This document shows, in pieces, positions 1 through 64,000 of a DNA stretch of 64,000 bases; within the stretch, counting starts at the first letter, position 1, and each line of letters opens with the position of its first letter. The translations under genes were made by a program, and so were the position numbers. The stretch covers positions 182,082 through 246,081 of the forward strand of contig LNFC01000023.1 of NCBI GenBank assembly GCA_001464545.1, read 5' to 3'. The notes below the pieces were generated by a model. It was not told the DNA's origin, did not search any database, and was given only the letters and a program-made list of their open reading frames with translations. The stretch is from Acidobacteria bacterium Ga0077551 (GTDB taxonomy: Bacteria; Pseudomonadota; Alphaproteobacteria; Caulobacterales; Hyphomonadaceae).

Positions 1-290
1 CGACCGGAGGCGGGGCCTTCATCGACGCCGAGACGCGGGCGGTGATGAAGGAGAAGGCGGTGACCGTCTGGCTGAACGCCGACCTTGAGACCTTGTGGCG
101 CCGGGTGCAGAAGCGCGACAACCGGCCGCTGCTGAAGCGCGCCGACGCCAAGGCACACCTGTCAAACCTCGTGACCGAGCGTGAACCTTTTTATTCACAG
201 GCTGACCTTAATGTTCAGTCCAAGGATGGCCCGCATACCAATACGGTCAACGCCATCCTGAAAGCCCTGCAGACCTGGACCCCGACATGA
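1..290 (+). CDS. aroK: Shikimate kinase, C-terminal part (start outside window)
   Basis: Shikimate kinase phosphorylates shikimate with ATP in the cytoplasmic chorismate pathway. The frame is open from the first bases, so the start and P-loop lie outside the window. The visible part begins with a GGGAF stretch, followed by the VWL strand and the RPLL segment typical of AroK. Its TGA at 288-290 overlaps the ATG of aroB (ATGA), so the two are probably translationally coupled; aroK-aroB is a common proteobacterial pair. Identity rests on these motifs plus the neighbour. Only the upstream portion is missing. Confidence 0.9.
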
Positions 291-1417
291 CGACCACCGC
301 TTCCTTCGAAACTGTCCGGGTAGACCTCGGCGCGCGCGCCTATGACATTCTCGTCGGCCACGGCGCGCTGACGGAGCTGGGCCCCCGTCTCGCGCTTCTG
401 GTGAAGCGTCCGCGCGCCTTCGTGCTGACGGACGAAACTGTGATGCGCCATCACAAGGCGCGGCTGGAGACGGCGGTAGCCGGGGCCGGGATCAAACTCG
501 ACTGGATGGCCCTTCCGCCGGGCGAGCAGACGAAGACGTTTGCGCAGCTCGGCCATGTGCTCGATTGGCTGTTGGCCGGCGGGGCAGACCGGGGCGATGT
601 GCTGATCGCGTTCGGCGGCGGCGTGATCGGCGACATGGGCGGCCTCGCCGCCAGCCTGATGAAGCGCGGCATGGGCTTCGTGCAGGTTCCGACGACACTG
701 CTGGCACAGGTCGATTCCTCCGTAGGCGGAAAGACAGCCGTGAACACGCCGCGCGGCAAGAACCTTGTCGGCGCGTTCTACCAGCCGAGATTGGTGATCG
801 CTGATACCGAACTCCTCACGACGCTGCCCGAGCGCGAGATGAAGGCCGGCTATGCCGAGATCCTGAAATACGGCCTGATCAATGATGCGCCGTTCTTCGA
901 CTGGCTGGCCGCGAACGGGCGCAAGGTTCTGGGGCTCGAACCGGAAGCGGCGCGCTACGCCGTCGCACGCTCCTGCGCCGCGAAGGCGGCAATCGTGGTG
1001 GAGGACGAAACCGAGACAGGCGTGCGCCAGCTGCTGAATCTCGGCCACACGTTCGGTCATGCGCTGGAGGCGGCCAACGGCTATGGGCCGGACCTGCTGC
1101 ACGGCGAGGCCGTCGCACTCGGCATGGCAATCGCGTTCCGGTATGGCGCCGAACTTGGGGTCACGCCGCCGGCGGATGCGCGCCGGGTGGCGGATGTGAT
1201 CCGTGCTTCGGGCCTGCCGGCCGATCTCGGGGGCAGGGACCGCACGCGCTTCACGGCGCCGCGTCTCACCGAACTGATGCAGCAGGACAAGAAGGCGCGC
1301 GGCGGGCGCGTGCCGTTGATCCTCGCGCGCGGGATCGGCGCCTCCTACATTCATCCGGATGCGGATCTTGCGTCCATCGAAGCCTTCCTGGCCCGTGAAC
1401 TCCTTGAAACCGCCTAG
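287..1417 (+). CDS. aroB: 3-dehydroquinate synthase
   Basis: Converts DAHP to 3-dehydroquinate, the second step of the shikimate pathway, using NAD+ and a divalent metal. The 376-residue length is normal for the family. Visible signatures are the NAD-binding [10 protein letters not shown] (about 110-119), the [16 protein letters not shown] block (135-150), the metal ligand E191 in AEILK, and the histidines of [10 protein letters not shown] (H254, H258) and LHGEA (H272). The start is the ATG overlapping the aroK stop. The gene is followed 18 bp later by a CorB-like gene on the same strand, probably one transcript. Confidence 0.97.
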
Positions 1418-1435
1418 AGAGACCTACCATCCGAC

Positions 1436-2698
1436 ATGATTGCCGGTTACCTGATTGCCATCTTTGTCCTGCTTTGCCTGTCTGCCTTTTTCTCCGGGTC
1501 TGAAACGGCGCTGACAGCTGCGTCCCGCGCCCGGATGCACCAGCTCGAAAAGGAGGGCGACAAACGCGCCCGCGCCGTCAACCGGCTGCTCTCCAACCGG
1601 GAAGATTTCATTGGCGCCATCCTTCTGGGCAACAACCTCGTCAATATCCTGGCGTCGGTGCTCGCGACGTCGCTGTTCACCTACATGTTCGGGGCGGGCG
1701 GTCTGGCTTTGGCCGTGGCGACCGGCGTGATGACCATCACGGTTCTGATCTTTTCGGAAGTGATGCCGAAGACCTACGCCATCTCGCGGCCGGACAGCCT
1801 GGCGCTGCTCGTGGCCCGGCCCATCGGTATCGTGGTGAGCGGGGCGTCATGGATCATCCAGCTGATCCGCTTCATCGTGAAGATGTTGCTCACCCTGTTC
1901 GGACTTGCGGGGCCGGCGGTCCCCGTTTCTGCGGAGCAGGAAATCCGCGGCGCGATCGATCTGCATGCTCTTGAGGGCGGTGTCGAAAGCGGCGACCGGC
2001 TGCGGCTCGTCGGCGCGCTCGATCTCAAGGACCTGACGGTCGAAGACGTCATGATCCACCGCAAGAACATCCAGATGCTGAATGCCGACATGGACCGGCG
2101 TCAGCTGGTGATGAAGGCGCTGGCGAGCCCCCATACGCGCCTGCCGCTCTACCGCGGCGAGAAGGAAGAGATCATCGGTATCCTGCATGCCAAGGACCTG
2201 CTGCGCGCCGCGCTGCCGATGGGCGGGGACCTTTCAAAGCTCGACCTCGACTCGATCCTGCGCAAGCCCTGGTTCGTGCCGGAGACGACGCAGGTGAAGG
2301 ACCAGCTCGACCAGTTCCTGTCAAAGGGCCAGCATTTCGCGCTCGTCGTCGACGAGTACGGCGAGCTGCAGGGCATGATCACGCTGGAAGACATTCTCGA
2401 GGAGATCGTCGGCGCGATCCATGACGAGCATGATGTACAGATTCAGGGCGTGCGATCGCAGGTCGATGGTTCGGTGAATGTCGATGGCTGGGTGCCGATC
2501 CGAGACCTCAACCGGGCGACCGGCTGGGTATTGCCCGACGAGGAAGCGGTGACCGTGGCGGGCCTCGTGATCCACGAAGCGCAAACGATCCCGGAGCCGG
2601 GGCAGAGTTTCGTCTTCCATGGCTACCGGTTCAACATCCTCCGCCGCCAGCGCAACCAGGTGACGGGCGTGAACATTTCGAAGGTTGACGCAGGTTAA
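1436..2698 (+). CDS. CNNM/CorB-family membrane protein with CBS pair (HlyC/CorC type)
   Basis: A 420-residue protein with the layout of bacterial CNNM transporters, which are implicated in Mg2+/Co2+ efflux. It has an N-terminal DUF21 membrane domain of about four hydrophobic segments (1-150), two CBS motifs (about 200-325; note the VVDEYGELQGMIT-type second CBS), and a CorC_HlyC C-terminal domain (about 340-418). It follows aroB closely. Its TAA overlaps by 4 bp with the stop of the convergent bolA gene. A soluble paralogue (corC) is encoded at 23.5 kb. The substrate is not readable from the sequence; the family assignment is firm. Confidence 0.88.
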   Translation: MIAGYLIAIFVLLCLSAFFSGSETALTAASRARMHQLEKEGDKRARAVNRLLSNREDFIGAILLGNNLVNILASVLATSLFTYMFGAGGLALAVATGVMTITVLIFSEVMPKTYAISRPDSLALLVARPIGIVVSGASWIIQLIRFIVKMLLTLFGLAGPAVPVSAEQEIRGAIDLHALEGGVESGDRLRLVGALDLKDLTVEDVMIHRKNIQMLNADMDRRQLVMKALASPHTRLPLYRGEKEEIIGILHAKDLLRAALPMGGDLSKLDLDSILRKPWFVPETTQVKDQLDQFLSKGQHFALVVDEYGELQGMITLEDILEEIVGAIHDEHDVQIQGVRSQVDGSVNVDGWVPIRDLNRATGWVLPDEEAVTVAGLVIHEAQTIPEPGQSFVFHGYRFNILRRQRNQVTGVNISKVDAG

Positions 2699-2967
2699 GG
2701 CGCGGTGGCCTTCAGGGCGAGCGCGTGCAGGCCGGAATCGAACTCCTTCTGCAACACCAGCATGACGGTGCGTTGCACCTGCACGCGCGAGAGCCCGGCA
2801 AAAGCCTCCGCGACAATTTCGACAGAATAGTGAGTCTCGCCGCCAGGCGCGGCGCCGGCATGGCCTGCATGCTTGGCGCTGTCGTCAGTGATCATGAGGG
2901 AAGCGGGCGAGAAGGCTTCGGTCAGAATCTCTTCAATTCGCGATCGTCTGTCACTTGGTTGTGGCAT
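2695..2967 (-). CDS. bolA: BolA family protein
   Basis: A small (90 aa) BolA-fold protein; the family binds monothiol glutaredoxins and [2Fe-2S] clusters and affects morphology and iron regulation. The C-terminal helix-strand region with HYSVEIV, AGLSRVQVQRTVM and LHALALKA matches the family. The ATG at 2967 (MPQPSDRRSRIE) was chosen over upstream in-frame codons. It gives the usual length, has a GGGAG-like ribosome-binding site, and leaves a 31-bp divergent gap to the J-domain gene. BolA beside a small J-domain gene is a familiar alphaproteobacterial pairing. Confidence 0.88.
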   Translation of the reverse strand: MPQPSDRRSRIEEILTEAFSPASLMITDDSAKHAGHAGAAPGGETHYSVEIVAEAFAGLSRVQVQRTVMLVLQKEFDSGLHALALKATAP

Positions 2968-2998
2968 CTTTAAGCGGCGCTCCCTATTATCGTGGCCC

Positions 2999-3622
2999 AT
3001 GTCCGACAGCGATCCCTTCCGATACCGCGTCAAGTTCAAAGATATACGCGTGAACCCTCCCAAGGACGAGGCGTCGCGTGCGCGCGCCAAGCAAACGCGG
3101 GTGTGCGACGAGCCGAACTGTGACCTCGAAGGTGCCTTCCCGGCGCCGCGCCAAGGCGGGAAGGGTCGGCACTTTTTCTGCGAGCAACATGTTTCGGACT
3201 ACAATCGCCGTTTCAATTTCTTCGAAGGCATGAGCGAGGCCGAAGCGGCCTCCTTCGTGCGCTCTGAGCGCTACGGCCACAAACGCACCTGGCGGATGGG
3301 CGCGGGGCCGATGGGCGGCAAGCGCAGCGCGCACGCCAACGATCCGCGCCGCTGGGCCGGGCGGGGCTTCTTCGACGTGGATGATACGCCCGCTGCCGAA
3401 GCGCGGGTCGAGGCGCATCGCTCGAGCCTGCAACTCAGGGCGCTGCGCGAACTCGACCTCGAGGCAGATGCCCAGCCGGCCGAGATCCGCGCGCGCTATG
3501 CCGAGTATATCCGCCGCTTTCACCCGGATTCGAACAAGGGTGACCGCTCCAGCGAGCACAAGCTTGAACGGGTCGTGCGCGCCGGCAAGCTGCTCAAGGC
3601 CTCGGGCCTGATGCGGACCTGA
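2999..3622 (+). CDS. J-domain (DnaJ-like) protein
   Basis: A 207-residue protein with a C-terminal J domain: the helix LRALRELDLEADAQ, then YAEYIRRFHPDSNKG containing the diagnostic HPD tripeptide (about 174-176). The N-terminal part has a Cys/His-bearing segment (CDEPNC, then FFCEQHV) that may bind a metal, followed by FNFFEGMS, a feature of this alphaproteobacterial subfamily. It probably stimulates a Hsp70 partner; the client is unknown. The start at 2999 was preferred over ATG 2873 because the latter would read through bolA. Confidence 0.85.
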   Translation: MSDSDPFRYRVKFKDIRVNPPKDEASRARAKQTRVCDEPNCDLEGAFPAPRQGGKGRHFFCEQHVSDYNRRFNFFEGMSEAEAASFVRSERYGHKRTWRMGAGPMGGKRSAHANDPRRWAGRGFFDVDDTPAAEARVEAHRSSLQLRALRELDLEADAQPAEIRARYAEYIRRFHPDSNKGDRSSEHKLERVVRAGKLLKASGLMRT

Positions 3623-3728
3623 CGGGGCCGTCCATGCCGCATGGACATGGGCAAGGAGTTTGTGGTCAAAGGCGCACGGAACCGGGATTCGCGGCTGGCG
3701 CTCGCGGACCCGCAAAGAGGCAAGGCGC

Positions 3729-4718
3729 ATGAGCAAAGGTCTGGTGACGGTTGTCGGGGGTTCGGGCTTCATTGGCCGGTATGCCGCCCGCACGCTGGTA
3801 GAGCGCGGCTGGCGCGTCCGGGTCGCCTGCCGCCGGGTGCATACGGCCATCGACGTGCGCCTCGCCGGCCCGCCGGGTTGGGTCGACATCGTGCAGGCCA
3901 ACGTGCGCGACCGGGCCTCGATCGACCGAGCGCTGGAAGGCGCTGACGCCGTCGTGAACCTGGTCGGCATCCTGTTCGAAAGCGGCAAGCAAACCTATGC
4001 CGGCTCGCAGGGCGAAGGCGCCGCGCTGGTGGCCGAAGCGGCAGCGGCAAAGGGCATCACACGGTTCGTGCAGGTCTCGGCCATCGGGGCGAATGCGGAG
4101 TCGAAGTCGCCTTATGGCCGCACCAAGGCGCAGGGCGAAGCGGATGTGCGCAAGTTCGTCCCCACCGCGACCATCCTGCGCCCCTCCATCGTGTTCGGGG
4201 CCGAGGACCAGTTCTTCAACCGGTTCGCGGCCATGGCGCGCTCGTTGCCCTTCCTGCCGGCGATTGGCGGCGGCAAGACGAAGTTCCAGCCGGTCTATGC
4301 GGGCAATGTGGCGAGCGCGATTGCGGCGGCCGTCGATACCGATACGGCCGAAGGCAAGACGTATGAGCTCGGCGGGCCGGGCGTCTACACGTTCAACGAA
4401 CTCTACGACATCATTCTGAAGACCATCGACCTGAAGCGGTTCAAGCTTCCGCTGCCCTTCTTCGTGGCGCGGCCTTTCGGTTACATCACCGGCGCTGTAT
4501 GGCGTTTCGTGCCGCCCTTTTCCTGGGGCTTCCTGGGCGCCCCGCCGCTGACGGGGTCACAGGTCGAGATGCTGAAGGACGACAATGTGGTGGCGCCCGG
4601 CGCCCTCACGCTGGCCGATCTCGGCGTGACGGACCCGGAATCGGTTGAAGCGATTGTGCCGCGCTATCTCTGGCGCTTCCGCACCTACGGCGAATTCCAC
4701 AAGCCCAGCGAAGCCTGA
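3729..4718 (+). CDS. NDUFA9-like NAD(P)-binding protein (atypical short-chain dehydrogenase)
   Basis: A 330-residue Rossmann protein related to the complex I accessory subunit NDUFA9/39 kDa. The nucleotide-binding motif VVGGSGFIGRY lies at the N terminus, followed by the NLVGILFES and QVSAIGAN blocks characteristic of the family, YGRTKAQGE and a RPSIVFG motif. It probably binds NADPH and may associate with NADH dehydrogenase or act in membrane lipid/quinone metabolism. The ATG at 3729 has AGAGG upstream. The gene converges with uppP without a gap (stops at 4718 and 4719). Confidence 0.87.
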   Translation: MSKGLVTVVGGSGFIGRYAARTLVERGWRVRVACRRVHTAIDVRLAGPPGWVDIVQANVRDRASIDRALEGADAVVNLVGILFESGKQTYAGSQGEGAALVAEAAAAKGITRFVQVSAIGANAESKSPYGRTKAQGEADVRKFVPTATILRPSIVFGAEDQFFNRFAAMARSLPFLPAIGGGKTKFQPVYAGNVASAIAAAVDTDTAEGKTYELGGPGVYTFNELYDIILKTIDLKRFKLPLPFFVARPFGYITGAVWRFVPPFSWGFLGAPPLTGSQVEMLKDDNVVAPGALTLADLGVTDPESVEAIVPRYLWRFRTYGEFHKPSEA

Positions 4719-5573
4719 TCAGGCGACCATCGGGATCGGCATCATCGTCAGCAGCGCGATGCCCAGCAGGATCCGGTAGGCCACGAAGGGCAGAAAGCTC
4801 ATCCGGCGTACCAGTGCCATCAGGATGTAGATCGCCACGAGTCCCGAGAGCGCCGAACCCACGCCGATGGCGATGGCTTCGCCGGCCGTGACCGTCACTG
4901 TCCCGACTTCGCTGCCGAAATAGAATTCCGCGATCATGTAGAGACCTACGGCGGTCAGCACCGGCGCTCCGACCAGCATGCCGAATTTTGCGGCGTCCGG
5001 GCGCGAATAGCCCAGCGCGCGGGCGGTGGTCATGGTGATGCCGGAGCGCGACGTGCCGGGCAGGACGGCCGCGATGACCTGGACCGCGCCGATCAGGACA
5101 GCGTGCCAGGGCGGCATATCGTTGATAGTGCGGGTTTTGGCGCCGTAGATGTCGGCGAGGCCGAGCAGGATGCCGAATCCGATCAGCGGGATGGCCACGC
5201 CTTGCACCGAACGAACGGCTTCGTTCACCGAATCCGGAATGTACAGGCGCGCTATGGCAAGACCGAGGATGGTCAGCGGCAGGGAGGCCAGCAGGTTCAT
5301 GGCAAGGCGTTCGCCCGGGCTGAGTTCGCGCTTGGCGCCGAGCGCGCCGGGAAGGGCGAACACGCCGACAATCGCTTCCCCGATCTCCTTGCGGAAATAG
5401 ATCAGCATCGATGCCACGGTGCCGAAGTTTGCGACGGCATTGATCAGCAGCTCGTCGCGGCCTTCATATCCGAAATAGCTGGCCGCCAGCAGAACGTGCG
5501 CGGAGGAGGACACAGGCAGCCATTCGGTGATGCCCTGCACAATCGAGATGATGAGAATCTGGAGGATCGACAT
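4719..5573 (-). CDS. uppP: Undecaprenyl-diphosphatase
   Basis: Integral membrane phosphatase (284 aa) that recycles undecaprenyl pyrophosphate to the monophosphate carrier lipid for peptidoglycan synthesis; overexpression confers bacitracin resistance in relatives. The catalytic signatures are both present: GITEWLPVSSSAH (14-26) and PGTSRSG (172-178). About seven to eight hydrophobic segments are visible. The ATG at 5573 gives the family's standard N terminus. Upstream lies the 274-bp divergent region shared with gltD. Confidence 0.96.
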   Translation of the reverse strand: MSILQILIISIVQGITEWLPVSSSAHVLLAASYFGYEGRDELLINAVANFGTVASMLIYFRKEIGEAIVGVFALPGALGAKRELSPGERLAMNLLASLPLTILGLAIARLYIPDSVNEAVRSVQGVAIPLIGFGILLGLADIYGAKTRTINDMPPWHAVLIGAVQVIAAVLPGTSRSGITMTTARALGYSRPDAAKFGMLVGAPVLTAVGLYMIAEFYFGSEVGTVTVTAGEAIAIGVGSALSGLVAIYILMALVRRMSFLPFVAYRILLGIALLTMMPIPMVA

Positions 5574-5661
5574 GGGCTCGCCGGGTCTGCTGGATGGGTT
5601 CGGCCAGCCCTAGCGCAGAAAGGTAAAGCTTTGGAGCCGCCTTCTGCGCCGGGTGAGCAAA

Positions 5662-5690
5662 TTGAGCTATTCCAAAATGATATGTATATT
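5662..5690 (+). promoter_or_regulatory. Putative sigma-70 promoter for gltD-gltB
   Basis: TTGAGC (5662-5667), a 17-bp spacer and TATATT (5685-5690) form a good housekeeping promoter in an AT-rich patch of the uppP-gltD divergent region. Transcription would start near 5697, giving a leader of about 150 nt. A second, weaker candidate (TTGATA at 5750, then ATATT near 5773) lies inside that leader. No operator could be assigned. Confidence 0.5.
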
Positions 5691-5847
5691 TGCGTATGCG
5701 GAAGTCCCTGAGAGTGCTGGGAGTGAAAAAGCACCGGGTGTGTATCACTTTGATATTTTGAATCAGATATCCATATTGCTGTGCGCTGCACGTCGCTCTA
5801 AATGCAGGGCTCGCGCGCAGAGGGCGCGGTGACCGGAGAGCGCCCCA

Positions 5848-7290
5848 ATGGCCGAGAAGATGCTGCAATTCACGAAAGTCTCCCGGTCCATGCCGGCGAA
5901 GCGGCCTGCGGCGGCGCGGGCGGATGACTTCCGCGAAATCTATGCAGACTTCTCCCAGGAGGCGGCCAAGGTTCAGGCCGGACGCTGTTCGCAGTGCGGC
6001 GTGCCCTTCTGTCAGCAGGGCTGCCCTTTGCAGAACAATATCCCGGACTGGCTGAAACTTGCCGCCGAGGACCGGATGGAAGAGGCTTGGCGCGTCTCCT
6101 CTGCCACCAACAACATGCCGGAGATTTGCGGCCGCATCTGCCCGCAGGACCGCCTCTGCGAGGGCATCTGCACGATCGAACAGTCCGGCCATGGCACGGT
6201 GACGATCGGCTCGATCGAAAAACACATCACCGACACGGCCTGGGCCGAAGGCTGGATCCAGCCGATCAAGCCGCCGCGCGAGCGCGCGCAATCGGCCGGT
6301 ATCATCGGGGCAGGGCCGGGCGGCCTTGCGGCCGCCGAGCAGCTGCGCCGCAAGGGCTATCAGGTCACGGTGTACGACGCCTATGACCGCGGCGGCGGAT
6401 TGCTCGTGTACGGCATTCCCGGCTTCAAGCTGGAAAAGGACGTCGTCGAGCGGCGTATCCGCCACCTCGAAGCGTCCGGCATACGGTTCAGGTTCAACAC
6501 GCGCGTCGGCAAGGATGTCTCGCTGGGTGACCTGCGCGCTGAGCATGACACGGTGCTGATCGCCACCGGCGTCTATGCGGCAAAGGACCTCAAATGTCCG
6601 GGCAGCGGCGCCGAAGGCGTACTGGCGGCGCTCGATTATCTGACCGCGTCCAACCGCAAGGGCCTTGGCGACACGGTCGACGCTTTCGACTCCGGCGAAC
6701 TGAATGCCGAGGGCAAGCGCGTCGTGGTGATCGGCGGCGGCGACACGGCGATGGACTGTGTACGGACGGCCGTGCGCCAGGGTGCCAAATCGGTGACCTG
6801 CCTCTATCGCCGCGACCGCGCCAACATGCCGGGCTCGCAGCGCGAAGTTCAGAACGCGGAAGAAGAGGGCGTCGTGTTCGAATGGCTCAGCGCGCCGGAA
6901 GCCATCCTAGATTCCAAAAACGGCAAGGTGAAAGCCGTGCGCGCCAGCAAGATGAAGCTGGGCGAGCCGGATGCCTCCGGCCGCCAAACTCCGGTCAAGT
7001 CCGGCGAGATGATCGACGTGAAGGCCGACATGGTGATCAAGGCGCTCGGCTTTGACCCGGAAGACCTTCCACTGCTGTTCAATGAACCCGCGCTGACCGT
7101 GAACCGCTGGGGCGCGGTGCGAGTCGATTACGCGACGATGCAGACCAGCCTGCCCGGCGTCTATGCGGCGGGTGATATCGTGCGCGGCGCCTCGCTCGTC
7201 GTCTGGGCGATCAAGGATGGCCGCGATGCGGCCGAAGCAATGCACAAGGCAATGAAAGCCATGGCGTCCACCAAAGTGGCGGCGGAGTAA
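5848..7290 (+). CDS. gltD: Glutamate synthase (NADPH) small/beta subunit
   Basis: FAD- and NADPH-binding subunit (480 aa) that passes electrons to GltB for converting 2-oxoglutarate plus glutamine into two glutamates. The N-terminal cysteines for the [4Fe-4S] clusters are visible (C47, C50, C55 and C59, then CGRICP and LCEGIC). These are followed by the FAD motif GAGPGGLAAAEQL, the NADPH motif IGGGDTAMD and the C-terminal AAGDIVRGASLVV. It lies 5 bp upstream of gltB, so the small subunit is encoded first. The ATG at 5848 is preceded by GGAGAG. Confidence 0.97.
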   Translation: MAEKMLQFTKVSRSMPAKRPAAARADDFREIYADFSQEAAKVQAGRCSQCGVPFCQQGCPLQNNIPDWLKLAAEDRMEEAWRVSSATNNMPEICGRICPQDRLCEGICTIEQSGHGTVTIGSIEKHITDTAWAEGWIQPIKPPRERAQSAGIIGAGPGGLAAAEQLRRKGYQVTVYDAYDRGGGLLVYGIPGFKLEKDVVERRIRHLEASGIRFRFNTRVGKDVSLGDLRAEHDTVLIATGVYAAKDLKCPGSGAEGVLAALDYLTASNRKGLGDTVDAFDSGELNAEGKRVVVIGGGDTAMDCVRTAVRQGAKSVTCLYRRDRANMPGSQREVQNAEEEGVVFEWLSAPEAILDSKNGKVKAVRASKMKLGEPDASGRQTPVKSGEMIDVKADMVIKALGFDPEDLPLLFNEPALTVNRWGAVRVDYATMQTSLPGVYAAGDIVRGASLVVWAIKDGRDAAEAMHKAMKAMASTKVAAE

Positions 7291-7295
7291 GTCAG

Positions 7296-10200
7296 ATGTC
7301 GGACTATGTGAAACAATACGAAGCCAATCGCCAGAAACTGATCGACGGGCATTCCTACAATCCGGAAGACGAGAAGGACGCTTGCGGCGTCGGTCTCGTC
7401 GTCTCGCTCGACGGCAAGCCGAAGCGCGAGATCGTGGCGATGGGCATCGCGGCGCTGAAGAACGTCTGGCACCGGGGCGCGGTGGACGCGGACGGCAAGA
7501 CCGGCGACGGCGCGGGCATTCGCCTCGACGTCCCGCAGGATTTCTTCCGCGAACATGTCAGCCGCACGGGCCACAATCCGACCGACGACCGTATCTGCGT
7601 CGGCCAGATCTTCCTTCCGCGTACGGATTTCGCCGCGCAGGAAGCAGGCCGCACGATCGTCGAGCGCGAAGTGCTGCGTTCGGGCTTCTACATCTATGGC
7701 TGGCGCCAGCCGCCGGTGGATGTCTCCGTCATCGGCCAGAAGGCCAAGGACACACGCCCCGCCATCGAGCAGATCATGTTCCGCGATGCCCGTGGCCGCA
7801 GCACGGAAGACATGGAGCGCGAGCTTTATATCTGCCGCCGCCGCATCGAGCGGCGTGCGCGTGAAGCGAGCATCCCGTCTTTCTATGTCTGCTCGCTGAA
7901 CCACAAGTCGCTGATCTACAAGGGCATGTTCCTTGCCGCCGACATCGACAATTTCTATCTCGACCTGCGGGACGAGCGCTTCGTCTCGGCGTTCGCGATC
8001 TATCACCAGCGCTATTCGACCAACACGTTCCCGCAATGGGCGCTCGCCCAGCCCTTCCGCATGATTGCGCATAACGGCGAGATCAACACGCTGCGCGGCA
8101 ACAAGAACTGGATGAAGAGCCACGAGATCCGGATGGTCTCCGAGGCCTACGGCGACAACGTGGATGACATCAAACCGATCATCCCGGATGGCACATCGGA
8201 TTCCGGCGCGCTGGATGCGGTGTGGGAGATGCTCTGCAAGTCCGGCCGCTCGGCGCCGATGGCGAAGGCGATGCTGATCCCCGAAGCCTGGTCGAAACGC
8301 GAGTCGGTGATGCCGATGGCGCACCGCGCGCTGTATGACTATTGCAACTCCGTGATGGAACCCTGGGACGGCCCGGCCGGCATCGCGGCCTTTGATGGCC
8401 GCTGGGCGGTTGCGGGGCTGGACCGCAACGGCCTGCGCCCCTTGCGCTATGCTCTGACGACGGATGGTATCCTTGCCGTGGGCTCGGAAACCGGCATGTG
8501 CCCGCTGGGCGACCATGAAATCGCGCGGCGTGGGTCGATCCCCGCCGGCGGCATGATCGCCGCCGACCTCGAGACCGGCAAGTTCTATGACCACCGGGAG
8601 ATCGTTGATCATCTGGCCGCGAAGGCTCCATACGAGGAGTGGCTGCAGGCGGTTGTCGAGCTGGAGCCCGAAATCGGCCCCGGCCCGGAACCGGTGTTGT
8701 TCAGCCGCGAAGAACTGCTGCGCCGCCAGACGGCCGCCGGCTTCACGCTGGAAACACTGGAGCTGATCCTCGCGCCGATGGCCGAGAGCGCCAAGGAGGC
8801 GATCGGCTCGATGGGCGATGACACGGCGCCTGCCGTGTTGTCCTCTGCCTATCGTCCGATGAGCCACTTCTTCCGCCAGAATTTCAGCCAGGTGACCAAT
8901 CCGCCGATCGACCCCCTGCGCGAAGGCCGGGTGATGAGCCTGCGGACGCGGTTCAAGAATCTCGGCAACGTTCTCGATACGGACAAATCCCAGCAGGAAG
9001 TCTTTGTGCTCGAAAGCCCGGTGCTGACCACCGGGATGTATGAGCGCATGCACACGCGCCTGGGTCTCGGCACCGAAGTCATCGACTGCACGTTTGCTGC
9101 CGATGATGTGACCGCCGAGGGCGCCGCCTTGAAAGATGCGCTGGAGCGTATCCGGCGCGAAGCCGAAGAGGCCGTCCGGGCCGGGCGTGAGCATATCATC
9201 CTGACTGATGAGCATCAGTCGGCCACGCGTATTGCTGTCCCGATGATCCTCGCGACCGGCGCCGTGCATTCGCACCTCGTCGCGCAGGGCCTGCGTACCT
9301 TCTGCTCGATCACCGTGCGTTCGGCCGAGTGTCTGGACACGCACTATTTCGCGGTGCTGATCGGCGTCGGCGCAACCTGCGTGAACGCCTACCTCGCCCA
9401 GGATGCTATCGCCGACCGCCACGCGCGCGGACTGCTGGGCGACCTGTCGCTCGGCCAGGCAGTGAAGAACTTCAAGGACGCGGTCGAGGCCGGCCTCCTG
9501 AAGATCATCTCCAAGATGGGCATCTCGGTCATCTCCTCCTATCGCGGAGGCTACAACTTTGAAGCGCTCGGCCTCAGCCGGGCGCTGGTCGCCGACTATT
9601 TCCCCGGCATGTCGAGCCGCATCTCGGGCCTTGGGCTTGCGGGCCTCGAAGAAAACGCGCTGGTGCGCCACCAGAAAGCGTTCGACGAGGATGTCATCTC
9701 GCTGCCCGTCGGCGGCTTCTACCGCCTGCGCGCTTCGGACGAACTGCACGCGCTGGACGGCACGCTGATCCACACGCTGCAGGCGGCCTGCGACCGCGGC
9801 GACTATGCGATCTACCGCAAGTATGTTGACGCTGTGCATGCCCGCGATCCGATCCAGTTGCGCGACCTGCTCGACTTCAAGGCCGCCGGCGAGCCCATCC
9901 CGCTGAGCCAGGTCCAGTCGATCAACGAAATCCGGAAACGCTTCGTCACGCCCGGCATGTCGCTCGGCGCGCTGTCGCCGGAAGCGCATGGTACGCTGAA
10001 CGTCGCCATGAACCGGATCGGCGCAAAGTCCGTGTCCGGAGAAGGCGGCGAGGACCGCGCGCGCTACCGGCCGCTGCCGAACGGCGACAACATGAACTCG
10101 GCGGTCAAGCAGATCGCCTCCGGCCGCTTTGGCGTGACGGCGGAATATCTCAATGAATGCCGCGAGATCGAGATCAAGGTGGCTCAGGGCGCCAAGCCCG

Positions 10201-11834
10201 GGGAGGGCGGGCAGCTGCCCGGCTTCAAGGTGACCGAACTGATCGCGAAGCTGCGCCATGCCACGCCCGGCGTGACGTTGATCTCGCCGCCGCCGCACCA
10301 CGACATCTATTCCATCGAAGACCTCGCCCAGCTGATCTACGACCTGAAGCAGATCAACCCGGATTGCCGGGTCTGCGTGAAGCTTGTGGCGCAGTCCGGT
10401 GTCGGCACGGTTGCGGCGGGTGTCGCCAAGGCGAAGGCCGACATCATCCTGATCGCCGGCGGTGTCGGCGGCACAGGTGCGAGCCCGCAGACTTCGATCA
10501 AGTATGCGGGTCTGCCCTGGGAGATCGGCCTCGCCGAAACGCACCAGGTGCTGTCTCTCAACAATCTGCGCGACAAGATCACCTTGCGCACGGACGGCGG
10601 GCTTCGCACCGGGCGCGACATTGTCATTGCGGCGATGCTGGGCGCGGAAGAGTATGGCATCGGCACGGCGTCGCTGGTGGCGATGGGCTGCATCATGGTG
10701 CGCCAGTGCCATTCGAACACCTGCCCGGTCGGCGTCTGCACGCAGGACGAAGCGCTTCGCGCGCGCTTCTCCGGTTCGCCTGACAAGGTCGTCAACCTGA
10801 TGAGCTTCATTGCCGAGGACGTGCGCGAAATCCTCGCCTCGCTCGGACTGAAATCTCTCGACCAGGCCATCGGCCGCACGGACCTGCTCAAACAGGTCAG
10901 CCGCGGCGCCTCGCACCTGGATGATCTCGATCTCAATCCGCTCCTCGTGCAGGTCGATACCGACACGCCGGTCGTCTACAAGCCGAACCGCCGTGAGCCG
11001 GTGCCGGACACGCTCGACGCGCAGATCCTGCGCGACGCTGAGCCCTTCTTCGAGCGCGGCGAGAAAATGCAGCTGGAATACGGCGTGCAGAATACGATGC
11101 GGGCCATTGGCGCGCGGGCGAGTTCGCGCATCACGCGCAAGTTCGGCATGCAGTCGCTGCCTGAAGGGCGTTTGCACATCCGGCTCGAAGGCTCTGCCGG
11201 CCAGTCGCTCGGCGCGTTCAGCGTGCAGGGCCTGCTGCTGGAAGTGCTCGGCGATGCCAACGACTATGTCGGTAAGGGCCTCTCGGGCGCGACGATCGTG
11301 GTCACCCCGCGTCCGCGTGACCGGCGCTCCGCGATCGGCGATGCGATCATCGGCAACACCTGCCTCTATGGCGCCACTGCCGGCAAGCTGTTTGCGGCGG
11401 GCACGGCCGGCGTGCGCTTTGCCGTGCGCAACTCGGGCGCAAAGACGGTGGTCGAAGGTTGCGGCGCGAATGGCTGCGAATACATGACCAATGGCCGCGC
11501 GGTGATCCTTGGCCCGGTCGGCGACAATTTCGGCGCGGGCATGACCGGCGGGGCGGCCTTCGTCTGGGATCCGTCCAGCCGCTTCCATCAGGTCGTCAAT
11601 CCGGACTCGATCGATTGGTATCCGCTCATCGACATGGCGGACGAGCATGTCGGCGAAGCCAAGGCGCTGATCGAGGAGCACGCCAAGCGCACGGGTTCAC
11701 TGCGCGCCAAGGACCTGCTCGACAACTGGGAGACGACCCTCAGCCAGATGCTGATGATCGTGCCGAAGGAAGTCGCCGCGATGCTGCTCGCCCGAAAACC
11801 GCCCTCGAAAAAGAAACAGGCCGAGCGGGCTTAG
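7296..11834 (+). CDS. gltB: Glutamate synthase (NADPH) large/alpha subunit
   Basis: A 1512-residue amidotransferase that hydrolyses glutamine and channels ammonia to 2-oxoglutarate at the FMN site. Cys30, in DACGVG after a short propeptide, is the expected N-terminal nucleophile of the class II glutaminase domain (30 to about 430). The central domain, the FMN/synthase domain (KPGEGGQLPG, GGVGGTGASP), the 3Fe-4S cysteines (CIMVRQCHSNTCPVGVC) and the C-terminal beta-helix (GANGCEYMTNG) follow in order. It is co-transcribed with gltD. A stem-loop lies 30 bp after the stop. Confidence 0.98.
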   Translation: MSDYVKQYEANRQKLIDGHSYNPEDEKDACGVGLVVSLDGKPKREIVAMGIAALKNVWHRGAVDADGKTGDGAGIRLDVPQDFFREHVSRTGHNPTDDRICVGQIFLPRTDFAAQEAGRTIVEREVLRSGFYIYGWRQPPVDVSVIGQKAKDTRPAIEQIMFRDARGRSTEDMERELYICRRRIERRAREASIPSFYVCSLNHKSLIYKGMFLAADIDNFYLDLRDERFVSAFAIYHQRYSTNTFPQWALAQPFRMIAHNGEINTLRGNKNWMKSHEIRMVSEAYGDNVDDIKPIIPDGTSDSGALDAVWEMLCKSGRSAPMAKAMLIPEAWSKRESVMPMAHRALYDYCNSVMEPWDGPAGIAAFDGRWAVAGLDRNGLRPLRYALTTDGILAVGSETGMCPLGDHEIARRGSIPAGGMIAADLETGKFYDHREIVDHLAAKAPYEEWLQAVVELEPEIGPGPEPVLFSREELLRRQTAAGFTLETLELILAPMAESAKEAIGSMGDDTAPAVLSSAYRPMSHFFRQNFSQVTNPPIDPLREGRVMSLRTRFKNLGNVLDTDKSQQEVFVLESPVLTTGMYERMHTRLGLGTEVIDCTFAADDVTAEGAALKDALERIRREAEEAVRAGREHIILTDEHQSATRIAVPMILATGAVHSHLVAQGLRTFCSITVRSAECLDTHYFAVLIGVGATCVNAYLAQDAIADRHARGLLGDLSLGQAVKNFKDAVEAGLLKIISKMGISVISSYRGGYNFEALGLSRALVADYFPGMSSRISGLGLAGLEENALVRHQKAFDEDVISLPVGGFYRLRASDELHALDGTLIHTLQAACDRGDYAIYRKYVDAVHARDPIQLRDLLDFKAAGEPIPLSQVQSINEIRKRFVTPGMSLGALSPEAHGTLNVAMNRIGAKSVSGEGGEDRARYRPLPNGDNMNSAVKQIASGRFGVTAEYLNECREIEIKVAQGAKPGEGGQLPGFKVTELIAKLRHATPGVTLISPPPHHDIYSIEDLAQLIYDLKQINPDCRVCVKLVAQSGVGTVAAGVAKAKADIILIAGGVGGTGASPQTSIKYAGLPWEIGLAETHQVLSLNNLRDKITLRTDGGLRTGRDIVIAAMLGAEEYGIGTASLVAMGCIMVRQCHSNTCPVGVCTQDEALRARFSGSPDKVVNLMSFIAEDVREILASLGLKSLDQAIGRTDLLKQVSRGASHLDDLDLNPLLVQVDTDTPVVYKPNRREPVPDTLDAQILRDAEPFFERGEKMQLEYGVQNTMRAIGARASSRITRKFGMQSLPEGRLHIRLEGSAGQSLGAFSVQGLLLEVLGDANDYVGKGLSGATIVVTPRPRDRRSAIGDAIIGNTCLYGATAGKLFAAGTAGVRFAVRNSGAKTVVEGCGANGCEYMTNGRAVILGPVGDNFGAGMTGGAAFVWDPSSRFHQVVNPDSIDWYPLIDMADEHVGEAKALIEEHAKRTGSLRAKDLLDNWETTLSQMLMIVPKEVAAMLLARKPPSKKKQAERA

Positions 11835-11862
11835 TTTTCCGCAGCCTTGTTCACCGCCCAAT

Positions 11863-11892
11863 GACCCCTGCACGACATCGTGTGGGGGTCTT
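11863..11892 (+). terminator. Stem-loop after gltB, probable terminator
   Basis: Positions 11863-11874 pair with 11879-11890 (12 bp including two G-U pairs) around a 4-nt loop (ACAT). The hairpin is followed by TT and then a further T-run ten bases on. It sits 29 bp after the gltB stop. The weak immediate U-tract lowers certainty. Its right arm overlaps the first bases of repeat copy A. Confidence 0.5.
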
Positions 11893-12307
11893 GAATCCCT
11901 GAATTTTTCATAGATCCGTGGGCGGAGGTGTTGCGCAAGGTTTGCCGGTGGATTTCGTATCTGCCTGACGGAGCAGAGTTTTATCTTGCCGAAGCTTCCC
12001 TATTGGCGGGCATAAGTCCTCTCATTTCTTCGCCAGAGCGCCTCATCCTGTTGCAGGCATTGCATTCCGGATGGCGATTTTTTCTCATTGATTCTCACTT
12101 TTTATCACTTTGTATCGATCCGCTATCGCTGGCTCTCGGCGTGTCGGATTTCGGCCTTTGGCCTCTATACGACCTGCGAATATGGGGGTGAGGCGGAGTA
12201 TAGTCCCGGCTGAAGGCGTGCGGCGCAAGTTCCGGCGGCTTTTCTTGCAGCGCGTTGATGCGCCTGCGGATTTTGTTTCCGCAGGACGCACATTTCGTTG
12301 CACAAGT
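11886..12307. repeat. 420-bp dispersed intergenic repeat, copy A
   Basis: This fills most of the 489-bp gap between gltB and the convergent DUF4349 gene. It aligns end to end with 37261-37678. Shared blocks include GGGTCTTGAATCC at the left edge, GATCCGTGGGCGGAGGTGTT, GCCTCATCCTGTTGCAGGC, TATCGATC plus GCTATCGCTGG, and TCGGATTTCGGCCTTTGGCC. Frames are broken by single-base indels between copies, so it looks non-coding or decayed. No transposase or terminal inverted repeat was seen. Function unknown. Confidence 0.88.
12143..12173. other. Conserved nested hairpin inside repeat copy A
   Basis: GTCGGAT (12143-12149) faces ATACGAC (12167-12173) with one mismatch. Inside it, GGCC (12153-12156) pairs with GGCC (12160-12163) around a TTT loop, with 3-nt internal loops on both sides. 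The same structure, with a perfect outer stem, is found in copy B at 37518-37548. This is the best conserved part of the repeat. Confidence 0.7.
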
Positions 12308-12323
12308 CAGATGTTGCGGGGGC

Positions 12324-13226
12324 TCAAGCCGCTGGCGGCTTCTTCCGCCGGATACGCGGCCAGATCAGGCGCAGCCAGATCCAGAGCAGGGCCCCGATAA
12401 GGATCAGCCAAGGCAGGCCCACTGCAAAGGCGGTGACGACCGCCGCAACCGCGCTCGCGAGGTTGTAGAAGAAGCTGCCGAACGCATGGCCGAGCGGCTC
12501 CAGCGCGCCTTGCGACAGCGGGTCGGTCTTCGTCTCGTAGCCAACGGAGAGCTGGCTCATGTTGACGCGCTGGCGCAGCGCTGCGAGGCTGGAGGTCAGC
12601 GAGTCGATCTCGCCGTTGACGCGGGCGAGCTCACGCTGGGTCTCCAGCAATTCGCCCAGATTGCCAGGCCGGTCGGCCAGCAATTCCTCGATACGTTCCT
12701 GGAGCAGGATCTGCGCCTTCAGGCGCGCATCGGTGTCGATGATCGTGACGGTCAAATCTTCGGCCGTGGTCTGACGGTTTGTGACTTCGCCCTTCACGGC
12801 TTCGGCTTCCGCTTCGATGCCACCGAGGAACGTGTTGATCCAGACGGGCGTCGCCCGGATGTTCAAGGAGGCAGAGGCTTGATCTTCAGAATAGGCATTC
12901 AGCCAGGAATTGGTGACCACGCAAACGGCCGGCCCGGCCTTGTTGCAAGCGTCGATATGGGCCTGCATCGTAGGCTCAATGGCCGCCACCGGAATGCGCA
13001 GACCGATCGAATGGGAATAGGCGATGTATTGTACGGCGCCGGCAGTTTCCGGCGCAGCTTCGCCGCCCTCAGCAGCGACCGCCTCTTCCATCGGCGCGTC
13101 GGCCATCTTCATGGCTTCCGGCGGCGGCGCCATGGCCGGGCTCGACTCGTAGGCGCGGTCTGACGCGCCGCAGGCGGCCAGCACGATGGCTGACGCGGCG
13201 GCAGCAAGCGAAACTCGGAATTTCAT
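12324..13226 (-). CDS. DUF4349-type lipoprotein
   Basis: A 300-residue envelope protein. The N terminus (MKFRVSLAAAASAIVLAAC) is a lipoprotein signal with lipobox LAAC. A conserved DUF4349-like domain follows, with a predicted coiled coil (roughly 195-245: LQERIEELLADR...LETQRELARVNGEI). A C-terminal membrane segment (about 265-290) ends in a basic RIRRKK tail. DUF4349 proteins have no established function. The start at 13226 was chosen for the signal peptide and its GGGAGGA site. Its stop lies 17 bp from repeat copy A. Confidence 0.8.
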   Translation of the reverse strand: MKFRVSLAAAASAIVLAACGASDRAYESSPAMAPPPEAMKMADAPMEEAVAAEGGEAAPETAGAVQYIAYSHSIGLRIPVAAIEPTMQAHIDACNKAGPAVCVVTNSWLNAYSEDQASASLNIRATPVWINTFLGGIEAEAEAVKGEVTNRQTTAEDLTVTIIDTDARLKAQILLQERIEELLADRPGNLGELLETQRELARVNGEIDSLTSSLAALRQRVNMSQLSVGYETKTDPLSQGALEPLGHAFGSFFYNLASAVAAVVTAFAVGLPWLILIGALLWIWLRLIWPRIRRKKPPAA

Positions 13227-13322
13227 GGATGTGGTCCTCCCCGGAATACCCAAGCGGGCACTCACGCACCAACGCCCTGAAAATGGCAATAGGGCGCCGC
13301 TTTCAGGGAGAGTTCGCGCTTT

Positions 13323-14870
13323 TCAAGGCCGGAAGGAAATTCGGCGCTCACCCGCTTCGATGGCGCGCTGGGCGTGTCCCACAAAATCGACCAGCAGCGA
13401 GCGCGTCTCGCGCGGGTCGATGATCTCCTCGGCGAGGAAACTCTCGGCGGTGCGGAAGGGCGAGCGGATGGCTTCGAACTTCTTGTAGAGCGCCGCCTTC
13501 AGCTCCTCAGGGTTTTCCGCCTCGGACAGCTCCTTGCGGAACGCCGCCTCGATACCGCCCGCCATCGGCAGCGAGCCCCAGTCACCGCTCGGCCAGCAAT
13601 AGCGCCACTTGGTCTTCGACTGGTTCATCATCGCCGAACCTGCGAGCCCGTAAGCCTTGCGGATGACCACGGAGCAGACAGGCACCTCGGCCTGGTAGAC
13701 CGCCGTCATGGCGCGCACGCCGGCGCGGGTGACGCCGGCGGTTTCCGCTTTCACGCCAACCGCGAAGCCGGGGCAATCGACGAAGTGGATGACCGGCAGA
13801 TGGAAGGTCGAGCAGAGATCCATATGGCGCGTGACCTTGTCGCAGACATCCGCGGTCCAGGCCCCATCGAGGAAGAAGGGGTCGCCGGCCATGATGCCGA
13901 CCGCGTAGCCATCGATGCGCGCAAGTCCGGTGACGATGCCGCGCCCCCAGTCATGGCCGATTTCGAAGAAGCTGCCCCGGTCGACGGCCGCCTCGATGAT
14001 CTTGCGCGGCTTGTAGGGCGTACGCCCATCCTTCGGCACGAGGGAGATCAGGCTCTCCTCCTTGCGTTTCGGATCATCCGTAGGCTGAAGGCGCTCGGGC
14101 AGGTGATGCACGGATGGGGGCAGGTAGGAGAGGAAACGCCGCGCCGCCGCGAAGGCATCCGCTTCGCTGTCGACGACATTGTCCACGGTGCCGTTCTGGC
14201 CCTGGATCTTCCAGCCGCCCAGTTCTTCCTTGGTGACATTCTCGCCGAGGGCGATGGCGACCGGCGGCCCGGCCACGAACACCTGGCTGAGCTCCTTGAC
14301 CATGATCGAGAAATGGCTGGCCGCGACCCGGCCGGCGCCCATCCCGGCGCACGGACCCAGCGCCAGCGAGACGAACGGCACCTGCGACAGGCCGGTCACG
14401 ATCTCGTTCCATCCCGGCGTCTCGGGGATATAGGTCCGCGGGTCTTTCTCCAGCGCCTTGACGGAGCCGCCGCCGCCTGTGCCGTCGATCATCTGGACCA
14501 GCGGCATCCGGTACTCGGTCGCCATCTTGATCATCTGGACCATCTTTTGCCAGATCGAGGCGTCGGACGCCCCGCCGCGCACGGTAAAGTCATCGGCCAG
14601 AATCACCACCGGCCGGCCCTCGAGCCGGGCCCGCCCGGTGACCGAGGTGGACGGCGTGAAGGCGGCCAGCTCGTCATCCGGCCCATACGTGGCCTTGCCG
14701 GCAATCTTGCCGATCTCATGGAAACTGCCGGGATCGGCCAGGAACGCCACGCGCTCCCGCACGGTCAGCTTGCCCCGCCCCCGCTGGCGTTCGACGGGTT
14801 CTTCCCCGCCCATGTGTTCGGCCAGGCGCTCGCGCCGGCGCAGCTCTTCGATCGACTTTTCCCAACTCAT
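13323..14870 (-). CDS. Acyl-CoA carboxylase, carboxyltransferase (beta) subunit
   Basis: A 515-residue carboxyltransferase of the propionyl-/methylcrotonyl-CoA carboxylase type, which moves CO2 from biotin to an acyl-CoA. Both crotonase-like halves are present. The N half carries GGASDASIWQKM, MIDGTGGGGSV and GPCAGMGAGR; the C half carries the FVDCPGFAVG and RKAYGLAGSAMM motifs. No biotin-carboxylase/BCCP gene is nearby, so the partner subunit must be encoded elsewhere. Substrate (propionyl, methylcrotonyl or other) cannot be decided from sequence alone. It is divergent from the SCP2 gene. Confidence 0.9.
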   Translation of the reverse strand: MSWEKSIEELRRRERLAEHMGGEEPVERQRGRGKLTVRERVAFLADPGSFHEIGKIAGKATYGPDDELAAFTPSTSVTGRARLEGRPVVILADDFTVRGGASDASIWQKMVQMIKMATEYRMPLVQMIDGTGGGGSVKALEKDPRTYIPETPGWNEIVTGLSQVPFVSLALGPCAGMGAGRVAASHFSIMVKELSQVFVAGPPVAIALGENVTKEELGGWKIQGQNGTVDNVVDSEADAFAAARRFLSYLPPSVHHLPERLQPTDDPKRKEESLISLVPKDGRTPYKPRKIIEAAVDRGSFFEIGHDWGRGIVTGLARIDGYAVGIMAGDPFFLDGAWTADVCDKVTRHMDLCSTFHLPVIHFVDCPGFAVGVKAETAGVTRAGVRAMTAVYQAEVPVCSVVIRKAYGLAGSAMMNQSKTKWRYCWPSGDWGSLPMAGGIEAAFRKELSEAENPEELKAALYKKFEAIRSPFRTAESFLAEEIIDPRETRSLLVDFVGHAQRAIEAGERRISFRP

Positions 14871-14983
14871 GGCTGACAGGTGATCGCCTTGCCGCCGCGC
14901 CCGTCAACGGGAATCTTCTTGCTCCGCGCGCGCCGGTTTGCTTTATCCCCCTCCAGACCCAATTCCCAAGGAGGAACACCCGG

Positions 14984-15289
14984 ATGGATCTCGCACAACT
15001 GACTGCCCGCGCTTCGGAAGCCCTTTCCGGTGGCAGCGATTTCAAGAAAAAGGTGAAGTTCGATTTCGGCAGCGTCGGCAAGCTGCTGATCGACGGCGCC
15101 AATGGCAAGGTCGACAATTCCGACGATCCGGCGGATGCCACCATTTCCGTCACCTGGGACGACTTCGCAAAGATCTCCTCCGGCGCGATGGACCCGACCA
15201 TGGCCTTCATGCAGGGCAAGCTGAAAGTTGCCGGCGACATGTCGGTCGCGATGCAGCTCCAGAGCCTGATGAAAAAGCTTGCCGGCTGA
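14984..15289 (+). CDS. SCP2 sterol-carrier-type lipid-binding protein
   Basis: A 101-residue protein consisting of a single SCP2 domain, a hydrophobic pocket that binds fatty acyl-CoAs or sterol-like lipids. The pattern KFDFGSVGKLLIDG, then DATISVTWDDFAKISSGAMDP and FMQGKLKVAGDM, is diagnostic. A strong AAGGAGGA site precedes ATG 14984. It has its own intrinsic terminator and sits at the head of a run of lipid/acyl-CoA genes, in keeping with a lipid-carrier role. Confidence 0.93.
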   Translation: MDLAQLTARASEALSGGSDFKKKVKFDFGSVGKLLIDGANGKVDNSDDPADATISVTWDDFAKISSGAMDPTMAFMQGKLKVAGDMSVAMQLQSLMKKLAG

Positions 15290-15320
15290 TCCGGCTTGCC
15301 CAAAGGCATTGACCTGAGAG

Positions 15321-15354
15321 GCCGCCCGGAGACACCTTCGGGCGGCTTTTCCTT
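15321..15354 (+). terminator. Intrinsic terminator after SCP2 gene
   Basis: GCCGCCCG (15321-15328) pairs with CGGGCGGC (15339-15346), extended inward by a G-U and an A-T pair. TTTTCCTTTT follows directly. It lies 32 bp downstream of the SCP2 stop. Confidence 0.85.
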
Positions 15355-15371
15355 TTCGGGACAGGTGATCG

Positions 15372-16322
15372 ATGGCTGACGCACCGGCAAGACAATCGGG
15401 TTTCGTGACCCTGAAGGGCAATCCCGCGCCCGAGGGCGCCGCTGTCGTCTGGTTCAAGGGCAGCGGCGGCCGCGAATTGCGCGCCTGCGCGGCGCCGGCC
15501 CTGTCCGCCACCAAGCCGCGCGGCACCGTGATTGTCTGCCCGGGCCGGACCGAGTTCATCGAAAAGTATTTCGAGGTCGGCCGTGAACTCCAGAAGATGG
15601 GCTTTGCGGTGCTGATCCTTGACTGGCCCGGCCAGGGCTTTTCGGAGCGCCTGCTCGACGACAGCAAGAAGGGACATATCGACCGGTTCGAGACCTTCAT
15701 GGGCGCGCTGGCGAATGGCCTTGAAGAACTGAAGGACCGCCTGCCGCGGCCGCACGTCTGCCTCGCGCACTCGATGGGCGGCGCGATTGCGCTGGCCGCC
15801 ATCGCCCAGGATTTCGTCAGGGTCGAGGCCGCCGCCTTCGTTTCGCCGATGTGGGGTTTGAAGTCCAAGTTCTTCGGGATGAGCTATCTGGTCTGGGCGA
15901 TGCGCGCCACCGGCCGCTCCGGCGATTATGCCATCCAGCCCGGTCCGCCGGAAAAGTTCGAAGCCAATATCGTCACGCACGACAAGCGGCGCTGGGAATT
16001 GCAGCGCGACCTGATCGATGCGGCGCCCGATCTCGAGCTTGGCCCGGTCACGTGGGGTTGGCTCGGCGCCTCCCTCGATATCCTGGCCACGTTCACGAAG
16101 CCGAAAGCCCTGTCGCGGGTGGGCATTCCTGTGTTCGTGGCCTCCGCCTCGGAAGAGAAGCTGGTCGACAATGCCAGCCATGTCGAAATCTGCCGCCGCC
16201 TGAAGGATTGCGACCACATAACGGTCGAAGGCGCCATGCATGAAATCCTGATGGAGACCGACGACCGGCGAGCGGAATTCTGGGCCGGTTTCCAACGCCT
16301 GTTGAAGCGGGCAGGAATCTGA
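15372..16322 (+). CDS. Alpha/beta hydrolase, lysophospholipase/monoacylglycerol lipase-like
   Basis: A 316-residue serine hydrolase of the lysophospholipase group (Hydrolase_4 type). The oxyanion region reads VIVCPGRTEFIEKY, the nucleophile elbow is AHSMGG with Ser134, the acid is probably in SEEKLVD and the histidine in GAMHEIL near the C terminus. No signal peptide is visible, so it is cytoplasmic. The next gene, an acyl-CoA synthetase, starts 36 bp downstream; the pair would release and activate fatty acids, though that link is inferred. Confidence 0.87.
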   Translation: MADAPARQSGFVTLKGNPAPEGAAVVWFKGSGGRELRACAAPALSATKPRGTVIVCPGRTEFIEKYFEVGRELQKMGFAVLILDWPGQGFSERLLDDSKKGHIDRFETFMGALANGLEELKDRLPRPHVCLAHSMGGAIALAAIAQDFVRVEAAAFVSPMWGLKSKFFGMSYLVWAMRATGRSGDYAIQPGPPEKFEANIVTHDKRRWELQRDLIDAAPDLELGPVTWGWLGASLDILATFTKPKALSRVGIPVFVASASEEKLVDNASHVEICRRLKDCDHITVEGAMHEILMETDDRRAEFWAGFQRLLKRAGI

Positions 16323-16358
16323 CCGTCCGCCTACAGATAAAAATATTGGAGGAATGAC

Positions 16359-17816
16359 ATGGCGCTGATTTCACTGTCCCGCATCGTGGCGCATTGGACG
16401 GCGGTGCAGCCCGCCCGGACGGCGCTCGTCCATGAAGGGGCGAGCCTCACCTGGGGCGAACTCGAGGCGCGCACCAACCGCCTTGCCCGCGCCTATCAGG
16501 CCCTCGGCGTCAAGAAGGACGACTTCGTCACCATCGCGCTGCCCAACGGCATCGAGTTTTTCGAGGCCTGCCTCGCGACCTGGAAAGCCGGCGCCACGCC
16601 GCAGCCGGTCTCCTCGCGTCTGCCGAAGTTCGAGCGCGACCAGATTGTGGAAGTCGGCGCGCCGAGCCTGGTGGTGGGCGTGGAGCCCGGGGAGTATACG
16701 CCGGTCCCGTGTCTCCCGGTGGGCTACAGGCCGGACAGCAACCTCGGCAATACGCCGCTGCCGGAAGTCACGTCCGTCAGCTACAAGGCGATGACCTCCG
16801 GCGGCTCCACCGGCCGGCCCAAGCTGATCGTGTCGAAGGCGCCCGCTGCCTCTGATCCGGATGTGCCGCTGCTCGAGATCCCCCAGCAGGGCTGCATGCT
16901 GATCCCCGGCCCGCTCTATCATAACGGGCCCTTCCTCTGGGCCATGACGGCCCTGTTCAAGGGCTGCACCGTGGTCGTCACCACGCGCTTCGATGCCGAG
17001 GAGACGCTGCGCCTGATCGAGACCCACAAGGTGGATGTCGTCTACATGGTGCCGACCATGATGCGCCGCATCTGGGCGCTGCCGGAGGAGGTCCGTACAC
17101 GGTATGATCTCTCCAGCCTCAAGGCCCTCTGGCACCTTGCGGCCCCGTGCCCGCCCTGGCTCAAGGAGTGCTTCATCGAATGGCTCGGCCCGGAGGTGAT
17201 CTGGGAACTGTACGGCGGCACGGAAGGGCAGGGCTCTACCACCATTCAGGGTACGGAATGGCTGAAGCACAAGGGCTCGGTCGGCAAGCCCGTCGAGACC
17301 TGCGAGATGAAAGTGTTGGGCGAAGGCGGCGAGACGTTGCCGCATGGCAAGGTCGGCGAAGTCTTCATCCGCCCGCTCGCCGGCGCCGGCACGACCTATC
17401 ACTATATCGGCGCCGAAGCGAAATCGATCGAAGGCGGCTGGGAAAGCCTCGGCGACATGGGCTGGATGGACGCCGACGGGTATCTCTACCTGACGGACCG
17501 CCTCTCCGACATGATCCTCGTCGGCGGCGCCAATATCTACCCGGCCGAAGTGGAGGCCGCGCTCGATGCCTTTCCCGGCGTGCGCTCCTCCGCCGTCATC
17601 GGCCTGCCGGACGACGACATGGGCGCGCGCCTGCACGCGGTCATCGACCGCCCTGATGGCCCCGCAGACCCGAGAGCCATGGAGGCCCATCTCGCCGAGC
17701 GCCTTGTGCGCTACAAGGTGCCGAAGAGCTTCGAATATGTGGACGAACCCGTCCGCGACGATGCCGGCAAGGTCCGCCGCAAGGCCCTTAGGGAAGCCCG
17801 CCTCGCCACCTCTTGA
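16359..17816 (+). CDS. AMP-dependent acyl-CoA synthetase
   Basis: A 485-residue ANL-superfamily ligase that activates a carboxylic acid through an acyl-adenylate to the CoA thioester. The P-loop-like motif is TSGGSTGRPKL (about 147-157), with ELYGGTEGQG as the adenine-binding motif and the hinge region LYLTDRLSDMILVGG. It is somewhat shorter than typical FadD. A GGAGG site precedes ATG 16359. It lies between a lipase-like hydrolase and a quinone oxidoreductase gene. Exact acyl substrate unknown. Confidence 0.9.
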   Translation: MALISLSRIVAHWTAVQPARTALVHEGASLTWGELEARTNRLARAYQALGVKKDDFVTIALPNGIEFFEACLATWKAGATPQPVSSRLPKFERDQIVEVGAPSLVVGVEPGEYTPVPCLPVGYRPDSNLGNTPLPEVTSVSYKAMTSGGSTGRPKLIVSKAPAASDPDVPLLEIPQQGCMLIPGPLYHNGPFLWAMTALFKGCTVVVTTRFDAEETLRLIETHKVDVVYMVPTMMRRIWALPEEVRTRYDLSSLKALWHLAAPCPPWLKECFIEWLGPEVIWELYGGTEGQGSTTIQGTEWLKHKGSVGKPVETCEMKVLGEGGETLPHGKVGEVFIRPLAGAGTTYHYIGAEAKSIEGGWESLGDMGWMDADGYLYLTDRLSDMILVGGANIYPAEVEAALDAFPGVRSSAVIGLPDDDMGARLHAVIDRPDGPADPRAMEAHLAERLVRYKVPKSFEYVDEPVRDDAGKVRRKALREARLATS

Positions 17817-17867
17817 CTTCCCCTAGGGCGCGGCCCGCCTCGTGCCGCAAACAAGGGAGACACGACC

Positions 17868-18872
17868 ATGAAAGTAGCAGCCGTCAAGAAACCCGGTGGC
17901 CTCGGAAACCTCGTTATCGAGAACCGCCCCGATCCAAAACCAAAGGCCGGCGAAGTGCTCGTGCGCGTGCGCGCCAGCTCGCTGAACTATCACGACTTCA
18001 TCGTCGTGCTCGGCGGCATTCCGACCCCCGATGGCCGCATCCCGATGTCGGACGGCGCAGGCGAAGTCGTGGCCGTGGGCGAGGGCGTCACCAAATGGAA
18101 AGCCGGCGACAAGGTCATCTCGCTCTTTTTCCCGAACTGGCAGTCCGGCCAGGTCGAAGCCGCGGGCTTTGCCAGCGTCCCCGGTGACGGCGCGGACGGT
18201 TTCGGCTGCGAGCTTTATGCCGGCCCCGAAACCGCGTTCACCCGCATGCCGAAAGGCTGGACGTTTGACGAGGCAGCGACGCTTCCCTGCGCGGCGCTGA
18301 CCGCCTGGCGCGGCATGTATGTCGAAACCCGCACCAAGCCGGGTGACTGGGTCCTCGTGCAGGGCACCGGCGGCGTCTCGATCTTTGCGCTGCAGTTCGC
18401 CAAGGCGACCGGCGCGCGCGTCATCGCCACGTCGTCCTCGGAAGCCAAGATGGAGAAGCTGCGCGCCCTCGGCGCCGACCATGTGATCAACTACAAGGAA
18501 AATCCCGACTGGGGCAAAAAGGCGTTCGAGCTGACCGGCGGGCGCGGCGTGGACGAAGTCGTCGAGATCGGCGGCCCGGGCACCATGGCGCAGTCGATCA
18601 ATGCCTGCCGTCCCGGCGGCCACATCTCGCTGATCGGCGTACTCACCGGCGTCTCCGGCGAAGTGCCGACGGCGGCGCTGTTCTCGCGCAACATCACGCT
18701 CTCCGGCATCACGGTCGGCTCACGCCGCCAGCAGGAAGACATGGTGGACGCCATCGACGCCACCGGCTTCAAGCCGGTGATCGACAGCCGCTTCCCGCTC
18801 GACCAGATCGCCGCTGCCTTTGCCCACCAGGCCAGCCAGCAGCACTTCGGCAAGATCGTCCTGACGATCTAG
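17868..18872 (+). CDS. NADPH:quinone oxidoreductase-like, zinc-free MDR protein
   Basis: A 334-residue medium-chain dehydrogenase/reductase. Features are the N-terminal GroES-like fold (SSLNYHDFIVVLG), MSDGAGEVVAVG, the cofactor motif VQGTGGVSIFALQFAKATGA and a conserved NYKENPDWGKK segment. Structural-zinc cysteines are missing, which points to the quinone/enone reductase branch rather than an alcohol dehydrogenase. It follows the acyl-CoA synthetase by 51 bp on the same strand. Mosaic repeat copy 1 begins 12 bp after its stop and could terminate it. Confidence 0.88.
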   Translation: MKVAAVKKPGGLGNLVIENRPDPKPKAGEVLVRVRASSLNYHDFIVVLGGIPTPDGRIPMSDGAGEVVAVGEGVTKWKAGDKVISLFFPNWQSGQVEAAGFASVPGDGADGFGCELYAGPETAFTRMPKGWTFDEAATLPCAALTAWRGMYVETRTKPGDWVLVQGTGGVSIFALQFAKATGARVIATSSSEAKMEKLRALGADHVINYKENPDWGKKAFELTGGRGVDEVVEIGGPGTMAQSINACRPGGHISLIGVLTGVSGEVPTAALFSRNITLSGITVGSRRQQEDMVDAIDATGFKPVIDSRFPLDQIAAAFAHQASQQHFGKIVLTI

Positions 18873-18884
18873 GCGTCACCGCCC

Positions 18885-18988
18885 CTAGAGCCGGCGATCA
18901 GATGGAATCAGATCGCCGGCTCTAGTTTCTTGTTTTTTCGCGAAGCCTTCCGCTCAACCGGTACCCACTTGAGCGGACATCGCTCTAG
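18885..18988. repeat. Palindromic mosaic element (RIME/ABC-like), copy 1
   Basis: A perfect 15-bp inverted repeat (18885-18899 with 18911-18925) starting with CTAGAG is followed by a T-rich run (18926-18938). Next comes a second stem-loop, CGCTCAA (18951-18957) with TTGAGCG (18969-18975), and finally GCTCTAG at 18982-18988. The inner segment CCGGT-CCCACTT and the terminal GCTCTA resemble the short intergenic mosaic elements widespread in Alphaproteobacteria. The first hairpin plus T-run would work as a terminator for the upstream gene. Copy 2 is at 47784-47886. Confidence 0.85.
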
Positions 18989-20535
18989 CGAAACGGCAAC
19001 GCGCGCCAGCCTATTCGGCACAAGGCGATGATGCTGTCGCCGTCCGCCGTGTCCGGATCCCCGTTGGCGCGGTGAATCGCGATCACGACACCTGACAGGG
19101 CAAGGATGGCGATCAGGTTGGGAACGGCCATCGAGGCATTGGCGATGTCGCCCATCATCCAGACGATGTTCACCTGAGCAATCGCGCCGACGAAGATGAT
19201 GCCGCACCAGATGAAGCGGAACGGCTTGGTCGCCCATTCGCCGATCAGGAAGGTCACAGCCTGTTCGGCATAGTAGGACCAGCCAATGATCGTCGTGAAG
19301 GCGAACAGCGTGAGGCAGAGCGTCACGATCCAGCCACCGATGGGGCCGGGCAGGGCGTCGGTGAAAGCCCGGTTGGTGAGCGTTGCGGGGTTTGCGCCTT
19401 CCGCCATCCAGAGGTGGGTCGTGGTTTCCGTCAGGCCCGCTGCCACCATTTCCGGCTTGGCCAGGAACTGCGCAGAGGTCGCGAACGTGCCCTCGGCGGT
19501 GATGATCACCAGCGCCGTCATGGTGCAGATGATGAGTGTATCGACGAATACGCCGATCATCGCGATCTCGCCCTGGCGCGCCGGGTTCCTCATCTGTGAG
19601 GCCGCGTGCGCGATCGGCGCCGAGCCCTGTCCGGCTTCGTTGGAGAACAGGCCGCGCGCGACCCCGAAACGGATCGCCGACAGGACCGCATAGCCGGCAA
19701 GTCCCCCCACCGCCTGCTGCAACCCGAAGGCCGACGCGAAGATCATGCCGAAGGCATGCGGGATCTCATGCGCATTGAGCACCAGCACCACAAGACACAT
19801 GGCAACATACAATACAGCCATCGCGGGCACGAGTTTTTCGGCCACATTGCCGATCGACTTGATGCCGCCGATGATAACGATGAAGACCAAAACCGACATA
19901 ATGATGCCGATCACCCAGGTTGGCACATCAAGGCCGAAGGGGCGCAACTCGGCCATGATGTTCTGCGTGATGCCGTTGGCCTGGATCATGCCGCCCGTCG
20001 CGGTCGCCGAGATGATCGTACCAATGCAGAAGAGGATGGCGAGCCACTTCCAGTGCTTCCCGAGGCCATTGGTGATGTAGTACATCGGGCCACCATTGAG
20101 GCGCCCGAACTCGTCGCGTTCGCGGTACTTGATGGCCAGCGAGCTTTCGGCGAAGGCCAGCGCCATGCCGAAGATGGCGGTGATCCACATCCAGAATACC
20201 GCGCCCGGCCCGCCCAGTGTGATGGCGGTGGCTACGCCGACAATGTTGCCGGTGCCGACCTGGCCGGAGAGGGCGGTCGTAAGGGCCTGGAACGGCGTGA
20301 TGGCGCTCGGGTCGCCGTTACCCTTGCGGCCCGCCCAGACTTCGGCGATCGCCGGGCCAAGGCGGCGCAAGGGCCGAAACCCGATGCGAACCATGAAATA
20401 GAGGCCCGAGCCCAGCAACAGAACGACGAGCGGCGCTATCGGCAGGATCTGCGTGCCGTTCCACTCGCCTCCCCAGAGGAAGTTGCTGACATTGGTCACG
20501 CCAGCTTCAAAGCTGGCCAGAAGTTCGGTGAACAT
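18985..20535 (-). CDS. Sodium:alanine/glycine symporter (AGCS family)
   Basis: A 516-residue polytopic transporter importing alanine or glycine with Na+. About eleven hydrophobic segments and the AGCS signatures [25 protein letters not shown] and [19 protein letters not shown] are visible. ATG 20535 gives the normal N terminus. The TAG stop (18985-18987) lies within the terminal GCTCTAG of mosaic repeat copy 1, so the repeat edge defines the C terminus. Confidence 0.95.
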
Positions 20536-20681
20536 GTTGGAGGGCCTCCCCGGCGCCGAAAGTGTCAATTTGGGGGCACCCTAGCCCGGTTTCCCGGGCT
20601 GTGAAGGCACTGATTGCCGTAGCCCAGTTAGATGGAGGAAGGTTCTTTCAGCTTGCCCCCTTTTCAGGCATAAGCCGCTCG

Positions 20682-22058
20682 ATGACCGCTACCCCCGACG
20701 CCAAGCCTCTGAAGGGCCTGTTTATCAGGACCTATGGCTGCCAGATGAATGTCTACGATTCCGAGCGCATCCGCGATGTGCTGAAGCCGCTGGGCTATGC
20801 GCCGGTCGATGCGCCTGAAGGCGCCGACCTGGTGGTCATCAACACCTGCCATATCCGCGAGAAGGCGACCGAGAAGGTCTATTCCGAACTCGGCAAGCTG
20901 AAGCAGATGAAACTCGCCTCCGGCGGGAGAATGACCATCGCGGTGGCCGGCTGCGTCGCGCAGGCCGAAGGCGCCGAGATCATTCGCCGCCAGCCTGCCG
21001 TCGATCTCGTGCTCGGCCCGCAGGCCTATCACAAGCTGCCGGAAATGATTGCCCGCGCCAGCCGCGCGGTCGGTGACCGGCTGGAGACCGAGTTCGATAC
21101 GGTCGAGAAGTTCGACGCCCTGCCGAAAACCCGCGACCCGGATGGCCCGGCGGCGTTCGTGTCGGTGCAGGAAGGCTGCGACAAGTTCTGCACATTCTGT
21201 GTCGTTCCCTATACGCGCGGCGCCGAAATGTCCCGGAACGTGGACGATATCGTCCTGGAAATCCGTGATCTGGCCGCGAAGGGCGTGCGCGAAGTCACCC
21301 TGCTCGGCCAGAACGTCAACGCCTTCCACGGTCCTGCGCCGCGCCTCGAAGGCGGCGCCGACTGGACGCTCGGACAGCTTGTGCGCCACATCGCGAAGAT
21401 CGGCGGCATCGAACGCATCCGCTACACCACCAGCCATCCGCGCGACATGGACGACGACCTGATTGCCGCGCACGGTGACACGCCCGCCATGATGCCGTTC
21501 CTGCACCTGCCCGTGCAGTCCGGCTCCGACCGTATCCTCAAGGCGATGAACCGCGGCCATACCGCTGACGAGTACCGGGACATCATCGCCCGCGTCCGCA
21601 AGGCGCGGCCCGACATCGCCATCGCGAGCGATTTCATCGTCGGTTTCCCGGGCGAGAGCCATGCGGATTTCGAGGCCACGATGCAGCTCGTCCGCGATAT
21701 CGGTTTCGCGGTTGCCTACTCGTTCAAGTATTCCTCGCGCCCCGGCACGCCGGCGGCTGAGATGCACGGCCATCTGTCCGAAGCGGTGAAGGACGAACGC
21801 CTGCAGGCGCTGCAGGCCTTGCTGCGAGACCAGCAGACGGCCTTCAACGAGGCGCAGATCGGCAAGACGCTGCCGGTTCTGGTCACCGGGAAGGGCCGCA
21901 ATCCCGGCCAGATGCACGGCCGCTCGCCCTACCTCCAGGCCCTCCACTTCGATGGAACCGAAGCGCTCCTGAACACGTTGGTGGACGTGAAGATCACTTC
22001 AGCCAGTCTGAATTCCGTCACCGGTGAACGCGTGCGTGCCCACGAGCCCGCTGCGTGA
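20682..22058 (+). CDS. miaB: tRNA-2-methylthio-N6-dimethylallyladenosine synthase
   Basis: Radical-SAM methylthiotransferase (458 aa) acting on i6A37 of tRNAs. It has the N-terminal cluster cysteines ([22 protein letters not shown]), the radical-SAM motif CDKFCTFC, and a C-terminal TRAM domain (about 380-455). The frame is open further upstream, but ATG 20682 gives the normal length; the ribosome-binding site is weak. Its TGA overlaps the GTG of phoH. It heads a conserved miaB-phoH-ybeY-corC-lnt run. Confidence 0.96.
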
Positions 22059-23041
22059 GCGCGAAACGCCCCCCCGCCAACGCGCAGAATTCCGAGACCG
22101 TGAGCCGTGTATACCCGGTCCAGCAGGCCGAACGCCTGCGGGATCTCTGCGGCCCGCATCACCGTAACCTGGCGCTGCTCGAGGCCCGCCTGAAGCCCTT
22201 CGGCCTGCGTGCTGAAAGCATGGGCGGCGGTATCCGGCTTGATGGTGCGGAGGAGGGGGTCTCCCTCGCCGAAGCGGCGCTTGCCGAGTTCGAGCGCCGC
22301 CTGCGCAACGGCGCCGAGGCCACGGAAATGGAACTCGAAGGCGCGCTGCAGGCCGCGCAGTCACCGTCGCAATCCTTCTCCGGCCTGAAGGGCCTGCGCA
22401 AACCCGTGACCGCGATGACGCGCGGCCAGGCCAAGTATATCGAACTGCTTTCCCAGCCTGAAAACGCGCTGATCTTTGGCGTCGGCCCGGCCGGTACCGG
22501 CAAGACCTTCCTTGCCGTTGCCACAGGCGTCGCCGAGCTGCAGGCCGGCCTGCGCCAGCGCCTGATCGTCACCCGTCCCGCCGTCGAAGCGGGCGAGAAG
22601 CTCGGCTTCCTTCCGGGTACGCTCGAAGAAAAAGTCGATCCCTACATGCTCCCCATCTGGGACGCGCTGCGCGAACTGATGGGGCAGGAGCAGATGGAGC
22701 GGCGCATGCTGCGCGGCGAGATCGAAGTCGCCCCGATCGCCTTCATGCGCGGGCGCACCCTCAAGAATGCGTTCGTCATTGTCGACGAGGCGCAGAACAC
22801 GACCGTCCCGCAGATGAAGATGGTGCTGACCCGCCTCGGCCGGGACAGCCGCATGGTCGTCACGGGCGACCCCGACCAGGTCGACCTGCCGGGCAGCCAG
22901 CCGTCGGGCCTGAAACATGCCTTGCGCATCCTCGATAATGTCGAGGGCATCGCTGCCCACAGGCTGACCGCCGCCGACGTCGTGCGCCATGGTCTCGTCA
23001 GCCGCATCATCGACGCCTATGCGGCGGCGGGCGAAAGCTGA
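22055..23041 (+). CDS. phoH: PhoH-like ATPase
   Basis: A 328-residue P-loop ATPase of the PhoH/YbeZ type, a partner of YbeY in RNA metabolism. The Walker A motif is GPAGTGKT, the Walker B region is [13 protein letters not shown], and GDPDQVDLP matches the family's sensor motif. The start is a GTG overlapping the miaB stop (GTGA), so it is translationally coupled. The ybeY gene follows 8 bp later. Confidence 0.95.
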
Positions 23042-23049
23042 GCGCCGCC

Positions 23050-23514
23050 ATGATCGATGTCGCCTTGATCGTCGAAGGGGAGGCCTGGTCCGCCCTTGGG
23101 GATCTTGATGCCCTCAGCCGCCGCGCTTTCGCCGCCGCTGCCAAGCAGGCGCCGGCCGAGGGCCTCGTCTCGCTGCTGCTGACCGATGACGGCGAACTGC
23201 AGCAGCTGAACCGCGACTTCCGCGGCAAGGACAAGCCAACCGACGTGCTGTCCTTTCCGGCCCTGCCGATGGACCGGCCGCTGCTGGGCGACATCGCGGT
23301 CGCCCACGGCGTCGCCGCCCGTGACGCCGCCGCGCAGGGAAAGGCGATGCCGGATCATCTGACCCACCTGCTGGTCCACGGCTACCTGCACCTGCTCGGC
23401 CACGACCATGAAACACCGCAAGAGGCCGAGCTGATGGAGTCGCTGGAGATCAGCGCGCTTGCTTCACTGGGTATAGCCAATCCATATCTGCTCTGTGATA
23501 CGGGGTCCCCATGA
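23050..23514 (+). CDS. ybeY: Endoribonuclease YbeY
   Basis: Metal-dependent RNase (154 aa) needed for 16S rRNA 3'-end maturation and ribosome quality control. The zinc-binding pattern H-x3-H-x5-H is seen in [11 protein letters not shown] near residues 115-125, and [17 protein letters not shown] precedes it. The stop overlaps the ATG of corC (ATGA). Start 23050 lies 8 bp after phoH. Confidence 0.95.
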
Positions 23515-24368
23515 GTGATTCTGATCCTTCAGACGCCGCGCCCGGTCGAAGACGGGGGCTATTCGGTTTCAAGCGCAAACCTGCGCCGCCGCCGGAGACG
23601 GGTGCGCCCGAAACCGTCACCGGAAGCGCGCCGCAGGTCATGCGCCTGCGGGTCGCCGAGTTCGAGCAGCTGCGCGTCTATGACGTCATGGTGCCCCGCG
23701 CCGAGATCCAGGCCGTCGAAGCCGGCACGGATTTCCCGGACCTGCTGCGCTTCTTCGCCGAAGTGACCCACTCGCGCCTGCCGGTCTTCCGCGAGACGCT
23801 CGATGATCCGATCGGCTTCGTGCACATCAAGGACGTGGTCAGCGAACTGGCCAAGGACGAGACGCTGCCGAAGCGCCCGCTCGAGCGCCTGCACCGCGAA
23901 GTTCTGTACGTGCCGCCCTCGATGAAGCTGACTGACCTGCTGGTGAAGATGCAGGCGACCCGCATTCATCTTGCACTGGTCGTCGACGAATATGGCGGCA
24001 CCGACGGCCTCCTGACGCTGGAAGACCTCGTCGAGGTGATCGTCGGCGACATCGAAGACGAACACGACGATGACGAGCCCTTGTTCATCCGCCGCAACGC
24101 CCGTCTCTGGGAAGCTGATGCGCGAATGGAGATCGACGAGTTCACTGACGAATCCGGCGTCAATCTCGGCCTTGCCGACAGTGACGCGGAGATCGACACG
24201 CTGGGCGGTCTCGCCATGGCCCTCGCCGGCAAGGTCCCCCTGCGCGGCGAGATCCTGCGTCACCCCGGCGGGGCCGAACTGGAAATCATGGAAGCCGATT
24301 CCCGGCGCATCCGGCGGCTGAAGCTTCGCCTTCCAGAACCGCCCGCATCCCCGCCTCCCGAGGAGTAG
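23511..24368 (+). CDS. corC: CorC/TlyC-family CBS-domain protein
   Basis: A 285-residue soluble protein with two CBS domains (about 60-185; the second has [19 protein letters not shown]) and a C-terminal CorC_HlyC domain. No membrane segment is present, unlike the CNNM protein at 1.4 kb. CorC proteins are linked to Mg2+/Co2+ efflux and sit next to lnt in many proteobacteria, as here, where lnt begins 8 bp downstream. The N terminus is rich in Pro and charged residues. Confidence 0.9.
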
Positions 24369-24375
24369 AGTTCGC

Positions 24376-26019
24376 ATGTCGGAACCTGTCCGCAGCCACG
24401 GCTTCACGGCTTTGGGGCCCCTTCATGAATCGCTGGCCCGCCTGACCGGATGGAAGGCTGCGCTCGCTGCGGCCGTCTTCGGCGCGCTGGCCGCCTTCGC
24501 GTTTGCGCCGTTCCATTTCAGCGCCGTGCTCGCCATTTCCTTTACCGCGCTCGTCTGGATGATCGACGGGGCCCGCGGCCACCGCCGCTGGGGCCGGCAG
24601 GTTGCGCTGCGCGGCTGGGCCTTCGGGGCCGGCTTCTTCCTCGTCAGCATGCACTGGACGGCGATGCCGTTCCTGGTGAACCCTGAACAGCACCTCGTCT
24701 TCATCTGGCTGCCGCTGATCGTGTTGCCCGCCGGCATGGGTCTGATCTGGGGCGCCTTCGCCGCGATGGCCGGCGCGTTCTGGTCAGCCTCGCCGTCGCG
24801 CATCTTTGTCTTCGCGGCCTTTTTCGCGCTCGCCGAATGGGTGCGCGGTCACCTCTTTGGCGGCTTTCCGTGGAACCTGCCGGGCACGACCTGGATCCCC
24901 GGCGGCGCCCTCTCGCAGGCCGCCTCGCTCGGCGGCGTCTACTGGCTGACCCTGCTCACCGTGTTCGTGATGGCGGCCCCGGCCGCGCTGGTGGATACGC
25001 GTGATGCCCGCGGCCTGGGGCTGCGTATGGCTCCGTCCTTTGCGGCGGTTCTCGCGCTCGCCCTCGGCTGGGCCTGGGGGGCAGAGCGCACGGCGGCGCC
25101 ATCGCCGATGACCGACCAGCAGGTCGTGATCATGGACGCCGGCGTGCCACAAGCCGACTGGGACCGGATGGAGCCCGGCGCCGTGCTCGTCGAATACGTC
25201 CGCATGCTGACCTATCCGGACAGCCGCCCGGGCGACATCGTGATCTGGCCGGAAGGCGCCGTGCCCGGTTTCCTGCTGCAGGAGTCGGACTCGCTCGATG
25301 CCATCTCGTCCTATATCGGCGAGCGCAAGCTGATCGTCGGCGCCACGCGCTATGAATGGTTCTCCGAGGACACGCCGGTCTATTACAACAGCCTCGCCGT
25401 CCTCGACGCATCGGCCAACAATACGGGTCCCATCGCGCTCTATGACAAGCACCGCCTCGTTCCGTTCGGCGAACTGGCTGCTGTCGATTTCATTCCGTTC
25501 GGCCGCGAGTTTGCCGCGTTGCTGCCGCCGACCACCCAGCGTCTTGCGGCGTCCGGATTCCGTCCCGGGGGAGGGGCCACGGCAATCGACACCGCGCAGA
25601 TCCCGCCTTTCGTCGCCCTGATCTGCTATGAAGGCCTGTTCCCGGAAATCACCCGCAAGGCGAACGAGACCGACCGGGCGCAATGGATCGTGCTGATCTC
25701 GAACGATGCCTGGTTCGGCGCCGGGATGGGTCCTGCGCAGCACTATGCGCAGAACCGCTACCGCACGATCGAGACCGGCCTGCCGATGGTGCGCGCCGCC
25801 AACCGGGGCGCCTCCGGCATCGTGGACGGGTATGGCCGCGAGACGATGCGCACTCTTCCGGCAGAAACAGCACCGGAAGGCTGGGATACCACCTATGGCC
25901 GAGACCGCATTCCGGAACCTGCGCCCGTTACCGTCTTCCAGACCCGACTCGGCGCGGGACTGTTCTGGTTCAGCCTGTGCCTTTTCGCGCTACTGGCCTT
26001 CCTTGGCTGGAGGCGTTAA
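24376..26019 (+). CDS. lnt: Apolipoprotein N-acyltransferase
   Basis: Inner-membrane enzyme (547 aa) that transfers an acyl chain to the N-terminal cysteine of lipoproteins, the last step of their maturation. About six hydrophobic segments (1-235) precede a nitrilase-type domain. The catalytic triad regions are visible: Glu in IWPEGAVPGF, Lys in YDKHRLVPFGE and Cys in ALICYEGLFPE. A final membrane helix (about 520-540) closes the protein. Lipoproteins encoded in the window (12.3 and 43.1 kb) are possible substrates. Confidence 0.95.
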   Translation: MSEPVRSHGFTALGPLHESLARLTGWKAALAAAVFGALAAFAFAPFHFSAVLAISFTALVWMIDGARGHRRWGRQVALRGWAFGAGFFLVSMHWTAMPFLVNPEQHLVFIWLPLIVLPAGMGLIWGAFAAMAGAFWSASPSRIFVFAAFFALAEWVRGHLFGGFPWNLPGTTWIPGGALSQAASLGGVYWLTLLTVFVMAAPAALVDTRDARGLGLRMAPSFAAVLALALGWAWGAERTAAPSPMTDQQVVIMDAGVPQADWDRMEPGAVLVEYVRMLTYPDSRPGDIVIWPEGAVPGFLLQESDSLDAISSYIGERKLIVGATRYEWFSEDTPVYYNSLAVLDASANNTGPIALYDKHRLVPFGELAAVDFIPFGREFAALLPPTTQRLAASGFRPGGGATAIDTAQIPPFVALICYEGLFPEITRKANETDRAQWIVLISNDAWFGAGMGPAQHYAQNRYRTIETGLPMVRAANRGASGIVDGYGRETMRTLPAETAPEGWDTTYGRDRIPEPAPVTVFQTRLGAGLFWFSLCLFALLAFLGWRR

Positions 26020-26061
26020 GTCCCTAGATCGCGAGGCGGCGGGGCCGGAACGGGATGGAAG

Positions 26062-26484
26062 ATGACGGACAGCAAACTTCCGAGCGGCATCGACCGGGTT
26101 GTCGGCCAGCGTATCCGGTGGCGCCGCCGCGAACTCAAGCTGACGCAGGAACGCCTTGGCGAACTGCTTGAGCTGACGTTCCAGCAGGTCCAGAAATACG
26201 AGAAGGGCGTCAACCGTGTCTCGGCGGGCCGGTTGTACGAAATCGCCGGTGTACTCGGTGTGCCGATCAGTTACTTCTTCGACGGCGCCGAAGAATTCCT
26301 TGGGGCCGAACAGGCGGAGTTGGCCGAAGACGAAGATGAACCACACGCGCCGGTTATGACACCTGAGATGCTGGAACTCATTTCCGCTTTCCAGAAGATC
26401 GAGGACCTCTCGCTGCGCAAGTCGTTGCTGAACACCGTGCGCGCGGCCGCCTCCGCCTTCGACAACCGCTCCGGCCAGGATTGA
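26062..26484 (+). CDS. XRE-family transcriptional regulator
   Basis: A 140-residue DNA-binding protein with an N-terminal Cro/C1-type helix-turn-helix (about 10-70: QRIRWRRRELKLTQERLGELL, then FQQVQKYEKG). An acidic middle and a short C-terminal helix follow. This is the lnt-linked regulator conserved across Alphaproteobacteria (PhrR-like). In many relatives metK follows it; here trmB follows after 12 bp. Targets are unknown. Confidence 0.88.
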   Translation: MTDSKLPSGIDRVVGQRIRWRRRELKLTQERLGELLELTFQQVQKYEKGVNRVSAGRLYEIAGVLGVPISYFFDGAEEFLGAEQAELAEDEDEPHAPVMTPEMLELISAFQKIEDLSLRKSLLNTVRAAASAFDNRSGQD

Positions 26485-26496
26485 TCCGGTTACGTC

Positions 26497-27198
26497 ATGA
26501 GCGCGCCTGAACACGAGGGTTTGAGGGATCGCCCGATCCGCACGTTCGGCCGCACCGGCGGGCGCCCGCTGTCGCCGCGCCAGCAGCAGCTGATCGAAAC
26601 CCGGCTCGACCACTGGCGCCTGCCGCAACCGGTGGCGCCGGACTTTCAGCCCCTCAGCGTTTTCCCTTCCGCTCGAGCCGTCTGGCTGGAAATCGGTTTC
26701 GGCGGCGGCGAACATCTCGTGGCGCAGGCGGCTGCCAACCCGGAAACCGGTTTCATCGGCTGCGAGCCCTTCGTAGAAGGCGTCGCCAAGGCGATCGCCG
26801 GCATCGAGGACAACGGCCTCACCAATGTCCGTCTGTGGCCGGATGATGCGCGCCTGCTTCTGGACGCTTTAGCGCCGGCCTCTATCGCGCGTGTCTTCAT
26901 CCTCTTTCCGGACCCCTGGCCGAAACGGCGCCAGCAGAAACGCCGCCTTGTGCGGCCGGACGTCGTGGCTGGCCTTGCGCGTATCCTTGCCCCCGGCGGG
27001 CGCCTGCGCTTTGCCACCGATGTCGCCAGCTATGCCGACGAGGCGTTGCTCGCCTTTCTGGGGAATGACGCCTTCGAATGGACCGCTGCGCGCGCCGATG
27101 ACTGGCGCTGTCCGCCCGCGGATCATGTGACCACCCGCTACGAGACCAAGAAACTCGGCGATTGTGCCCCGATCTGGTACGATTTCCTGCGCATCTGA
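26497..27198 (+). CDS. trmB: tRNA (guanine-N7-)-methyltransferase
   Basis: SAM-dependent enzyme (233 aa) forming m7G46 in tRNA. The SAM motif WLEIGFGGGEHL (about 66-77), IGCEPFVEGVAKA, and the family-specific ILFPDPWPKRRQQKRR region are all present, and the C-terminal TRYETKK tail matches. It is the last gene of the miaB-trmB run; a 184-bp gap separates it from the cold-shock gene. Confidence 0.95.
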   Translation: MSAPEHEGLRDRPIRTFGRTGGRPLSPRQQQLIETRLDHWRLPQPVAPDFQPLSVFPSARAVWLEIGFGGGEHLVAQAAANPETGFIGCEPFVEGVAKAIAGIEDNGLTNVRLWPDDARLLLDALAPASIARVFILFPDPWPKRRQQKRRLVRPDVVAGLARILAPGGRLRFATDVASYADEALLAFLGNDAFEWTAARADDWRCPPADHVTTRYETKKLGDCAPIWYDFLRI

Positions 27199-27212
27199 GC
27201 CTGTGGAGAATA

Positions 27213-27218
27213 TTGACA
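27213..27218 (+). promoter_or_regulatory. Possible -35 element of the cold-shock gene promoter
   Basis: A perfect TTGACA at 27213-27218 lies 165 bp upstream of the csp start. No convincing -10 box is found at the ideal spacing, so the promoter is tentative. If used, the csp mRNA would carry a leader of about 130-150 nt, like cspA-type genes. Confidence 0.25.
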
Positions 27219-27382
27219 TTTCGCATCATTTGTGGCCTTTTTGATCGCATCGAAACCGGTCGGTCTGAATATCAAGACCCCGTCAGACCGACGGCAATGA
27301 CTTTCCCTCCCCCGCTTTCGATGGGCACCGGCATGGCGCATCCCGCGCTTGTCGCGGCCCGGAACGGTAAAGGAAGGCCAGT

Positions 27383-27592
27383 ATGGCAACCGGAAAAGTA
27401 AAGTGGTTCAATGACCAAAAAGGCTTCGGCTTCATCAAGCCGGACGAGGGCGGTGCGGACGTTTTCGTTCACATTTCCGCCGTTGAGCGTTCGGGCCTGC
27501 GCACGCTCGCCGAGAACCAGTCCATCCAGTATGAACTGCACAAGGACGAACGTCGCGGCAAAACCTCGGCTGTGGACCTCAAGGTCCTCTAA
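27383..27592 (+). CDS. Cold-shock domain protein
   Basis: A 69-residue CSD protein, a single-stranded nucleic-acid chaperone. RNP1 (KGFGFIKP) and RNP2 (VFVHISAV) are intact, starting with the typical GKVKWFNDQKG. AAGGAAGG lies just before the ATG. It has a separate terminator and probably its own promoter, and is not part of the flanking operons. Confidence 0.95.
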   Translation: MATGKVKWFNDQKGFGFIKPDEGGADVFVHISAVERSGLRTLAENQSIQYELHKDERRGKTSAVDLKVL

Positions 27593-27619
27593 GTCATTCG
27601 CCCCTTGAGGGTGAAGATG

Positions 27620-27650
27620 CGGCGGCCCGGGCAACCTGGCCGCCGTTTCT
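27620..27650 (+). terminator. Intrinsic terminator of the cold-shock gene
   Basis: CGGCGGCC (27620-27627) pairs perfectly with GGCCGCCG (27638-27645), followed by TTTCT. It lies 28 bp after the csp stop. Confidence 0.8.
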
Positions 27651-27669
27651 ATTTGCCTCAGCAACCCCC

Positions 27670-27698
27670 TCGACAGACCGACCAATCGCGACTATCTA
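27670..27698 (+). promoter_or_regulatory. Candidate promoter of the rimP-nusA operon
   Basis: TCGACA (27670-27675), a 17-bp spacer and TATCTA (27693-27698) lie between the csp terminator and the second hairpin. The -10 match is modest (three of six). Transcription from here would begin about 20 bp before the leader hairpin at 27722. Confidence 0.3.
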
Positions 27699-27721
27699 GC
27701 CGCCAAGTCGAAATATATCGG

Positions 27722-27755
27722 CGGCGGGTCCGGAAACGGGTCCGCCGTTTTTCTT
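27722..27755 (+). terminator. Terminator-like hairpin in the rimP-nusA leader (possible attenuator)
   Basis: An 11-bp stem (27722-27732 with 27737-27747, two G-U pairs) is capped by a GAAA tetraloop and followed by TTTTTCTTT. It ends only about 25 bp before the rimP ATG and follows a complete csp terminator, so a second csp terminator is not needed. In E. coli the nusA operon is autoregulated by termination in its leader. An analogous role is inferred here. Confidence 0.75.
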
Positions 27756-27778
27756 TATCCGGATTTGCCCCGCCTCTC

Positions 27779-28381
27779 ATGATCGCCGTCTCGGAACAGG
27801 AACGCCGCCTGCTGGACATCATCCGCCCCGTTGCGGACCGTCTCGGCATGGAAGTCGTGCGCCTGCGCGTCTCGGGCGGCCGCCGGCCCCACCTGCAGGT
27901 GATGGCCGAGAAGGCTGGCGGGGCGCCGACTGATGTCGAGGACTGCGCCCGCCTCAGCCGCGCCATGGGCCCGGTCCTTGAAGAGGCCGACCCGATCTCG
28001 GAAGCATATATCCTTGAAGTGTCCACCCCCGGCATCGACCGGCCGCTGACCCGCCCCGGCGACTTCGGCCGCTGGATCGGCCACGCCGCCCGGATCGAAC
28101 TTGCGCGCCCCATCGATGGCCGCCGCCGGTTCACCGGCACGATCGTGTCGGAAGGGGAGGACGGGGTGCACCTTGAGATCGACGACGAGACCGAACTGGT
28201 CGCCGGCGTCCACGAGATGAGCCGCGCCACGCTCGTGCTCACCGATGAACTGATCGAGGCCGCCCGCGCCGCTGGCAATCTGCCGCCGCAGCCGGACGAA
28301 GACGAAGACCTGCTCGCCGATTTCGAGATCGACGAGTCCGAAGACGACACAGATGAAGAAGAGACAGGAGATCTCCAATGA
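27779..28381 (+). CDS. rimP: Ribosome maturation factor RimP
   Basis: A 200-residue protein needed for 30S subunit assembly. The N-terminal domain with LEVSTPGIDRPLTRPGDF (about 78-95) and the C-terminal Sm-like domain are recognisable. A long acidic tail (DEDEDLLADFEIDESEDDT) is unusual but common in Alphaproteobacteria. The frame extends upstream, but ATG 27779 gives the family N terminus. The stop overlaps the nusA ATG (ATGA). Confidence 0.93.
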   Translation: MIAVSEQERRLLDIIRPVADRLGMEVVRLRVSGGRRPHLQVMAEKAGGAPTDVEDCARLSRAMGPVLEEADPISEAYILEVSTPGIDRPLTRPGDFGRWIGHAARIELARPIDGRRRFTGTIVSEGEDGVHLEIDDETELVAGVHEMSRATLVLTDELIEAARAAGNLPPQPDEDEDLLADFEIDESEDDTDEEETGDLQ

Positions 28382-30141
28382 CCACCGTAGGCGTGTCCGC
28401 CAACCGTCTTGAAATCCTGCAGATCGCGAAAGCGGTCGCGGAAGAGAAATCGATCGACCAGCGCATCGTGATCGAAGCGATGCAGGAAGCCATCGAAAAG
28501 GCCGCCAAGGCCAAGTACGGCCAGGAGCACGACATCCGTGCCCGGATCGACCCTGCGACCGGCGAACAGACGCTGTGGCGCGTGCAGACGGTCGTCGCCG
28601 AGGAAAACTTCGAAGACGAAGCCAAGCAGCTGCGCCTCGCCGAAGCCAAGAAGATCGACGCCTCGCTCGAAATCGGCAGCGAACTGAAGGAAGAGCTTCC
28701 ACCCTTCGACTTCGGCCGCGTCGCCGCCCAGACCGCCAAGCAGGTGATCACGCAGAAAGTGCGCGATGCCGAGCGCGAGCGTCAGTACAATGAGTACAAG
28801 GACCGTGTCGGCGAAGTCATCAACGGCATCGTCAAGCGCGTCGAGTATGGCCACGTGATCGTCGATCTCGGCCGCGCCGAAGGCATCATCCGCCGCAATG
28901 ACGGTATCCCGCGCGAGAACTTCCAGCCGAACGACCGCGTCCGCGCCTATCTCTACAAGGTCAGCCGCGAGCTGAAGGGCCCGCAGATCTTCCTGTCGCG
29001 CGCCGCGCCGGACTTCATGCGCAAGCTGTTCGCGCAGGAAGTGCCGGAAGTCTACGAAGGCGTCATCCAGATCAAGGCCTGCGCCCGCGACCCGGGCTCG
29101 CGCGCCAAGATCGGCGTGATCTCGAACGACAGCTCCATTGACCCCGTCGGCGCCTGCGTCGGTATGCGCGGCGCGCGCGTGCAGGCGGTTGTCGGCGAGC
29201 TTTCGGGCGAGAAGATCGACATCATCCCGTGGAACTATGACGCCGCCACGTTCATCGTGAACGCGCTGCAGCCGGCCGAAGTCTCGAAAGTCGTGCTCGA
29301 CGAAGACGAGCGCCGCGTCGAGGTTGTCGTTGCCGACGACCAGTTCCCGCTCGCCATCGGCCGCCGCGGCCAGAACGTGCGCCTCGCCTCGCAGCTGACC
29401 GGCTGGCAGATCGACCTGATCACCGAGTCGGCAGACTCCGAACGCTACCAGAAGGAGTTCCAGCTGCGCACGGACCTCTTCATGAAAGCTCTGGATGCGG
29501 ACGAAACCCTCGCCCAGCTCCTCGCGTCCGAAGGCTTCGAATCGGTTGAGGAGATCGCCTTCGTTGCGCCGGAAGACTTCATCACCATCGAAGGCTTCGA
29601 CAAAGACGTGGCCGAAGAGCTGCAGGAACGCGCCCGCGAGTTCCTGGACCGCGTCGCCGTCGAGAACGACACCAAGCGCCGCGAACTTGGCGTCGAGGAT
29701 GACGTGATGGAGCTCGACAGCATGACGCCGTCCTTCGCCGTGAAGCTCGGCGAACAGGGCGTCAAGACGGTCGAAGACGTGGCCGGCCTCGTGCCGGACG
29801 ACATCACCGGCTACCGCGAGCCCGGTCCGGACGGCAAACCCGTCTGGGTCGAAGGCATCCTGAAGAAGGGCGAGATGCGCAAGGACGACGCCCAGATGTT
29901 CATCATGAAGGCGCGCGTCATCGCGGGCTGGATCGAACAGGAAGCCGTCGACGCCCTGATCGCCCAGCAAGCCGGCGACGAGGAAGCGCCGGAACTGACC
30001 GAAGAGGAGCGCGCACTCCTCGCCCTCGGCGAGCTCGGCAACAATGACGACGACGAGGAAAGCCTCGCCGAGGAACTCGGCATCGACCTCGCCGACCTGC
30101 AGATGGAGGGCGGCGATGAAGAAGCCGTACCCGAGCAGTGA
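28378..30141 (+). CDS. nusA: Transcription termination/antitermination factor NusA
   Basis: A 587-residue RNA-polymerase-binding factor controlling pausing, termination and antitermination. In order it has the N-terminal RNAP-binding domain (about 1-130), S1 domain (about 135-200), two KH domains (about 230-345, with [14 protein letters not shown] and [12 protein letters not shown]), then C-terminal helix-hairpin-helix repeats and a strongly acidic end. It is coupled to rimP by ATGA and overlaps the ylxR start by 26 bp. Confidence 0.97.
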
Positions 30142-30799
30142 ACCGGGTCTGATCTCCGAAAATGATGAAACTGACGACGGCGATGCTTCGGCATCGCCGG
30201 AGCGTCAGTGCGCGGTCACCCGCGAGCGCCTCCCGAAGGAGGCGATGATCCGCTTTGTTCTGTCTCCGGACAATATTGTCACGCCGGACGTCGCCGACCG
30301 CCTGCCGGGCAGGGGCGTTTGGGTGGGGGCCGAGCGCCGGCATGTCGATACGGCGGCCGCCAAGGGCGCCTTCGCGCGCGGCTTCAAGAGTGCGGTGACG
30401 GTTCCGGAAGGACTTTCGGATCTGACCGAACGCCTGCTCGTCAAACGCTGCGTGGAACTTCTCGGCCTCGCCCGCAAGGCAGGCCTCGCCATCCAGGGCC
30501 ACGACCAGGTGCGCGACGCGCTGCGCGGCAAGGAACCCGCCTTTCTCCTCGAAGCCAGCGACGGCGCAGAGGATGGGCGCAACAAGGTGTATTTTCTCGC
30601 TAAAGCCATATATAGCGACGTGAAAGTAGCCGGAGCGCTCAGCTCGCAGGAATTGGGCATGGCTTTCGGACGCGACCGTGTGATACACGGCCTCGTCCGC
30701 CGGGGCGCTATCGCGAAGAACTGGGAAGTCGCCTACCGGCGCCTCACCGGATTTCGCGCTGCTCCCGAACTTGACTGGTTCCCTGAACCGGATCGGTAA
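30116..30799 (+). CDS. YlxR-L7Ae-type RNA-binding protein
   Basis: A 227-residue fusion. The N-terminal YlxR (DUF448) domain has CAVTRERLPKEAMIRF and LPGRGVWVGAE. A C-terminal L7Ae-like domain follows (about 120-200: LGLARKAGLAIQGHDQV). This fusion, placed between nusA and infB, is the standard alphaproteobacterial arrangement. ATG 30116 inside the nusA end was chosen because of GGAGGG upstream and the absence of conserved sequence before it. It probably binds RNA; its exact role is unsettled. Confidence 0.87.
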   Translation: MKKPYPSSEPGLISENDETDDGDASASPERQCAVTRERLPKEAMIRFVLSPDNIVTPDVADRLPGRGVWVGAERRHVDTAAAKGAFARGFKSAVTVPEGLSDLTERLLVKRCVELLGLARKAGLAIQGHDQVRDALRGKEPAFLLEASDGAEDGRNKVYFLAKAIYSDVKVAGALSSQELGMAFGRDRVIHGLVRRGAIAKNWEVAYRRLTGFRAAPELDWFPEPDR

Positions 30800-30811
30800 C
30801 GGAATCTGCCG

Positions 30812-30827
30812 GGACGCATGGGCGTCC
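30812..30827 (+). other. Short stem-loop between ylxR and infB
   Basis: GGACGC (30812-30817) pairs with GCGTCC (30822-30827) around ATGG, and CC/GG flanks can extend it past a mismatch. No T-run follows, so it is not a classic terminator. It may be an mRNA processing or stability element. Confidence 0.35.
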
Positions 30828-30854
30828 GGGCTCAGAATATGATATGTAGGACGA

Positions 30855-33419
30855 ATGAGCGATAACAACGATCAAGGCAATTCCGGTGGGCGCAAGCCGC
30901 TGACAGTCGTGCGCAAGTCCGCCGGCACAGTGAAGCAGAGCTTCAGCCACGGCCGCTCCAAACAGGTAGTGGTCGAGACGAAAAAACGCCGCCCGGTTAC
31001 GGCTGGCGGTGCGCCTGCGGCTGGACAAGCTGCGGACTCGCCAACCCCTGTCTCGGAATCGATGGAGGCGAAGCTTGTCGCGCTCGCCTCGAAGCTCGGG
31101 ATCACGGTTGTCGAACTGAAAGCCCGCCAGAAAGTTCTCGAGCGCCGCAAGACCGAAGAGTCCGCACGCGCCGAAGACCAACAGAAGGAAAAGGCGTCCC
31201 AGGACCGCCTGCGCACCGAACAGGAGCGCAAGGCCCAGGAAGGCCGCGACCGCGACGGCGCCGAAGCGCGCCGCAAGGCCGAGGAAGAAGCCCGCAAGAT
31301 CGCCGAAGCCGCGCCGAAGGAGCCTGTGGTCGATCGTCCAACCAAGGTGCGCCCGCGCGCTGACGCAGCGTCGCCAGCGGCGGTCGTTCCGGTTGAAGAT
31401 GAAGAGGCCGGCCGCGCCAAGCGCGGCGGCGGCGGCAAGCCGGTCAAGGATGACCGCGGCGCCGGCGACCGTGCCCGTGAAGCCGCCGCCCGCAGCCGCG
31501 ATACCGGTGCGCGCCGCCAGGGCAAACTGACCATTGCGTCTGCCCTCGGCGATGACGCCGACCGCCAGCGCTCCCTCGCCTCTGTGCGCCGCGCGCGCGA
31601 GCGCGAACGCGAGCGCAAGATGGGCGGCGCCGGAGACCGCGACAAGGTTGCGGTGGAAGTCACCCTTCCCGAAACCATCACGCTGCAGGATCTTGCCGGC
31701 CGCATGAACGAACGCGTCGCCGACGTCGTGAAGTTCATGATCAAGGAAGGCCAGATGCTGCGCGGCAACGATATCGTTGACGCCGACACAGCCGAACTGA
31801 TCGCGTCCGAATTCGGCCACACCGTGAAACGCGTGTCGGAAGCCGACGTCGAGATCGGCCTCGAAGGCCTCGCCGACGACGATACCGACCTGCAGCCGCG
31901 CGCCCCGATCGTGACGATCATGGGCCACGTCGACCACGGCAAGACCTCGCTGCTCGACGCGCTTCGCAAGACCGACGTGGTCTCCGGCGAAGCCGGCGGC
32001 ATTACGCAGCATATCGGCGCCTACCAGGTGCAGCTGAAATCGGGCGAGCGGATCACCTTCCTCGATACGCCCGGCCACGCTGCCTTCACGGCCATGCGTG
32101 CCCGCGGCGCCAACGCCACCGACATTGCGATCCTCGTCATTGCGGCGAACGATTCGATCATGCCGCAGACGATCGAGTCCATCAATCACGCCAAGGCGGC
32201 CGGCGTCCCGATCATCGTGGCGGTCACCAAGACCGACCTCTATGATGCCAACCCGGACAAGGTGCTGACGGACCTCCTGCAGCACGACATCCAGGTCGAA
32301 TCGATGGGCGGCGTGACCATCGCGGTCAAGGTTTCGGCCAAGACTGGCGAAGGCCTCGACGAACTCACCGACGCGATCTCGCTGCAGGCCGAAGTGCTTG
32401 AGCTGAAAGCCAACCCGAACCGCGAAGCCGACGGCGTCGTGATCGAATCCAAGCTCGACAAGGGCCGCGGCCCGGTCGCCACCGTGCTGATCAAGCGCGG
32501 CACCCTGAAGCGCGGCGACATTGTCGTGGCCGGCGCCCAGTGGGGCAAGGTCCGCGCCCTCGTGGACGAGCGGGGCCAGCAGCTTGACGGCGCAGGCCCC
32601 TCGCTTCCGGTCGAAGTGCTCGGCATGGACGGCGCGCCCGATCCGGGCGAGCCGATGGTTGTCGTCGACAGCGAAGCACGTGCCCGCGAGATCACGGAAT
32701 ACCGTATCCGGACGAAGCGTCAGGTGTCCGGCGGAGCAGGGGCTGCGGCCCGCGCCTCGCTCGACCAGCTGCTGCTGCGTCTCAAGGACGGCACCGTGGA
32801 AACCCGCGAACTTCCGATCGTCCTCAAGGCCGATGTCCAGGGCTCCGTCGAGGCCATCTCGATGTCGCTCGACAAGATCTCGACCGAAGAAGTCCGCGCC
32901 AAGGTCATCCATGGCGCCGTGGGCGGGATTTCGGAATCCGATGTCCTGCTGGCCCGTTCGTCGAACGCGCCGATCTTCGCCTTCAACGTCCGCGCCAACA
33001 AGCAGGCGCGCGACCTTGCCGAGCGCGAAGGCGTGGAAATACGCTACTATTCGGTGATCTACGACCTGCTCGACGACGTCAAATCGACCCTGTCGGGCAT
33101 GCTCGCCCCGGAGAAGCGCGAAACCTTCCTCGGCTACGCGGACATCCTCGAAGTCTTCAACATCACGAAGGTCGGCAAGGTTGCCGGCTGCCGGATTTCC
33201 GAAGGCAAGGTCATGCGCGGTTGCGGCGTGCGCCTGCTGCGCGACAACGTCGTCATCCACGAAGGCAAGCTCAAGACGCTCAAGCGCTTCAAGGATGAAG
33301 TGTCCGAGGTCAATTCGGGCATGGAATGCGGCATGGCGTTCGAGCGTTACGAAGACATTCGTACGGGCGACAAGATCGAGTGCTTCCAGGTTGAGGAAAT
33401 CGCAAGGACGCTCGCCTAG
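30855..33419 (+). CDS. infB: Translation initiation factor IF-2
   Basis: GTPase (854 aa) that positions initiator tRNA on the 30S subunit. A long charged, Lys/Arg/Glu-rich N-terminal region (about 1-270, IF2-associated) precedes the IF2_N domain and the G domain. G1 is GHVDHGKT (357-364), with DTPGH near 404. The G4 motif reads TKTD (458-461) instead of the usual NKxD. Domains II, III and IV follow. It lies in the rimP-nusA-ylxR-infB operon. Confidence 0.97.
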
Positions 33420-33428
33420 TCTTTCGGG

Positions 33429-33956
33429 ATGAGCGAGTCCCTGGCGGTATCCGGACGGCTGACAAGCCGCGATCTCAAGCGGCTGGTCCGGGTCAGCCGG
33501 ACCGGCACCATCGGGCCGACCGCGCTTTACTATGCGGGCTTCACCGCGCCGATCATCTCGGCCAGCGTCGCCCTGCTGGCGAAAGATGTGGCGCGGTCGA
33601 TGGGCTGGGATACGCTGCTGCAGATCCTGGTCTCGGCCAATCTGGCTGCCTTTGCGGGCATTGCGTGGTATCTGATCTTCATGCGCTGGTCCTATCGCAA
33701 CCGCCCCGGACGAGGCACCGAACTCACCCTCGACACGCAGGTGACGGTGACGGAAGACTGCCTTTCGGTGCGCCGCGGTCCGGTCGAAACCCGGATCGGG
33801 TGGACCGGAATCCGCAAGATTGACGTCGGACCGGGCCATCTGGCTGTCTTCATCGAGGGCGCCGACACGCTGATCATCCCGGAAGCCTGGTTCGGAAATG
33901 ATACGGCCCGCCGGGCCACCTTCACGGAATTTGTCACTTCAAGGGTAAGCCACTGA
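33429..33956 (+). CDS. Membrane protein with YcxB-like C-terminal domain
   Basis: A 175-residue protein. It has two hydrophobic segments (about 38-55 and 65-85), then a PH-like YcxB-type domain (about 95-170: LTLDTQVTVTEDCLSVRRG, WTGIRKIDVG, DTLIIPEAWF). The function of such domains is unknown. It sits inside the translation operon, 9 bp after infB, and its TGA overlaps the rbfA ATG (ATGA). It is therefore co-translated with ribosome-assembly genes, which is unusual for a membrane protein. Confidence 0.75.
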   Translation: MSESLAVSGRLTSRDLKRLVRVSRTGTIGPTALYYAGFTAPIISASVALLAKDVARSMGWDTLLQILVSANLAAFAGIAWYLIFMRWSYRNRPGRGTELTLDTQVTVTEDCLSVRRGPVETRIGWTGIRKIDVGPGHLAVFIEGADTLIIPEAWFGNDTARRATFTEFVTSRVSH

Positions 33957-34357
33957 TGGCCAAGAAACCTTCGACCCCCGGTCTGCCGTCGCAGCGCCAG
34001 TTGCGCGCCGGCGAGATCATCCGCCATGCGCTCGCCGATGTCATCGCGCGCGAAGACTTGCGCGATCCGGAACTCACCGGCGTGCTGGTCACGGTGGGCG
34101 AAGTACGCTGTTCGCCGGACCTGCGGCGCGCCAAGGTCTACGTCACACCTCTGGGCGACGATTCCGAGGAAGGCCGCGCGCGGCTCGCTGGTGCGCTGAA
34201 CCGGGCAGGAGCCTTCCTGCGCGGGCGCCTCGGGCGCGAGATCGACCTCAAGTTCACGCCGGAACTGCACTTCATCGCCGACAAATCGTACGATGAGGCC
34301 ACCGCCATCGACAAGCTGCTGTCCGATCCGCGCGTCCGGCGCGACGTCGAAGGCTGA
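33956..34357 (+). CDS. rbfA: Ribosome-binding factor A
   Basis: A small KH-fold protein (133 aa) required for late 16S rRNA maturation. The family core is present: SQRQLRAGEIIRHALADVI at the N terminus, VTVGEVRCSPDLRRAKVYV, and LKFTPELHFIADKSYD. The start overlaps the stop of the preceding membrane-protein gene. It is followed by a second membrane-protein gene rather than directly by truB. Confidence 0.95.
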   Translation: MAKKPSTPGLPSQRQLRAGEIIRHALADVIAREDLRDPELTGVLVTVGEVRCSPDLRRAKVYVTPLGDDSEEGRARLAGALNRAGAFLRGRLGREIDLKFTPELHFIADKSYDEATAIDKLLSDPRVRRDVEG

Positions 34358-34462
34358 ACCCGGCGGCGGAATTGCCGCGTTTCTGCCTTGATGCTTTGTC
34401 ATTTGACAGCTCAGCGCCCAGTATCGACACGAACATTGCGCAAGAAGCCGGGGAATCAGGGC

Positions 34463-35068
34463 ATGCAACGCCAGACCATTGACCAGGAAGGTGCACGCCA
34501 GGGCGAAGTCTCGGCCGCATCGCTGCAGCTTGGGGACGACACGATCGCCATCCGCCGCATCGCGACGATGACCGTCGAACGGCATGATTTCTTTCCCTGG
34601 GACACGCCGGCCAACCGGAAAACCCAGAGCGTGTATGCCACCGCCTGCGTCGGTTTCCTGTTCTTCGGCCTTGCCGGCTTTGCCTGGTGGGCGATCCGCC
34701 CGGCGCAGGGCGACGGCGTGATCGGCCTGATGGTGGGCGCGCTGCTGATGCTGCTCGGCCTGGTCCTCGGTGTGCGCGCCGCGATGATCGCGATGAAGCT
34801 GAAGAAGCAGGAGCCCTACTACCGCCTCCTGATCGGCACCTCGGACGGTCGCCAGATTCCGCTGGTCGACAACAACCGCGAAGTCCTGACGAAAATCCGC
34901 GACGTGATCCGCCACAAGCTGGACTCTGGCGATACCTCGACTACCGGCGACTTCGACCTCAACCTAGACATCGTCAACCTCCGCATGCCTAAAGGCGCGG
35001 CGCCGATCCGGCCTGCCGTGGCGGACGTCATGGATGACGAGGAAGATGGGCCGCCTCCCGCGGCCTGA
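34463..35068 (+). CDS. DUF6232-like membrane protein
   Basis: A 201-residue protein with a short N-terminal strand-rich part (SAASLQLGDDTIAIRRIATM), two adjacent membrane helices (about 60-80 and 85-110), and a cytoplasmic part with YYRLLIGTSDGRQIPLVDNNREVL. This is the plan of DUF6232 proteins; their function is unknown. An acidic/proline tail ends the protein. It lies between rbfA and truB. The family call is from recall of its layout and is moderately sure. Confidence 0.65.
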   Translation: MQRQTIDQEGARQGEVSAASLQLGDDTIAIRRIATMTVERHDFFPWDTPANRKTQSVYATACVGFLFFGLAGFAWWAIRPAQGDGVIGLMVGALLMLLGLVLGVRAAMIAMKLKKQEPYYRLLIGTSDGRQIPLVDNNREVLTKIRDVIRHKLDSGDTSTTGDFDLNLDIVNLRMPKGAAPIRPAVADVMDDEEDGPPPAA

Positions 35069-35199
35069 GCTGTCCTGGCCGGGCGCGGCGCGCTGCCGCA
35101 TGGATTGACGCGCACGGCCCTTACCGGATAAGCGGCGCCCTTCAGTATCTGGTCCAGACGCGCGTTCGACCCGCCCGCCCGGACCCTTTGGAGAATACT

Positions 35200-36141
35200 T
35201 TGTCCCGCCAGAGAAAACGCAAGGGCGAGCCCGTCACGGGCTGGCTGAACCTGTTCAAGCCCGTCGACATGACCTCGACGCAGGCCGTCGCGATCGTCAA
35301 ACGCCTGTTCAATGCCGAGAAGGTCGGCCATGGCGGCACGCTCGATCCGTTGGCGGACGGTATCCTGCCGATCGCGCTGGGCGAAGCGACGAAGACCGTC
35401 CAGTGGGCGATGGATTCCGAAAAGGAATACGTCTTCACGATCCGCTGGGGCATCTCCACCGCCAGCCAGGACGCCGAAGCCGATATAACCGCGACGTCCG
35501 ATGTGCGACCCGCGCGTGAGGCGGTGGAAGCCGCGCTGAAGAACTATATTGGCAAGATCCGGCAGGTGCCGCCGAAATTTTCCGCCATCAAGGTGGCGGG
35601 CGAGCGGGCCTACGATCTCGCCCGGGGCGGCGAGGTGTTCGAGCTTGAGGCGCGCGAAGTGGATGTTCACGCCGCCAAGGTGATCGGTATGCCGGATGCG
35701 GATCATTCGGTGATCCACGTCGTGTCCGGCAAGGGATTCTATGTCCGTGCGATGGCGCGGGACCTGGCCGCCGACCTCGGCGCCGAGGGCCATATCAGCC
35801 AGCTGCGGCGCACGCGCGTCGGCGCGTTCGAGGCGGCGAAGGCCGTTTCAGTTGCCGACCTGCAGGCGCTGGCCGAGGACCGGGAGGGACTGTTCGCGCA
35901 CCTCAAACCGCTGCACGCGGTGCTGACCGCCCTGCCGCAAGTGCAGGTCACCACGAACGATGCCGGCAACCTGCGTCAGGGGCGCACGATCATGCTGCTG
36001 CCGCACGTCGTCGAAGGCTGGCGCGCCGGTCGCGCGGAGGAAGATGACCGGATGGCGCTGGCCCTTGCAGGGGATGATGCGGTCGCGCTCGGCGAAGTAC
36101 GCGCCGGGCATTTCGAGCCCGTGCGCGTGTTCGCGGTCTAA
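35200..36141 (+). CDS. truB: tRNA pseudouridine(55) synthase
   Basis: Forms pseudouridine 55 in the T-loop of tRNAs (313 aa). The family start WLNLFKPVDMTSTQAV and the catalytic-Asp motif GGTLDPLADGILPIA are clear, as are RQVPPKFSAIKVAGERAY and GFYVRAMARDLA. No ATG fits. TTG 35200 is chosen because GGAG (35190-35193) lies 6 nt upstream; another in-frame TTG at 35188 overlaps that site. Its stop overlaps the convergent adh stop by 4 bp. Confidence 0.93.
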   Translation: MSRQRKRKGEPVTGWLNLFKPVDMTSTQAVAIVKRLFNAEKVGHGGTLDPLADGILPIALGEATKTVQWAMDSEKEYVFTIRWGISTASQDAEADITATSDVRPAREAVEAALKNYIGKIRQVPPKFSAIKVAGERAYDLARGGEVFELEAREVDVHAAKVIGMPDADHSVIHVVSGKGFYVRAMARDLAADLGAEGHISQLRRTRVGAFEAAKAVSVADLQALAEDREGLFAHLKPLHAVLTALPQVQVTTNDAGNLRQGRTIMLLPHVVEGWRAGRAEEDDRMALALAGDDAVALGEVRAGHFEPVRVFAV

Positions 36142-37178
36142 AGCGTCGCCATGTCGATCACGAAGCGGTATTTGACGTCGCCCTTGACCACGCGGTCATA
36201 GGCGGGGTTCACGTCTTTCATGTCGATCATTTCGATGTCGCAGACGATGTTATGTTCCGCGCAGAAATCGAGCATCTCCTGCGTCTCCGCGATGCCGCCG
36301 ATGCCGGAGCCCGCGACGCTGCGGCGGTTGGCGAGCAGCAGGCCGCCATGCATTTCCTCCAGCGGCTCGATCGCGCCGACGATGACCATCGTGCCATTGC
36401 GTGCCAGCAGGCCGAGATAGGGATTGAGGTCGTGCTTGACCGGCACGGTGTTGAGCAGGAAATCGAAACTGCCGCGATGCGCTTTCATCTGTTCACGGTC
36501 ATTCGAGACCAGCACATCCGACACGCCGAGACGGCGGGCATCCGCGCCCTTTTCCGGCGAGGTGGTGATCATCACGACTTCGGCGCCGAGCGCGACGGCG
36601 AACTTGATGCCCATGTGGCCGAGGCCGCCAAGGCCGATGACGCCGACCTTGTCGCCTTTCGAGACAGCCCAATGCTTCAGCGGTGACCAGCTGGTGATGC
36701 CGGCGCACAGCAGGGGCGCGGCGGCAGCGGGGTCGAGCTTTTCGGAGATCTTCAGGACGAAACTGTCGCGCACGACGATCTGTTTCGAATAGCCGCCATA
36801 GGTCGGCCCGCCGATCACCGGCTCGGTGCCGCCATAGGTGCCGACCGAGCCTTTCTCGCAATACTGCTCGTCGCCGTCATGGCAGGCGGTGCATTTGAGG
36901 CAGGCGTCCACCAGGCAGCCGACGCCGACAAGATCGCCCACCTTGTGCTTCGTCACCTTGGGGCCGACGGCGCTGACGCGCCCGACAATCTCGTGGCCCG
37001 GCACGAAGGGATATTTGGCGCGGCCCCATTCGTTGCGGGCCGAGTGGATGTCGCTGTGGCAGATGCCGCAATGGGTGACTTCGATCAGTACGTCATCGGG
37101 CTGCAGGTCGCGCCTTGTGATCTCGAAGGGCTTCAGGAGGTCTGTGGGACCCTGTGTGGCATAGGCGGCGACTTGCAT
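36138..37178 (-). CDS. Zinc-dependent alcohol dehydrogenase (CAD/YahK-like)
   Basis: A 346-residue NADP(H)-type medium-chain dehydrogenase. Catalytic zinc ligands are Cys in HCGICHSD and the His-Glu of PGHEIVG; structural zinc comes from the four cysteines between GCLVDACLKC and CHDGDEQYC. The cofactor motif is GLGGLGHMGIKFA. It resembles cinnamyl-alcohol/aldehyde reductases such as YahK. It is oriented against the translation operon and was probably inserted between truB and rpsO. Repeat copy B begins 83 bp upstream of its ATG. Confidence 0.92.
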   Translation of the reverse strand: MQVAAYATQGPTDLLKPFEITRRDLQPDDVLIEVTHCGICHSDIHSARNEWGRAKYPFVPGHEIVGRVSAVGPKVTKHKVGDLVGVGCLVDACLKCTACHDGDEQYCEKGSVGTYGGTEPVIGGPTYGGYSKQIVVRDSFVLKISEKLDPAAAAPLLCAGITSWSPLKHWAVSKGDKVGVIGLGGLGHMGIKFAVALGAEVVMITTSPEKGADARRLGVSDVLVSNDREQMKAHRGSFDFLLNTVPVKHDLNPYLGLLARNGTMVIVGAIEPLEEMHGGLLLANRRSVAGSGIGGIAETQEMLDFCAEHNIVCDIEMIDMKDVNPAYDRVVKGDVKYRFVIDMATL

Positions 37179-37260
37179 GGCGTGTCTCTCCCTCTTGTTT
37201 GTGCCAGCGTTTCACCGGGAGGAGGGGATGTCCAGAGGAAGCTCCCTCTCCCAGGGTTGA

Positions 37261-37678
37261 GGGTCTTGAATCCGGGCGTTTTGCAGGGATCCGTGGGCGG
37301 AGGTGTTGCGGAAGGTTCGGGGAGGGATTTCACAACGGCTTGACGGGGATGGGTTTTATTTTCCGGAGCCGCGTTTTTTGTAGGCGCAAATCCTCTTGCG
37401 GCGCTCACAGACGGCCTCATCCTGTTGCAGGCTTTGTATTCTTGATGTCGATTCATTCTCAAGGATTCTCATTTTTTATCACTTGGTATCGATCGGCTAT
37501 CGCTGGTTCTCGGGGCTGTCGGATTTCGGCCTTTGGCCTCTATCCGACCGTCGTGCGGGGGTGAGCTGAGTATAACCCCGCGCCGAGGGGTGTGGCGCAC
37601 GTTTTCCGGCGAAATCTTTCAGGCGCTTGAGGCGGTTGCGGATTTTGAATCGGGCGGGGGCGGATTTGGTTGCGCAAG
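37261..37678. repeat. 420-bp dispersed intergenic repeat, copy B
   Basis: Most of the 523-bp gap between the adh start and the DUF2721 gene end is this repeat, homologous to 11886-12307. Identical blocks include GATCCGTGGGCGGAGGTGTT, GCCTCATCCTGTTGCAGGC, TATCGATC plus GCTATCGCTGG and the GGCCTTTGGCC core. Divergence is spread over its length with small indels, including a one-base indel just before the conserved hairpin. The remaining bases at 37179-37260 hold the adh 5' region, with no clear promoter. Confidence 0.88.
37518..37548. other. Conserved nested hairpin inside repeat copy B
   Basis: GTCGGAT (37518-37524) pairs perfectly with ATCCGAC (37542-37548). Internally GGCC (37528-37531) pairs with GGCC (37535-37538) around TTT, separated by 3-nt internal loops. 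Copy A has the same layout with one mismatch. Confidence 0.72.
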
Positions 37679-37701
37679 CCGGGCGCCGGCTTTTGCCTCG
37701 C

Positions 37702-38169
37702 TCAGCCCTTCTTCCCCGCCTCCAGCACTGCGCGCGTGACGCGCAGGATGCGGCTGGCGATCGTCACCTCGATGTAGAAGGAGACGAGCGCGACGACGAG
37801 CAGCAGCATCGAGACAACGAACAGAATCGACACGGCGGTCGCCACCGGGATGGCGATCAGCTGGCCGGTGAACAAGAGGATGATCACGAGGCAGATCATC
37901 AGGGCGGCCAGCGTGCACAGCGCAATGGCGCGGTGTATGTGCACCATGCGCCGGTCGAGCACGCCGAGCTCGGTGTGGTGGAGGCGGCGGGACGTCTCGT
38001 CATCAGAGGCGAGACCGCTCTCCAGCGCCCGCCACCGGTCGACCACCCGGGCGAGGCGGTTGGCCATCACGTTCAGCAGCGCGCCGATGCCGGCGAGCGT
38101 GAACACCGGCGCGATGGCCAGCTGGATGATGTGTGCGATGTCGGAGGGGAGGGACGTGATTTCGGGCAT
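37702..38169 (-). CDS. DUF2721-type membrane protein
   Basis: A 155-residue protein with a short N-terminal hydrophobic segment (about 12-32), a charged stretch (NRLARVVDRWRAL, then HTELGVLDRRMVHIHRAI) and two long hydrophobic helices (about 80-103 and 108-130). This matches DUF2721 proteins, whose role is unknown. ATG 38169 was chosen; upstream residues are low-complexity and no purine-rich site is visible. Its stop lies 24 bp past repeat copy B. Confidence 0.78.
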   Translation of the reverse strand: MPEITSLPSDIAHIIQLAIAPVFTLAGIGALLNVMANRLARVVDRWRALESGLASDDETSRRLHHTELGVLDRRMVHIHRAIALCTLAALMICLVIILLFTGQLIAIPVATAVSILFVVSMLLLVVALVSFYIEVTIASRILRVTRAVLEAGKKG

Positions 38170-38414
38170 TTGGGGGGTCCGGGGCGATTCCTTGCAGACT
38201 CTACCCGGTTTGGCGCCGGAATCACCCCGGCCCCTTCCCATTCCCCCCCATTTGAGTCATAAGCCCGTTTTTGGGGCGGAGGCACTGTCTCTTGACCCTG
38301 CTGGACGACATCCCGGCTGTGGCCACCTGATCAGGCCCGCTCCCAAAAAACCCCGCCAATTCAGGCGATTAATGAACCCAGCGCCCGCGGGCGCGAAACC
38401 AGAAGGCTTTTTCG

Positions 38415-38684
38415 ATGTCGATTACCGCTGAACACAAGCAAGAGCTCATCAAGAAGTTCGCCACGAAACCGGGCGATACGGGCTCGCCGGAAGTCCAGGT
38501 TGCGATCCTCACGGCCCGCATCAACGGCCTGACGGACCACTTCAAGGCCAACAAGAAAGACAACCACTCCCGCCGGGGCCTGCTGACCATGGTCGCCACC
38601 CGCCGGAAGCTCCTTGATTACGTCAAGGGCAAGGATGAAGCTCGTTACACGAAGCTCATCACGGAACTCGGCATCCGCCGCTAG
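38415..38684 (+). CDS. rpsO: 30S ribosomal protein S15
   Basis: An 89-residue ribosomal protein that binds the central domain of 16S rRNA. The signature [22 protein letters not shown] and [21 protein letters not shown] are unmistakable. It is preceded by a 245-bp region without a confident promoter and followed by a terminator and pnp, the classical rpsO-pnp order. Confidence 0.98.
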
Positions 38685-38693
38685 TTCCAAAAC

Positions 38694-38728
38694 AAGCCCG
38701 CCAGGCAATAGGGCCATGGCGGGCTTTT
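38694..38728 (+). terminator. Intrinsic terminator between rpsO and pnp
   Basis: AAGCCCGCCA (38694-38703) pairs perfectly with TGGCGGGCTT (38717-38726), giving a 10-bp stem ending in a T-run (38725-38728). It lies 10 bp after the rpsO stop and 22 bp before pnp. As in other bacteria, it may let only part of transcription reach pnp. Confidence 0.85.
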
Positions 38729-38750
38729 CGTATGTGAAAGAAAGACAGAC

Positions 38751-40880
38751 ATGTTCAATACACAATCCGTGTCGCTGGAATGGGCCGGCCGCACACTCAC
38801 CATCGAGACGGGCCATGTGGCGCGTCAGGCAGACGGCGCCGTCATGGTTACCTATGGCGACACCACGCTGCTCGCGACCGCCGTCTTCGCAAAGTCGGCC
38901 AAGCCGGGTCAGGACTTCTTCCCGCTGACCGTCAACTACCAGGAAAAATACTTCGCTGCCGGCCGCATTCCCGGCGGCTTCTTCAAGCGTGAAGGCCGCC
39001 CGACCGAGAAAGAGACGCTGACCTCGCGCCTCATCGACCGGCCGATCCGCCCGCTGTTCGTCAAGGGCTTCAAGAACGAAGTCCAGGTGATCATCACCGT
39101 TCTCTCGTATGACCTCGAAAACGATGCCGACGTGCTCGGCATGATCGGCGCGTCCGCCGCGCTCGTGCTGTCCGGCGCCCCGTTCATGGGCCCGATCGGC
39201 GCTGCCCGCGTCGGCTATATCGATGGCAAGTATGTCATCAACCCGACCCAGGCTGAAATTGAAGAATCCGATCTCGACCTCGTCCTCGCCGGCACGTCCG
39301 ACGCCGTGATGATGGTGGAATCGGAAGCCTACGAGCTTTCGGAAGAAATCATGCTGGGCGCCGTGGTCGCCGGCCATGACGCGATGCAGCCGGTGATCGA
39401 TGCGATCATCCAGCTCGCCGAGAAAGCCGCCAACGCCCCGTTCGACTTCGAAGCCGAAGACAACTCCGCCGCCGTGAAAGCGATCGAGAAGATCGTCGGC
39501 AAGGACCTGTCGAAAGCCTACAAGATCACCGCCAAGGGCGAGCGTTATGCTGCCGTCGGCGCGGCGCGCGATGCGGCCAAGGCGAAACTCGTCGGCACCG
39601 ATGAGGCGCCCGGCGAGATGTCCGGTGAGCTGTTCAAGACCGCGTTCAAGGAAGCCGAAGCTTCGGTGGTGCGCGGCGACATCCTGAAAACGGGTGAGCG
39701 CATCGACGGCCGCAAGCTGGACCAGATCCGTCCGATCCTCGCCGAGGCAGGCTTCCTGCCCCGCACGCACGGCTCGGCCCTGTTCACGCGCGGCGAGACG
39801 CAGGCGATCTGCGTCACGACGCTCGGAACCTCCGACGACGAACAATACATCGAAGGCCTGGACGGCACCCGCAAAGAGAAGTTCATGCTGCACTACAACT
39901 TCCCTCCGTACTCGGTGGGGGAGACCGGCCGCCTCGGCGGCGCCGGACGCCGCGAGATCGGCCACGGCAAACTGGCCTGGCGCGCGCTGCAAGCCGTCCT
40001 GCCGAAGCATGAGGACTTTCCGTACACGATCCGTCTCGTCTCCGAGATCACCGAGTCCAACGGCTCGTCCTCGATGGCGACGGTCTGCGGTTGCTCCCTC
40101 GCCATGATGGATGCCGGCGTGCCGATCACGCGTCCGGTTTCCGGCATCGCGATGGGCCTGATCCTTGAAGGCAAGGACTTTGCCGTCCTCTCCGACATCC
40201 TGGGTGATGAAGATCACCTCGGCGACATGGACTTCAAGGTGGCCGGTACGGAGAAGGGCATCACCTCGCTCCAGATGGACATCAAGGTGGCCGGCATCAC
40301 GCGCGAGATCATGGGCAAGGCCCTCGATCAGGCGAAAGGTGGCCGTCACCATATCCTCGGCGAAATGGCGAAGGGCCTCTCCTCCGCCCGCGGCAAGCTG
40401 GCTGAAACCGCCCCGCAGATGGAAATCATGAAGGTCCCGGTCGACAAGATCCGTGACGTCATCGGTTCCGGCGGCAAGGTCATCCGAGGCATCGTCGACC
40501 AGACGGGCGCCAAGGTGAACATCGAGGACGACGGCACGGTGCAGATCTCTGCGCTCGACCGCAAGTCGATCGACGCCGCCATCAAGATGATCCGCGGCAT
40601 CACGGCGGAAGCCGAGATCGGCGCCATCTACGAAGGCAAGGTCGTGTCGATGAAAGACTTCGGCGTGTTCGTCAACTTCTTCGGTCCGAAGGACGGCCTC
40701 GTCCATGTCTCGCAGATGGCCAACAAGCGTATTGGCCACCCGAAAGAGATGGTCAAAGAGGGCGACAAGGTCTGGGTGAAACTGATGGGCCTCGACGAGA
40801 AGGGCAAGGTTCGCCTGTCGATGAAGGTCGTCGACCAGGAGACCGGCAAGGAAATCGAAGGCGCGGACGCCGGCGAGTAA
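38751..40880 (+). CDS. pnp: Polyribonucleotide nucleotidyltransferase (PNPase)
   Basis: Phosphorolytic 3'-5' exoribonuclease of the degradosome (709 aa). Two RNase PH domains are separated by the alpha-helical linker. The first has [10 protein letters not shown] and [12 protein letters not shown]; the second has [13 protein letters not shown] and [10 protein letters not shown] ([12 protein letters not shown], about 565-577) and S1 (about 620-690) domains follow. It is the 3' end of the translation/RNA superoperon and carries its own terminator. Confidence 0.98.
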
Positions 40881-40906
40881 TCGCCCCGCAGCTTCTGAAA
40901 ATCGGA

Positions 40907-40936
40907 AGGGCCGCTCCTTGTGGGGCGGCCCTTTTT
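40907..40936 (+). terminator. Intrinsic terminator after pnp
   Basis: An 11-bp stem (40907-40917 with 40922-40932, one G-U pair) with a TTGT loop is followed by TTTTT (to 40936). It lies 27 bp after pnp and ends 38 bp before the udk start. Confidence 0.88.
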
Positions 40937-40973
40937 CATGGGAAAGCCAATTGCGGGCAAAAGGGCGTTTGAA

Positions 40974-41660
40974 ATGTCGAAGAAGAAAGCGTTCCTGATC
41001 GCGATGTCCGGCGGCTCCGGCTCCGGCAAGTCGACGCTGGCGGTGGCGCTGCTCGAGCGGCTCGGGCCCGGCAAGGCGGTGATGTTCGGCGAGGACGCCT
41101 ATTACCATCCGATGAGTTTCTACGGCGCTCCGGAGAGCGAGGACGAGCGCCACGCACTGGTCAAGGGCATCAACTATGACGACCCGAAATCCAAGCAAGT
41201 CGACCACCTTGTTTCGGACCTGAAGGCCCTGAAAGCCGGCGAGGCGGTGGACCAGCCGATCTATGATTACGAACTGCATGACCGCTCTCACAAAACCCGC
41301 CGGATCGAGTCCGCGCCGGTGCTGATCCTTGAAGGGATCCACGCGCTGTCGATGCCGAAGATCCGCTCGCTCATCGACCTCTCGGTCTATGTCGACACGC
41401 CGGACGACCTGCGCCTCGCGCGCCGCATCCGCCGCGACGTGATCGAGCGGGGCCGCACGGTCGACTCGGTGCTGATGCAGTACATGTCCACCGTCCGCGC
41501 TGCGCACTACCGCTTCACCTATCCGGCGATGTTCGAGGCCGATCTGGTGATCGCCGACGAGGGCGTGCCCGCTTACGGCGACGTGAAACCTTCCGCCGAG
41601 GCGATCGACCGGATGATGGCGCCGGTGCTGACGCGCCTGCAGACCGCCGGTGTGATCTGA
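40974..41660 (+). CDS. udk: Uridine kinase
   Basis: A 228-residue P-loop kinase that phosphorylates uridine and cytidine in salvage. The P-loop GGSGSGKS is at 13-20. The family pattern continues with NYDDPKSKQVDHLVSDLKAL, DQPIYDYELHDRSHKT, ILEGIHAL and RRIRRDVIERGRTVDSVLMQY. The start ATG 40974 (MSKKKAFL) has AAGGG upstream; an ATG at 40938 is less likely because it adjoins the pnp terminator. Confidence 0.88.
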   Translation: MSKKKAFLIAMSGGSGSGKSTLAVALLERLGPGKAVMFGEDAYYHPMSFYGAPESEDERHALVKGINYDDPKSKQVDHLVSDLKALKAGEAVDQPIYDYELHDRSHKTRRIESAPVLILEGIHALSMPKIRSLIDLSVYVDTPDDLRLARRIRRDVIERGRTVDSVLMQYMSTVRAAHYRFTYPAMFEADLVIADEGVPAYGDVKPSAEAIDRMMAPVLTRLQTAGVI

Positions 41661-41701
41661 CCGGTGAATGCCCGCGCGAAGCATGCTAGGCATAGCTTCG
41701 C

Positions 41702-42523
41702 ATGCGCGGCTTTCTTGTCCTCGTCCTGATGGTTTGTGCGGGCGCTCCGGCGCTCGCCTGCGAGCTCGGCACCTTGGACCGCCCGGCCGATGTGGCAGGC
41801 TATGTCGAGCGCGGCAATGCTTGCCTCGCCGCGCCGCCGGAGGGCTTTGCCTTTGACGCGGCGCTGGAAGCGGGCTTCCTCAAGCGCGTCAACGCGGAGC
41901 GCCGCGCGGCGGGCCTTGCGCCCGTACAGGCCCGCACCGAGCTTCGCGGCGCGGCGCGCTTCCACTCGCTCGACATGGCGGTCAATTCCTTCTTCGGCCA
42001 TGAGGGTCCGGACGGGCGCGCCAGCGATGAGCGCGTGGCGGCCTTCGACCGCACGGCGCTCGCGGACTTCTCGGCCGAGAATGTCGCCACCGTGTCGAAA
42101 TCCGCCGGCCGGATGGACCCGGACTTTGCGCTGGACCGGCTGCACCAGAACCTGATGAACAGCCCGGGTCACCGGGTGAACATCCTGCATCCGAAGGCGA
42201 CGCATGTGGCCTTCGGCGTGGTGCGCACGAAAGGCGGCGTCTGGGTGACGCAGGTCTTCCTGCGCCTGTCGGGCACGCTGCCGGAAGCGGCGCCGCTGCG
42301 CCTGTCAGAGGCCTCGCGCCTGCGCGCGCCGAAGGGGCTGGAGGGGTGGACCTTCGTGCGGTTTGATCTGGTTACGGAGGAAGGCGATCCCGTCCCCGCC
42401 GTGCGCCTGCCGCCGGTGAAAGCCGACGCCCGCCTCGCCGCCTACGCCACGCAGCCCGGCGAGGACCGGCGGTCGTTCTACTGGATCCGGTTTCTCGGGC
42501 CGGCGGTGACGGTTATGCCTTGA
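41702..42523 (+). CDS. Secreted CAP-domain protein
   Basis: A 273-residue protein with a clear Sec signal peptide (cleavage near ALA, residue 19) and a CAP/SCP-like domain (about 55-175). Key pieces are LKRVNAERRAAGLAP, RFHSLDMAVNSFFGH and GHRVNILHPKATHVAFGV. Cysteines near the start (ACELG, NACLA) could form a disulfide. Bacterial CAP proteins are secreted or periplasmic and mostly uncharacterised. The C-terminal 90 residues match no domain I know. The 3' end overlaps the convergent reductase gene by 11 bp. Confidence 0.82.
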   Translation: MRGFLVLVLMVCAGAPALACELGTLDRPADVAGYVERGNACLAAPPEGFAFDAALEAGFLKRVNAERRAAGLAPVQARTELRGAARFHSLDMAVNSFFGHEGPDGRASDERVAAFDRTALADFSAENVATVSKSAGRMDPDFALDRLHQNLMNSPGHRVNILHPKATHVAFGVVRTKGGVWVTQVFLRLSGTLPEAAPLRLSEASRLRAPKGLEGWTFVRFDLVTEEGDPVPAVRLPPVKADARLAAYATQPGEDRRSFYWIRFLGPAVTVMP

Positions 42524-43109
42524 GGCGGCGGGCGGCGGCTTCGCCCCGCGCCTCGGCCTGTTTCAGCCAGGCGGCGATCTTTTCGGACTTGGCGTCCTTC
42601 ACCGTGCCGACCTGCAGGGTACGGACGGGTTTGATGCCGGCGAATTTCAGCACGAGGTTTTCCACCTGCAGCTTGGCTGGCCGCCCGTACATGAGCTGGT
42701 CGAACCAGGCCGGGCCGTCGGATGTCATCAGCACGTCGGCCGAGCGCCCGGTCAGCAGCTTGTCCCACCACGGATCCTTCTCGTGATAGCGCATCGCGAA
42801 GCCGGGCAGGTAGGCGCGGTCGATCACGCCTTTCATCTTCGCCGGCATGCCGCCCCACCATTGCGGATAGGCCCAGCAGATATGGTTCGCCCACATGATG
42901 TTGGCCCGCCACTCTTCGAGGCAGGGCTCCAGCGTCTTGCGGGCGTGGTAGCCGTCATGCAGGTCCGGATCGAAGACCATGTCCGACAGGTGCATCCGGC
43001 GCGTCTCGGCGCCGTTCGCCCTTGCGCCGCGCTCATACGCGTCCGCCATGCCATGGCTTAGCGAGGTTTCGCGGGGATGGCCGACCCAGAGGAAGATGCG
43101 CGCGGTCAT
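42513..43109 (-). CDS. NAD(P)H-dependent flavodoxin-fold quinone reductase
   Basis: A 198-residue protein of the NQO/MdaB/KefF-type flavodoxin fold, expected to bind FMN or FAD and reduce quinones with NAD(P)H. The FMN site shows FLWVGHPRETSLSH at the N terminus; the YPQWWGGMPAKMKGVIDRAYLPGFA segment is highly typical. ATG 43109 overlaps the stop of the upstream lipoprotein gene (ATGA), suggesting coupled translation. Upstream in-frame sequence is not conserved. Confidence 0.85.
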   Translation of the reverse strand: MTARIFLWVGHPRETSLSHGMADAYERGARANGAETRRMHLSDMVFDPDLHDGYHARKTLEPCLEEWRANIMWANHICWAYPQWWGGMPAKMKGVIDRAYLPGFAMRYHEKDPWWDKLLTGRSADVLMTSDGPAWFDQLMYGRPAKLQVENLVLKFAGIKPVRTLQVGTVKDAKSEKIAAWLKQAEARGEAAARRLKA

Positions 43110-43858
43110 TCGGCCTCCAGTGCGGGCGCGGCGTCGAGATAGGCCGTCAGGCTCAGGAACTGCGAGGTGGCAAAGTCCATATAGCAGGCATGGGAAATGT
43201 AACGCGGGGCCTCTCCGGGCACCTGCACTTCCGCTGAATAGAAAGCTGAATCCGGCGGGCACAGCCAGGAAGTCTGCCCGCGTTCGGATTTCTTGCGCAG
43301 CGGCAGGTCATAGGGCAGGCGGTCCGGCCCTGCCTTGAAGCAGGCGTCTGCAAGCGCGGCGTCCACCTTCGCGGCGCTCACTGCATCCAGGGCCGAGGTC
43401 AGGTAAGGCGGTTTTGGTCTCGGCGGCTCCAGCAGGTGTTCGTATCCGGGCAGCACCGCGCCGTTCTCATCGACCGGTGGGGGCGGAGGTGGCGGGGGCG
43501 GAGGCGCGTGGTGATCGACATTGTTCGTGGCGATTTGCCAGACATCGCCGGCGCCCTTCCAGAGCGTCACGCGCGTATCGAGGCCCGACAGGCCGCCCGG
43601 CGGCACGCGGACACGGATGCGCGTTTCCGCGTCCTCGGCGCCCGGCGGCAGCGGCGTGGCGGACACCAGCTCGGCGATCCTTGCGGCGCGTTCAGGCGTC
43701 TCGTCATTCTCCGCGCGGATTGCTTCGACATCGTAGGTCGCGACGCCCGGGCAGAGTGTGCCGTCTGCCGCCAGCGGCCCGTCCGGGATGCCGGAGCAGC
43801 TGCCGAGGGCCAGCGCGCCAGGCATCAGGAAGAGTGTCAGGGGCGAAAAGCGTGGCAT
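43106..43858 (-). CDS. Hypothetical proline-rich lipoprotein
   Basis: A 250-residue protein that I do not recognise. The N terminus is a lipoprotein-like signal ending in LGSC. The middle carries a run of ten consecutive prolines (about 138-147), which would need EF-P for translation. The C-terminal part has cysteines (DACFKAGP, SWLCPP, SHACYMD) and aromatic residues. The ATGA overlap with the downstream reductase suggests a two-gene unit. No function is claimed. Confidence 0.7.
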   Translation of the reverse strand: MPRFSPLTLFLMPGALALGSCSGIPDGPLAADGTLCPGVATYDVEAIRAENDETPERAARIAELVSATPLPPGAEDAETRIRVRVPPGGLSGLDTRVTLWKGAGDVWQIATNNVDHHAPPPPPPPPPPVDENGAVLPGYEHLLEPPRPKPPYLTSALDAVSAAKVDAALADACFKAGPDRLPYDLPLRKKSERGQTSWLCPPDSAFYSAEVQVPGEAPRYISHACYMDFATSQFLSLTAYLDAAPALEAE

Positions 43859-43957
43859 GGGCGTCTCCGGCAGGTGGCCGGGCAATTGGTCCGCGAATTT
43901 CCGGCGCCCGGCAAGGGCCCCGTCTTTGCCTGCCGGCAAGGACGGGGCGAACGCCTG

Positions 43958-44215
43958 CTAGCAATTGTCAGGCTGAGACCGCACGAGGCGCAGGCCTCGC
44001 CGTGTGATGCGGTAGGGTTTGCCTGCGCTCGAGGCGATGGTGCCCCGGCGTTTCAGCTTGCGGAAAAGGTCGAGCCTCAGGCCGGTATAGCGCCAGCCCT
44101 CGCGGGTGAAGCAATCGGCCTCGATGATCTTGGCGCCGTCGCCATGCTTGACGTCAATCCATCCGCCTTGCGCCAACAGGTGCAGCACACGCTGCTCCTC
44201 GCGTGAAATATCCAT
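43958..44215 (-). CDS. YjhX-family (UPF0386) putative toxin
   Basis: An 85-residue protein matching the YjhX family: MDISREEQRVLHLLAQGGWI at the start, DCFTREGWRYTG in the middle and KPYRITRRGLRLVRSQPDN at the end. E. coli YjhX (TopAI) inhibits DNA topoisomerase I and is neutralised by the acetyltransferase-like YjhQ. No such partner is encoded nearby. Family members in Alphaproteobacteria are often orphan, so toxicity should not be assumed. Confidence 0.8.
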   Translation of the reverse strand: MDISREEQRVLHLLAQGGWIDVKHGDGAKIIEADCFTREGWRYTGLRLDLFRKLKRRGTIASSAGKPYRITRRGLRLVRSQPDNC

Positions 44216-44309
44216 TTGTTTGAGTGTCCGGCTTTGCGCCGTGCTCTCGGAGCAGAGGGCGCACAAAAACGTGTCCGTCGCGCATTGGCGCCGGGGCGTC
44301 GCTCTTGTC

Positions 44310-44351
44310 GGCCTGCCTCGCACGGAATGCTCCGTGCACGTGCGGCAGGCC
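44310..44351. other. Long imperfect inverted repeat upstream of yjhX-like gene
   Basis: Eight bp (44310-44317 with 44344-44351) plus an inner 6-bp stem (44321-44326 with 44331-44336) around ATGC form a stable hairpin with an asymmetric internal loop. On the minus strand it lies two bases after a 9-codon ORF. No T-run follows it, so it is not a standard terminator. Confidence 0.6.
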
Positions 44352-44353
44352 CT

Positions 44354-44383
44354 CTAGCGGGACTCGAACAGGTTGAGAGACAT
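44354..44383 (-). CDS. Possible 9-residue leader peptide (MSLNLFESR)
   Basis: An ATG at 44383 with GGAG six bases upstream opens a 9-codon frame ending in TAG (44354-44356). The stable hairpin at 44310-44351 follows immediately. It lies between fabI and the yjhX-like gene on their strand. A leader-peptide or attenuation role is possible; chance occurrence cannot be excluded. Confidence 0.3.
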   Translation of the reverse strand: MSLNLFESR

Positions 44384-44460
44384 AGACGCTCCGGTTAGGC
44401 GCGTCTTTTCGCGTGAAGGCGGAGCGAGGTCAAGTCCCGGCGGAATCGTCAGGGACCGGC

Positions 44461-45279
44461 CTATTCTTCCTCGGCGGCGTCCGGAACGCCAACGACGTGG
44501 AAGCCCGCGTCGACGTGGATCACTTCGCCCGCGATCGAGCGGCCGAGCGGGGAGAGCAGGTAGAGCGCGCAGCCGGCGACGCCTTCCATGCTGGTGTCTT
44601 CCTTCAGGAGCGACCAGCTGCGGCCCGTGCCCATCAGGCTCTTGCCGCCCTTGATGCCGGCGAGCGAGAGCGTGCGCATGGCGCCGGCGGAGATCGCGTT
44701 GACGCGGATGCCCTGCGGGCCGAGGTCACGCGCGGCGTAGCGGGTCGAGGCTTCGAGCGCGGCCTTGGCGACGCCCATGACGTTATAGGACGGCACAGTC
44801 CGCTCGGCGCCGAGATAGGTCATGCAGATGATCGAGCCGCCATCTGGCATGAGTTCGGAGGCGCGGCGGGCGCAGTCGATAAAGCTGTATACGGAGATAT
44901 CCATCGCGCGGCGGAAGCCTTCGCGTGTGGTGTTGGCCACCATCGAGCCCTGCAGCTCGTCTTTGCCAGCGAAGGCAATCGAGTGAACGAGGAAGTCGAT
45001 TCGGCCCCACTTCGCCTTGATGGCGGCGAAGGCGGCGTCCATCGAGGCATCGTCCGTCACGTCGGCGGAGATCATCGTGTCCATGCCGATCGACTCGACC
45101 AGCGGGCGTACGCGGCGTTCGAGGTTTTCGCCCTGGTAGGTGAAGGCGATCTCGGCGCCCTGCGCGGCGAGCTGGCTCGAGATGCCCCAGGCGATCGAGT
45201 TCTGGTTGGCGACGCCCATGACGATGCCGCGCTTGCCCTTCATCAGGTCGCCCTTGGGCATGTTCCAGTCATCGGCCAT
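44461..45279 (-). CDS. fabI: Enoyl-[acyl-carrier-protein] reductase (NADH)
   Basis: Short-chain dehydrogenase-type enzyme (272 aa) that performs the last reduction of each fatty-acid elongation cycle and is the target of triclosan. Features are the N-terminal GVANQNSIAWGI, HSIAFAGKDELQG and the catalytic Tyr/Lys pattern (YNVMGVAKAALEA), followed by SAGAMRTLS. In many Alphaproteobacteria it forms fabA-fabB-fabI; here fabA lies 283 bp upstream and fabB is not between them. ATG 45279 is the first plausible start. Confidence 0.95.
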   Translation of the reverse strand: MADDWNMPKGDLMKGKRGIVMGVANQNSIAWGISSQLAAQGAEIAFTYQGENLERRVRPLVESIGMDTMISADVTDDASMDAAFAAIKAKWGRIDFLVHSIAFAGKDELQGSMVANTTREGFRRAMDISVYSFIDCARRASELMPDGGSIICMTYLGAERTVPSYNVMGVAKAALEASTRYAARDLGPQGIRVNAISAGAMRTLSLAGIKGGKSLMGTGRSWSLLKEDTSMEGVAGCALYLLSPLGRSIAGEVIHVDAGFHVVGVPDAAEEE

Positions 45280-45408
45280 CGGGGGCTCCCTTGGTTGATT
45301 TGAGGTCTGCCGCGAGGGCTAGGCGGGCCTGCAGGGCGCGTCAAGTTTCCGGCACGCTTCCTGCAATTCGGGGCCCGAGCCGGGGCGCGTGCCCCGCCGG
45401 GAGCCGAC

Positions 45409-45495
45409 ATGCGTATCGCCATCGCCATCTTCGTGATCGTGGGTCTTTTCCTCGAGCCGTCCTGGGCAGACGTGGCCCGAATCGCCGGGCTCTGA
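45409..45495 (+). CDS. Candidate 28-residue membrane microprotein
   Basis: This tiny ORF lies on the strand opposite fabI and fabA, in the gap between them. It is preceded by GGGAG five bases before the ATG. The product has a hydrophobic helix (IAIAIFVIVGLFL) followed by a polar tail ending in ARIAGL, as in single-pass small membrane proteins. An imperfect hairpin (45494-45516) overlaps the stop. No family is recognised; coding status is uncertain. Confidence 0.4.
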   Translation: MRIAIAIFVIVGLFLEPSWADVARIAGL

Positions 45496-45562
45496 ACTCG
45501 CCTGCGAGGCGAATTCAGTCCAGACGTCCTGGCCGCCCGTGTGGACAGTTTCTGGTCGGGTC

Positions 45563-46099
45563 TTACGCGTCTTTCTCGAGGTTCTTGAGGCCGACTTTCA
45601 TGTCGAGCGCGGTGTAGACGTGCTCGCCGTCGACATAGACGCGGCCGTCCGCGATCCCGAGGTTCAGCTTGCCGCGGCGTACGCGCTTGATGTCGATCTC
45701 GTAGCGCACGAGCTTCTTGTCCGGGGTGATCTCGCCGGTGAACTTCACTTCGCCGACGCCGAGGGCGCGGCCCTTGCCGGGCGAGCCTGACCAGCCGAGC
45801 CAGTAGCCGACGGCCTGCCACATGGCGTCAAGGCCGAGGCAGCCCGGCATGACCGGGTCGCCGGGGAAGTGGCACTTGAAGAACCAGAGGTCGGGATGGA
45901 TATCGAGTTCGCCGACCACATGGCCCTTGCCGAACGGGCCGCCATCGGTGCTGATCTCGGTGATCCGGTCCATCATCAGCATCGGCGGTTCGGGCAACTG
46001 TGCGTTGCCGGGGCCGAAATAGCCGCCCTTGCCGCTGAGCAGGAGGTCTTCCTTCGAATAGGAAGACTTGGGGGTGTGGAAATCGTGCGGACCAGGCAT
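45563..46099 (-). CDS. fabA: 3-hydroxydecanoyl-ACP dehydratase/isomerase
   Basis: A 178-residue hot-dog enzyme that dehydrates 3-hydroxyacyl-ACP and isomerises the C10 intermediate, starting anaerobic unsaturated-fatty-acid synthesis. The catalytic His is in [14 protein letters not shown] and the Asp in CLGLDAMWQ. It normally needs FabB, which is absent beside it. The ATG at 46099 gives the usual N terminus (SYSKEDLL). Confidence 0.95.
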
Positions 46100-46160
46100 C
46101 GGTTTTATCCTGTGAAAGGCGCTGAAACAGGCGCCTTCCCACCGCCTGGCGGGGGTAAAG

Positions 46161-46664
46161 TCAACCTTTTGTGGCGGTTGCGCCCCAGAGTTGATCGCGC
46201 GGCGCCCAGCCCCGGTAGCCGTCGGCGGTGATCTGGCACATCGCCGCGTCGCAGGGGCCGAGCTGCACCAGCACGCCGGCGGCCACCGCCGCCACGTCCT
46301 TACTGTCCGCCGCGCGGCCGGCCTTGAGGACGAAATCGCCGGTCGTCAGGGCGTTCTGCTGGCCTGCCAGCTGGGTTTTCTTGATCCAGACCTCGTCGCC
46401 GTCCGGATCGCGCACATAGCGCCAGTCTCCGCTTTCCTTGACGATCAGCATCGGCAGGCCCTTGCGGGCGTATTCCCACTGCACCTTGTAATCTTCGCTC
46501 GGCCCGTTGCGGCCGTTCACCTTCTCGTGCTTCAGCGTCTCGAACCGGGGGACGGGCTTGCCGGAAAACCGGCTGATCATCACCTCGCCCTGCGTTTCGG
46601 CAGAGACCGGCGCGGCGGCGGGGCCAGCCATGACAAAGGCGAGTGCAAGAACTGCCCGTTTCAT
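46161..46664 (-). CDS. Secreted SH3-domain protein
   Basis: A 167-residue protein with a signal peptide (cleavage near VSA-E, residue 22). A bacterial SH3-like region follows: [39 protein letters not shown], and a second SH3-like half ending in [13 protein letters not shown]. Such proteins act in the periplasm, perhaps binding the cell wall. It is divergent from the hydroxyacid-dehydrogenase gene (136 bp apart). Confidence 0.85.
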
Positions 46665-46800
46665 GTGCAGCGATCCTCAATTTCCGGGAGACGTATCTGT
46701 ACAACGCCCTACATGAATCCGAGGTAAAACAGCGGTCATTGGCGCGGCGCGTACGCTCTGGTAAGCGGCAATGACAACAAAAAGGTTCTACGGGAGTCCC

Positions 46801-47787
46801 ATGCCGGCATCGAAACTCAAAGTCGTCGTCACCCGCAAGCTGCCGGCCCCGGTCGAGCTGCGGATGAAAGAGCTGTTCGACGCCCGGCTGAACGAGGCCG
46901 ATATCCCGATGACCACCGAGCAGCTGGCCGAGGCGATGCAGACCGCCGATGTGCTGGTGCCGACGGTGACCGACCGGATCGACGGGCGCCTGATGGCCCG
47001 GGCCGGCCAGCAGCTGCGCCTGATCGCCCAGTTCGGGGCCGGGGTGGACAATATCGACGTTGCCAGCGCCGTGCAGCGCGGCATCACCGTCACCAACACG
47101 CCGGGCGTGCTGACCGACGATACCGCTGATGTCGCCATGGCGCTGATCCTCGCCGTGCCGCGCCGCCTGCACGAGGGCGTGCAGATCATGGAAAGCGGCA
47201 AGTTCGATGGCTGGACGCCGACCTGGATGATGGGCCGCCGCCTCTCCGGCAAGCGGCTCGGCATCATCGGCATGGGCCGCATCGGCCAGGCGGTCGCGCG
47301 CCGCGCCAAGGCGTTCGGCATGCAGATCCACTATCACAACCGCAAGCCCGTTGGCCCGCGCATCGAGGAAGGCCTAGAGGCGACCTATTGGGATTCGCTG
47401 GACCAGATGCTGGCGCGGATGGACATCGTCTCGGTCAACTGCCCGCACACGCCGGCGACCTTCCACTTGATCAATGCCCGCCGTCTCGCGCTGATGAAGG
47501 CGGACGCCTACATCATCAACACGGCGCGCGGCGAAGTGATCGACGAGGCCGCGCTGGCCCGCGCCATTCGCGGCGGCAAGCTGGCCGGCGCCGGGCTTGA
47601 CGTGTTCGAGCGCGAGCCCTCGGTGAACCCGGACCTGATCGGCCTGCCCAACGTGCTGCTGCTGCCGCACATGGGCTCGTCCACGATCGAGGGGCGCACC
47701 GAGATGGGCGAGAAGGTGATCATCAACATCAAGACCTTCGCCGACGGCCACCGCCCACCCGACCGCGTGATCCCCGCGATTCTCTAG
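46801..47787 (+). CDS. D-2-hydroxyacid dehydrogenase (D-glycerate dehydrogenase/glyoxylate reductase type)
   Basis: A 328-residue NAD(P)-dependent dehydrogenase. The Rossmann motif is GMGRIGQAVARR; catalytic residues are Arg (QFGAGVDNID region), Glu (FEREP) and His (LLPHMGSST), with NTARGEVIDE as the family signature. ATG 46801 is preferred over 46771 because GGGAG lies just before it. Its TAG stop (47785-47787) falls in the CTAGAG that begins mosaic repeat copy 2. Confidence 0.9.
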   Translation: MPASKLKVVVTRKLPAPVELRMKELFDARLNEADIPMTTEQLAEAMQTADVLVPTVTDRIDGRLMARAGQQLRLIAQFGAGVDNIDVASAVQRGITVTNTPGVLTDDTADVAMALILAVPRRLHEGVQIMESGKFDGWTPTWMMGRRLSGKRLGIIGMGRIGQAVARRAKAFGMQIHYHNRKPVGPRIEEGLEATYWDSLDQMLARMDIVSVNCPHTPATFHLINARRLALMKADAYIINTARGEVIDEAALARAIRGGKLAGAGLDVFEREPSVNPDLIGLPNVLLLPHMGSSTIEGRTEMGEKVIINIKTFADGHRPPDRVIPAIL

Positions 47788-47886
47788 AGAAACCGATCTG
47801 ATGGTATCAGATTGCTCGCTCTAGATTTTTAGTTGGTCGCAGATTCTTGCGCTCAACCGGTGCCCACTTGAGCGGAATTTGCTCTA
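47784..47886. repeat. Palindromic mosaic element (RIME/ABC-like), copy 2
   Basis: Same architecture as 18885-18988. CTAGAG (47784-47789) faces CTCTAG (47819-47824), with an inner stem between GATCTGAT and ATCAGATT. A T-run (47826-47830) follows, then CGCTCAA (47850-47856) pairs with TTGAGCG (47868-47874), and GCTCTA ends it at 47881-47886. The element fills the gap between two convergent genes and overlaps both of their stop codons. The first hairpin could act as a terminator on the + strand. Confidence 0.85.
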
Positions 47887-48894
47887 ATTCGTCGGCTCGG
47901 GAATATTCTCGAGCGCGACGTCCTGCACGCCGTAGACGCGTGTGGTGAGGAAGGCGCGCAGGTCTCCGGCGGAGAGTTCGGCGATTTCTTCCTGCGGCAG
48001 GTGGCCGACGCCGGGATAGAGGATCAACTGCGCGCCGGGGATCGCGGCGGCGAACTGTTCGCCGTGCTGGTAGGGAATCAGATTGTCGCGCTCGCCGTGC
48101 ATGACCAGCGTCGGCGCGGTGATGCCCGCGAGCAGTTCCGGCGTCGCTTCACGGCGCGTCTCGCCCTGGCCCGAGACGAGTTCGAGCAGCGCTTCGCGGT
48201 GGCAGGGGGCGCGTGCAAGGCTGGCATAGCGCTCCACCATTTCGTCGGTGACGAAACCCGGATTGCCGAAACTGTCTTCCAGCCCGCCCCGGATCAGCGA
48301 GGAAAGGTCGAGATCCTTCATCACGCGGCGCGCCAGATCCACTTCCAGCAAGCGGAAGACCAACGGGCGGTCTTCGCTTTCCGTGTCTGTGCGCGGCCAG
48401 CCGGCGGCGTCGACCAGCACGAGGCCGTCGAGCCGTTGCGGGAAGGCGAGCGCATAATTCCAGGCGGCGGCGCCGCCCATCGAGTTTCCGGCGAGCGTGA
48501 AGCGTTCGATCTCCAGCGTGTTGGCCACGCGGTTGATCGTCTCGATGAATTGCGCCGGGCCGATCTCCGCATTGTCGATGCAGCGCGAGAGGCCATGGCC
48601 CGGCAGGTCAATGCTGATCACGCGGTAGTCGCGCTTCAGGTTGTCGACCCAGGGCTCCCAGGTGTGCAGCGAGGCGGAGAAGCCGTGGACGAGGATGATC
48701 GCCTCGGCATCGCGCGGGCCGACATCGCGGAAGTGCACGCGCATGTTGTCGCCGAAGGCCAGGTAGCGGCTGTCGGTATTGGCGTAGATGGCTTCCAGCT
48801 GTTCGTAAGGAATGTCGTCACGGCGCAGCGTCATCCATCCGGCGAAGAGGATTACACCCAAGGTTAGGAAGACAGCGAGGAAGCGTCGGAACAT
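47884..48894 (-). CDS. Membrane-anchored alpha/beta hydrolase
   Basis: A 336-residue hydrolase. It has an N-terminal hydrophobic anchor (about 4-22), the oxyanion motif LVHGFSASLHTW, the nucleophile elbow AGNSMGGAA, and Asp/His in MHGERDNLIP and PGVGHLPQEE. It resembles epoxide-hydrolase or haloperoxidase-like esterases; the substrate is unknown. ATG 48894 was chosen over an upstream TTG at 48912. Its TAG stop lies in the GCTCTA end of mosaic repeat copy 2. Confidence 0.87.
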   Translation of the reverse strand: MFRRFLAVFLTLGVILFAGWMTLRRDDIPYEQLEAIYANTDSRYLAFGDNMRVHFRDVGPRDAEAIILVHGFSASLHTWEPWVDNLKRDYRVISIDLPGHGLSRCIDNAEIGPAQFIETINRVANTLEIERFTLAGNSMGGAAAWNYALAFPQRLDGLVLVDAAGWPRTDTESEDRPLVFRLLEVDLARRVMKDLDLSSLIRGGLEDSFGNPGFVTDEMVERYASLARAPCHREALLELVSGQGETRREATPELLAGITAPTLVMHGERDNLIPYQHGEQFAAAIPGAQLILYPGVGHLPQEEIAELSAGDLRAFLTTRVYGVQDVALENIPEPTN

Positions 48895-48967
48895 GGCAGC
48901 GCGAACTTTCAAACTCGAATCTGCGCGGAGATAACGCCCTCGGATGGCGCGCTGTCAAACTCTCAGT

Positions 48968-49708
48968 TCAGGCATTACACATTGGACACTGCAGATCGCG
49001 CCGCAGGTTGATCGTCCGCGTGTGTCCCGCCAGACCGTCGATCAGCAGCAGGCGGCCGATCAGCGGCTCGCCGGCGCCGGTGACCAGCTTGATCACTTCC
49101 AGCGCCATGGCCGAACCTGTCATACCTGTAACCGCGCCGACCACGCCGACCTCGTCGCACGCCTCTGCGGCGGGCGGCGCTTCGGGCACCCAGCACTGGT
49201 AGCAGGGGGCATCGGCTACGGCGCCGGAGGCGAAAACGCCGACCTGTCCCGCCCATCCGCTCGCCGCGCCGGAGACGAGCGGGCGTCGCGAGGCGTGGGC
49301 GAGGCGGTTCAGCGCGAAGCGCGTGGTGAAATTGTCGGAGGCGTCCACCAGGACAGCGCCTGCCGGGGCGTCGCCGTCCGCGAAGCGGCGGGCGTGCGCG
49401 GTGATGGTCAGTACGGGATCAATGGCGCGGAGACGGGCGGCGAGGGTGGTTGCCTTTCCGGCGCCGGTGTCGGCGTCGCCGAACTGGATCTGCCGCTGCA
49501 GGTTCGAACGCTCCACCGTGTCATCGTCCCACAGTTCGATATGTCCCACACCGGCCGCCGCAAGGTAGAGCGCGCAGGGCCCGCCCAGGGCGCCCGCGCC
49601 GATGACGGAAACCGATGCGGCCCGCAGCTTCTGCACGCCGGGCCCGCCGATCTCCTTCAGCAGTATGTGGCGCTTGTGGCGTTCGATGTCGCCCGGCGTC
49701 AGGCTCAT
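48968..49708 (-). CDS. ThiF/MoeB/HesA-family adenylyltransferase
   Basis: A 246-residue E1-like enzyme that adenylates the C terminus of a sulfur-carrier protein (MoaD or ThiS type). The ATP site (GAGALGGPCALYLAAAGVG), DDDTVERSNLQRQ, VDASDNFTTR and two zinc-binding CxxC pairs (CYQC; CPMC near the C terminus) are all visible. There is no rhodanese domain and no carrier gene nearby. ATG 49708 overlaps the nadD stop (ATGA). An upstream open extension is not coding. Confidence 0.9.
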   Translation of the reverse strand: MSLTPGDIERHKRHILLKEIGGPGVQKLRAASVSVIGAGALGGPCALYLAAAGVGHIELWDDDTVERSNLQRQIQFGDADTGAGKATTLAARLRAIDPVLTITAHARRFADGDAPAGAVLVDASDNFTTRFALNRLAHASRRPLVSGAASGWAGQVGVFASGAVADAPCYQCWVPEAPPAAEACDEVGVVGAVTGMTGSAMALEVIKLVTGAGEPLIGRLLLIDGLAGHTRTINLRRDLQCPMCNA

Positions 49709-50292
49709 CGCGCGCCTCGCAGCGCCGTCGAGGAGAGGGTGTTGCCGGGCGCTCTCAGGTACACCCAGGCGGGCGGCGCAAGGCCCGGCAGCGTTCCGGC
49801 GTCGCGCTCGGCGATTCGGGCGTCTCCGAAATACCGCGTGAAAGGCAGGGCGCGCGTCAGGCGCGTGCCCGGCCGTGAGATGATGGCGATGGGGCTGAGA
49901 CCCGCGATGACCTGCCAGTCCTTCCAGAGGTGGAAGCTTGCGGCGCTGTCGGCGCCCATCAGCCAGACGAAGTGCGCTTCCGGTTCCATCTCCTGCAGGG
50001 TGCGGAGCGTATCGACGGTGTAGGTCAGGCCGAGTTGTTGCTCGAGATCGGTCACGAACATGCCGGGCGCATCGGCCACCGCGCGCGCGGATGCCAGGCG
50101 CGTCTCGAATGATCCGTGTTCGGATTTCAGCGGATTGCCGCGCGCGACAATCCACCAGACCGCGTCAAGGCGCAGGCGCTTCAGCGCGGTTGTCGCAACA
50201 TGCAGGTGGCCGCCATGGGCGGGATTGAAACTGCCGCCGAGGAGGCCGATGCGGCGGCCGGCAGCCGGGCCGGGCAGGCGGGCGCGCTTCAA
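49705..50292 (-). CDS. nadD: Nicotinate-nucleotide adenylyltransferase
   Basis: Adenylates NaMN in NAD biosynthesis (195 aa). GLLGGSFNPAHGGHLHV gives the nucleotidyltransferase (H/T)xGH motif; VWWIVARGNPLK, GADSAASFHLWKDW and the C-terminal NTLSSTALR (ISSTxxR signature) confirm it. No ATG is available. The start is assigned to TTG 50292, which overlaps the proA stop (TTGA) and gives a normal length. It is coupled to both neighbours by 4-bp overlaps. Confidence 0.92.
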   Translation of the reverse strand: MKRARLPGPAAGRRIGLLGGSFNPAHGGHLHVATTALKRLRLDAVWWIVARGNPLKSEHGSFETRLASARAVADAPGMFVTDLEQQLGLTYTVDTLRTLQEMEPEAHFVWLMGADSAASFHLWKDWQVIAGLSPIAIISRPGTRLTRALPFTRYFGDARIAERDAGTLPGLAPPAWVYLRAPGNTLSSTALRGAR

Positions 50293-51575
50293 GGGCGGAC
50301 CTGGCCCGTGCCGCGCACGGCATACTTGTAGGTGGTCAGCTGCTCGGCGCCGACCGGCCCACGTGCATGAATGCGTCCCGTCGCGATGCCGATCTCGGCG
50401 CCGAAGCCGAACTCGCCGCCATCGGCAAACTGCGTGGACGCATTGTGCAGCACGATGGCGCTGTCGACGCGGGCGAGGAAGGCCTCGGCGGTCGCCTTGT
50501 CCTCGGTGATGATCGCGTCGGTGTGGTTCGACGACCAGCGGTCGATATGCGCGAGCGCGCCTTCCAGCCCGTCGACCACCGCGACCGACAGGATCGGGGC
50601 GACGTATTCGGTCGCCCAGTCTTCTTCCGTAGCCGGCGTGATGTGGGGCAGCAGCGCGCGGCTGCGGCGGTCGCCGCGAAGTTCGCAGCCGGCGGCCTCC
50701 AGCGCGGCGGCGATCTTCGGCAGCAGCGTCGCGGCGCAGGCGACGTCGATCAGCAGCGTCTCGGTCGAGCCGCACACGCCGGTGCGGCGCATCTTGGCAT
50801 TGACGACGATGTCCACCGCCTTGGCAGGGTCGGCGGCACCATCGACATAGGTATGGCAGAGGCCTTCGAGGTGGCCGATCACCGGCACGCGGGCTTCTGC
50901 CTGCACGCGCTCCACCAGCGTTCGCCCGCCGCGCGGCACGATCACGTCGAGTGCGCCGCCGAGGCCTGCGAGCATGTGGCCGACCGCGTCCCGGCTGGTT
51001 GTCTCGACCAGCTGGAGGGCATCGGCCGGAAGGCCTTCGGCGGTCAGCGCGGCGCGCATCGCCCCGGCGAGCGCGCGGGAGGAATGGATGCTTTCCGAGC
51101 CGCCGCGCAGGATGGCGGCATTGCCGGAGCGAAGGCAGAGCGCGCCGGCATCAGCGGTGACGTTCGGACGGCTCTCGTAGATGATGCCGATGACCCCGAG
51201 GGGCACGGCGACGCGCGTGATGTCGAGCCCGTTCGCGGGCGTCCAGCGGGCGAGTTCGCAGCCGACCGGGTCGGGCAGGGCGGCCACGGTCTCAACGCCC
51301 GCGGCGATGGCTTCGACGCGCGCGGCATCCAGTGCAAGCCGGTCGAGCATTGAGGCGGAGAGGCCTTTGGCAGCTGCGGCCGCCATGTCCTCGGCGTTCG
51401 CCTTGAGGATGTCCGGCGCGGCGGCGCGGAGGGCGGCAGCGATGGCGGTGAGGCCGCGCGTGCGGTCGGCGGCGCTCATCAGGCCAAGAGCCCGCGAGGC
51501 CGCACGGGCCCGCGCGCCCATGGCGTGCATGTGCTCGGCAAGGACAGCGTCCGGGGGCGGGGCGGCAAGGGTCAT
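50289..51575 (-). CDS. proA: Gamma-glutamyl phosphate reductase
   Basis: NADPH-dependent reductase (428 aa) of proline biosynthesis, converting glutamyl-5-phosphate to the semialdehyde. The aldehyde-dehydrogenase fold is seen with VPLGVIGIIYESRPNVTADA, RGGSESIHSS, the catalytic Cys in RRTGVCGSTETLL, and GPVGAEQLTTYKY. proB is not adjacent. ATG 51575 (MTLAAPP) fits the family. It leads a proA-nadD-thiF unit in which rsfS and rlmH, usual followers of nadD, are missing. Confidence 0.95.
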   Translation of the reverse strand: MTLAAPPPDAVLAEHMHAMGARARAASRALGLMSAADRTRGLTAIAAALRAAAPDILKANAEDMAAAAAKGLSASMLDRLALDAARVEAIAAGVETVAALPDPVGCELARWTPANGLDITRVAVPLGVIGIIYESRPNVTADAGALCLRSGNAAILRGGSESIHSSRALAGAMRAALTAEGLPADALQLVETTSRDAVGHMLAGLGGALDVIVPRGGRTLVERVQAEARVPVIGHLEGLCHTYVDGAADPAKAVDIVVNAKMRRTGVCGSTETLLIDVACAATLLPKIAAALEAAGCELRGDRRSRALLPHITPATEEDWATEYVAPILSVAVVDGLEGALAHIDRWSSNHTDAIITEDKATAEAFLARVDSAIVLHNASTQFADGGEFGFGAEIGIATGRIHARGPVGAEQLTTYKYAVRGTGQVRP

Positions 51576-51707
51576 AACTGGCAGGGATGTGCCGCAAATG
51601 CGCGCCTGCTGCAAGGTTTGGCTCAGGGCCGGTTCAGCAGCCGCTGTTGGTCAGGGCAGATTGGCCAGCGCTGCGCGAGGCTTTCGCCGACTGCGCATCC
51701 CGCCGCC

Positions 51708-53390
51708 CTAGTCTTCGCTCAGAACAATGCGGAAGCCATACTGGCGGTCGCGGGTGGCGACCGGCAGGCGCGCGCGGTTGGCGGCGCGGTGGGCCGCCGG
51801 ACTGCTCTTGACTGAACCGCCGCGCACGACGCGGCGGCTGCAGTCACCGCTGGTCACAGCGGTGCCATCCGTAGGTGCGTCGGTGTAACCGTTGACGTAG
51901 CAGTCCTGCGTCCATTCGCTGACATTGCCGAGCATGCCCTGCAGGCCGAACGGATTCTCCGGCAGGCTCCCTGCTTCGCGGACCTTGTCGCGCGGGGCGC
52001 TGGCCGCGTCGAACTTGTCCCCCCACCAGTAGGCGGTGCTGGTTCCTCCGCGTGCGGCGTATTCCCATTCTGCTTCCGTTGGCAGCCTGTAGGTCTGACC
52101 GGTTTCAGCCGATAGCCATTTCGTATAGGCGGACGCATCGCGCCAGGAAATGGCGGCAGCCGGCATCGCATCGTTCACCGGTGCGCCCGGGCGATGGCCA
52201 TTGCAGCCACCCGCGTCGACGCAGGTGATCCACTCGGCATGGGTGATTTCGGTCTTGCTGATCGCGAACGGCTTCACGGTCACCTCCCGCACTGGGCCTT
52301 CGATGGGCTCCCGGCCGGATTCGGTGACGGGCGAGCCCATCTGGAACGCGCCGCCGGGCAGGGCGACCATGGCCGGGCAGATTTCGCAGACCGGCGCTGG
52401 CGGCGGCTCAGGCTCGGGCGGGGCCGCGGCTGGCGTTTCGGTTTCGGGAACAGCGGTCTCGGCCGCTGCGATCTCGACCACTGGAACGTCCGGCACCGGG
52501 AGCGCGGGCGCCTCTGCAGCGGCCTCGGAAATCTCTGCGGGTCCCGCCTCATCCTCCGGATTCGGCAGGATCTGCGACACGCCCCAGCCTGCCAGAACGA
52601 TCGCCACCAGACCGCCGATCATGACGGGTATGGAGGATCCGGGCTTCTTCGCCGGCGCCGGCGCAGAGGTCCTGGTCGGCGCGGACGGGGCGCGTGCCGG
52701 GGCCGGCTTCGGAGGAGGCGGCGCGGCGGCCTTCGGGGGAGAGGGCGCTGGTGCAGGCGCAGGCGGCGGCGGGACTGGCGGCGGCGCGGCCGCGCGTGCC
52801 TCGGCGCGGGTCAGCGCCGCGATGCGGTTGCGCGCAAGGTCGGAATAGTGGCCGTCCGGATAGCGCTTCAGGTAAGCTTCGAAGTCGGCCTTGTCGTCGC
52901 TGTCGTTCACGGAAGACCAGAAGGTCAGCTCCATCGAGTTATCGGCGGCTTTCCCCGGAGCGGGCGGCGGCGCGGCCAGGGTCGGCGCGGCAGGTGCTGC
53001 GTGTTCGGCAGCGCGCCTTATATCTTGCACGAATTCCGTCCAGCGCAGATCGCTCCGGTCGCCTTCCCAGCCCACCAGGTCTGCCGACTGCGTCAGCTCG
53101 AACATGATCGGACGGTCCACATTCTCCATCATCGCCGGAACGAGCACGGAGGTGCGCTGGCCAAGCGTGGCCTCGGCGCGCACCCATTTCGATTTCACCG
53201 AAACGGCGGACCAGAGCACCACGACGACATCCGCGTCGCGCAACATGCCTTCGGTCACTTCGTCATAGGTCTGCCCGGCGCGAAGCACCTTGTCCCACCA
53301 TACGGAAAAGCCCTCGGCGATCAGCGCCTCGGCCACCATCTGCGCCTTCGGCCGGTCGGCCCGGCTATAGGAAAGGAATATGTCCGCCAT
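51708..53390 (-). CDS. TIR-transmembrane-SUMF1 fusion protein
   Basis: A 560-residue multidomain protein. An N-terminal TIR domain (1-130) has FLSYSRAD, WWDK and SKWVRAEA; Glu73 sits where TIR NADases keep their catalytic Glu. A short FW-type motif domain follows (153-192: ELTFWSSVNDSDD, YLKRYPDGHYSDLARNRI). Next come a Pro/Ala-rich linker, one membrane helix (about 254-272), a second linker and a SUMF1/FGE-like domain (about 340-558: LPGGAFQMGS, LPTEAEWEYAARGG, GNVSEWTQDC, VVRGGS, YGFR). The cysteines that make FGE catalytic are absent after RGGS, so this domain is probably a binding fold. Confidence 0.88.
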   Translation of the reverse strand: MADIFLSYSRADRPKAQMVAEALIAEGFSVWWDKVLRAGQTYDEVTEGMLRDADVVVVLWSAVSVKSKWVRAEATLGQRTSVLVPAMMENVDRPIMFELTQSADLVGWEGDRSDLRWTEFVQDIRRAAEHAAPAAPTLAAPPPAPGKAADNSMELTFWSSVNDSDDKADFEAYLKRYPDGHYSDLARNRIAALTRAEARAAAPPPVPPPPAPAPAPSPPKAAAPPPPKPAPARAPSAPTRTSAPAPAKKPGSSIPVMIGGLVAIVLAGWGVSQILPNPEDEAGPAEISEAAAEAPALPVPDVPVVEIAAAETAVPETETPAAAPPEPEPPPAPVCEICPAMVALPGGAFQMGSPVTESGREPIEGPVREVTVKPFAISKTEITHAEWITCVDAGGCNGHRPGAPVNDAMPAAAISWRDASAYTKWLSAETGQTYRLPTEAEWEYAARGGTSTAYWWGDKFDAASAPRDKVREAGSLPENPFGLQGMLGNVSEWTQDCYVNGYTDAPTDGTAVTSGDCSRRVVRGGSVKSSPAAHRAANRARLPVATRDRQYGFRIVLSED

Positions 53391-53561
53391 CGTCTTGTCC
53401 CCACTCCGCGTTCATCGCTGCTCGCGTGTGGGGCGAACGTTTGCACAGAATCCGCCGTTGCCAAAGGGGCTGCAGGATGGCGACGGCGGGTTGCCGCCAA
53501 CGAGGGGCTGACAGGTTGCGGAAATGCCGTAAGTTCAGCCGCAAAGAGTTTGGAGGATACG

Positions 53562-55130
53562 ATGATCGACATTGAGGCGATGCCTTACCTGGCAGACATT
53601 CCGCGTGTTCAGGCGCAGCGGCGCCCGAACGAAACCGCGATGTGGTTCGAAGGCAAGGCCACCAGCTACGGCGATCTCGAGACACGCACCAACCAGGTTG
53701 CCAATGGCCTCCTCGCGCTCGGTATCCAGCCGGGGGACCGGATCGGCTATCTCGCGAAGAACACTGACGTCTATTACGAAATGCTGTTCGGCGCCGCCAA
53801 GGCGCGCGCAGTGATGAACGGCGTCAACACGCGCCTTGCCCCGCCGGAAGTGAAGTTCATCCTGTCGGATGCGCGGGCCAAGGTGCTGTTCGTCGGCAAG
53901 GATTTCTACGCCATGATCGACCAGATCAAGGCCGAGCTGCCGGATCTGAAACGCATCATCACGCTCGACGGCGACCGCGAGGACTGGGATTTCTACCCCT
54001 CCTGGCGCGGCTCGAAGGCGGCGACAAATCCCGGCCTCACCGTGCGCGGCGATGATGATGTCATCCAGCTCTACACGTCCGGCACCACCGGCCTGCCGAA
54101 AGGCGTGCAGCTGACCAATGACAATTACCGCGCCTTCTTCACGCAGGCCGGCATGCTCGAATGGTCGAGCTATGATGCGGGCGAAGCGGTGATGAACGCG
54201 ATGCCGCAATTCCACGTGGCGGGCGTCAATGTCGGCGTGCTGGCGTCATTGCAGGGCGCCAAGACGGTCATCCTGCGCGACATTGATCCGCAGCTGATCC
54301 TGAAGCTCATCCCCGAGCACAAGATCGCCCACGCCTTCTGGGTGCCGGCGGTGATCCTGATGCTGACGCAGCAGAAAAACATCCGCGAGGTGGATTTCTC
54401 CTGCCTGAAGCAGGTTTTCTATGGCGCTTCGCCGATCTCCGAGGCCCTGCTCCGCACGGCGGTGGAGATCATGGATGCGCGCTTCACGCAGCTTTACGGG
54501 CTGACGGAGACGGTGGGCGCCGGGACCTTCCTGCCGCCCGAAGCGCATGACCCCGCCTGGGGCAAGCTGCGCTCGTGCGGCGTTCCGTGGCCGGGCGCGG
54601 TCGTGCGCGTGGTGAACGGGGAGGGCAAGCCCGTGCCGACCGGAGAGGTCGGCGAGATCGTCATCAAGTCCGGCTTCGTGATGAAGGGCTACTGGAACCG
54701 CGAGGACGCAACGAAGGACGCCGTGAAGGACGGGTTCTTCTACACCGGAGACGCGGGATACTTCGACGAGGACGGCTTCCTCTACATCCACGACCGCGTG
54801 AAGGACATGATCGTCTCCGGCGGCGAGAACGTCTATCCGGCCGAGGTCGAGAACGCGATCTTCGGCGCGCCGGGCGTTGCCGATGTCGCCGTCATCGGTG
54901 TGCCGGACGAGAAGTGGGGCGAGGCGGTCAAGGCCATCGTGGTGAAAAAGCCTGGCGAGGAGCCGACCGCCGAAAGCATCATCGCCTGGGCGAAGGAGCG
55001 CATCGCAGCGTACAAGGCGCCGAAGTCCGTCGACTTCATCGACGCCCTGCCGCGCAACCCTTCCGGCAAGATCCTCCGCAAGGACCTGCGCGAGCCCTAC
55101 TGGAAAGGCATGACGCGGCGGGTCGGCTAG
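53562..55130 (+). CDS. Long-chain acyl-CoA synthetase (FadD-like)
   Basis: A 522-residue ANL ligase. The AMP-binding motif is YTSGTTGLPKGVQ, followed by QLYGLTETVG, TGDAGYFDEDGFLYIHDRVKDMIVSGGENVYPAEVE (quoted in pieces: GDAGYF, DRVKDMI, GGENVYPAEVE) and the catalytic Lys in NPSGKILRKDLR. It is distinct from the shorter synthetase at 16.4 kb. ATG 53562 has TGGAGG upstream; the frame is open far upstream but antisense to the TIR gene, so that extension is rejected. Confidence 0.93.
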   Translation: MIDIEAMPYLADIPRVQAQRRPNETAMWFEGKATSYGDLETRTNQVANGLLALGIQPGDRIGYLAKNTDVYYEMLFGAAKARAVMNGVNTRLAPPEVKFILSDARAKVLFVGKDFYAMIDQIKAELPDLKRIITLDGDREDWDFYPSWRGSKAATNPGLTVRGDDDVIQLYTSGTTGLPKGVQLTNDNYRAFFTQAGMLEWSSYDAGEAVMNAMPQFHVAGVNVGVLASLQGAKTVILRDIDPQLILKLIPEHKIAHAFWVPAVILMLTQQKNIREVDFSCLKQVFYGASPISEALLRTAVEIMDARFTQLYGLTETVGAGTFLPPEAHDPAWGKLRSCGVPWPGAVVRVVNGEGKPVPTGEVGEIVIKSGFVMKGYWNREDATKDAVKDGFFYTGDAGYFDEDGFLYIHDRVKDMIVSGGENVYPAEVENAIFGAPGVADVAVIGVPDEKWGEAVKAIVVKKPGEEPTAESIIAWAKERIAAYKAPKSVDFIDALPRNPSGKILRKDLREPYWKGMTRRVG

Positions 55131-55137
55131 GCGGCGA

Positions 55138-55407
55138 TCAGTTCGCCAGTTTCAGCCAGTCGCGTGCGGCTTGCAGCGCCATCTTGATTTCGGCCGAGGT
55201 CAGCATTTCCGCCATGTCCTGGCGCAGCGCGCGGGCATCCTCGTGACCGCGGGCTGCGGCGAGGTTGAACCATTTGTGGGCTTCAATGAGATTGATCTCG
55301 GTGCCCGTGCCGGTCGCGAAGGCGAGGCCTGCGCGGTAGAGATCGTCGGGCAGGGAGTGGGCGCCAATCAGCGCGCCGGGCTCCACGGGGATATCTGAGT
55401 AAGCCAT
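55138..55407 (-). CDS. Small Sel1-like repeat protein
   Basis: An 89-residue protein holding one clear Sel1/TPR-like repeat (GLAFATGTGTEINLIEAHKWFNLAAARGHEDA) read as a helix pair, followed by a C-terminal helix. Such repeats mediate protein contacts. ATG 55407 (MAYSDIP) has AAGGAAG upstream. It converges with the acyl-CoA synthetase gene, with only 7 bp between stops. The partner is unknown. Confidence 0.8.
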   Translation of the reverse strand: MAYSDIPVEPGALIGAHSLPDDLYRAGLAFATGTGTEINLIEAHKWFNLAAARGHEDARALRQDMAEMLTSAEIKMALQAARDWLKLAN

Positions 55408-55610
55408 TGCATTTCTTCCTTTGACACCTGCGCAGCGGGCCGGGAATTCCCCATGTCCGCGCTGCAAAACCATTCACCTGCCAGACCATCCGGCAACGGA
55501 TCAAAGGTGCCCTGAAGGCATTGGCGCTTGGTTAATTTGCGGTTTGCCAAGCGGCGGCTGTGTGAAGGATTCAGGCCGCAGCGTTAGGATTTACGCCGTA
55601 GGCGGATCTT

Positions 55611-56015
55611 TCAGTCCATACCCGGATAGCGGCGGAAGGCCGGCAGGGTGTGGATGTGCGCTGCCCAGGCGGGCTGCTCGGCGGTCTGCACCTGCGCGCC
55701 GGGCGGAAAGGCGGAAGGGTCATCCAGCGTGACCGACTGCACGTCGACAAGGCCCGGCAGGAAGGTCTCGTTCACATAGAACAGCCCGGTGCCGCACTGG
55801 CTGCAGAAGCGGCGGAAACTGTCGCCCGAAGAGTTGATCGTCGCGGGTGTGCCCTTGGTGACCTTCAGGTTGCCGGCAGGCATCACCGCCCAGGCAACCA
55901 TCGGCGCCCCGGCGCTCATCTGGCAGTCCCGGCAATGGCAGATCGAGACGCGGTCCGGCGCCGCGCTCAGTTCATACCGGATTGCGCCGCACTGGCAGCC
56001 GCCTGTGATGGACAT
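55611..56015 (-). CDS. GFA-family zinc protein
   Basis: A 134-residue protein of the glutathione-dependent formaldehyde-activating enzyme/CENP-V fold. Zinc cysteines appear as GGCQCGAIRY, CHCRDCQ and FCSQCGTGLF. Despite the name, most members have no shown formaldehyde activity. It stands alone between the Sel1-like gene and carD, on their strand. Confidence 0.9.
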   Translation of the reverse strand: MSITGGCQCGAIRYELSAAPDRVSICHCRDCQMSAGAPMVAWAVMPAGNLKVTKGTPATINSSGDSFRRFCSQCGTGLFYVNETFLPGLVDVQSVTLDDPSAFPPGAQVQTAEQPAWAAHIHTLPAFRRYPGMD

Positions 56016-56080
56016 CGACTTCTCCCAAAATGTTCATGCTTTGTTCAAAATGCCATTGGCCGCAGCGGGAGTCAAAATGA

Positions 56081-56114
56081 AAATCCCCGCAAGCCCATCG
56101 GCTCACGGGGATTT
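56081..56114 (-). terminator. Terminator after carD (possibly bidirectional)
   Basis: AAATCCCCG (56081-56089) pairs with CGGGGATTT (56106-56114). Read on the minus strand it follows the carD stop by about 29 bp and is continued by TCATTTT. A flanking AT-rich arm on the other side could also serve the opposite strand. Confidence 0.75.
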
Positions 56115-56142
56115 CCTCAATTTACCTTGGCCTATCCTGAAA

Positions 56143-56667
56143 TCAGGCGGCGATCTTCTTTTTGGCCAGCGATTTGGCGAGTTTTTCCATCGCCTTGACC
56201 TTGTCGATGTTCTCGACGGCGGCCAGTTCGCGGGCCATCCGGTCCAGCGCGCTCTCATAGAGCTGACGCTCCGAGTAGGACTGTTCCGGCTGGTCGTCGC
56301 CGCGGTGCAGGTCGCGAACGACCTCCGCGATCGAGATCAGGTCGCCCGAATTGATCTTCGCTTCGTATTCCTGGGCGCGGCGCGACCACATGGTGCGCTT
56401 GATGCGGGCCTTGCCGCCAAGGGTCTTCAGCGCGTCATCAACGAGCTTCGAGCCAGCCAGGGCGCGCATGCCCGAGGCTTCGGCGCGGTTGGTCGGCACG
56501 CGCAGGATCATCTTGTCCTGGTCGAAGGCAACGACGTAGACTTCGAGCGCCATGCCGGCGACCGTCTGCTTCTCGACAGCCGTGATGCGGCCGACGCCGT
56601 GAGCCGGGTAGACAACGCTTTGCCCGACCTCGAACGCCAAAGTCCGAGTCTCTGCTTTTTTCGCCAT
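56143..56667 (-). CDS. carD: CarD-family RNA-polymerase-binding regulator
   Basis: A 174-residue CarD/CdnL protein that binds the RNA polymerase beta subunit and stabilises open complexes, supporting rRNA and growth-related transcription. The N-terminal Tudor-like domain (FEVGQSVVYPAHGVGRITAVE) and the helical C-terminal domain (SGDLISIAEVVRDLH, YSERQLYESALDRMARE, ending in a Lys-rich tail) are typical. It lies downstream of fdxA, as in many Alphaproteobacteria. Confidence 0.95.
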   Translation of the reverse strand: MAKKAETRTLAFEVGQSVVYPAHGVGRITAVEKQTVAGMALEVYVVAFDQDKMILRVPTNRAEASGMRALAGSKLVDDALKTLGGKARIKRTMWSRRAQEYEAKINSGDLISIAEVVRDLHRGDDQPEQSYSERQLYESALDRMARELAAVENIDKVKAMEKLAKSLAKKKIAA

Positions 56668-56927
56668 TCTGAATTGACCCTTTTTCTACACACACGGAAG
56701 CGAAGTTTCCCCGGCCCAGTGCCCTTATTGAGGTACTGAGTTAGGAAATCCCGCTTCTCTTGGATTATTGATCAGGATTAAGTGATAGCACGATTTTGAC
56801 GCATTTACAACAGTTCCGCGCAGGCCGGCGCGAAATGTAAACGGTTTGGAATCAAGCGCCTCGTTAACTTTTGGGGCACTCTGGAAGCTGTAGCGGCAGC
56901 GGGGCGAATCGCTGCCGCAGGCCGTTT

Positions 56928-57269
56928 TCAGTCGCCGGATCCGGGGTTCGGGCTGAAGTATTTTTCCAGCTTGCCGGTTTCCTGCGCGAATTTCTCGCGG
57001 TCCTCCGGCGGGGTCTTCAGCCGGGTGATGTTCGGCCAGATTTTCGCGTATTCGGTGTTCAGCTTCAGCCATTTGCTGTCAGGGTCGTCTTCGGTATCCG
57101 GCTTGATCGCCTCGACCGGGCATTCCGGCTCGCAGACGCCGCAATCGATACACTCGTCCGGGTGGATGACGAGCATGTTCTCGCCTTCGTAAAAACAGTC
57201 GACCGGGCAGACTTCCACACAGTCCATGTATTTGCAGCGGATGCAGGCATCGACGACGATGTAGGTCAT
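56928..57269 (-). CDS. fdxA: Seven-iron ferredoxin
   Basis: A 113-residue ferredoxin with [3Fe-4S] and [4Fe-4S] clusters: [17 protein letters not shown] at 9-25 and [16 protein letters not shown] further on. It carries the C-terminal extension usual for FdxA ([17 protein letters not shown]). ATG 57269 ([10 protein letters not shown]) is the classical start. The 260-bp gap to carD contains an 8-bp hairpin (56893-56900 with 56911-56918), without a U-tract, and the carD leader. Confidence 0.95.
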
Positions 57270-57372
57270 GGGCGGGCAAGTCTCGTTGGGAGAGGATCGG
57301 ATCAGGCCAGCCAATTGGCGGCGAGGCCTCGCCCTGTCAATGTCACAGGCTCAATCGGGCATGGAGATTCGC

Positions 57373-57819
57373 TCAAGTGCCGCTGGAAATCCTCGCTTCG
57401 GCCCGTTGGCGGGCCTGCGCCCGGCTCACATCATCGACATGCAGCAGCCCGGCGACATGGCGCGCATAGGCCTCTTCGAGGTCCGAACGCTCACCGTCCG
57501 ACAGGATGACCCGGTAGATCGCCTCGATCACTTTGATCCTGTCGGCCAGCGCCAGCTTTTTCGCGTGCTTGGTGAACTGGTGGCTGCCGACGGCTTCCTC
57601 GGCCAGGGTTTCGGCCTCGGCCAGCACGGCGTCGGACTTGGCGGCATCGAAGTCGAAGGATTCGAGCAGGATCTCGGCGATCATGTCGCTTTCGATGTTC
57701 ACGTACACGCCGTCGACCAGCGCCGCCTCGACCAGCAAGGCGCCGACCGCCACTTCCGCCGGCATCGGCAGCTCGGCCGGTGTTTTCGGAGTGAACAGCT
57801 TCTTCAGGGACTTCATCAT
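57373..57819 (-). CDS. TerB-like tellurite-resistance-fold protein
   Basis: A 148-residue all-helical TerB domain protein. The acidic pairs typical of TerB are visible (LLVEAALVDGVYVNIESDMI; ILSDGERSDLEEAYARHVAGLL). No other ter genes are present, so a tellurite role is not implied; these proteins may bind metals at the membrane. ATG 57819 overlaps the stop of the S4 gene (ATGA). Confidence 0.85.
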   Translation of the reverse strand: MMKSLKKLFTPKTPAELPMPAEVAVGALLVEAALVDGVYVNIESDMIAEILLESFDFDAAKSDAVLAEAETLAEEAVGSHQFTKHAKKLALADRIKVIEAIYRVILSDGERSDLEEAYARHVAGLLHVDDVSRAQARQRAEARISSGT

Positions 57820-58115
57820 GGCTTGGGCTCCAGCGGCCGGTACAGCGTCCGCGCCTCTTCGGCCGGCCCCCGGCGCGTCCCGAGACCCAGCACTTCAACG
57901 CTGAGAATATCTGCGCCTTTCCCGAATGTCACGATGTCGCCCACCGCGAGACTCGCGCCCGGCTTGTCGGTGCGCCGCGTCAGGCCGCCCTGCGAAAGCC
58001 GCAGGCCAGACTTGCGGACATAGGCAGTTGAAAGCGTCCGCGTGCGGAAAAAACGCGCGCGCCAGAGCCAGACGTCCGCGCGCACCGACGTTTCATCGCC
58101 GGTCTCTGACGTCAT
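57816..58115 (-). CDS. S4-domain RNA-binding protein (Hsp15-like)
   Basis: A 99-residue protein with one S4 RNA-binding domain (VRADVWLWRARFFRTRTLSTAYV, then GLTRRTDKPGASLAVGDIVTF). It resembles Hsp15, which binds stalled 50S subunits carrying nascent chains. ATG 58115 starts 16 bp after the helicase stop, and the gene is coupled to terB downstream. A longer open frame upstream overlaps the helicase and is not real. Confidence 0.88.
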   Translation of the reverse strand: MTSETGDETSVRADVWLWRARFFRTRTLSTAYVRKSGLRLSQGGLTRRTDKPGASLAVGDIVTFGKGADILSVEVLGLGTRRGPAEEARTLYRPLEPKP

Positions 58116-58131
58116 CTGCCCGTCCCGGGCG

Positions 58132-60912
58132 TCATCTGAACGGGCGGTACCGGAACGCTCCGGGCGCGCGGGCGGTTTCGGGTTTCGGCGGCCGCTGCTT
58201 TTGCGGGCGGGCGGGCTTCGCCGGCTTGGGCGGCGGCAGCAGCGCGGCGAGCGCCGCGAACGGGCTGTCGGGATCGATTGGCTTGGAGCGCCGCTCCGGC
58301 TGCGGCGGCGGGGCGGGCCTGCGATTGTCGGGGCGGCGATCCGGCCGGCCGTCTTGTCTGCCGTCGGCTCTGCCTTCCGGTCTGCGGCCTTCCGGGCGAT
58401 CCTTCGGGCGGCGGTCGGGGCGAGGCGCGCCTTCCGGCGCCGGCGCCGCGGTGTCGGCGCGGGGCGGACGGCGGGCGGGGCGGTCTTCCGTATCCGGACG
58501 GGCGCGCGCCACATAGCGCCACAGCGTCACGGCGCCGGTCTCGGGATTCTTTTCCGCGGGAGCGATGCCGAAGCCTTTCAGCACTGTGGGCCAGTCCTCG
58601 GCCGGGCAGGAGATGACCGAGGCGAGATCGATCGGGATCTCGAACACGGCCTTGCCCGCGTCCTTGCGGCGCTTGGCGAGTTCCCAGCCGAGGCGTTCGG
58701 CGAGATCGGCGCGCACGGCGCGGCGGCCGAAGCGGAGGTAGCCGTTGGCGGCGAGCGCCGGTTCCGGCCAGGTGCCATCCAGCCCGAACGAGCCGGCGCC
58801 TTCCGGGGCGAGGGGATATTCGGTCGAGGATTCAACCGCTTTCAGGATCGCGATCATCCGCTGCGCGGCCGGCTTCTGCGCGTCCGGCGCATAGGCGGCG
58901 ACACGTCCGACGCGGATGCCGGCGGCCTTCAGGGCCTCGCGCTGTTCGGGATTGAGGCGCGGCGCGGATTCGTCCGTGCGCAGATCAATCGCGGCGCCGC
59001 TTTCGAGGATGCGGAAGGCGAGGCCCCGCAGCAGGCCTTCGAGCGCCTCGCCGGATTTGGCGAAGGCGAGCTTCGCGTGTGTCGGCAGCACGCGGCCGAT
59101 CTCGCCGCGCACCCATTCCTCGATCCGCGCCAGCGCCGGCTGGCGCTCGGAAGCTTCGGCCTCGACCGCGCCGATCAGTTCGGTGCGCGGCATCATCCAC
59201 TGCGCGCCCTTTCCGAGGCGCGCGACGGGCGCGTCCTTGTATTCGATCTCGGCCGCTTCGGTCAGCTTGAAGGCCTCCGCCGGCGCCGAGGCAATTTCGG
59301 CAAGCCGGGCGGTGAGCATCGGACGGATGGCGGCGAGCGCCGCGCCGCGCACGGCCTTGCCTTCCAAGGTGCGCGCATCGACGACCGGCTCGAAGCTCAG
59401 CCCGCGCAGGCGGCCCACGAGATGGCCTTCAACAGTCACGTCGCCTTCGGGCGTCAGGTCAGTCACGAGTGCATCTTCTTTCCTCAGGCTTGCGAGCAGG
59501 GCAGAGGTGCGCCTGTCCACGAAACGGGCCGTCAGCGCAAGGTGTAGCGCGTCTGACAGGGAGTCTTCAATCTCCCGGGTTTTCTGTTGCCAATATGTAG
59601 GGTTCTCCAGCCAGTCCTCGCGGTTGGCGGCGTAGGTCCAGGTGCGGATGGCGGCGAGGCGTTGCTGCAGCTGGTTGATGTCGCCGCGTACCGAGGAGAG
59701 GTCGTCCATCCGGCGGCGCAGGCCCTCGTCGGAGAGGCGCGCATCGGGGTCAGCCAGCGTCTCGGCGAGGCCGAGCACCAGGCGGCCATGACCTTCGGGG
59801 CCGGCCTTGCGGAAGTCCGGCAGGCGGGCGAGGTCCCAGAGGCGGCGGACTTTCCGGTCCCCCGTCACGTTCGGGCCAATGGCGCCGTCCTCGCTCATCC
59901 GGCGCAGCACCCATTCGTCCAGCGCGCGCGGATTGTGGATCAGCACGGGCTTGCCGGACGGGCGTTCGAGCGAGCGGATAAGGGCCTTGAGGCTGGAATA
60001 GTCGAGCGCCGAATTGCGCCACTGCACGGCGTCGACCGGATCGAAGCGGTGGCCTTCGATGGCTTTCCACTCCTCGTCCTGGAAGGGCGGGCAGCTGCCG
60101 GTCTCGCCGAACTCGCCATCGGTGCGGAAGCGTCCCGCGCGCCCGGCAATCTGCGCGCATTCGGCAAGTGTCAGCGCGCGGTGGCGGCGGCCGTCATACT
60201 TGGTACGCGAGGCGAAGACGACGCGGTCGACATCCAGGTTCAGCCCCATGCCGATGGCGTCGGTCGCGACAATGTAGTCGACTTCGCGGGACTGGTAGAG
60301 CGCGACCTGCGCGTTGCGGGTACGGGGGCTTAGCGCGCCCATGACGACCGCGGCGCCGCCCTTCTGGCGGCGGAGCAGTTCGGCAATCGCGTAGACTTCC
60401 TCGGCGCTGAAGGCGACGATGGCGGTACGCTTTGGCAGCTTGGTGATCTTGGCATGGCCGGCATAACGCAGCTCCGAGAAGCGCGGGCGCGGCTCGGTCT
60501 CGACACCGAGCTTGAGCTCCTTCAGGAGGCCCCGCGTCGTGTCGGCGCCGAGCAGCAGCGTCTCGTGAATGCCGCGCATGTGCAGGATACGGTCAGTGAA
60601 CACGTGGCCGCGGTCGTCGTCTTCGGCGAGCTGGATCTCGTCGATGGCGACGAAGTCCGCGCGCACGTCCACCGGCATCGATTCCACGGTGCAGACGAAG
60701 TAGCGCGCGGTCGGCGGGCAGATGCGCTCCTCGCCGGTCAGCAGCGCGGCGTAGGCATAGCCCTTGGCCGCGACGACCCGGTCATACACCTCGCGCGCGA
60801 GAAGGCGCAGCGGCAGGCCGATCATGCCAGTGCCATGCGCGAGCATCCGCTCGATCGCATAGTGGGTCTTGCCGGTATTGGTGGGGCCGAGGATGGCCTT
60901 GAGGGTGGTCAT
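58132..60912 (-). CDS. SUV3-like DEAD/DExH RNA helicase
   Basis: A 926-residue helicase close to the mitochondrial degradosome helicase SUV3. Motif I is GPTNTGKT (9-16), motif II DEIQ (91-94) and motif VI QIAGRAGR, preceded by GMGLNLDVDRVVFAS. Helical SUV3-type C domains follow. The last 110 or so residues form a very basic Arg/Pro/Asp-rich disordered tail (about 815-926). It lies in one unit with an S4 RNA-binding protein, in keeping with RNA metabolism. Confidence 0.9.
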   Translation of the reverse strand: MTTLKAILGPTNTGKTHYAIERMLAHGTGMIGLPLRLLAREVYDRVVAAKGYAYAALLTGEERICPPTARYFVCTVESMPVDVRADFVAIDEIQLAEDDDRGHVFTDRILHMRGIHETLLLGADTTRGLLKELKLGVETEPRPRFSELRYAGHAKITKLPKRTAIVAFSAEEVYAIAELLRRQKGGAAVVMGALSPRTRNAQVALYQSREVDYIVATDAIGMGLNLDVDRVVFASRTKYDGRRHRALTLAECAQIAGRAGRFRTDGEFGETGSCPPFQDEEWKAIEGHRFDPVDAVQWRNSALDYSSLKALIRSLERPSGKPVLIHNPRALDEWVLRRMSEDGAIGPNVTGDRKVRRLWDLARLPDFRKAGPEGHGRLVLGLAETLADPDARLSDEGLRRRMDDLSSVRGDINQLQQRLAAIRTWTYAANREDWLENPTYWQQKTREIEDSLSDALHLALTARFVDRRTSALLASLRKEDALVTDLTPEGDVTVEGHLVGRLRGLSFEPVVDARTLEGKAVRGAALAAIRPMLTARLAEIASAPAEAFKLTEAAEIEYKDAPVARLGKGAQWMMPRTELIGAVEAEASERQPALARIEEWVRGEIGRVLPTHAKLAFAKSGEALEGLLRGLAFRILESGAAIDLRTDESAPRLNPEQREALKAAGIRVGRVAAYAPDAQKPAAQRMIAILKAVESSTEYPLAPEGAGSFGLDGTWPEPALAANGYLRFGRRAVRADLAERLGWELAKRRKDAGKAVFEIPIDLASVISCPAEDWPTVLKGFGIAPAEKNPETGAVTLWRYVARARPDTEDRPARRPPRADTAAPAPEGAPRPDRRPKDRPEGRRPEGRADGRQDGRPDRRPDNRRPAPPPQPERRSKPIDPDSPFAALAALLPPPKPAKPARPQKQRPPKPETARAPGAFRYRPFR

Positions 60913-60947
60913 GTGCAGGGAAGGGGTGGGGACGGGGCGGGCTTAAG

Positions 60948-61448
60948 TCAAGCGCGGCCAGCGGTGATCCGCCGGATCATGCCGTACTCATGCGGGCGGA
61001 AGGCCGGGGGCAGGATGGTAGCGCCGTCATAGAGGGCCCCGGCGAGGACGAGCTGCTCGCCGTCTGACCAGCGGCAATCGGCGCCGCAGAGATTGGCGCC
61101 GGAGAGGTTCGCCTGGCGCAGCGTAGCGCCTGTCAGGTCCGCGCCGATAAGGCAGGCGCCCGAGAGGTCTGCGCCTTTCAGCGAGGCATGGCGCAGGGAC
61201 GCGCCGCGCAGGTGGGCATAGCGGAACGTGGCCGACATTAGCCGCGCATGGTCGAACCGGGCGGCCTCGAGGTTCGCCCAGTCGAGGCAGGCGACGCGCA
61301 GTTCGCAGTCCCGGAACACGGCGCCCGCGAGGTCGCGCCCGCTGAGATCGGCGCGCAGGAAATCCTGCCGCTCGATCTGCGCGCCGCGCAGCTCGGCCAA
61401 GCCAAGTTCCATGACCCGTTCAGATCCCAGATACCGGATCGCGATCAC
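60948..61448 (-). CDS. Pentapeptide-repeat protein
   Basis: A 166-residue protein of A(D/N)LxG-type pentapeptides (for example LRGASLRHASLKGADLSGAC, LIGADLTGATLRQANLSGANL). These would form a right-handed beta-helix of about five to six coils. Some relatives mimic DNA and protect gyrase, but most are uncharacterised. It lies 35 bp upstream of the helicase gene on the same strand. Confidence 0.88.
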   Translation of the reverse strand: MIAIRYLGSERVMELGLAELRGAQIERQDFLRADLSGRDLAGAVFRDCELRVACLDWANLEAARFDHARLMSATFRYAHLRGASLRHASLKGADLSGACLIGADLTGATLRQANLSGANLCGADCRWSDGEQLVLAGALYDGATILPPAFRPHEYGMIRRITAGRA

Positions 61449-61582
61449 CTTCAGCTCCCATTCCCGAACGTCAGGTTGAAGTGATTGGCGGCGCTGCGCA
61501 ACCGTCCGGGTGCGGGTTTCCGTTTGACCGGCAAATGCCCGTCCGATACCGGATGACCTGAGTTTCGGAAGGCCTGCCGCCC

Positions 61583-62404
61583 GTGATCGTCTATCGCTCC
61601 CTCCTGTTTGTGCCCGGCGCCCGGTCTGACCGGTTCGGCAAGGCGGTCGCCGCCGGCGCCGACGCCGTGATCATCGACCTCGAGGACGCAGTGCTCCCGG
61701 CGGACAAGGACCGGGCGCGAAGCGAGACGCTGACCTGGCTCGGCGCCTGGCGCGGGCGCCATCTCGGCCTGCGCATCAATTCGCCGCGCACGGCGTTCGG
61801 CTGTGCCGACCTCGCGGCGCTTGCCGGTTCGGCGGCTGCGGCGCGGGCGGATTTCATCATCGTGCCGAAGGCGGACACGGCAGTCGATCTCGAGATCGTG
61901 GCCGAGGCGCTGGGGCGGAAGATTCCGCTGATCCCGATCATCGAGAGCGGGCGGGCCCTGTCGAACGCGTTCGAGATTGCGCGCCAGGCGACCGGCGGCG
62001 TGCTGTTCGGCGGGGTCGATTACTCCGCGAGCCTTGGCGCGGACCTCTCGGACTGGGACGCGATGCTGACGGCGCGCGGCACGATTGCAGCCGCCTGCGG
62101 CGCGGCGGGCGTGCCCGCCTATGACGTGCCTTATCTGGATACGTCGGATACGGACGGTCTTGCCGCCTCGACGCGCAAGGCGAAGGCGGTGGGCTTTTCG
62201 GGGCGCGCCTGCATCCATCCGGATCAGGTGACCACGGTGAACACAGCCTACGCGCCGAACGAGGCCGAGATCGCCGACGCGCGCGCCATCCTTGCCGCGA
62301 TGGAGGCGGCGGGCGGCGGCGTGGCGCTGCACAGGGGCAAGATGATCGACCGGCCGGTGATCCTCGCCGCCGAGCGCTTGCTCGCGAGCGTTCGCACCAC
62401 CTGA
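61583..62404 (+). CDS. HpcH/HpaI-type CoA-ester lyase (CitE-like)
   Basis: A 273-residue TIM-barrel lyase. SLLFVPGARSDRFGKA, IIDLEDAVLPADKD (metal Asp/Glu), LRINSPRT, IVPKAD, IPIIESGRAL and GRACIHPDQV match the citE-like malyl-/citramalyl-CoA lyase or thioesterase group. The start is GTG 61583 with GGAAGG upstream. It heads a + strand run with a TrmO-like gene and an acyl-CoA dehydrogenase, perhaps a catabolic set. Confidence 0.88.
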   Translation: MIVYRSLLFVPGARSDRFGKAVAAGADAVIIDLEDAVLPADKDRARSETLTWLGAWRGRHLGLRINSPRTAFGCADLAALAGSAAAARADFIIVPKADTAVDLEIVAEALGRKIPLIPIIESGRALSNAFEIARQATGGVLFGGVDYSASLGADLSDWDAMLTARGTIAAACGAAGVPAYDVPYLDTSDTDGLAASTRKAKAVGFSGRACIHPDQVTTVNTAYAPNEAEIADARAILAAMEAAGGGVALHRGKMIDRPVILAAERLLASVRTT

Positions 62405-62420
62405 AACCGGGAGCCTGACC

Positions 62421-62882
62421 ATGTCCTCCGTACACGTCTCACCTGTTGCCCACGTTCGCGGTGGTCGGGCGGCGCCTGAAGACGACGTTTGGGGCCGGGA
62501 GCGTGCGGTCATTGTTCTAGAAGAGGCCTTTCCGCCGGAGGCGCTGTTCGGCCTTGATGCCTTCAGCCACGCCGAGATCGTTTTCCAGTTCCATCTCGTG
62601 CCGGACGGCAAGATCGAAACGGGCGCGCGCCGCCCGCGTGGCAACCCGGACTGGCCGCTCGTCGGCATCTTCGCGCAGCGCGGCAAGAACCGGCCCAACC
62701 GGATCGGCGTCACGGTCTGCCGCATTGTGTCGGTGTCGGGCCGCGAGATCGAAGTCGAGGGACTTGATGCCATCGACGGCACGCCGGTGCTCGACATCAA
62801 GCCGGTGATGCGCGAATTCCTCCCGCGCGGAGACATTCGCCAGCCGGACTGGTCGCGCGAGCTCATGAAAGATTATTGGTAA
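62421..62882 (+). CDS. TsaA/TrmO-like tRNA methyltransferase
   Basis: A 153-residue protein of the TsaA/TrmO beta-barrel family, whose E. coli member methylates N6-threonylcarbamoyladenosine in tRNA. The motif RGNPDWPLVGIFAQRGKNRPNRIGVTV (quoted in parts: GIFAQRGKNRPNRIG) and VEGLDAIDGTPVLDIKP are diagnostic. It is a compact single-domain version without the C-terminal extension. It lies 16 bp after the lyase and 18 bp before the dehydrogenase gene. Confidence 0.87.
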   Translation: MSSVHVSPVAHVRGGRAAPEDDVWGRERAVIVLEEAFPPEALFGLDAFSHAEIVFQFHLVPDGKIETGARRPRGNPDWPLVGIFAQRGKNRPNRIGVTVCRIVSVSGREIEVEGLDAIDGTPVLDIKPVMREFLPRGDIRQPDWSRELMKDYW

Positions 62883-62900
62883 ACCTGAAGGACCCCGGCC

Positions 62901-64000
62901 ATGGCCGACACGATTGTGCATTCCGAAGCCGACGAGCGCCAGATGCTCGAAGCGATCTCGAAGTGGATCAAGACGAAGGTCGCGCCCGTCGCGCTGAAGC
63001 TTGAGCATGACAATGAATGGCCGGCCGACCTCGTCGCCGACATGACGGAGCTCGGCCTGTTCGGCGCGCTGGTGCATCCGGACTATGGCGGGCTTGGGCT
63101 TTCGGCGACGACGTACACGCGCATCGTCTCGCTGATCTCCGAGGAGTGGATGAGCCTGACGGGCATCTTCAACACCCACATGATGATGGCGATCATCGTG
63201 CAGAAGTTTGGTACCGACGCGCAGAAATCCTACTGGCTGCCGAAGTTTGCCAGCGGCGAGATGCGCGGCGGACTCGGCCTGACGGAGCCGGATGCCGGGA
63301 GCGACCTTCAAGGTATCCGTACAGTCGCCAAACGCTCCGGCGACAAATACATCGTGAACGGAACAAAGACGTGGATATCGAACGCCATCGAGGGCCACTG
63401 TGTCGCGCTGCTGGTGAAGACCGATCCGGACGCCGTGCCGCGCCACCGGGGCATGTCGATGCTGATCGTGCCGAAGATTGATCCGCAGACGCGGGTGCCG
63501 CTGAAGGGCGTGCGCAATGGCAAGAAGCTCGGCAAGCTCGGCTACAAGGGGATCGATTCCGGCGAGTTCATCTTCGAGGACTATGAGTGTGACGCGAGCC
63601 TCTGCCTCGTCGGCGGCAAGGAGGGTGAGGGCTTCTACATGGCGACCGGCGGGCTCGAGCTGGGCCGGATCAACATTGCCGCGCGGGGCGTCGGCATTGC
63701 GCGGCGGGCGCTGCGGGAATCGGTCGCCTATTCGCAGGTGCGCAAGACGATGGGCAAGCCGATCTGCGAGCATCAGGCGATCCAGCTGAAGCTGGGCGAG
63801 ATGGCGGCGAAGACGCGGGCGGCGGAACTGCTGACCGAGGATGCGGCGCGGGCTTACGATTCCGGCGAGCGGGTCGACATGGAGGCGGGCATGGCGAAGT
63901 GGTTTGCCTCCGAAACGGCGCTGGACGTCGCCACCGAAGCGATGCGCATCCATGGCGGATACGGCTATTCGACCGAGTACGTGCTCGAGCGGCTTTACCG
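62901..64000 (+). CDS. Acyl-CoA dehydrogenase, C-terminus outside window
   Basis: FAD enzyme that makes enoyl-CoA from acyl-CoA. The first 366 residues are visible: MADTIVHSEADERQ start, LGLTEPDAGSDLQGIRT and NGTKTWISNA (substrate/FAD motifs), and HGGYGYSTEYVLERLYR near the window edge, which should contain the catalytic Glu region. The frame runs off the end at 64000. It lies downstream of a CoA-ester lyase and trmO-like gene in one probable transcript. Confidence 0.93.
   Translation, partial: MADTIVHSEADERQMLEAISKWIKTKVAPVALKLEHDNEWPADLVADMTELGLFGALVHPDYGGLGLSATTYTRIVSLISEEWMSLTGIFNTHMMMAIIVQKFGTDAQKSYWLPKFASGEMRGGLGLTEPDAGSDLQGIRTVAKRSGDKYIVNGTKTWISNAIEGHCVALLVKTDPDAVPRHRGMSMLIVPKIDPQTRVPLKGVRNGKKLGKLGYKGIDSGEFIFEDYECDASLCLVGGKEGEGFYMATGGLELGRINIAARGVGIARRALRESVAYSQVRKTMGKPICEHQAIQLKLGEMAAKTRAAELLTEDAARAYDSGERVDMEAGMAKWFASETALDVATEAMRIHGGYGYSTEYVLERLY

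Follow-up and report, generated by a model that had tools for sequence, protein, structure and literature searches.

The window analysed here, a stretch of 64,000 nucleotides from a Hyphomonas genome (G000; 3.08 Mb in 25 contigs, 92% complete), contains two intergenic stretches that we read as long-form copies of a Hyphomonas repeat, the core of which would come from the start of a small protein gene, here called A3, and survive as a promoter-derived element. From the sequence comparisons set out below we put the probability of this reading at about 0.6. Specifically, the element is likely an ORF-less, promoter-derived mosaic repeat, with a promoter activity that we infer from the adjacency of its core to A3 genes, the presence or absence of the ORF at two orthologous loci, the ATG and TAnAnT motifs that are kept and the slow change of conserved columns.

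Dispersed repeats of bacteria are usually traced to transposon ends or to REP units. For the present repeat, the source of the core can be followed to where a protein gene begins, and the same locus is found with and without that gene in relatives, offering a testable route from ordinary gene-start DNA to a multi-copy intergenic element. The analysis also brings to light a small protein family that has no name and is matched in almost all of the Hyphomonas genomes searched.

Anatomy of the two window copies

The copies lie in the gaps gltB-DUF4349 (copy 1) and adh-DUF2721 (copy 2), these names being putative labels taken over from the original prediction, which had reported similarity over the full length of the two intergenic blocks. 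The alignment bears this out (76% identity, positions 1-421 of the 422-nucleotide query, E 8.6e-74), and the extent proposed for copy 1 (11886..12307) aligns throughout; a GC-rich hairpin lies just outside its proposed start. Read in the + direction, the copies run through a left GC hairpin, module A, an H2-like hairpin, a TCTCA/TATCA array, a REP-type palindrome and module A' (Table 1). Module A is the core, of about 115 bp, and A' is a diverged second A that is recovered by A's own profile. Two features had gone unnoticed in the original prediction: the central palindrome is a REP-type unit, and the core corresponds on the minus strand to the sequence that precedes the genes of a small multi-copy family.

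Table 1. Parts of the two repeat copies, with positions in the window
Feature	Copy	Position	Strand	Evidence or remark
Left hairpin, GC-rich (GACCCC..GGGGTC), left edge	1	11863..11890		sequence; fold of orthologous region L031
Module A, without TATACT/ATG end	1	11910..12016	-	modA2 profile E 4.2e-17; row L001
H2-like imperfect hairpin region	1	12042..12073		alignment; weak covariation, in short-form copies only
TCTCA/TATCA array, ~10-bp phasing by eye	1	12080..12139		alignment
REP-type palindrome GTCGGATTTCGGCCTTTGGCCTCTATACGAC	1	12142..12174		found alone between genes in other Hyphomonas
Module A', minus-strand TATACT, no ATG	1	12195..12307	-	modA2 profile E 1.5e-11; row L001
Module A, without TATACT/ATG end	2	37289..37389	-	modA2 profile E 4.7e-26; row L004
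H2-like region	2	37418..37448		alignment
TCTCA/TATCA array	2	37455..37513		alignment
REP-type palindrome	2	37517..37549		sequence
Module A', minus-strand TATACT, no ATG	2	37568..37678	-	modA2 profile E 3.2e-17; row L004

The repeat had been described as non-coding and as belonging to no named family, and we agree on both counts. In each of five frames all 14 long-form copies of G000 contain stops, and in the sixth a single copy lacks them; a coding repeat was rejected because hardly any frame of the long form is open. Among the 23 short-form copies, 1-5 are open over about 236 bp in a given frame. No Rfam match was obtained for the window at the gathering threshold or for 11850-12330, which takes in copy 1, even at E<=1. 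This last result also bears on the idea that the repeat is a structured regulatory RNA family dispersed over the genome, which we consider very improbable: hairpins do recur, and in a pair test made on short-form copies a few H2 pairs rise above shuffles (reached, for example, by 7, 4 and 21 of 500), but H1 hardly varies and most H2 pairs are not above shuffles. A covarying RNA was rejected, since single hairpins look compensatory by eye but pair counts are mostly at shuffle level. The earlier suggestion of a selected structured RNA is thus retained in part for selection, given the slowly changing conserved columns described below, and is only weakly supported for structure. A phage or plasmid origin was also rejected, as a distant-mode search of copy 1 against plasmids and of copy 2 against phages gave no match.

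The window holds a second, unrelated pair of intergenic repeats, at 18885-18987 and 47784-47886, each of 103 nt and 77% identical to one another, with the common core GCTCAACCGGT(A/G)CCCACTTGAGCGGA.

Module A and the genes that follow it

Outside the clade of the window genome, minus-strand module A stops 3-5 nt before an ATG in all 27 modules examined (from at least 70 module hits). The ORF that follows is A3 or its degraded remains in 24 cases, reaches the contig end after about 14 codons in one and is a different ORF in two. These two (L262 and L267, MDQ(S/T)PPPP...) lie in syntenic stretches of G018 and G021, and it may be that the gene-start module can pass from one gene to another.

A3 is a small multi-copy protein of about 100-135 residues, encoded directly behind minus-strand module A. 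It has matches in at least 39 of 42 Hyphomonas genomes, reaching at least 18 in a single one, and 98 homologues in a large protein collection; among the matches listed there are none in G000, G024 and G011, and at least two in G051. Over its first 92 codons an orthologous pair has a dN/dS of 0.07, while close paralogues have 0.15 and 0.16 and six more distant pairs 0.32-0.53; the protein is therefore under constraint. A3 is a real protein and represents an unnamed small family. Seven A3 proteins gave no family over the cut-off in Pfam or NCBIfam and three gave none in PHROG; its sequence had no match among solved structures at E<=1, and a fold search with the predicted model (pLDDT 78, pTM 0.48) had no PDB match at E<=0.001. 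Literature titles and abstracts, among the matches listed, contain no description of the repeat or of the A3 family. H. neptunium (G016) has at least 5 module hits and at least 12 matches to A3. In this species two A3 copies lie inside a 1.84-kb stretch that is repeated at 96% identity (L255:2349-4185, L256:3180-4981), possibly a recent duplication or a larger mobile unit.

Read from the alignment, minus-strand module A would carry a C-rich region with A tracts, then a -35-like hexamer (TTGCGC/TTCCGC), the palindrome CTCCGnnnnCGGAG in a spacer of 19-20 bp and TATACT about 6 nt before the ATG. Taken together, TATACT-N6-ATG, the spacer palindrome and the -35-like hexamer would be the layout of a leaderless-mRNA promoter, from which module A is predicted to drive transcription. 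The related Caulobacter has many leaderless mRNAs (375, in the excerpted text of PMC4117421).

How far these motifs are kept depends on the form of the repeat. Copies bearing an ORF have the ATG in 27 of 27 and TAnAnT, a -10-like hexamer about 6 nt ahead of it, in 21 of 27. Among 55 short-form copies of the clade, a count that takes in the single copy of G014, an ATG is found in 46 in the range searched (at one offset in 43) and TAnAnT in 40, and by inspection the codons after the ATG are often alike (M-I-T/S-Q-E-I/F-S-Q-P). Counting against the promoter reading, module A of the long form has lost TAnAnT (0/37) and mostly the ATG (2/37), and a sigma-70 scan of both window copies found no site. 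Module A' of the long form keeps TAnAnT in 33 of 37, with an ATG nearby in 2 of 37, and in the window it would likely be the active part. The window copies would at most initiate non-coding minus-strand transcripts through the REP palindrome, predicted to run towards the gltB 3' end from copy 1 and, following the minus-strand reading of A', towards the gene at 36138-37178 from copy 2.

The ORF comes and goes at two orthologous loci. At the first (L185 in G000, L215 in G024), an intact A3 ORF comes after module A in G010 and G001 and a truncated one in G022; in G000 and G024 module A and the ATG align, the ORF is gone and the array and hairpin region stand on the other side. At the second (L026/L110/L108) the ORF is found in G021 and in none of G000, G024 and G051; the ATG is retained in two of these three ORF-less genomes, G024 reading CTG. 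A third orthologous locus, L049/L261, was rejected as a case of ORF loss, as its copies are in opposite orientation. More tentatively, and with the odds against it, the A3 family may have lost its coding part clade-wide, its promoters being extended by array, REP unit and second promoter and multiplied to dozens of loci as selected minus-strand starts at gene 3' ends, with the short form keeping the leaderless ATG and the start of a mini-peptide.

Distribution, turnover and age of the copies

The original prediction had seen a dispersed repeat in two copies. It is dispersed, but the number falls far short: the 422-bp query has 46 matches in the genome at E<=1 and a profile search places the repeat at 37 loci, and the check for further copies that had been proposed finds them both in this genome and in related ones. 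By profile, G000 has at least 51 modules at its 37 loci, of which 14 are long (both modules, as in the window) and 23 short (one module), a few loci being weak or cut by contig ends. With duplicate loci merged prior to counting, the profile total is 99 loci: 37 in G000 and, from the stretches fetched, 29 in G024, 14 in G051, 11 in G011 and 8 across four further genomes. Several of the clade genomes are MAGs, and some copies are cut at contig ends. The module model has at least 67 hits in G024 and at least 51 in G000. For G024, 44 modules at 29 loci were examined, so that the number of G000 loci without an orthologue is an upper bound.

Beyond the clade, a sequence-only module model detects module A in at least 16 of 42 Hyphomonas genomes. 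Twelve of 299 genomes drawn from the order match this model at E<=0.001; nine of them are Hyphomonas, and the three outside the genus match weakly (3.7e-6 to 7e-4). In G010, G021, G023, G008 and G001 a number of module A hits are no more than about 270 bp away from a contig end, suggesting that assembly of these genomes stops at long copies that are nearly identical. Some public MAGs, by title Candidatus Sulfopaludibacter (CAMDAC) and uncultured Acidobacteria (CALGEF), match G024 and G011 (L056-L058, L061-L066, L068, L069, L072-L077, L079-L081), and their names look wrong, as the element sequences agree with those of G024 and G011, which are placed in the window's genus.

Position was assessed with neighbouring genes taken from our own codon-usage ORF caller rather than from annotation. 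Of 34 G000 loci for which a right-hand neighbour was called, 29 have that gene's 3' end pointing at the element (p 4e-5 against one half), and so do 23/29 loci in G024, 13/14 in G051 and 9/10 in G011, counts that are not independent of G000. The minus-strand element therefore usually follows a stop codon, an orientation bias of the kind expected if a gene had been set behind another in the same orientation. By arrangement, the 34 loci comprise 20 convergent, 9 tandem with the 3' end at the right, 4 tandem the other way and 1 divergent.

Such a position could also suit a 3'-end transcription terminator, for example a Rho-dependent one, with minus-strand A as a C-rich, G-poor loading site behind the stop codon, an explanation that we hold to be improbable. 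The convergent share (20/34) compares with 7/52 among the window's gene pairs, and composition fits: minus-strand A has mean C of 0.365 and G of 0.177, with C/G at least 1.34 in 74 of 74 modules, and the best 78-nt value of (C-G)/78, copies below 90 bp having been dropped, averages 0.289 (minimum 0.167) in 34 elements against 0.13 (maximum 0.41) at 50 gene ends of the window. However, module A also precedes A3 genes, a place in which ending transcription is not the role one would first expect, and the conserved TATACT-ATG end is not needed for Rho loading. Copy 1 has 2 intrinsic-terminator-like sites where 0.8 would be expected, and copy 2 has 0 where 1.4 would be.

Filled and empty sites were compared at the loci of the two window copies. 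Copy 1 is found only in G000 and G024, where about 468 bp have been gained between the gltB and DUF4349 stop codons, and the element is present in none of 12 other relatives inspected: the gap is 25-26 bp in G051, G011, G014, G001, G010 and G022, 11 bp in G018, 16 bp in G044 and 28 bp in G043, and is of other sequence in G006 (63 bp), G007 (67 bp) and G021 (about 140 bp). Copy 2 is present in G000, G011 and G051 and absent from G024, G014, G022 and G010; in these four genomes a short gap or other sequence separates the two genes. Copies have thus been both gained and lost. The adh-DUF2721 site itself collects different inserts, with a gene-sized insertion in G010 (L126; putatively phosphoglycerate-mutase-like, by eye) and a large palindrome in G014 (L125); at the element-less site of G024 (L124) the DUF2721 frame seems, by eye, stop-less and run on.

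This turnover brings in a rival explanation, that of a non-autonomous mobile mosaic repeat, BIME- or MITE-like, that carries old gene-start sequence as baggage and has no present function. The gain of copy 1 in the G000/G024 lineage, the REP-type unit inside the element and an average divergence near the four-fold rate all speak for it. We nevertheless regard it as unlikely: terminal repeats, which the original prediction had likewise not seen, and a target duplication are both lacking at the two sites compared (old sites, and so a weak test), no Y1 transposase match is found in G000, and conserved columns change more slowly in place. Against the promoter-derived reading, copy 1 is a fairly young ORF-less gain, so that ORF-less copies may spread, which is unexpected for a mere remnant; alternatively, copy 1 may have lost its ORF after arrival.

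A recently spreading element had been one of the two options first offered, and it applies to copy 1, gained in the G000/G024 lineage, but not to the family as a whole. Recent spread of the whole family was rejected because long-form paralogues within G000 are 62-82% identical (median 70%) and orthologues group in the tree. The 29 loci examined in G024 include a flank-matched orthologue for 21 of the 37 in G000, and the tree draws 7 of 7 long-form orthologue pairs as sisters, with printed support of at least 0.92 for five; L006/L051 share a clade (1.0) with L204, and L002/L202 are without printed support.

Orthologue identity was compared with that of four-fold sites, leaving out pairs with unequal module number (1/21 for G000-G024, 1/11 for G000-G051). 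For G000-G024 the mean is 0.852 (20 pairs) against 0.839 at 8313 four-fold sites of flanking genes, for G051-G011 it is 0.841 (9 pairs) against 0.884, and for G000-G051 0.723 (10 pairs) against 0.760. With orthologue identity about equal to or below that of four-fold sites, the average position of the element is close to neutral. Five other intergenic regions per pair are more conserved than the elements (0.955 and 0.947), so that constraint is partial at best; they were rejected as a neutral yardstick, being only five per pair and likely to be promoters or missed genes.

Within the element, rates differ between columns. Column conservation was derived from the G051 and G011 copies alone and then put to the test with G000-G024 orthologues, copies below 90 bp being dropped; from the lowest to the highest conservation quartile identity rises from 0.795 to 0.904 in the short form (13 pairs) and from 0.772 to 0.917 in the long form (7 pairs). 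All four bases, taken one at a time, show the slower change at conserved columns (Fisher p 8e-4 or less). Since columns conserved in the copies of other species are also slow between orthologues, part of the element is probably still under selection. Gene conversion between copies could give a similar column pattern, but the tree evidence argues against strong gene conversion.

Comparison with known repeat classes

MITEs are short, non-coding, dispersed repeats related to a longer, ORF-bearing form. The family described here is like them in being short, non-coding and dispersed with an ORF-bearing longer relative, but its ORF, A3, is no known transposase and stands on one side of the module only. 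Terminal inverted repeats and a target-site duplication, as expected of MITEs, were not seen at the two old sites compared, and in place of a parent transposon with a transposase the ORF-bearing relatives encode A3.

Another alphaproteobacterial case is provided by Br-REP1 and Br-REP2 of Bradyrhizobium (excerpted text of PMC5082802), which are likewise composite repeats, lie near the 3' ends of genes and diverge quickly among related species, but which, as described there, are not connected with sequence upstream of a small gene family.

The family is also like REP or GTAG-tagged palindromes and BIMEs (PMC3733652 and PMC2817692, both as excerpted) in being intergenic, present in many copies and a mosaic of units; the excerpted text of PMC3733652 mentions neither Hyphomonas nor Caulobacter. 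It contains one REP-type palindrome, flanked by GTAG in many copies. Compared with a GTAG-REP, an imperfect palindrome of 20-40 bp with GTAG at one end, the 33-bp palindrome has a degenerate GTAG in both window copies; the GTAG flank is seen in copies of other species and in several family copies. A reading of the short hits in other species as the TCTCA array, perhaps a Fur box, was rejected, as these hits are the REP palindrome. For a cognate RAYT (Y1_Tnp, PF01797) there is no match in G000 (at 92% completeness) and one in G024; across 42 genomes PF01797 matches at E<=0.001 in nine and over the cut-off in four. Where a BIME would have regularly spaced, alternating REPs, each window copy has a single REP-type unit, and, unlike REPs and BIMEs, the family has as its core a 115-bp, largely non-palindromic, oriented gene-start module.
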